Source of the DNA: Candidatus Methylomirabilota bacterium
Lineage (GTDB): Bacteria > Methylomirabilota > Methylomirabilia > Rokubacteriales > CSP1-6
Assembly: GCA_035260325.1 (NCBI GenBank)
Contig: DATFVL010000038.1
Span: forward strand, 1 to 32,275
Direction: 5' to 3'
DNA: 32,275 nt
Part shown: piece by piece, positions 1-32,275 of the stretch
Numbering within the stretch: position 1 is the first letter of the stretch
How the letters are laid out: each line of letters begins with the position of its first letter
Position numbers and translations under genes: made by a program
Notes under the pieces: model-generated
Databases searched by the model: none
What the model saw: only the letters and a program-made list of their open reading frames with translations
What the model was told of the DNA's origin: nothing

Positions 1-1548
1 GAGGACGCCGTGCGCGCGCCGCCGCTCGCGCACCGCCGCCTCGGTCGTCCCCGTGAGCTCGGCGATCCGCCGGTCGGCGAAGCCGAGCTGCTTCGCCTTG
101 CGGAGGACCGTGGGATCCGACAGCCCGGCGCGCGTGATCTCGGGCTCGTAGGCGACGATCTCGCGGATCCCCTCGAGGAACCAGCGGTCGATCTTCGTGA
201 GCGCGTGGATCTCCGGCGTCCCGAGGCCGGCGCGGTAGGCCTCGCCGATCGCGAAGATCCGGTCGGGGTTGGGCACGCGCAGCAGCCGGCGCAACTCCTC
301 GTCGTCCACCGGACGGCCGAGCGTCAGGCCGAAGCGGTCCTGCTCCAGCGACCGGATGGATTTCTGCAGGGCCTCCTTGAACGTGCGCCCGATGGCCATG
401 ACTTCCCCGACCGATTTCATCTGGGTGGTGAGCGTGCTGTCGGCCTCGGGGAATTTTTCGAAGGCCCAGCGGGGGAACTTGACGACGCAATAATCGATCG
501 CCGGCTCGAACGAGGCCGGCGTCTCGCGCGTGATGTCGTTCCTGATCTCGTCGAGCGTGTAGCCGACCGCGAGCTTCGCCGCGATCTTGGCGATCGGGAA
601 GCCCGTCGCCTTCGACGCGAGCGCCGAGGAGCGGGAGACGCGCGGGTTCATCTCGATGACGACCAGACGCCCATCGTCGGGGTTCACGGCGAACTGGATG
701 TTCGAGCCGCCCGTCTCGACGCCGATCTCGCGGATGATCGCGATCGCGGCGTCGCGCATGAGCTGGTACTCCTTGTCGGTCAGGGTTTGAGCGGGAGCGA
801 CGGTGATCGAATCCCCGGTGTGAACACCCATAGGATCGACGTTTTCGATCGAGCAAATGACGACGACGTTATCGGCCAGGTCGCGCATCACCTCGAGCTC
901 GAACTCCTTCCAGCCGATCACCGACTCCTCGACGAGCACGGTGCCGACGGGCGACATCTGGAGGCCCCAGCGGACGGCCTCCTCGAGCTCCTCCGGGTTG
1001 TAGGCGATCGAGCCGCCCGTGCCGCCGAGCGTGAACGAGGGGCGGATGATCGCGGGGTAGCCGACCCGGCGGGCGATCGCGCGCGCCTCCTCGAGGCTGC
1101 GCGCGTAGCCGGAGCGCGGGAGCGCCAGGCCGATGCGCTCCATCGCCTCCTTGAAGAGCTGGCGGTCCTCGGCCTTCTTGATCGCGGGGAGCTTGGCGCC
1201 GATCAGCTCGACGCCGAAGCGCTCGAGCGTGCCGTCCTCGGCGAGCGCGACGGCGAGGTTCAGCCCCGTCTGGCCGCCGAGCGTCGGGAGGAGCGCCTGG
1301 GGCCGCTCGCGCGCGATGATCTTTGCGACGAACTCGGGCGTGAGCGGCTCGACGTAGGTGCGGTGGGCCAGCTCCGGATCGGTCATGATCGTGGCCGGGT
1401 TCGAGTTGACCAGGACGACCTCGAACCCCTCCTCGCGGAGCGCCTTGACGGCCTGCGTGCCCGAGTAGTCGAACTCGCACGCCTGGCCGATGACGATCGG
1501 CCCCGAGCCGATGATCAGGATGCGGGTGAGGTCGGTGCGCTTCGGCAT
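1..1548 (-). CDS. carB: Carbamoyl-phosphate synthase large subunit, N-terminal half (cut by window edge)
   Basis: This is the ammonia/ATP-using subunit of carbamoyl-phosphate synthase, which feeds pyrimidine and arginine synthesis. About 516 residues are visible; the family is about 1,070 long, so the gene continues beyond the left window edge. The protein opens [20 protein letters not shown], the family's usual start. The first ATP-grasp domain (carboxyphosphate synthesis) fills roughly residues 1-400, with the segments [13 protein letters not shown] and [18 protein letters not shown]. The visible end lies in the helical oligomerisation domain. The ATG at 1548 is 12 bases after the stop of the preceding small gene, whose last codons supply a GAGGAG Shine-Dalgarno. 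It is the last visible gene of the pyrR-pyrB-pyrC-carA-carB operon. The truncation is an effect of the window, not of the gene. Confidence 0.97.
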
Positions 1549-1560
1549 CCCGTTGAGGCG

Positions 1561-1827
1561 CTACTCCTCGACCAGCCCGTACACGATCGAGGTCTCCGGC
1601 TTGGCCTCCTCGCGGCGGTAGAGCACGTCGTCGATCCGGCCGCTGCCGATCCAGACGACCTCGCCGTTCCCCCAGAGCTGCTCGCCGAGGACGCTCATCC
1701 GCTTGTCCACGCGCTCGCGGATCGCGTGGGCCTCGAGCGAGGCGTCGCTCTGGGAGGTGAAGGACGTCCACTCGGGCTTCTGGCCGGCTCCCTCGGTCTT
1801 GCGGTACGAGATCAAATACTTGGGCAT
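1561..1827 (-). CDS. Uncharacterised 88-residue protein between carA and carB
   Basis: I do not recognise this family. The frame encodes 88 residues opening MPKYLISYRKTEGAG and closing IVYGLVEE. It is charged and soluble-looking, with no signal peptide, membrane segment or cysteine. A mixed beta/alpha pattern is plausible: a strand-like start, a helix around residues 28-48, then strand-like VVWIGSG. It begins 8 bases after the carA stop and ends 12 bases before carB, so it is almost certainly co-transcribed with both synthase subunit genes. The amino-acid composition is balanced, unlike the Arg/Ala/Pro-rich translations of antisense frames here, which supports real coding. Its position suggests a link to carbamoyl-phosphate synthase, but nothing in the sequence states a function. 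Confidence 0.8.
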   Translation of the reverse strand: MPKYLISYRKTEGAGQKPEWTSFTSQSDASLEAHAIRERVDKRMSVLGEQLWGNGEVVWIGSGRIDDVLYRREEAKPETSIVYGLVEE

Positions 1828-1835
1828 GACGCGGC

Positions 1836-2960
1836 TCAGCCTCCCTTCCGTGACATGAGCTGTGTGAAGCGATGGAACAGGTAGTTCGCGTCGTGCGGGC
1901 CCGGCGACGCCTCCGGATGGTACTGCACGGAGAACGCGGGCCACTCGCGATGGCGGAGCCCCTCGCACGTGCCGTCGTTCAGGTTGACGTGCGTCGGCTC
2001 CCAGCCGTGGGGCTCGGCGGACGCCGGGTCCACGGCGAACCCGTGGTTCTGCGACGTGATCGCGACCTTCGCCGTGGCGAGGTCCTTCACCGGATGGTTG
2101 GCGCCGTGGTGGCCGAACTTGAGCTTGTAGGTGCTGCCGCCGCCGGCGAGCCCCATGATCTGGTGGCCGAGGCAGATGCCGAAGACCGGCAGGCGCCCGA
2201 GCAGCGTGCGCACCGAGTCGATCAGGTACGGCACGCCCTCCGGATCGCCGGGGCCGTTCGAGAGGAACACGCCGTCGGGCTTCCGCTCGAGGACGGCGGC
2301 CGCCGGCGTCGACGCGGGCACCACGGTGACGTCGCAACCCGCCATACGGAGTTGACGGAGGATGTTCCACTTTATTCCGCAGTCGTAGGCGACGACCGTG
2401 AAGCGCGGGGCGGGCGGCGCCACGTAGCCGCGCGCGAGCTCCCAGCCGCCCTCGCTCCAGCCGTAGGCCTCGGCGGCCGTCACCTCCGCGACGAGGTCGC
2501 GGCCGACGAGCCCCGGCAGCGCGCGCGCCCGCGCCAGGAGCTCCGCGGGGTCGTGAGCGACCGACGAGACGATCCCGTCCTGGGCGCCGTGGTCCCGGAG
2601 GTGACGCGTGAGCGCGCGCGTGTCGATCCCCTGGATGCCGACGATGCCGTGGCGGCGCAGGTAGTCGTCGAGGCTCGCGCCGGCGCGGAAGTTCGACGCG
2701 ACGGGCGACGCCTCTTTGACGATGAAGCCGTTCACCCACGGCTTCCGCGACTCGACGTCCTCCTCGTTGATGCCGTAGTTGCCGATGAGCGGGTACGTCA
2801 TCGCGACGATCTGCCCTCTGTACGACGGATCGGTGAGGATCTCCTGGTAGCCGGACATCGCTGTGTTGAAGATGACCTCGCCGGCCGTCTCGCCGCGCGC
2901 GCCGAGGGGCTCGCCCGTGAACGTGCGGCCGTCGCGCAGGACGAGGAACGCGCGCGTCAC
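1836..2960 (-). CDS. carA: Carbamoyl-phosphate synthase small (glutaminase) subunit
   Basis: CarA releases ammonia from glutamine and channels it to CarB. The 374-residue product has normal family length. The N-terminal CPSase small-chain domain (about 1-150) contains [17 protein letters not shown]. The C-terminal class I glutamine amidotransferase domain (about 185-370) has the nucleophile Cys263 in GICLGHQ and the His348/Glu350 pair in YHPE. The start is GTG at 2960, which overlaps the pyrC stop as GTGA. The next in-frame alternatives would remove the conserved opening strand, so GTG is preferred. Co-transcription with pyrC and pyrB is implied by the 4-base overlap and suggests translational coupling. 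Confidence 0.97.
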
Positions 2961-4227
2961 GGCCGGACGGCCTTCCCGCCGACGATCGTGAGCCACGGGG
3001 CGCCCGTGAGCATCCAGCCCGCGAAGGGCGTGTTCCGGCTCTTCGAGCGGAACTTGGCGGGGTCCACCGTCGTCTTGCGTTCGAGGTCCAGGATCGTCAC
3101 GTCGGCCGGTGCGCCGGGGGCGAGGCTCCCGCCCGGCAGGTTGAGAAGCCTCGCGGGGTCGCGCGAGAGGCGTGAGACGAGCGTCGGGAGCGGGAGGAGC
3201 CCGGGCTTGACGAGCCGGTCGAGCAGCACCGCCACCGCCGTCTCGAGGCCCACGACGCCGAACGCGGCGTGGTCGAACTCGCCCTCCTTCTCGGCGAGCG
3301 CGTGGGGCGCGTGGTCGGTCGCCACGCAGTCGATCGTGCCGTCGGCGAGGGCCTCGACGAGCGTCTCGACGTCGCGCTTCGTCCGGAGCGGCGGCGCCAT
3401 CTTGGTGTTCGGGTCGTAGCCGCGCACGGCCTCCTCGGTCAGCACCAGGTGGTGCGGCGTGACCTCGGCGGTCACGCGGACGCCGCGGGCCTTGCCGTCG
3501 CGGACGAGGCGGACGGCGCCCGCGGTCGAGAGGTGGGCGATGTGGATGTGGGCGCCCGTCAGCTCGGCGAGGAGGATGTCGCGCGCGACCATCACGTCCT
3601 CGGCCGCCGCCGGGGCGCCGGGCAGGCCGATCTCGGTCGAGACCACGCCCTCGTTCATCGTGAAGCCCCGGGAGAGGTACGTGTCCTCGGCGTGGCTCAC
3701 GACGGGGACGCCGAAGGGCAGCGTGTACTCCATCGCGCGCCGGTAGAGATCCGCGTTCATCACGCACCGGCCGTCGTCGGAGAAGGCGACACAGCCCGCC
3801 TCGGCGAGCTCGGCCAGCTCGGCGAGCTCCTCGCCGTTGAGGTTCTTCGTGACCGCGCCGATCGGATGGACGCGGACGACGCCCTCGACCTTGGCCTTCG
3901 CCAGGATGTAGTCGGTGACGGCGCCGTTGTCGTTGACGGGGTGGGTGTTGGCCATGCAGGCGACCGCCGTGAAGCCGCCGGCCGCCGCCGCGCGCGTGCC
4001 GGTCGCGACCGTCTCCTTGTACTCGTGGCCGGGCTCGCGCAGGTGGACGTGGATGTCGATGAAGCCGGGGCAGACGACCTTGCCCGTGGCGTCGAGGACC
4101 TCGGCGCCGGGCGGCGCGGTCACGTTCTTCCCGACGCGCTCGATCTTCCCGTCGGCGATGAGCACGTCCTGGACGGCGTCCACGCCGTTCGCCGGGTCGA
4201 TCACGCGCCCGTGCCTGATCAGGAGGC

Positions 4228-4231
<4 letters not shown>
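2957..4231 (-). CDS. pyrC: Dihydroorotase
   Basis: This zinc amidohydrolase cyclises N-carbamoyl-aspartate to dihydroorotate, the third step of pyrimidine synthesis. The product is 424 residues, typical of class I bacterial dihydroorotases. Metal-site motifs are visible: [15 protein letters not shown] near residue 60, AFSDDGR near 150, SHAED near 180, HIAHLST near 233 and ATDHAPHA near 305. All catalytic positions seem intact, so it is not a PyrC'-type inactive homologue. The GTG start at 4231 overlaps the pyrB stop (GTGA), and its own stop overlaps the carA start in the same way. This makes a coupled pyrB-pyrC-carA unit. Confidence 0.96.
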
Positions 4232-5166
<935 letters not shown>

Positions 5167-5168
5167 GC

Positions 5169-6348
<1,180 letters not shown>

Positions 6349-6349
<1 letters not shown>

Positions 6350-7119
6350 CAGTCGGCGAGCGTCGCGACGACCGGCACGTGGTCGGAGGGCTTCGGGCCC
6401 TTGCGCTCGTTGCGGTCGATCTCGACGGCGAGGCAGCGCGTGGCGAGCGGGGGCGTCAGGAGAATGTGGTCGATCCTGAGCCCCCAGCCGCGGTGGAACG
6501 CCCCCGCGCGGTAGTCCCACCAGGTGAAGAGCCCGCCCTCCTGGCGGTGGAGCCTGAGCGCGTCCTGGAGCCCCCAGCCCACGAGATCGTGGAACACGGC
6601 GCGCTCGGGGTCGCTGAACATGATCTGGCCGCGCCACTTCTCCGGGTCCCAGACGTCGCGGTCCTCCGGGGCGATGTTGAGGTCGCCGCAGAGCACGAGC
6701 GCTTCGTCGGGTTTCGCGGAAGCGTCGAGGAACGCGCGGAAGCGGCGATACCAGTCGAGCTTGTAGGCGTACTTCTCCGAGCCGACTTCCTGGCCGTTCG
6801 GCCCGTAGACGCTCATGACCTTGATGCCGGCGACGCGCGCCACGAGGAGCCGCCGGGGGGCGTCGTCGCCGTCCTCGGGAAGCCCACGCGCGACCGCCTC
6901 GGCGCCGGCGCGCGCGAGCACCGCGACGCCGTTGTAGGTCTGCTGGCCGGCGGCGAGCGCCGTGTAGCCGAGCCCCGCGAGCTCCGCGGACGGGAACTGG
7001 TCGTCGGTGACCTTCGTCTCCTGGAGGCACACGATGTCGGGCTGGCGCCGCTCGAGCCACGCCAGCAGCCGCGGCAGGCGGGTGCGGATCGAGTTCACGT
7101 TCCAGGTCGCGATCTTCAC
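6349..7119 (-). CDS. xth: Exodeoxyribonuclease III (AP endonuclease family)
   Basis: This EEP-fold nuclease cleaves abasic sites and removes 3' blocks in base-excision repair. The 256-residue product has Asn7 in ATWNVNS, the metal ligand Glu34 in CLQETK, the CGDLNIAPED catalytic segment near residue 150, RIDHILL near 218 and the C-terminal SDHVPV histidine. The start is GTG at 7119, giving the standard MKIATWNVNSIR opening. A longer in-frame extension to 7266 is Arg/Ser-rich, runs through the divergent promoter region and is rejected. A TACATT hexamer lies seven bases upstream. The gene is divergent from the DUF2157 gene. Confidence 0.95.
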
Positions 7120-7177
7120 GCCGAAGAATGTAGCAGCGCGGGGAGGGTGGCTGCTAGAGTGGCGGCGGGAGGGGCGC

Positions 7178-8383
7178 ATGGCCGACCGCTTCTCGACCCG
7201 CCTCCGCGGCGAGATGGCGCGCTGGATCCGCGACGGTCTCGTCACGGCGGAGCAGGGCGAGCGCATCCTCGCCCGCTATCCGGCCTCCGCCGCCTGGTTC
7301 ACGCGCCCGATCGCGCTGTTCTCGCTGATCGGCGGCGCGCTGATCGCCGCGGGTGTCGCCCTCGTGATCGCCCACAACTGGGCGGAGCTCCACCGCTGGG
7401 TGAAGCTCGGCGGCGTCGTCGTCCTCATGGCGGGCGCCCACGGCGCGGGGCTGGCGGCGCGGGAGCGCGGCTACGCAAAGCTCTCGGAGGGCGTGCTCGT
7501 CATCGGCGGGAGCCTCCTCATGGTCGGCATCGCGCTGGTCGGCCAGATCTACAACCTCTCGGGCCGCCCCGCCGACGCGATCTTCATGTGGTGGGCGCTC
7601 CTGCTGCCCGCGGCGTACGCGCTCCCGTCCACCGCGCTGGTCGGGCTCGGCTGGGCCGGCGCGCTCGCCTGGTACTGGACGCTCGCATTCGACCGCACCT
7701 CGTGGCTCGGCGCCGAGCTCGCCGGGAACGCGGTCCTCCCGCCCGTCGGGTTCGGCGCCGTGGGGCTCATCCTCTTCGGGCTCGGCGTCCTGCACGGCGA
7801 CGGCGGCTACCGCCGTGTGCGGCACCTCCTCGAGCAGCTCGGTCTCATCACGCTCGTCGGCGCGCTCCTGCCGCTCGGCTTCCTCTGGCGGGACCTCCAC
7901 ATGTCGTCCTCCACCGGTCGGTGGCCCGAGGCGGTGCCGTTCGTGCTCGTGCTCGCGCTCGCCGCGGTCGTCGCCGCGTCGTCCCGGCTCCCGCGCGACA
8001 CGGCGAGCGCCCGCGCCGGCTTCGCCACCGTGCTCCTCGCCGTCCTCGTCTATCTCGTCGCGCTCACCGGCGCGGTCGGCGCGCGGGCATCGGGGGCCGT
8101 GTTCAGGGCGCTCGGCTACACCGACTGGGCGCTCAGCCTCGTCACCTCGCTCGCGCTCATCCTCTACGGCGCGCGCTGGGCCCGCCGGGCCTGGGTGAAC
8201 TGGGGCGTCGTCTTCATCGGCGTCCACGCCCTCACCCGCTACTTCGACCTCTTCGGGACGATGCTCCAGACGAGCCTGCTCTTCTTCCTGACGGGCGCGT
8301 TCGTGCTGGCGCTCGGCTGGGTGCTCGAGAAGTTCCGGCGGCGGATGACCGCCCAGGCGGCGGCCCAGGGGAGCCGCGCGTGA
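7178..8383 (+). CDS. DUF2157 multi-pass membrane protein
   Basis: The 401-residue product has a soluble N-terminal segment of about 45 residues (MADRFSTRLRGEMARWIRDG, then an ERILARYP motif) typical of DUF2157. About ten hydrophobic helices follow, ending with VLALGWVLEKFRRRM. The function of the family is unknown. The ATG at 7178 is preceded by GGGAGGGG. A longer in-frame open stretch to 7007 overlaps xth and is not supported. The gene overlaps the next one by four bases (GTGA). DUF2157 and GDYXXLXY proteins commonly occur as a pair or fused, so the two probably act together in the inner membrane. Confidence 0.9.
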   Translation: MADRFSTRLRGEMARWIRDGLVTAEQGERILARYPASAAWFTRPIALFSLIGGALIAAGVALVIAHNWAELHRWVKLGGVVVLMAGAHGAGLAARERGYAKLSEGVLVIGGSLLMVGIALVGQIYNLSGRPADAIFMWWALLLPAAYALPSTALVGLGWAGALAWYWTLAFDRTSWLGAELAGNAVLPPVGFGAVGLILFGLGVLHGDGGYRRVRHLLEQLGLITLVGALLPLGFLWRDLHMSSSTGRWPEAVPFVLVLALAAVVAASSRLPRDTASARAGFATVLLAVLVYLVALTGAVGARASGAVFRALGYTDWALSLVTSLALILYGARWARRAWVNWGVVFIGVHALTRYFDLFGTMLQTSLLFFLTGAFVLALGWVLEKFRRRMTAQAAAQGSRA

Positions 8384-8907
8384 CGCGCCGCCGGCTCTTC
8401 GTCCTGCTCGTGGCGCTCCATGTCCTCGTCCTCGTCGGCTGGGTGGCGCGCCTCGAGTGGGCGCTCGCGCGGGGCGCGACGGTGCGCGTCGCGGTCCTCC
8501 AGCGCGATCCGCGCGACCTCCTGCGCGGGGACTACGTATGGCTCCAGTATCCGTTCTCGGAAATCCTGCTCTCGGACCTCCCCGGCGGGCGTCTGGAGGC
8601 CGGGGACCGCGTCTGGATCGCGCTCGCGCCGCGTGACGGCCTCTGGGAGATGGCGGCGTCGAGCGTGACACGCGCGGGCCTGCCGCTCGCTCCCGGCCAG
8701 CGCGTCCTCATGGGCAAGGTGAGCTATGCGGTCTACGTGAGGTCGGGGCCGGAGCGCGTCCGCGTGGAGTACGGGATCGAGCGTTACTACGTCCCCGAGG
8801 GCAAGGGCACGCCGCCGCAGGGAAAGATCGAGGCCGAGCTCGTGCTCACCGACGACGGCCGTCCGTTCCTCAGGCGGCTCTTCGTCGACGGCCGCCCGTA
8901 CCCCTAG
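8380..8907 (+). CDS. GDYXXLXY domain protein
   Basis: The 175-residue product has one N-terminal membrane anchor (about residues 5-27) and an extracytoplasmic domain. The name-giving motif is visible as RGDYVWLQYPFSEI near residues 46-60. The rest of the domain is the usual beta-rich region (RVWIALAPRDGLWEM, VRVEYGIERYYVPEGKG). It starts at GTG 8380 in a GTGA overlap with the DUF2157 gene. It ends in a convergent overlap: its TAG stop (8905-8907) shares CTAG with the stop of the minus-strand DUF1116 gene. Molecular function is unknown. Confidence 0.92.
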   Translation: MTRRRLFVLLVALHVLVLVGWVARLEWALARGATVRVAVLQRDPRDLLRGDYVWLQYPFSEILLSDLPGGRLEAGDRVWIALAPRDGLWEMAASSVTRAGLPLAPGQRVLMGKVSYAVYVRSGPERVRVEYGIERYYVPEGKGTPPQGKIEAELVLTDDGRPFLRRLFVDGRPYP

Positions 8908-10307
8908 ACGTCCGCGAGCGCCTCGAGGGCGCGCTCGAAGCACGCGCGCGGCGCCCGGACGATGCCCGCGCCCACCTGCCCGACGCCGGCCTTCCTCCCC
9001 GCGATACCCGTGTTGATGAGGGGCGCGATCCCCGTCTCGACCACGCGGCGCACGTCGATGCCCGCCGGGACGCCGCGCTCGTCGAGCGCCGGCACGCGGA
9101 AATGGGGATGCTCGTCGTGGCAGATCTCGCGGCTCTCTTCCGTCGCGGCCAGCGCCTCGGCCACGCCGCCCGCGCCGAGGAATCTCGCGACCGCGGGGGC
9201 GGCGGCCATCGCGCCGCCGCCGAGGCCGATCGTCTCGACGATCGCGCTGTCGCCCATGTCCGGGTTGGCGTCCTCGGGGCCGAACCCCGGGAGGTAGAGG
9301 CCGACGGGCATCTCGACGGGCGCCACGAACCAGCGCTCGCCGAGCCCCGAGACGCGGATCCCGAAGTCGGTCCCGTTCCGCGCCATGCTGGTCACGAGCG
9401 TGGAGTGCGGGACGCCGGCGGCGGGATCGGTCAGCGCCTTCCCCGCGGCCATGACGACGTTGAGACAGAACTGATCGTGCCCCGCGACGAACTCGGCCAG
9501 GCGCGCGACGGCGCCGTGCCGCTCGCCGGCGCGGGCGACGTGCGGCATCAGCGCGCGGGCGAGGAGGGCGGAGGCGGCGACGTTGCGCTGGTGCATCTCG
9601 TCGCCCATGCGGAGCGCCTGGGCCATGAGGGCCCGAAGGTCGATCCCGCCCGAGGCTCGCAGCGCCGCGCCGAGGAGCGGGCCCGCTTCCGTCGCGAGCC
9701 AGCGCAGGCGCGCGACGACCGACTCGTCGGTGGCGCCGTAGCGGAGGACGCGCCCCAGGCCCTCGTTGATCGTCGCGTGGGCGCGGTTGCCGTGGGCGCG
9801 GTTCTCGACGACGAACAGGGGCATCGATCCGGTGATGATCCCCGCCATCGGCCCGACGGCCTTCCAGTGGTGACAGGGCTCGAGCCGCACGTCGCCGCGC
9901 GCGATGAGCGCGCGCGCGGCGTCGTCGTTGGCGGCCCACCCCTCGTAGCGGATCGCGCACAGGATCGCGGCGCGCATGGGCTCGCACATCCGCGGCCACT
10001 CGATCGGCGGGCCCGCGTGGAGCACGACGCGCTCCGGGAGCGCGAGCGCCTCCCGGGCGGGGCGGCAGTCCACGAGGAACGGCAGCCCCCCGACGAGCAG
10101 CTCGAAGGCGCGCACGTTCGCCTGGTGGATCTGCTCGCCCCGAGTCTCGAGCCGCTCGAGCAGCGCCGCGAGGCGCGCGTCGCCATCGGCGGGCGGCCGC
10201 CAGTCGACGTGGGCGACCGGCACCCCGAGGCCGGCGAGCGTCTCGGCGAAGAGCTCGAGCCCGAGGTTGACCACGCGTGGTCCCGCGCCGAGGAGCGGCG
10301 CCGTCAT
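8904..10307 (-). CDS. ylbE: DUF1116 family protein (YlbE/AllG-like)
   Basis: The 467-residue protein matches the DUF1116 family, with segments HAGPPIEWPRMCEPM, CHHWKAVGPMAGIITGSMP, DEMHQRN and a C-terminal HPHFRVPALDERGVPAGID stretch. In E. coli the relative YlbE (AllG) works with FdrA (AllF) and YlbF (AllH) as oxamate carbamoyltransferase in allantoin breakdown. Here only the FdrA and DUF1116 partners are adjacent. The first ~40 residues (VVNLGLELFAETL through LLERLE) resemble the C-terminal tail of E. coli FdrA as I remember it, so the domain boundary between the two genes differs. The ATG at 10307 overlaps the fdrA stop (ATGA). The substrate in this organism is unproven. Confidence 0.88.
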   Translation of the reverse strand: MTAPLLGAGPRVVNLGLELFAETLAGLGVPVAHVDWRPPADGDARLAALLERLETRGEQIHQANVRAFELLVGGLPFLVDCRPAREALALPERVVLHAGPPIEWPRMCEPMRAAILCAIRYEGWAANDDAARALIARGDVRLEPCHHWKAVGPMAGIITGSMPLFVVENRAHGNRAHATINEGLGRVLRYGATDESVVARLRWLATEAGPLLGAALRASGGIDLRALMAQALRMGDEMHQRNVAASALLARALMPHVARAGERHGAVARLAEFVAGHDQFCLNVVMAAGKALTDPAAGVPHSTLVTSMARNGTDFGIRVSGLGERWFVAPVEMPVGLYLPGFGPEDANPDMGDSAIVETIGLGGGAMAAAPAVARFLGAGGVAEALAATEESREICHDEHPHFRVPALDERGVPAGIDVRRVVETGIAPLINTGIAGRKAGVGQVGAGIVRAPRACFERALEALADV

Positions 10308-11850
10308 CGCGCGCGCTCCGCGGCGATGAGCGCGGCGAGGCGCGCGGCCTGGGCGTTCGACGGCATGACGATGACACCGGCGGCCGTGAGGGCCGCGGCC
10401 TGGGCCGAGAGCCGCTGCCGGTCGCCCTCGGTGCCGCAGACGCTCGCGACGACGGCGAGGTGGCGGCCCGCCGACTCGGCGGCCGCGCGCGCCCACCGGA
10501 TCGCCGGGAGGATCTCGCCCGCCGGGTCGTGGTGCGCGCCGTAGCCGAGGACGACGTCGAGGAGCAGCACCGCCGTCTCGGGATCGGCGGCTTCCTTCTC
10601 GATCCACTCCCGCCGCACGGTGCCGTCGATCATCGGATGGGGCCGGCCGACGGTGAACACGTCCTCGCCGAGGTCCACCACGCGGTGCGCCTTGCCGCCG
10701 CCGGTCACTGCCGGGGCGACGTCGGCCAGGCGCCCGCGCAGGAGCCCGATCGCCTCGTAGGCGAGCGTGCCGCCAGCATAGACGCCGCGGACGAAGCGCT
10801 GGTTGGCCCGCATGGGGAGCAGGGCATCCTCGACGAGCCGCGCGATCTCGGCGGCCGGCGCGGCGAACTCCACGGGCGCGGGCTTCGCCCCGCGGGCGAG
10901 GGCGACGGCGGCGAGCGCGGCGTCCTCGAGTGTCGCCGCGGCGTGCCAGGGTTCGCCGCCCGACGGCGCCGCGCCCATGAACGCGGCGACGCACGGCTTG
11001 CCGAGCTTCGCGATCCACTGGCGGAGCTTCGCGAGCGTCCTGGCGCCGGGCGGCTTGCCGACGACCGCGACCACGGCCGTGTCCGGGTCGGCGGCGAGCG
11101 CGGCGAGCGCCGCCTCGAGCGTGAGCCCGCCGACCTCGTCCGTGAGGTCGCGGCCGCCGACGCCGATCGCGTGCGAGATGCCCTCGCCCGCGGCGGCGAC
11201 GTGGCAGGCGACCGCTTGGAGTCCCGTGCCCGAGGCCGCGGCGACGCCGATCCGCCCGCGCGGCACGGCGTTGGCGAAGCCGAGCGGCACGCCGCCGACG
11301 ATCGCCGTGCCGCAGTCGGGCCCCAGCAAGAACAGGCCGCGCTCGCGCGCGAGCGTCTTCAGCTCCACCTCGGTGGCGACGGGCACATTGTCGCTGAAGA
11401 GCATGACGTGGAGGCCGGCGTGGAGCGCCTTCCGCGCCTCGGCGCCCGCGTAGGCGCCGGGCACCGAGACGAGGGCGAGCGTCGCGTCGGGCATCGCCCG
11501 GAGGGCGGTGGCCAGCGTCCGTGGGCGGGGCGCCGCGCCGGGCGCCGCGGCGGGGCGGCGCGCGGTGAGCGCCGCCTCGGCGGCGGCGCGCGCGGCCTCG
11601 GCCGCCTCGGCCGAGTCGGCGAGCACCGCGACGACCAGGTCGGTCGGCCCCGCGGCCTCGCCTTCCGCCGCGAGGAGGCCCGCGTCGCGGAGGAGCGCGC
11701 GGTTCTGCGGGGTGCCCATCATGACGGCCGCGCGCGCGACGCCGGGCACCGACTCCATGTCGCGCGTGAGGCGCATGAGCGTGACGGAGTCCTGGTAGAA
11801 GCTCCTCCGGACGAAGTTCCGCGCGGGCATGGCCGGTCCGCCGCCCGCCG

Positions 11851-11854
<4 letters not shown>
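10304..11854 (-). CDS. fdrA: FdrA family acyl-CoA-synthetase-like protein (AllF-like)
   Basis: The 516-residue product belongs to the FdrA family, which has the succinyl-CoA synthetase fold. Visible landmarks are FYQDSVTLM near the start, MMGTPQNRALL, LLGPDCGTAIVGGVPLGFAN, ASGTGLQAV, HAIGVGGRDLTDEVGG and VGRPHPMIDGT. An Ala/Pro-rich linker sits near residues 95-115. The GTG at 11854 overlaps the regulator stop (GTGA). An in-frame ATG at 11830 gives a start that aligns better with E. coli FdrA and is an equal candidate. With the DUF1116 gene downstream it probably forms a carbamoyltransferase-like or CoA-dependent enzyme, but the third E. coli component (DUF2877) is not nearby. Confidence 0.9.
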
Positions 11855-13197
<1,343 letters not shown>

Positions 13198-13215
<18 letters not shown>

Positions 13216-13282
13216 GTCAGCCCTCGGCCCGGCGCCGCAGGCGCAGGCGCGCTGCCGCGCGCCAAATATGCTCCCCGGCCAT
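13198..13282 (-). repeat. Duplicated start region of the response regulator gene with a 21-codon micro-ORF
   Basis: The 18 bases at the start of the regulator gene (13198-13215, encoding MAGEHI) recur at 13265-13282 with 16 identities. The period is 67 bp, so the copies are in different frames. The upstream copy has an ATG and opens a 21-codon frame that also begins MAGEHI and ends with TGA at 13217-13219, two bases before the regulator GTG. Between the copies lies GGCGCGCGGCAGCGCGCC, a 7-bp stem with a four-base loop, plus a second small GC palindrome. The whole sits exactly in the gap between kinase and regulator. Confidence 0.75.
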
Positions 13283-13287
13283 CGTTG

Positions 13288-15519
13288 TCAGGCCTCGACC
13301 GGGGCGGGGGCGCGCGACACCGGCACCTCGACGATGAACCGGCTCCCGCGCGGCTCGTTGTCCTCGACGCGGATCGTGCCCCCGTGCTCGGTGACGATCT
13401 CGTGGACGATCGGGAGTCCGAGCCCCATCCCCGCCGTCTTCGTCGAGAAGTAGGGGAGGAAGAGTTTCTCCCTGTCCTCCGGCGGGATGCCGGGCCCGGT
13501 GTCGGCGACGATGATGCGCGCGTGGCCGATCTCGGGCAGGTGCGCGGTCTCGACGAGGACCTCGCCCCCGGCGCCGACCGCCTGCACCGCGTTGTCGACG
13601 AGGTTGAGGACCGCACGCTTGATGTGGTCGGGGTCCACCTCGAGGAGGGGCAGGTCGTCCGCGTGCCGCGTCGCGAGCCGGACCGCGGGGTGCGACTCGC
13701 GGTAGAGCGCCACCACGGCGTCGACGAGCGGGCGCACGTCGGTGGGCCGCGGCGCCAGCACCGGCATCCGCGCGAAGCGCGAGAACTCGTCCACGAGGCG
13801 CTTCAGGCCGTCCACCTCCTGGATGATCGTCTCGGTGCACTCGGTGACGAGCTGCTGCTCGTCGCGGGAGCCGCCCCGGAGCCGCCGCCGGAGCCGCTGG
13901 GCCGAGAGCTGGATGGGCGTGAGCGGGTTCTTGATCTCGTGCGCGATGCGCTGCGCGACCTCCCGCCACGCCGCGACCCGCTGGGCCTTCAAGAGCTCGG
14001 TGAGGTCGTCGAACACCACGACCGCGCCCGTGTACTCGCCCTCGGGCCCGCGGAGCGCGGTCGCCGAGGCGAGGAGCGCGAGCGTGGTACCGCCGCGGCG
14101 GAGCCGCAGCTCCTCCTCGATCGCGCCGCCCTTCGCGCGCGCGGCGCGCTGGACGAGCGTCACCACCTCGCGGAGGTCCCCGCCGACGAACACCTCCTCG
14201 AGCAGCTTGCCGACCACCGCCGGCTCGGCGAGGCCGAACATCCGCGCCGCGGCGCGGTTGATGGTCGTGAGCCGCCCGAGCGGGTCGAAGGACACGACGC
14301 CGGTCGTGATGGCCTCGAGGACGGTCTCGATGTAGCGCCGGCGGTCCTCGAGCTCGGTGTGCTTGTCGGAGAGGTCGAGGTAGGCCTCCTCGAGCCGCTT
14401 CTTCGACTCGGCGAGGTCGTCGGTCATGCGGTTGAACGACTGGACGAGGACGCCGATCTCGTCGTCGGCCCGCGCCTGCACCTTGTAGGCGAGGTTGCCC
14501 GTGGCGATCTCGCGGGTGGCCTTCGCGAGGTCGGCGATCGGGCCGGTGATGCCGCGCGCGAGATAGAGGCCGAACCACGTGAACGAGAAGACGACGATCA
14601 GGGTCATCAGGAGGAAGAGCAGGATGTAGATGCCCTTGATCGGAGTCTTCAGGAGCTTGAGCTGCTTGTACTCCTGGAAGGCCTGCGAGATGCCCCGCAC
14701 GCGCGCCTCGAGGCGCTCCGGGACGTGCATGCCGACGACGATCACGCCCGCGACCTGCCGGTCGGCGCCGCCCCGCTCGGACCAGATCGGCGTCACCACC
14801 TCGATGAGGTCGCCCGAGCTGAGCTCGCGGGCGGTGGTGACCTCCTGGCCGGCGAGGCCGCGCTTCACCTGGTCCTCGCCGACGTCCTGGGTCGGCAGGT
14901 CGGCCAGCAGCGGGTCCTTCACGTGCACGATCTCGCGCCCGTGCGGGTCGAAGAGCGTGAGCGCGCCGATCCCGAGCCGCTCCTGTTGCTCGACGAGGAA
15001 GGCCGCGAGTCCCTCGCGCCGGTCCTCGGCGAGGAGCCCGTCGCGGTCGATCACGCGGCCGAGGTAGCGGCCGTGACGGAGCGCGGTGTGCTCGAGATTG
15101 TTGTAGTAGGTCTGGGCCACCGCCAGCGCCTGGTCGAGCGGGCGCTCGACCTGGGGCTTGAACCAGCCCTCGATGGACTTGTTGATGAAGTTCGAGGCGA
15201 TCAGGAAGATGAGGATCGCGGGCGCCAGCGAGAGCGCGAGGAACGAGAGGACGAGCTTCGCCTTGAACCGCGCCCCGAGCACGTTCTGCCGGCGCTCGAA
15301 CCAGAGCTTGACCAGATTGCGGAGCAGGAGCACGACGAGCAGGAGCAGGACGATCAGGTTCAGGTTGAGGAGCGCGAAGATCGTGATGTTCGACGCGATC
15401 GGCAGGTCCGGCGCGTAGGCCCCGATGTCCACGAGGTTCGCCGCGCCCACGAGCAGCAGGAACCCGAGGATCGTCAGGAGGTTCCGCTTGAGACGGTTCC
15501 CTTCGCTGAGCAGCGGCAT
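13288..15519 (-). CDS. ntrY: NtrY-like membrane sensor histidine kinase
   Basis: The 743-residue inner-membrane kinase has the NtrY layout. Three N-terminal membrane helices (about 13-35, 45-70 and 88-112) are followed by a periplasmic sensor segment (about 113-295), a fourth helix (about 297-321) and HAMP (about 322-375). A PAS domain (about 393-505) precedes HisKA with His527 in RIAHEIKNPLTPIQLSAQRL. The ATPase domain has its N box near 639-645, DTGPGIP at 673-679 and GMGLGL at 697-702. All catalytic boxes look intact. It is preceded by a secreted DUF4390 protein and lpxC and followed by its partner regulator. This context suggests sensing of envelope or periplasmic state rather than nitrogen, which is inference. 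Confidence 0.94.
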   Translation of the reverse strand: MPLLSEGNRLKRNLLTILGFLLLVGAANLVDIGAYAPDLPIASNITIFALLNLNLIVLLLLVVLLLRNLVKLWFERRQNVLGARFKAKLVLSFLALSLAPAILIFLIASNFINKSIEGWFKPQVERPLDQALAVAQTYYNNLEHTALRHGRYLGRVIDRDGLLAEDRREGLAAFLVEQQERLGIGALTLFDPHGREIVHVKDPLLADLPTQDVGEDQVKRGLAGQEVTTARELSSGDLIEVVTPIWSERGGADRQVAGVIVVGMHVPERLEARVRGISQAFQEYKQLKLLKTPIKGIYILLFLLMTLIVVFSFTWFGLYLARGITGPIADLAKATREIATGNLAYKVQARADDEIGVLVQSFNRMTDDLAESKKRLEEAYLDLSDKHTELEDRRRYIETVLEAITTGVVSFDPLGRLTTINRAAARMFGLAEPAVVGKLLEEVFVGGDLREVVTLVQRAARAKGGAIEEELRLRRGGTTLALLASATALRGPEGEYTGAVVVFDDLTELLKAQRVAAWREVAQRIAHEIKNPLTPIQLSAQRLRRRLRGGSRDEQQLVTECTETIIQEVDGLKRLVDEFSRFARMPVLAPRPTDVRPLVDAVVALYRESHPAVRLATRHADDLPLLEVDPDHIKRAVLNLVDNAVQAVGAGGEVLVETAHLPEIGHARIIVADTGPGIPPEDREKLFLPYFSTKTAGMGLGLPIVHEIVTEHGGTIRVEDNEPRGSRFIVEVPVSRAPAPVEA

Positions 15520-15583
15520 TACTGTACCGGGGGCCGCGAGGCCGGCTCCAATCGCGGGTGGCCTGATCGAGGTGCCCGGGGCT

Positions 15584-16150
15584 TCATTGTACCCGCTGGA
15601 TCGTGCGGTAGGCGGACTGCCGGTCGGTCTGCTCGGCCGTGCCCGCCATCCGCGCCACGAAGGTGTTCTCGCCGTTCAGCGCCGACTCGGCGCGCACGCG
15701 CACGTAGATGACCGCCGCGGGATCGAGCGCGGTCGCCGGCGTCAGCTTGAGGCCCCGGATCTCCGACAGCACGCGCTGGGCGTCGCGGAGGTCGCGCGTC
15801 GCGAAGACCGGGCGCTGCTCGCCGCGGAGCGAGCTGACCTTGAACTCCTTGGTCACCACGTTGTAAGCGAGGCTCCGCTCGACCACCTTCGTCACGAGGA
15901 TCTGGTCGGGCCAGTACCGCCGGAACTGCCAGAGGTCGATGGTGAACTTGACGTGCGCGGGGAGGCCGCTCCGGACGCCCTCGTGGACGGCCTCGGGCAG
16001 GGTGCCGAGCAGCACGACGTGGACGGTCACCTCAAAGTCGTTGAGGAAGACCTCCAGGTCGCTGATGCGCAGCTCGGCGTGCGCCGCCGCCGCGAGGGCC
16101 AGCGTCAACGCCGCGGCCACGAGGGAGCTCGCGAGACCCGGAGCACGCAT
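15584..16150 (-). CDS. DUF4390 secreted protein
   Basis: The 188-residue product begins with a clear signal peptide: MRA, then a hydrophobic stretch, with likely cleavage after AAAHA near residue 25. The mature part fits DUF4390: LRISDLEVFLNDFEVTV, a DLWQFRRYWPDQI segment, YNVVTKEF, and a C-terminal YVRVRAESALNGEN. Function is unknown; location is periplasmic or exported. DUF4390 genes recur directly upstream of NtrY-type kinases, so this protein may supply or modulate the signal read by the adjacent sensor. A perfect TATAAT lies 14 bases before the ATG, allowing transcription separate from lpxC. Confidence 0.88.
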   Translation of the reverse strand: MRAPGLASSLVAAALTLALAAAAHAELRISDLEVFLNDFEVTVHVVLLGTLPEAVHEGVRSGLPAHVKFTIDLWQFRRYWPDQILVTKVVERSLAYNVVTKEFKVSSLRGEQRPVFATRDLRDAQRVLSEIRGLKLTPATALDPAAVIYVRVRAESALNGENTFVARMAGTAEQTDRQSAYRTIQRVQ

Positions 16151-16164
16151 ACGGCGGACGAAAC

Positions 16165-16170
16165 ATTATA
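16165..16170 (-). promoter_or_regulatory. -10-like TATAAT before the DUF4390 gene
   Basis: A perfect TATAAT in otherwise GC-rich DNA ends 14 bases before the ATG at 16150. No TTGACA-like -35 is visible at 16-19 bases upstream. The leader would be very short. Confidence 0.35.
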
Positions 16171-16197
16171 GCGTGCGGGTCCGGCGCGGGCGGCCGG

Positions 16198-17115
16198 TTA
16201 GATCGGGGCCAGGCTCGGCGCCGAGGCGAGCCCGTCGCCCGGCGCCTTCGCCTCGCGGTCCCCGGGGACGCGCACCGCGGCGCCCGCGAGCCGCCGCTCG
16301 AGACCGAGCGCGCGCTGGATCGCGAGCACGAGCTCGAGGTTGAGCGCGTGGCCCCCGTTCCGGGCGACGACGTGGGCGAGGATCGGGCGGCCGAGGAGCG
16401 CCAGGTCGCCGATCAGGTCGAGGATCTTGTGCCGCACGAACTCGTCGCGATAGCGGAGGCCGTTGAGCGGGCCGCGGTTCCCGACGACGACCGCGTTATC
16501 GAGCGAGCCGCCGCGCGCGAGCCCGTTCTTCCGCATGAGCCCGAGGTCCTTCAGGAAGCCGTAGGTGCGCGCGGGCGCGACCTCGTCCACGAAGGAGCGC
16601 TCGCTCGTCGGCGCCCACGAGAGCACCTGCGTGCCGACCGCGGGATGGTCGTTGTCGAGCGTGTAGCTGATGCGGAAGGTCGGCGCGGGGACGATGTGGA
16701 TCCAGCGTCCGCCCTTGCCGACGCGGAGCGGGTAGGGCAGCGTCAGCGGACGGCGCCGCGCCGACTGCTGGTTGCGCCCGGCCGCGGCGAGCAGCGTCAC
16801 GAAGGGCCTCGCGCTCCCGTCCCCCGCGGGGATCTCCGGACCGTCCACCTCGACCTCGAGGTTGTCGATGCCGAGGCCGGCGGCCGCCGCGAGCAGGTGC
16901 TCGACCGTCTGCACGCGCGTGCCGTTCTTCCCGATCGTGGTCGCCCAGTGCGAGTTGACCACGCTCTCGGGCGCCGCCGCGATCCGGTCGGCACCCGTGC
17001 GGAAGACGATGCCGGTGTCTTCGGGAGCGGGCGACAGCGTGACTCGCGCGGGTTTGCCCGAATGGAGGCCGACTCCTTCGAAGCTGACCGCCTTCTTGAT
17101 GGTGTGCTGGCGCAT
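16198..17115 (-). CDS. lpxC: UDP-3-O-acyl-N-acetylglucosamine deacetylase
   Basis: LpxC catalyses the committed step of lipid A synthesis, so the organism should have an LPS outer membrane. The 305-residue product starts MRQHTIKKAVSFEGVGLHSG. The zinc ligands are visible: His73 in TVEHLL, and His229 and Asp233 in RHKILDLIGD. The catalytic His256 is in GGHALNLELV. The ATG at 17115 is preferred over an in-frame ATG at 17148 because the shorter form matches the family's usual N terminus and the longer one runs through a sigma-54 promoter motif. It leads a same-strand series with DUF4390, ntrY, ntrX, fdrA and the DUF1116 gene. Confidence 0.96.
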   Translation of the reverse strand: MRQHTIKKAVSFEGVGLHSGKPARVTLSPAPEDTGIVFRTGADRIAAAPESVVNSHWATTIGKNGTRVQTVEHLLAAAAGLGIDNLEVEVDGPEIPAGDGSARPFVTLLAAAGRNQQSARRRPLTLPYPLRVGKGGRWIHIVPAPTFRISYTLDNDHPAVGTQVLSWAPTSERSFVDEVAPARTYGFLKDLGLMRKNGLARGGSLDNAVVVGNRGPLNGLRYRDEFVRHKILDLIGDLALLGRPILAHVVARNGGHALNLELVLAIQRALGLERRLAGAAVRVPGDREAKAPGDGLASAPSLAPI

Positions 17116-17131
17116 GGGCCCGGGGGAGTCG

Positions 17132-17147
17132 AGCAACCCCGGTGCCA
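17132..17147 (-). promoter_or_regulatory. Candidate sigma-54 (RpoN) promoter for lpxC and downstream genes
   Basis: The bases TGGCACCGGGGTTGCT match the -24/-12 consensus TGGCAC-N5-TTGCW exactly, with ten bases between the invariant GG and GC. The expected transcript start is near 17121, about six bases before the lpxC ATG, giving a very short leader. Two dyads lie upstream (centres 17181 and 17249). The nearby ntrX-like gene encodes the matching class of activator. Confidence 0.6.
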
Positions 17148-17170
17148 TGCCATGCCGATCCGCTCAACTA

Positions 17171-17191
17171 TCCGAAATATCTGTATTCGGA
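17171..17191. promoter_or_regulatory. AT-rich dyad TCCGAA-N9-TTCGGA upstream of lpxC
   Basis: Two perfect 6-base arms flank the nine bases ATATCTGTA. The centre is about 60 bases upstream of the predicted sigma-54 transcript start. The local AT content stands out from the surroundings. It could bind a regulator or a DNA-bending protein; no specific protein can be named. Confidence 0.4.
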
Positions 17192-17234
17192 CCCGATGCT
17201 GTCGCTTCCCCGCACCGCCCGGGGGTGGCGCCGA

Positions 17235-17263
17235 TGACACGCCGCGACGGCGCTGGTGTGTCA
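17235..17263. promoter_or_regulatory. Dyad TGACACGCC-N11-GGTGTGTCA upstream of lpxC
   Basis: Nine-base arms with one mismatch are centred near 17249, about 128 bases upstream of the predicted sigma-54 start. This is the usual distance for an enhancer-binding activator site. As RNA it could also form a hairpin with an inner CGCCG/CGGCG stem, so a role in archease mRNA 3'-end formation is an alternative. Confidence 0.4.
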
Positions 17264-17287
17264 AATTGGAGACGAGCACTTCCGGTG

Positions 17288-17716
17288 TCAGACGTCCACG
17301 ATCAGCGCGACCTCATGACGCCCGTCCCGCTCGGCGACGCTCGTCCGATGCAGCGTCGCGGCCTTGACGACGGTCCCGAGGCGATGGCGCCGCGGATCGA
17401 GGGGCTCGCCGTGGAGCACGCCGTGGACGACGGTGTCGTCGCAGGCGAGGACCTCGACCCGGCGCACGACGAAGCCCTCGATCTCGTGCACGTAGAGGCA
17501 CTCGTTGACCCACGCGACGAGCAGCGGCTCGGGCGCCTCGGCCTGCGCCCGCACCGCGCGGGCCTCACGCGCCTCGACCTCGTCGGCCGCGACGATCAGC
17601 GCGAGCACGCCGAGCGCCGCCTGGGCGAAGGCCTCGCCCCGCGTCGGGCCCCACGCGCGCACGCCGACGTCGGCCTCGACGTCGAAGTGCTCCCAGCCGG
17701 CGGCGGAAACGGTCAG
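17288..17716 (-). CDS. Archease, probable CTG start
   Basis: Archease activates RtcB-type RNA ligase. The product is about 142 residues with the family landmarks in order: a WEHFDVEADVGVRAWG opening, ALGVLALI, LLVAWVNECLYVHE near 65-79, GEPLDPRRH near 103-111, VVKAATLHRTSV, and a C-terminal LIVDV with the conserved final Asp. No ATG, GTG or TTG lies in this frame between the upstream stops and the WEHFDVEADVGV motif. CTG at 17716 follows GGGGA by six bases and overlaps the rsmE stop as CTGA, the geometry used elsewhere in this window. Starting at the first downstream GTG would delete the conserved N terminus. No rtcB gene is nearby. Confidence 0.85.
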   Translation of the reverse strand: MTVSAAGWEHFDVEADVGVRAWGPTRGEAFAQAALGVLALIVAADEVEAREARAVRAQAEAPEPLLVAWVNECLYVHEIEGFVVRRVEVLACDDTVVHGVLHGEPLDPRRHRLGTVVKAATLHRTSVAERDGRHEVALIVDV

Positions 17717-18489
17717 CTCATGTCCCCGAATTTGTTCTGCAGGATCGCGATGAGCGCGGGGCCCGCCGTCTCGGTGCGGAGGATCCGCGGCCCGACGCCG
17801 ACGACCGCGAAGCCGCGCGCCCGCGCGCTCTCGACCTCGGCGCGCGCGAGCCCGCCCTCGGGTCCGACGAGCAGAAGGACGCGCGCATCGGGGGGGAGGG
17901 AGCGGGGCAGGCTCGCGGCGAGTGTCGTTCCGAGCGAGCGAGCCTGCCCCGCTCCCTCCCCCGCCTGCGCCGCGGATTCCCAGAAGCAGAGCCGGAGCTC
18001 GGCGGGCTCGGCGGCGGCGAGGAACTCGGCGAGGGGCCGGGGCGCGTCGACGGGCGGAATGACGGCGCGTCCGCACTGCTTCGCCGCCTCTTTCGCGACG
18101 CGCTGCCAGCGGCGTGCGCGCTCGCGCCAGCGGCCGGGCTCGAGGGCGACGATCGTGCGCTCGGTGAGGACCGGGACGACGCGCGCCACGCCGAGCTCGG
18201 TGGCGGCGCGGACGATCAGCTCCATCTTGTCGCCCTTCGGCACCGACTGGACGAGCGTGAGGCGCAGGGCGGAGTCGGCCGCGCGCGCCACGACGCCGAG
18301 CACGGTGCCCGTCGCGGCCTCGCCGACCGTCTCCAGGCGCACCGTGTAGTCGTGCCCGGCGCCGTCGGTGGCGAGGACGGTGTCGCCCGGGCGCAGGCGC
18401 AGCACGCGCGAGATGTGGCGCGACTCGTCGCGATCGAAGCGGACGTGCCCGCCGTCGATCCGCTCAGGCGCGAGCGTGAAGCGCCGCAC
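17713..18489 (-). CDS. rsmE: 16S rRNA m3U1498 methyltransferase RsmE
   Basis: RsmE methylates U1498 of 16S rRNA with S-adenosylmethionine. The 258-residue product has an N-terminal PUA-like domain (RHISRVLRLRPGD) and a SPOUT domain with QSVPKGDKMELIVRAATELGV, the knot motif LLLVGPEGGLARAEVE and the C-terminal GPRILRTETAGPALIAI. The start is GTG at 18489, overlapping the prmA end by 26 bases. Between the FWES segment and LLLVGPEGG the protein carries an unusual low-complexity stretch of about 25 residues encoded by a perfect inverted repeat (17892-17962). It is in frame and lies before the cofactor knot, so the enzyme may still be active. Confidence 0.93.
   Translation of the reverse strand: MRRFTLAPERIDGGHVRFDRDESRHISRVLRLRPGDTVLATDGAGHDYTVRLETVGEAATGTVLGVVARAADSALRLTLVQSVPKGDKMELIVRAATELGVARVVPVLTERTIVALEPGRWRERARRWQRVAKEAAKQCGRAVIPPVDAPRPLAEFLAAAEPAELRLCFWESAAQAGEGAGQARSLGTTLAASLPRSLPPDARVLLLVGPEGGLARAEVESARARGFAVVGVGPRILRTETAGPALIAILQNKFGDMS
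17892..17962. repeat. Perfect 25-bp inverted repeat inside rsmE
   Basis: Arms at 17892-17916 and 17938-17962 are exact reverse complements over 25 bases, separated by a 21-base loop. The left arm begins GGGGGAGGGAGCGGGG. The 71-bp structure is inside the rsmE reading frame and is translated as a Gly/Ala/Ser/Leu/Pro-rich insert. It resembles Rickettsia-type palindromic elements, which insert in frame in genes, or a mobile REP/MITE-like sequence. No transposase is present. Confidence 0.9.
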
Positions 18490-19369
18490 CGGGCCCCCGC
18501 CGGAGCGTGAGGGTCGTCCAGCCTTCGACGCTCCGCGAGCCGTCGGGCGTGAAGCCGTGGCCGCCGAGCGCCACCGAGACGGCGGACGCCTCCGCGTCGA
18601 GGATCCCGCCGAGCACGAGGGCGCCGCCCGGGGCGACGTAGCGCGCGTAATGCGGCGCGAGCCGCAGGTGCGCCGCGGTCAGGAGGTTGGCGAGGACGAG
18701 CGGCGCGGGCGGCTCCTGGAGCGCGCCGGCGTCGGCCAGCGCGCAGCGCACGCGGTCCGAGACCCGGTTCCGCGCCGCGTTCGCCATCGCGGCGGCGACC
18801 GCGTCCGGGTCCTCGTCCACGGCGAGGACGGCGGGGACGCCGAGGCGCGCCGCCGTGACGGCGAGGATCCCCGAGCCCGTGCCGAGGTCGAGGAGCCGCG
18901 CCGGCGCGTGGGGCACGACCAGCGCCTCGAGCGCCTCGAGGCAGCCGAGCGTGCTGCCGTGCCGGCCGGTGCCGAACGCGCGGCCGGGCTCGATCGTGAT
19001 CACGACGCGGCCGTTGACGGGCGGCCGGTCCCAGGGCGGCGCGACGAGGAGGCTCGTGCCCACCGGCAGCGGCCTGAAGTGGGCGCGCCACGCGTTCGCC
19101 CAGTCCTCGCCGGCGAGCGCGACGACGGTCGGCTCACCGCGCGGCCGGAATCCGAGCGCGGCGAGGCCGCCGAGGTAGCCGCGCACGCTGTCCTCGAGCG
19201 CGCGCGCGAAGAGCGTCTTCGGGAAGAACGCGCGGAGCTGCGGGGCGCGGCCCGGCGATTCCTCCTCGATGACGCCGAGCGCGCCCAGCTCCCAGAGAAA
19301 GTTGGTCAGCCCCTCGGAGGCGTCCTCGGGGACCTCGACGCGGAGTTCCCAGTAGCGGGAGGACGACAT
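18464..19369 (-). CDS. prmA: Ribosomal protein L11 methyltransferase
   Basis: PrmA trimethylates ribosomal protein L11. The 301-residue product has an N-terminal substrate-recognition domain (YWELRVEVPEDASEGLTNFLWELGALGV) and a Rossmann methyltransferase domain with motif I LLDLGTGSGILAVTAARLG near 140-158. The family's EPGRAFGTGRHGSTLGCLEAL precedes it, and LANLLTAAHLRL takes the place of the usual ANI motif. The ATG at 19369 is four bases after the dnaJ stop. The order dnaJ-prmA-rsmE is common in several bacterial phyla. Its C-terminal 26 bases overlap the rsmE start. Confidence 0.94.
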   Translation of the reverse strand: MSSSRYWELRVEVPEDASEGLTNFLWELGALGVIEEESPGRAPQLRAFFPKTLFARALEDSVRGYLGGLAALGFRPRGEPTVVALAGEDWANAWRAHFRPLPVGTSLLVAPPWDRPPVNGRVVITIEPGRAFGTGRHGSTLGCLEALEALVVPHAPARLLDLGTGSGILAVTAARLGVPAVLAVDEDPDAVAAAMANAARNRVSDRVRCALADAGALQEPPAPLVLANLLTAAHLRLAPHYARYVAPGGALVLGGILDAEASAVSVALGGHGFTPDGSRSVEGWTTLTLRRGPGAALHARA

Positions 19370-19373
19370 CGGC

Positions 19374-20465
19374 TCAGCCGAGCAGCTTCTTCATCCGTTC
19401 GAGGAACGCGCTGGAGAGCGGCCCGTGCTCCTCCTTCGACGCGGCCTCGAACGCGGCGAGCGCCTCGCGCTGCTTCGCGTTGAGCTTCTGCGGGACTTCG
19501 AGGATGAGCCGGTAGCAGGCGTCGCCGTGGCCGCGGCCCCGGAGGTGCGGCATTCCCTTGCCCTTCAGGCGGAGGACCCCGTGCGGCTGGCTGCCGGGCG
19601 GGATCTTGAGCTTCGCCGTGCCCTCGAGCACCGGCACCTCGGCCTCGTGGCCGAGGGCGAACTGCGCGAAGCCGACGGGCAGGTCGCAATGGAGGTCGGC
19701 GCCCTCGCGCGTGAACAGCTCGTGCTCGCGGATGCGGACGAGCACGTAGAGGTCGCCCGCGGGCCCGCCGCCGAGGCCGCCCGAGCCCTCGCCGGACAGC
19801 CGGAGCTGCATGCCGTCCTCGATGCCCGCCGGGATCTTCACCGAGAGGAGCCGCTCGGCGCGCTGCCGGCCCTCGCCGTGGCACTGCCGGCACGGATGGC
19901 GGTTCAGCTGGCCGCGGCCCTGACACTTCGGGCAGGGCTGGGCGATCGTCAGGAAGCCGTGGCTGCGCCGGACCTCGCCGCGCCCGGCGCACATGTCGCA
20001 CGTCTCGAGACGGCTGCCGGGCTCGACGCCCGTGCCCGCGCACGGGTCGCAGCGCTCGAGGCGCGGGATCTGGATCTTCGTCTCGAGGCCGGCGGCCGCG
20101 TCCTCGAGCGAGATCTTCAGCTCGTACTGGAGATCCTCGCCCCGCGCGGCGCGCGAGCGCCGGCCGCGCGCGCCGCCCGCGAAGAAGTTCTCGAAGATGT
20201 CCTCGAACAGCGTGCCGAACCCCGTCTCGCCGAACCCGGGGCCGGCGCCGGGCCCCGTCCCGAAGCGGTCGAAATGGGCGCGCTTGTCGGGATCGGAGAG
20301 GATCGCGTAGGCCTCGCTGATCTCCTTGAAGCGGCTCTCGGCGTCCTTGTCGCCCTGATTGCGGTCCGGGTGGTACCGCATCGCGAGCTGGCGGTAGGCC
20401 TTCTTGATCTCCGCGTCGCCGGCGCCGCGCGGAACGCCGAGGATCTCGTAGTAGTCGCGCGCCAC
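19374..20465 (-). CDS. dnaJ: Chaperone DnaJ (type I Hsp40)
   Basis: DnaJ delivers unfolded proteins to DnaK and stimulates its ATPase. The 363-residue product is a complete type I Hsp40. The J domain (about 4-68) has the HPD motif in MRYHPDRNQGD. A short Gly/Phe-rich region (about 69-100) follows, then four zinc-binding repeats CDPCAGTG, CDMCAGRG, CPKCQGRG and CRQCHGEG, then C-terminal substrate-binding domains. The start is GTG at 20465, sharing one base with the grpE stop (TAGTG). dnaK is not between grpE and dnaJ, where it often lies, so it must be elsewhere. Confidence 0.96.
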   Translation of the reverse strand: MARDYYEILGVPRGAGDAEIKKAYRQLAMRYHPDRNQGDKDAESRFKEISEAYAILSDPDKRAHFDRFGTGPGAGPGFGETGFGTLFEDIFENFFAGGARGRRSRAARGEDLQYELKISLEDAAAGLETKIQIPRLERCDPCAGTGVEPGSRLETCDMCAGRGEVRRSHGFLTIAQPCPKCQGRGQLNRHPCRQCHGEGRQRAERLLSVKIPAGIEDGMQLRLSGEGSGGLGGGPAGDLYVLVRIREHELFTREGADLHCDLPVGFAQFALGHEAEVPVLEGTAKLKIPPGSQPHGVLRLKGKGMPHLRGRGHGDACYRLILEVPQKLNAKQREALAAFEAASKEEHGPLSSAFLERMKKLLG

Positions 20466-20989
20466 TACGGGGCGGCCTCGTCCGACGCCACGGCGACGGC
20501 GACGAGCGCCGGGCGCAGGACGCGGTCGTGCAGCAGGTAGCCCGGCAGCTGCTCGCTCGCGACGGTGCCGGGCTTGGCGTCGGTGCTGACCACGCGCGCG
20601 ACCGCCTCGTGGCGCGTGGGATCGAAGGGCTCCCCGACGGCGGAGTAGCGCGTCACGCCGTGGCGCCCGAGGACCCGGAGGAACTCGCGCTGGGCGAGCT
20701 CGACGCCCGAGACCACGCTCGCCGCGTCGCCACGCCGGCGGGCGGCCTCGAGCGCGCGGTCGAGGTTGTCGAGGACCGGGATCAGGTCGCGGAGCAGCGG
20801 CTCGTTGGCGTACTTGAGGTACTCCTCGCGGTCGCGCTGGCTGCGGCGCCGGACGTTGTCGGCCTCGGCGAGCGCGCGGAGGAGGCGGTCCTGCTTCTCG
20901 TCCAGCTGCCGCTTCAGCTCCTCGACCTCGGAGGGCGGCGGCTCGACCGCCTCGGGTGAGGGAGCGTCACGCGTCGTGTCGTCGTCCAT
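20465..20989 (-). CDS. grpE: Nucleotide exchange factor GrpE
   Basis: GrpE exchanges ADP for ATP on DnaK. The 174-residue product has an acidic Pro-rich leader (1-20), a long coiled coil (about 20-75; VEELKRQLDEKQDRLLRALAEA) and a C-terminal beta domain with GVTRYSAVGEPFDPTRHEAV. The ATG at 20989 is used; a TATAAT hexamer ends nine bases upstream, so an extra transcript might begin almost at the start codon. It follows hrcA by 39 bases and runs straight into dnaJ. Confidence 0.95.
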   Translation of the reverse strand: MDDDTTRDAPSPEAVEPPPSEVEELKRQLDEKQDRLLRALAEADNVRRRSQRDREEYLKYANEPLLRDLIPVLDNLDRALEAARRRGDAASVVSGVELAQREFLRVLGRHGVTRYSAVGEPFDPTRHEAVARVVSTDAKPGTVASEQLPGYLLHDRVLRPALVAVAVASDEAAP

Positions 20990-20998
20990 GATGCTCGA

Positions 20999-21004
20999 AT
21001 TATA
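20999..21004 (-). promoter_or_regulatory. -10-like TATAAT before grpE
   Basis: A perfect TATAAT (context GCTATAATTCG) ends nine bases before the grpE ATG. No -35 is evident. If used, the mRNA would be nearly leaderless. An AGCGCCG/CGGCGCT stem lies just upstream. Confidence 0.35.
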
Positions 21005-21028
21005 GCAGCGCCGCCCCGGCGGACGGCG

Positions 21029-22054
21029 CTACGACGGGATGTAGAGGTCCTGGCGGACGCGCGAGAGGGCGTCGGTCACGTGGCGGGCGGTCTCGTTGAC
21101 CACGGCGATGACGTCGGGGTAGGGCAGGCGCCGCGGACCGACGACGCCGAGGATGCCGACCACCTGGTCCCGGTAGAGGTAGGTCGAGGTGATCAGCGTG
21201 CACTCGCGCATCTCGGCGAACGGGTTCTCCTCGCCGATCGTCACCTGCAGCGCCTCGCCGGCGGCGAGCGCCGTCATGAGGTCGGCGAGCCGCTCCTTCT
21301 GCTCGAAGGTACGGAGCAGGGCCCGGGTCGTCTCGATGTCCCAGAACTCCGGGTGATCGAGCATGTTGATGGCGCCGCTGACGTAGAGCGTCCGCCCGCG
21401 CAGGAGGGCCACGATCTGCTCGGTGACGGCCCGCGCGCGGGTGTGCAGGGCGTCGAGCGGGTCGCTCGGCGCCGCCTCCATCTCCACGATCTCCTGGACG
21501 GTGCGGCCGCCGAACCGCCGCGTGAGCTCGCGCCCGATCGCCCGCACGCCGTCGGCGGCGAGCGGCGGGTCGAGGGTCACCGCGCTCGCGGTGACCCAGC
21601 CCGCGTCGGTGACGATGACGGCGAGCGCGCGGTCGTCCTCGAGCGGCATCAGGTCCACGCGTGCGAGCGTCGTGTTCTGGAGCGGCGGGGCCAGGAGCAG
21701 GCCCGTGAGCTTCGTCGCGGCGGACAGGTGCGTCGAGGTCTGCTCCATGAAGCCGTCGAGGCCGGAGCGGCGCGTCGGCAGCGTCTCGCTCGGCGTCGCC
21801 GGTTTCGACGGCGGCGCCGGCGGAAACGAATCGACGTAGAGCCGGTACGCCTTGTCGGTCGGCACGCGCCCGGCGCTCGTGTGGGGATGGGCGAGGTAGC
21901 CCATCGCCTCGAGGTCGGCCATCACGTTGCGAATGGTCGCCGCCGAGAGCGCCGGGAACCAGCGGGTCGCGAGCGCGCGGGAGCCGACCGGCTCGGCCGA
22001 GTCGATGTACTCGCGGATGACCGCGATCAGGACGTCACGATGACGCGCATCCAT
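21029..22054 (-). CDS. hrcA: Heat-inducible transcription repressor HrcA
   Basis: HrcA represses chaperone operons by binding CIRCE elements. The 341-residue product has the N-terminal winged helix with DSAEPVGSRALATRW and SAATIRNVMADLEAMGYLAHPHTSAGRVPTDKAYRLYVD, the family signature, followed by the GAF-like dimerisation region and a C-terminal VVGPRRLPYPDVIAVV. The ATG at 22054 is chosen; two GTG codons directly before it (22055-22060) are alternatives. I found no CIRCE dyad (TTAGCACTC-N9-GAGTGCTAA) near it, so its operator must lie elsewhere or differ. Confidence 0.95.
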   Translation of the reverse strand: MDARHRDVLIAVIREYIDSAEPVGSRALATRWFPALSAATIRNVMADLEAMGYLAHPHTSAGRVPTDKAYRLYVDSFPPAPPSKPATPSETLPTRRSGLDGFMEQTSTHLSAATKLTGLLLAPPLQNTTLARVDLMPLEDDRALAVIVTDAGWVTASAVTLDPPLAADGVRAIGRELTRRFGGRTVQEIVEMEAAPSDPLDALHTRARAVTEQIVALLRGRTLYVSGAINMLDHPEFWDIETTRALLRTFEQKERLADLMTALAAGEALQVTIGEENPFAEMRECTLITSTYLYRDQVVGILGVVGPRRLPYPDVIAVVNETARHVTDALSRVRQDLYIPS

Positions 22055-22062
22055 CACCACGA

Positions 22063-22068
22063 ATTATA
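22063..22068 (-). promoter_or_regulatory. -10-like TATAAT before hrcA
   Basis: A perfect TATAAT overlaps the hemW stop codon and ends eight bases before the hrcA ATG, in the same GCTATAATTCG context as at grpE. It lies in a small dyad, CGAATT-N5-AATTCG. No -35 is evident. Confidence 0.35.
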
Positions 22069-23254
22069 GCAATTCGACGAAGAGTGCGTCCGAGAGCAGG
22101 AAGCCGCGCTCGGTCAGCCGCGCGCGGCCGCCGGCGAGCGCGAGCAGTCCCTCGCGCTCCCACGTGGCGAGCCGCCGGCGCAGCGCCGCGTCGCCGGCCG
22201 CGCGGGCGTCGAGCCACGCGGCCGGGACCCCGTCGGAGGTGCGGAGCCCGAGGATGAGGCGCTCGGCGCGCTGCTGGGCCGGCGTGAGCGTCTCGTGGGA
22301 CTCGACCGGCAGCGCGCCCGCCTCGAGCGCGTCGCACCAGCGCGGCGTCGCCTTCGCGTTGGCGTAGCGCACGCCTCCGACGTGGCCGCACGCGCCCGGG
22401 CCGGCGGCCAGGTACTCGGCGGCGCGCCAGTAGACCTGGTTGTGGCGCGAGCGGAAGCCCGGGCGCGCGTAGTTCGAGATTTCGTAGTGCTCGAGGCCGC
22501 GCGCCCCCGCCGCGCGCGCGAGGTCCCAGTACTGCGCGACGACCGTCTCCTCGGGCGGCAGCCCGGCGACGCCGGTCGCTCCCCACACGCTCCCGCCGTC
22601 GAGGGTGAGGCCGTACGCGGAGAGGTGGTCGGGCGCCCAGTCGAGCACCGCCTCGACGGCCGCGCTCCAGCCGGCGACGTCGAGTCCCGGGAGGCCGTAC
22701 ATGAGGTCCACGCTCAGGTTGACGCAGCCGGCCTCGCGCGCCGCCTCGAACGCCGCGCGCGCGCCCCGGGAATCGTGGACCCGCCCGAGCCGCGGGAGCA
22801 CCGCGTCGTCGAGCGACTGGACGCCGAGGCTCACGCGCGTCACGCCCGCGCCGCGGTAGGCGGCGACCTTCTCGCGCGAGACGCTCTCGGGGTTGCACTC
22901 GATCGTGACCTCGGCGTCGGGGGCGAGGTCGAAGCGGCGCCGGACGCGGTCGAGCACGGTGGCGAGGTCCTCCGGCTCGAGCAGCGACGGCGTCCCGCCG
23001 CCGAGGAAGACCGTCGCCAGGCGCACGCGCGGCGCCCACGGAAGCTCGGCGAGCAGATCGAGCTCGCGGGCGAGCGCCCGGAGGTAGCGGGCGAGCACGC
23101 CGGCGTCGAACGGCGCCGTGTTGAAGCTGCAGAAGTGGCAGCGCTGCGCGCAGAACGGGACGTGGACGTACAGGCCGAGGGTGTCCGACGCGGGCGGGTT
23201 GTCCGCCAGAATCGAACGGCACGGGTCGTCCGCGCTGACGGAGCCGGCCGGCAC
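22064..23254 (-). CDS. hemW: HemW-type radical SAM protein (haem chaperone, HemN-like)
   Basis: HemW proteins bind haem and a 4Fe-4S cluster and are often mislabelled as coproporphyrinogen oxidase. The product is about 396 residues. The radical-SAM cluster motif CAQRCHFCSFN follows GLYVHVPF, and further landmarks are FLGGGTPSLL, TIECNPESV, VSLGVQSLDD, SVDLMYGLPG and HYEISNYARPG. The usual HemN fourth cysteine is replaced by Phe, as in HemW. The start is uncertain: GTG at 23254 is the nearest usable codon to the conserved region. A TTG at 23311 overlapping the lepB stop (TTGA) would add about 19 residues of non-conserved sequence. Confidence 0.9.
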   Translation of the reverse strand: MPAGSVSADDPCRSILADNPPASDTLGLYVHVPFCAQRCHFCSFNTAPFDAGVLARYLRALARELDLLAELPWAPRVRLATVFLGGGTPSLLEPEDLATVLDRVRRRFDLAPDAEVTIECNPESVSREKVAAYRGAGVTRVSLGVQSLDDAVLPRLGRVHDSRGARAAFEAAREAGCVNLSVDLMYGLPGLDVAGWSAAVEAVLDWAPDHLSAYGLTLDGGSVWGATGVAGLPPEETVVAQYWDLARAAGARGLEHYEISNYARPGFRSRHNQVYWRAAEYLAAGPGACGHVGGVRYANAKATPRWCDALEAGALPVESHETLTPAQQRAERLILGLRTSDGVPAAWLDARAAGDAALRRRLATWEREGLLALAGGRARLTERGFLLSDALFVELL

Positions 23255-23307
23255 CTGAGTCAGGCCACCCACGGTCCGATCCGTCCTCGCGGCCCCCGCT
23301 ACAACAG

Positions 23308-24003
23308 TCAAGGGATGTAGTGCGCCAGCCGCCACCAGCGGAGCCAGTGCCGGTCGCCGTCCCACGACCAGTAGATGAGGAAGGCCTTGCCCTTGATCTT
23401 CTCGCGCTTGACGAAGCCCCAGTAGCGGCTGTCCTGCGAGTTGTCGCGGTTGTCGCCCATGACGAAATACGAGTCGGGCGGCACCGTCGTGGAGTCGCAG
23501 CCGTAGGTGTAGCCGCAGTAGGTGTCCTGCGCGGAACGGGTCCAGGCGGGGTCCGCGAACTTCGTGTACGGCTCGGTCAAGGGCTGGCCGTTCACGAACA
23601 CCGTCCGGCCCCGGATCTGGATCCGGTCGCCGGGCGTGCCGATGATGCGCTTGATGAAGTCCCGCCGCTCGTCCTGCGGGTACTTGAACACGATGATGTC
23701 GCCCCGGTGCGGGCGCCGGAGGCCCGGCACGTGCCACCCGACGACGGGCAGCTCGGCCCCGTAGAGGAATTTGTTGACCAGGATGTAGTCGCCGACGAGC
23801 AGCGTGTCCATCATCGAGCCCGAGGGAATCGTGAAGGCCTGAACGACCAGCGCGCGGATGACCAGCGCGAGGATGACGGCCACGCCGATCGCCTCGACGT
23901 ACTCGCGGACGGCCGACTTCCGCCGGGGCTGCGTCTCCGTCGCGTCGGCGGGCAGGCGGCGCGGCTCGGTGGCGTCCGTGACGCTCAGCTTGTTGTCGTC
24001 CAT
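23308..24003 (-). CDS. lepB: Signal peptidase I
   Basis: LepB removes signal peptides from exported proteins at the outer face of the inner membrane. The 231-residue product has a cytoplasmic N terminus, one membrane helix (about 36-56), catalytic Ser63 in IPSGSMMDTLLVGD and the general base Lys118 in RDFIKRIIG. It also has the family box MGDNRDNSQDSRYWGFV. The start MDDNKLS at 24003 is two bases after the lepA stop. The open frame extends upstream through lepA in another phase, but that part is Arg/Glu-rich and antisense-like. lepA-lepB adjacency is a classic conserved pair. Confidence 0.95.
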   Translation of the reverse strand: MDDNKLSVTDATEPRRLPADATETQPRRKSAVREYVEAIGVAVILALVIRALVVQAFTIPSGSMMDTLLVGDYILVNKFLYGAELPVVGWHVPGLRRPHRGDIIVFKYPQDERRDFIKRIIGTPGDRIQIRGRTVFVNGQPLTEPYTKFADPAWTRSAQDTYCGYTYGCDSTTVPPDSYFVMGDNRDNSQDSRYWGFVKREKIKGKAFLIYWSWDGDRHWLRWWRLAHYIP

Positions 24004-24005
24004 GC

Positions 24006-25796
<1,791 letters not shown>

Positions 25797-25827
25797 CGCT
25801 TCAGTCTAACACGCGCGCACAGGCGCT

Positions 25828-26913
25828 CTAGCGGCTGAGCGTCGCGCGCTCGGGGATGACGGCGCCGGACTCCAGCACCACGCCCGGGCCGACGCGCGCG
25901 TGGGCGCCGATCCGGACATCGCTCGCGAGGACGCAGTCGCGCAGCACCGCGCCCCGGCCGACCTCGACCCGCTCCCAGAGCACGGAGCCCTCGACGCGCG
26001 CCTCGGGGCCGATCGTCGAGCCGTCGCCGACGACGGTCGACGGGCCGACCCGACAGCCGCCGCCGAGCGTGACGCGCGCACCGATCACCGCGGGCGCGAC
26101 CACGGCGGCGCCGGCCGCGGCCGTGCCGCCCGCCCCGACCCAGCTCCCGTCGCGCGGCTCGCCCGGGGGCGCCAGGAGGAGGCGCGCGCGGCCCTCGAGG
26201 AGGTCCATCTGGGCGGCGCGGTAGGCCGCGGGCGTGCCGATGTCCTGCCAGTACGCGGGCGCCGACCAGCCGAAGCAGGGGACGCGCTCCGCGATCAGCC
26301 CGGGGAAGACCTCGCGCTCGATGGACACGGGCCGGTCGCGCGGGATGCGCCGGAGGAGCGCCGCGTCCAGCAGGTACACTCCCGCGTTCACGGTGTCGGT
26401 CGTGATCGGCTCGCCCGCCCCCGGCTTCTCGCGGAACGCGGCGACGCGCCCCTCGGCGTCGGTCTCGACGAGCCCGTACTGGCGGGGGTCGGCGACGCGC
26501 GTGAGGAAGATCGTCGCGCGCGAGCCGCGCGCCTCGTGGAAGCGGCGCATCGCCGTGAGGTCCGCGTCGGTGAGCACGTCGCCGTTCAGGACGAAGACCG
26601 TGCCCGCCGCGAGGTCGGCGGCGTTCGCGACGCCGCCGCCGGTGCCGAGCGGCTCCTTCTCCACGACGTAGCGGAGCGTGACGCCGAGGTGCTCGGCGTC
26701 GCCGAGCGCCGCGCGCACGTCGTCCACGCGGTAGGAGCACGCGAGGATCGCGTCCACGACGCCGTGGGCGCGGAGAAGCGCCAGCTGGTGGGCGAGGAAG
26801 GGGCGGTTCAGGAGCGGCACGACCGGCTTGGCCCGCGCGAGCGTGAGCGGACGCAGACGCGTGCCCTGGCCGCCGGCCAGGATCACGGCCTGGGTCGGAC
26901 CGCCGCCGGCCAC
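25828..26913 (-). CDS. NDP-sugar pyrophosphorylase with C-terminal hexapeptide repeats
   Basis: This protein transfers a nucleotide to a sugar-1-phosphate. The 361-residue product has an N-terminal nucleotidyltransferase domain with the signature AVILAGGQGTRLRPLT, KPVVPLLNRPF, FVLNGDVLTDADL and FREKPGAGEPITTDTVNAGVY. It also has a C-terminal left-handed beta-helix region (about 265-355) of isoleucine/valine-rich hexapeptides. It is closest in pattern to mannose-1-phosphate guanylyltransferase or glucose-1-phosphate nucleotidyltransferase; the substrate cannot be decided here. GTG at 26913 shares a base with the preceding stop (TAGTG). Neighbours are nucleotide-sugar dehydrogenase and epimerases. 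Confidence 0.88.
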   Translation of the reverse strand: MAGGGPTQAVILAGGQGTRLRPLTLARAKPVVPLLNRPFLAHQLALLRAHGVVDAILACSYRVDDVRAALGDAEHLGVTLRYVVEKEPLGTGGGVANAADLAAGTVFVLNGDVLTDADLTAMRRFHEARGSRATIFLTRVADPRQYGLVETDAEGRVAAFREKPGAGEPITTDTVNAGVYLLDAALLRRIPRDRPVSIEREVFPGLIAERVPCFGWSAPAYWQDIGTPAAYRAAQMDLLEGRARLLLAPPGEPRDGSWVGAGGTAAAGAAVVAPAVIGARVTLGGGCRVGPSTVVGDGSTIGPEARVEGSVLWERVEVGRGAVLRDCVLASDVRIGAHARVGPGVVLESGAVIPERATLSR

Positions 26914-27083
26914 TAGCTGCCGGGCGACCAGGCCTCGGCCTCGTTGATCAGCATCACGGGGATCCCGTCGCGGATCGGGTAGGCCTTGCGGCACTTGGGA
27001 CAGATGATCCGCGTCGCTTCGAAGACCAGGTCGCCCTTGCACGCCGGGCACACCAGGATCGCCTTCAGCTCGTCGTCGATCAT
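26913..27083 (-). CDS. Trm112-family zinc-ribbon protein
   Basis: The 56-residue product has two CPxC knuckles, CPAC at residues 12-15 and CPKC at 28-31. It also has AYPIRDGIPVMLINEAEAW, the hallmark of bacterial Trm112-like proteins. Eukaryotic Trm112 activates methyltransferases; the bacterial role is unclear. The ATG at 27083 overlaps the epimerase stop (ATGA) and has a strong AAGGAGG Shine-Dalgarno nine bases upstream, inside the epimerase gene. Location among nucleotide-sugar genes is common for this family near envelope polysaccharide loci. Confidence 0.92.
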   Translation of the reverse strand: MIDDELKAILVCPACKGDLVFEATRIICPKCRKAYPIRDGIPVMLINEAEAWSPGS

Positions 27084-28005
27084 GCACGCGCCTCCTTCCG
27101 TATGTGTTCGAGGGTTCGCGCGAGCCCCGCGTCGAGCGGGGTCGCCGCCGTCCAGCCGAGGGTCTGCTTCGCCCGCGTCGCGTCCAGCACGCTCCGCCGC
27201 TGCTCGCCGGGCCGCGCCGGGCCGTGGCGCGACGGGCGCGTCACGCCGGCGAGCCGCGCGAGCCGCGCGTAGAGCTCGTTCACCGTGGTCTCGACGCCCG
27301 TGCCGACGTTGACCGCGCCCGTGACCTCGGGATGCGCCAGGGCGCGCGCCACGGCGTCCGCGACGTCGCCGACGTAGACGTAGTCCCGCGTCTGCTCGCC
27401 GTCGCCGTTGACGACGCACTCGGCGCCGGCGAGGAGCCGCGCGGCGAAGATCGCGACGACGCCGGCCTCGCCGCGCGGATCCTGGCGCGGGCCGTAGATG
27501 TTCGCGAGGCGCAGCGCCAGCGTGGACGCCCCGGTGAGCCCCGCCCAGCAGTCGAGGTAGCGCTCGCCGGCGAGCTTCGACACGCCGTAGGGCGAGGCGG
27601 GCCGCGTCGGGTGGTCCTCGCGGGTTGGCAGCGCGTCGGTGTCGCCGTACACGGCGCCGCCGGTCGAGACGTAGACGACGCGGCGGACCGCCGTGCGGCG
27701 CGCCGCCTCGAGCACGGCGAGGGTGCCGAGCACGTTGACGCTCGCGTCGAAGCGCGGGTCGGCGACGGAGCGCGGCACGGAGGCCTGCGCGGCCAGGTGC
27801 GCGATCGCGTCCGGCCGCGCGGCGGCGAACGCGGCGTCGAGCCGCGCGCTCCGGAGATCGCAGACGAAGAGGCGCGCCGTCGGGTTCACCTGCCCGCGGC
27901 GGCCCGTGCTCAGGTTGTCGGCGACGTCGACGGCGTGGCCGTCGGCCAGCAGGCGGTCCACGACGTGCGAGCCGATGAACCCCGCGCCGCCGGTCACGAG
28001 GATCC

Positions 28006-28009
<4 letters not shown>
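27080..28009 (-). CDS. NAD-dependent nucleotide-sugar epimerase (GalE-like SDR), TTG start
   Basis: The 309-residue extended short-chain dehydrogenase has the NAD-binding motif [13 protein letters not shown] at the N terminus. The catalytic Ser/Thr lies in [12 protein letters not shown], and Tyr/Lys in [25 protein letters not shown] and [14 protein letters not shown] are further family segments. It probably epimerises a UDP-hexose or UDP-uronate. The start is TTG at 28009, overlapping the preceding stop (TTGA). It must begin here because the Rossmann motif MRILVTGG follows at once. The gene stands between UDP-glucuronate decarboxylase and Trm112, so its substrate may be a product of ugd. Confidence 0.9.
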
Positions 28010-28941
<932 letters not shown>

Positions 28942-28949
28942 GGCGGACG

Positions 28950-30260
28950 TCAGGAGGGCAGGACGGGCCTGCGGCCGATCGAGTGGTACTCGAAGCCCAG
29001 GCGTCGCATCCGCTCGGGCTCCCAGAGATTCCGTCCGTCGAAGACGACGGGGCGCCGCATGAGGGCGCGGAGGCGCTCGAGGTCGAGCAGCTTGAACTCG
29101 TTCCACTCGGTCACCAGCACGACGCCGTCGGCGCCGGCGGCGGCCGCGTACGGCGACTCGCAGTACACGACGCCCGGCGGCAGGAGCGGACGCGCGTTCG
29201 CACCCGCGACCGGGTCGTAGGCGCGCACGGTCGCGCCGAGCTCGACGAGGTGCCGGACCACCTCGACGGACTTCGCCTCGCGCATGTCGTCGGTGTTCGG
29301 CTTGAAGGCGAGGCCCAGGACGGCGACGCGCTTGTCGTCCAGCGGCGCGAGCGCCTTCTCGACCGAGCGCACGAAGTGGCCGGCGCGCTCCTGGTTGATC
29401 TCGACCGCGGCCCGGAGCAGCGCGAAGTCCACGCCGAGCGTGGCGGCGGTGTGGACGAGCGAGTCGGTGTCCTTGGGGAAGCAGCTCCCGCCGTAGCCGA
29501 GCCCGGCCTGCAGGAACGCGGGTCCGATGCGGGGGTCGAGCCCCATGGCCTTCACCACCTGCGTGATGTCCGCACCCGCGAGCTCGCAGATGTCGGCGAT
29601 CACGTTGACGAACGAGATCTTGGTCGCGAGGAACGCGTTGGAGGCGTACTTGATGATCTCGGCCGAGGGCACGTCGGTGATGATCATCGGCCGCTCGAGC
29701 GGGGCGTAGAGCTCGAGCAAGGTCATCGCGACCTGCTGGTTGGGGGCGCCGATGACGATGCGGTCCGGCCGGAGCGTGTCCTCGATCGCGCAGCCCTCGC
29801 GCAGGAACTCGGGGTTCGAGACGACGTCGAACGGGATCGGCGTCGGCTGGTGGCGCTCGATCACCTCGCGCACGAGGTCGCCGGTGCCGACGGGCACCGT
29901 GGACTTGTTGACGACGACCGTGTAGCGCTCCATCGCGTGCGCGATCTGCCGAGCGACCGCCTCGACCGCGGCGAGGTCGGTCTGGCCGGTGTCCTTCGCC
30001 GGCGTGCCGACCGTGATGAAGACGATGACCGAGCGCCGGACGGCCGTGACGAGGTCGGTGGTGAACGTGAGCCGCCCGTCGGTGACGTTGCGCGCGACCA
30101 TCTCCTCCAGGCCGGGCTCGTAGATCGTCATCCTGCCGGCCTGCAGCTGGGCGATCTTCTTCTCGACGTTGTCCACGCAGACGACCTCGTTGCCGAGATC
30201 CGCGAAGACCGCGCCCGTGACGAGCCCGACGTACCCGGTGCCGACGACGCAGATGTTCAT
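28950..30260 (-). CDS. ugd: UDP-glucose 6-dehydrogenase
   Basis: Ugd oxidises UDP-glucose to UDP-glucuronate with two NAD. The 436-residue product has the N-terminal dinucleotide motif [19 protein letters not shown] and [11 protein letters not shown], and [11 protein letters not shown]. The catalytic cysteine is in [16 protein letters not shown] near residue 260, and the C-terminal domain has [17 protein letters not shown]. The ATG at 30260 is 15 bases after a TATGAT hexamer. This gene starts the nucleotide-sugar series and is separated from ctaG by 16 bases, so transcription may be partly shared. Confidence 0.96.
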
Positions 30261-30275
30261 GAGCGCGTGGATTCG

Positions 30276-30281
30276 ATCATA
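30276..30281 (-). promoter_or_regulatory. -10-like TATGAT before ugd
   Basis: TATGAT (5 of 6 to TATAAT) overlaps the ctaG stop codon and ends 15 bases before the ugd ATG. No convincing -35 is visible. Confidence 0.3.
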
Positions 30282-31089
30282 GCAGAGGTCTTCCGGCGGG
30301 CGCGGGTTCCTCGTCGGGCTCGGCGGCGACCCACCGGAAGAAGACCACGGTGAACGCCGCGAGCGGGATGAGGCCGGCCGGGACCCACATGATGAGGCCG
30401 CCGAGCCGCTGGTCGGCGAGCGGCTCGAGCCCCCAGAGCCGCGGCGCGGCCGCGTAGTACGGGTAGAGCACGCGCTCGGCGCCCGTGATCATCGAGGCGA
30501 CGACGGTCATCGGGATCCCGAACGCGAAGAGGTAGAGGATCTGCGCGCCGTAGTGGAGCCGCGGCGCGAGCGCGGACGCGGAGAGCACCGGCCACCACGC
30601 CAGCACCGACGTGGCGAGGAGGACGAGGTGCTCGACGACGTGCCAGCCGTGGCGCACGAGCGCGGCCTCGTAGGGGCCGGGGAGATGCCAGGCGATCAGC
30701 GCGACCGAGTACAGCGCGAGCGCGGGGAGCGGTCGCGTGGCCACGCGCAGCGCGAATCGGCCCAGCGCCCAGCGCCGCAGGGGCCCGATGAGGCGATCGA
30801 GCATGAAGCCCGGCGTGCCGGACAGGAGGAGCGGCGCGACGACGAGCGTGAGGAGCAGGTGCTGCACCATGTGGGCGCTGAACAGGTAGTAGTCGCTCAG
30901 GTCGTGGAGCGGGCCGTTGAGCGCGGCGAGGAGCGCCCCGAGGCCGGCGAAGAACCGCACGGGCGCACCGGCCCCTCCCCGCGGGCCGCGCGCCCACGCG
31001 ACGGCGTAGGCGAGGCCCAGGAGGCCGGCGCCGAGCATGACGTCGCCGTGGATCTCGCCGGACGTCCACGCGAACGCGGGCGGCGTCAT
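30277..31089 (-). CDS. ctaG: Cytochrome c oxidase assembly factor CtaG (caa3 type)
   Basis: The 270-residue polytopic membrane protein has about seven hydrophobic helices. It carries the histidine-containing segments typical of caa3_CtaG: LNGPLHDLSDYYLFSAHMVQHLLL near 58-81, LIAWHLPGPYEAAL near 131-144 and WHVVEHLVLLATSVLAWWPVL near 148-168. The family is thought to aid copper delivery to the oxidase. It is downstream of oxidase subunits III and IV and likely belongs to their operon. The ATG at 31089 overlaps a TACAAT hexamer. Another frame across the same DNA is Arg-rich and is a shadow. Confidence 0.9.
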   Translation of the reverse strand: MTPPAFAWTSGEIHGDVMLGAGLLGLAYAVAWARGPRGGAGAPVRFFAGLGALLAALNGPLHDLSDYYLFSAHMVQHLLLTLVVAPLLLSGTPGFMLDRLIGPLRRWALGRFALRVATRPLPALALYSVALIAWHLPGPYEAALVRHGWHVVEHLVLLATSVLAWWPVLSASALAPRLHYGAQILYLFAFGIPMTVVASMITGAERVLYPYYAAAPRLWGLEPLADQRLGGLIMWVPAGLIPLAAFTVVFFRWVAAEPDEEPAPAGRPLL

Positions 31090-31174
31090 TGTAGCGGGGT
31101 CCGCGGGGCCGGTGCCGTCGGTGGGTGGCCTGAGACGAGGTGCGCGGTGGCTCCGTTCGGCTTGCAGCGATTCA

Positions 31175-31483
31175 TCATTTGCCGAAGAGGAGGAAGGCGC
31201 CGGTGAGCGTCATCAGCGCGAGGGCGATCCCGGTCGCGAGCACGAGCGGGAGACAGAAGAGCACGGCGAGCGCGCGCGAGTCGTAGCGGAGGTGCATGAA
31301 GAAGAGGACGACCAGCGCGAACTTCGCCATCGACATCACGAGGAGGAGCGGCACGATGATCGGCGTGAGCTGCCGGATGTAGATGGCGCCCACCTCGAGG
31401 ACCGTCACGCCGGTGAGGACCAGCGCGACCTTGACGTAGGTCCAGACGGTGGGGTGCGTGCCCGCCTGCGTGTGGTCAGACAT
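31175..31483 (-). CDS. Cytochrome c oxidase subunit IV (prokaryotic type)
   Basis: The 102-residue product has three membrane helices (about 16-36, 42-64 and 73-97). It matches short prokaryotic cytochrome oxidase subunit IV proteins: YVKVALVLTGVTVLEVGAIY, then SMAKFALVVLFFMHLRYDSRAL. The ATG at 31483 lies 12 bases after the subunit III stop, as in many caa3/ba3-type oxidase operons. About 85 bases separate it from ctaG, and I see no feature in them other than the TACAAT at the ctaG start. Confidence 0.9.
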   Translation of the reverse strand: MSDHTQAGTHPTVWTYVKVALVLTGVTVLEVGAIYIRQLTPIIVPLLLVMSMAKFALVVLFFMHLRYDSRALAVLFCLPLVLATGIALALMTLTGAFLLFGK

Positions 31484-31495
31484 TCGGGTCGGTCC

Positions 31496-32275
31496 TCACG
31501 GGATGAGATACACCAGCGTGAAGATGGCGATCCACACGACGTCCACGAAGTGCCAGTAGAGCCCCGCGATCTCGACCTTGACCGCGTCGGCGCGGCCGAG
31601 CCGCCCGCGCAGGTCGAGGATCCAGAGCGCGAGGAGCCAGATCACGCCGACGGTCACGTGCCCGCCGTGGAAGCCCGTGAGCACGAAGAAGGTCGAGCCG
31701 AAGAGGTTCTGCTGGAGCGTCAGCCCCTCACGGACGAAGTCCGTGAACTCGTACGCCTGGAAGCCGAGGAAGATCAGGCCGAAGAACGCGGTGCCGAGGA
31801 GCCACAGGCGCGCCTGCCGCCGGTCGCCGCGCTGCACCGCCGCGAGTGCCAACACCATGAGGAGGCTCGACATCAGGAGGTCGAAGGTCGAGATCGTCGT
31901 GAGCGGGATGTTGAGGATCTGGTGCGGCTCGGGCCCGACGACGCTGCGGCCCTTGTAGGCGAGGTACGTCGCGATGAGCGTGCCGAAGAAGAAGCACTCG
32001 GAGCCGAGGAAGACCCAGAGCGCGACCTTCCGGTGGTCCACGCCGAGGTTGCCGACCTGGTGCTCGTGGGCCCGGTTCTCGTGGTGCTCGAGCGCGAAGG
32101 CGAACACGCAGACGACGGTGAAGAGCGCGCCGGCCAGGACCACGGCGAGGTGGGTGAGCGCGCCGATCGCGAGCACCACGATGCCGAGCGCCGTCAGCAG
32201 GGGCCAGCGGGACGGCGCCGGGAGATGGATATGGTCGGGCGCGGTCGGGGCGGGGAGGGTTCCGGGCTTCGGAAC
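31496..32275 (-). CDS. Cytochrome c oxidase subunit III (5' end beyond window)
   Basis: At least 259 residues of a haem-copper oxidase subunit III are visible. It has five or more membrane helices with VALWVFLGSECFFFGTLIATYLAYKG in outline, FLGFQAYEFTDFV, STFFVLTGFHGGHVTVGVIWLL and a C-terminal YWHFVDVVWIAIFTLVYLIP. These are all diagnostic subunit III segments. A GTG at 32179 could serve as start, but the frame stays open to the window end. The added residues (DHIHLPAPSRWPLLTALG) look like a genuine subunit III N terminus, so the true start is probably outside. A fusion to a preceding subunit cannot be excluded. Confidence 0.93.
   Translation of the reverse strand, partial: VPKPGTLPAPTAPDHIHLPAPSRWPLLTALGIVVLAIGALTHLAVVLAGALFTVVCVFAFALEHHENRAHEHQVGNLGVDHRKVALWVFLGSECFFFGTLIATYLAYKGRSVVGPEPHQILNIPLTTISTFDLLMSSLLMVLALAAVQRGDRRQARLWLLGTAFFGLIFLGFQAYEFTDFVREGLTLQQNLFGSTFFVLTGFHGGHVTVGVIWLLALWILDLRGRLGRADAVKVEIAGLYWHFVDVVWIAIFTLVYLIP

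Follow-up and report, generated by a model that had tools for sequence, protein, structure and literature searches.

Why does the rsmE gene of a Candidatus Methylomirabilota bacterium carry a long perfect palindrome inside an unbroken reading frame, and what is this palindrome? The window, that is, the whole stretch of 32,275 nucleotides that was analysed, contains on its minus strand a frame (17713-18489) encoding the 16S rRNA (uracil1498-N3)-methyltransferase RsmE (PF04452, 2.6e-45, plus PUA_4; NCBIfam RsmE). Two arms within it, at 17892-17916 (GGGGGAGGGAGCGGGGCAGGCTCGC on the plus strand) and 17938-17962, are exact reverse complements (25/25) separated by a spacer of 21 nt (17917-17937, minus strand). 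The complete hairpin element of 71 nt (17892-17962, minus strand) leaves the frame intact and is translated as ...GEGAGQARSLGTTLAASLPRSLP..., immediately ahead of the LLLVGPEGG strand of the knot. It is the longest perfect inverted repeat of the whole window. Since the longest perfect arms in five first-order Markov copies of the window reached at most 11-14 bp, a chance origin can be excluded, as a sequence-only reading of this DNA had already argued on describing the palindrome. Hairpin folding is predicted for both strands (DNA z-scores -8.0 and -8.5).

To place the palindrome in the protein, RsmE sequences of relatives were aligned. Compared with about 18 relatives, the window's clade has 13-17 additional residues in RsmE, exactly at the palindrome. 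This position lies past the WEG motif and ahead of the strand that precedes the knot, and alignment to solved RsmE structures shows gaps there. The segment is thus an insertion missing from these relatives, situated where the sequence-only reading had located an extra segment. AlphaFold prediction of RsmE (four sequences) yielded a poor model with mean pLDDT of 57, in which the insert is the least confident part and is modelled as coil; this lends only weak support to the idea that the insert forms a flexible loop.

When the complete element was used as a BLAST query against the genome that contains it, further hairpins were revealed, and 9-10 of them, besides the rsmE element, are now recognised there. 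Alignment of the copies shows that they have the loop CTCGGAACGACACTCGC and its variants in common, whereas the G-rich left arm and the C-rich right arm are private to each copy. The repeated, conserved part is therefore not the 25-bp arm; it is the 17-nt loop core (17918-17934, minus strand), the sole part common to copies. The 71-bp element, proposed earlier as a search key, did retrieve relatives of itself, but the family is recognised by its loop and every stem is private.

To collect copies, matching of the loop pattern was combined with BLAST and a covariance model. Allowing up to one mismatch, the loop pattern was matched eight times in the window's genome and is present in 13 of 80 relatives, whereas the reversed control gave zero. 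A scan of 84,980 species genomes returned 49 stretches. Those from Candidatus Rokubacteria/Rokuibacteriota are nearly all situated on hairpins; loop matches outside Rokubacteria have no stem and were rejected as chance matches. In the window's genome the rsmE element is the top match of the covariance model (89 bits, E 6.7e-14), and this model added copies with other loop classes, CTCGGAACCCCACTCGC and TTCGAAAAGCAACTCGC. The resulting collection comprises 127 copies at 72 sites (grouped by flanks), two pairs of which represent one site each with the loop flipped, leaving about 70 independent sites. Within the family of Rokubacteria to which the window belongs (f1), 21 out of 57 genomes are carriers, and among 38 other genomes of the phylum there are none. 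The median stem is 24 bp, the longest perfect arms are 40/40, and about 14-17 nt of the loop are conserved. Loop conservation is inflated by ascertainment, as copies were mostly found via the loop; this does not apply to whole-element BLAST matches or to rsmE orthologues, which were found by protein. All genomes are draft MAGs.

The number of copies per genome ranges from 1 to about 35. The richest genome, G011 (estimated 8% contamination), exceeds most relatives several-fold, and one of its genes has two copies in opposite orientations about 115 nt apart (L093 3179/4691 and others). Its abundance would be accounted for by a burst in the recent past or else by a host that is permissive. No Rfam family scored above the gathering score, the only matches of short- and long-loop elements (for the latter, see below) being sub-threshold ones to microRNA-precursor hairpins. 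Nothing relevant on such a repeat in Rokubacteria was found in the literature (open-licence papers only), and the hairpin family is apparently undescribed.

Although stems are private, they are self-paired. In a set of 67 copies, the two arms of a hairpin pair with each other at 15.9 of 18 positions; exchanging arms among copies lowers this to 11.5 of 18, and shuffling them to 9.9. In 31 aligned copies, double-sided changes were detected at 24 of 25 stem pairs (0 of 500 shuffles), and the covariation score was 0.605, dropping to 0.158 upon shuffling and to 0.10-0.13 when partners were slid. Different sites share G-richness and inner stem bases (GGCTCC/GGAGCC), which indicates that the element itself contributes some of the stem.

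Orthologous copies, with flanks at least 85% identical, allow the change of stems to be followed. Their loops are 0.89 identical and their arms 0.78 and 0.82. Divergence of arms is uneven: some orthologous pairs keep them, and in clusters 2, 6, 18, 19 and 25 the arms are nearly as different as those of unrelated copies (0.64), still being self-paired. In two cases, orthologous sites carry the loop in opposite orientations (L011/L129 versus L057; L068 versus L248). Polymerase template switching between inverted repeats is known to have two products, homogenised arms and an inverted spacer (PMC8604942), and it can also create and maintain hairpins (PMC8794818). Since both products are seen here, we infer that stems are rewritten by template switching. 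Where a stem has been replaced completely, re-insertion or the copying of a different element may have contributed as well. Indeed, differing stems at one site within a genus exceed what homogenisation can do and need re-insertion or outside copying, which counts against the explanation preferred below. Clusters 2, 3 and 8 further display variation between congeners in loop class (GA or CC) or in the reading frame of the insert, cluster 8 differing in this way between G025 and G038/G047.

Mismatches between arms proved informative as to which strand folds. On the top (loop) strand of 112 hairpins, A.C mismatches number 109 and G.T mismatches 40, in both placements (AC 65, CA 44; GT 25, TG 15). 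The excess of A.C was found at 44 sites and the reverse at seven (p=1.2e-7), and it persists when only isolated mismatches in one copy per site are counted (54 versus 19). The A.C:G.T ratio is 37:12 for sense copies within ORFs, 18:4 for antisense copies within ORFs and 38:17 for sense copies behind stop codons; having the same direction in all three contexts, the asymmetry is not caused by transcription of the host gene. Neither can sequence context be its cause, because in a palindrome this context is identical for both mismatch cases. The covariance model used to find copies, being built on the top strand, would have favoured G.U, opposite to the observed excess, and no bias of loop orientation relative to the replication strand was seen from GC skew. 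Since A.C on the top strand is G.T on the bottom strand, the bottom strand is indicated. The asymmetry would arise either from wobble pairs tolerated on a folding bottom strand or from exposed bottom-strand cytosines being more mutable. Our inference is that folding probably takes place on the bottom strand, in the form of either single-stranded DNA or a separate RNA.

Further, we examined gene context of the 72 sites, which was called by a simple codon model trained on verified genes and not by a gene finder. Thirty sites lie directly 3' of a stop codon in sense orientation to that gene, five post-stop sites are antisense and one is located between convergent genes. About 29 sites are inside ORFs (15 sense, 14 antisense) and seven have no clear context. 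Counting the convergent site, 31 of 36 sites behind stops are sense (p=1.3e-5). Such a bias (30:5, plus the convergent site) is not predicted for a purely neutral DNA parasite and also counts against our preferred explanation. Copies in ORFs occur in every one of the six frames, three sense and three antisense; the family thus has no common peptide, unlike the Rickettsia palindromic elements (RPEs) discussed below. The loop core contains no stop codon in any frame.

In cluster 4 (L008, L268, L270, L271), one stop codon is followed by different hairpins in different genomes. Some have the constant-loop element, G001 has a long hairpin with a degenerate loop, and G014 and G022 have ordinary perfect hairpins with unrelated loops. 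This suggests that a hairpin at this place is either permanently needed or tolerated.

Filled and empty sites were compared in the spacer between hrcA and grpE. The spacer is short and empty in the window's genome (20990-21028, minus strand; coordinates derived from the sequence of the spacer and from grpE starting at 20989) and in G001, G025, G011, G016, G031, G013 and G032. In G038, G047 and G004, which are of the same genus as the empty G025, it contains the short-loop element, and in G008, G022, G028 and AR14 it contains a different palindrome with a long loop (60-75 nt). At two other sites, G004 has kept the arms and lost the loop. Filled, empty and loop-less sites imply that sites are gained, lost and re-occupied. 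Mobility is inferred from this and from dispersal: no jump was observed and no target duplication could be defined, none of the insertions being young enough for its ends to be fixed. The suspicion that the rsmE palindrome belongs to a mobile repeat able to live in coding DNA therefore holds as far as a dispersed family using all six frames is concerned, with mobility remaining an inference.

The long-loop palindromes of the hrcA-grpE spacer belong to a second family, defined by a loop of 60-73 nt, the core ATCYGAC.GCTG...AACGCTGMCTACACRGATC and arms of 36-49 bp. Its members are L111 (minus strand near position 3973), L299, L302, L298, L315, L318, L320 and L314/L317, hosted by genus g8, G022 and AR14, the last of which has perfect arms (45/45). 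The hrcA-grpE copies are located directly 3' of the hrcA stop codon, and others apparently occupy similar places. In G028:C47 (36307-36516; L314/L317), half of the palindrome is tandemly duplicated, so that a full and a half copy lie about 190 nt apart. The long- and short-loop families have architecture and one site in common; common descent has not been shown.

We consider it probable, at roughly 0.6, that the rsmE palindrome is one copy of a dispersed, non-coding and probably selfish hairpin family of Rokubacteria, with a constant loop and a private stem. Under such a scheme, template switching inside the folded hairpin would copy one arm onto the other and might flip the spacer; as we infer, the stem would then change rapidly without loss of pairing. 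In the life cycle of the element it would be the bottom strand (loop GCGAGTGTCGTTCCGAG) that folds, as single-stranded DNA or RNA, and an unidentified trans-acting protein, likewise inferred, may recognise the loop and spread the element. Copies in frame would survive because the core is free of stops in any frame and because their landing places are tolerant loops, that ahead of the knot of RsmE being an example, and copies behind stop codons may survive as harmless or useful 3'-end hairpins. A bolder version, that this is mobile DNA of a novel kind, identified by nothing but its loop of 14-17 nt, which is read by an unknown enzyme on the folded bottom strand, with a free stem rewritten by template switching and with the long-loop family of sister genera following the same plan down to the same hrcA-grpE site, is offered tentatively, and we would not rely on it.

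No mobilising enzyme was found, two protein families having been looked for. The Y1 transposase domain (PF01797) is absent from eight carriers (G000, which is the window's genome, G001, G004, G008, G011, G014, G022 and G025) and reverse transcriptase (PF00078) from the main carriers, so that both RAYT/Y1 and reverse transcriptase were rejected as mobilisers. In viral contigs there was no exact match to the GA loop and six matches to the CC loop, all without hairpin, which gives no sign of a phage carrier.

Several other explanations were weighed against the selfish hairpin family. The hairpins might be functional 3'-end RNA structures (terminator, attenuator or protein-binding mRNA) whose loop is read in the transcript, copies in ORFs being accidental. 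This would fit the location of about half of the sites immediately after a stop codon, where 30 of 35 oriented sites are sense to the upstream gene, and it would also fit different hairpins at one spot across genera (cluster 4, hrcA-grpE) and the enrichment of bacterial inverted repeats just after stop codons (PMC13155455). We nevertheless regard it as unlikely: 29 sites are inside ORFs in nearly equal orientations, selection on an mRNA hairpin would give the reverse of the 17 G.T (G.U) versus 38 A.C mismatches found on the sense strand of post-stop sense copies, inspected post-stop copies have no U-tract, and no Rfam family matches. Intrinsic terminators in particular were rejected, as no T run follows the hairpins inspected and many copies lie in ORFs in both orientations. 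It is also conceivable that the loop unit alone is mobile and that the stem is adjacent host DNA copied as an inverted repeat upon insertion, stems differing with the target. Each site does have its own stem, the net insertion in rsmE (13-17 codons) is smaller than the palindrome so that its right arm may overlie native codons, a host TCGTAG end lies within the hrcA arms of G022, and L235 pairs into host CGAGTGA. However, inner stem bases and G-richness are common across sites, and pairing extends at least 2 nt into the host gene in only 4 of 39 post-stop copies. On the latter count this fold-back was rejected as a general origin of stems, and we judge it slightly less credible than the RNA explanation.

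A REP- or REPIN-like repeat moved by an IS200/IS605-type (RAYT) transposase would resemble the family in that REPs are short palindromes found mostly behind genes and some within genes (PMC3733652), but this explanation is largely refuted. The carriers examined have no Y1 transposase, the tag GTAG is not above background at element ends (2 of 61 versus 1.8 expected), nor is CGTC, G.T is rarer than A.C on the loop strand, and stems are variable, private and long (24 bp) in contrast to a family-defining stem of 5-13 bp. Finally, all genomes being draft MAGs, and inverted repeats being possible products of chimera formation, the palindromes might be artefacts of assembly or amplification, or due to chance. 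This is refuted by shared sites: the same sites are filled across differently named projects (AR soil, NC_groundwater, RIFCSP, GWA2, 13_2_20CM), and copies are in frame and covarying.

A likeness to RPEs had been pointed out from the sequence, and it stands as regards habit. Both families comprise in-frame palindromes in unrelated, unbroken genes and also outside genes, with no dedicated enzyme known; insertion in frame into unrelated protein genes is met here by about 29 sites in ORFs. RPEs are, however, approximately 100-150 bp long, and within each of their families both the element sequence and the peptide it encodes are conserved (PMC10969869); they also have a CGTC end tag (PMC3733652) and are said to lose arm identity over time (PMC6649704). 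The Rokubacteria family, by contrast, has elements of about 71 nt in which the loop alone is conserved and private stems are near-perfect, and CGTC occurs at 10 of 61 element ends versus 13.9 expected. In these respects the comparison fails.

Integron attC sites recombine as a folded single (bottom) strand, and their structure outweighs stem sequence; they are defined by core sites and extrahelical bases and have a variable loop, unlike the hairpins described here with their constant one, and neither cassettes nor an integrase were seen. MITEs were rejected because terminal inverted repeats are not conserved, arms differing between copies. In dynamics, the closest parallel is provided by coding palindromes in the mitochondria of nematomorphs, long near-perfect inverted repeats in genes which are gained and lost and whose arms are actively homogenised (PMC6649704); they have no shared loop, whereas the Rokubacteria family conserves its loop over many loci. 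Repetitive hairpin elements of sponge mitochondria are invasive, dispersed and GC-rich, with conserved stem and variable loop (PMC2800124), which is the opposite of the pattern found here. Template switching itself (quasipalindrome; PMC8604942, PMC8794818) is a mutation process and not an element, and leaves dispersal and the conserved loop unexplained.

Dispersed palindromes in bacterial genes, thought to be nearly specific to Rickettsia, thus occur in a distant, free-living phylum, where their design combines a constant loop with a private stem. The family provides many replicated natural cases of template switching, comprising arm rewriting and loop inversion at orthologous sites. As mismatch asymmetry indicates the folding strand, the spread of palindromes that have no enzyme of their own becomes testable. 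The family also illustrates the origin of small in-frame peptide insertions in housekeeping proteins such as RsmE.
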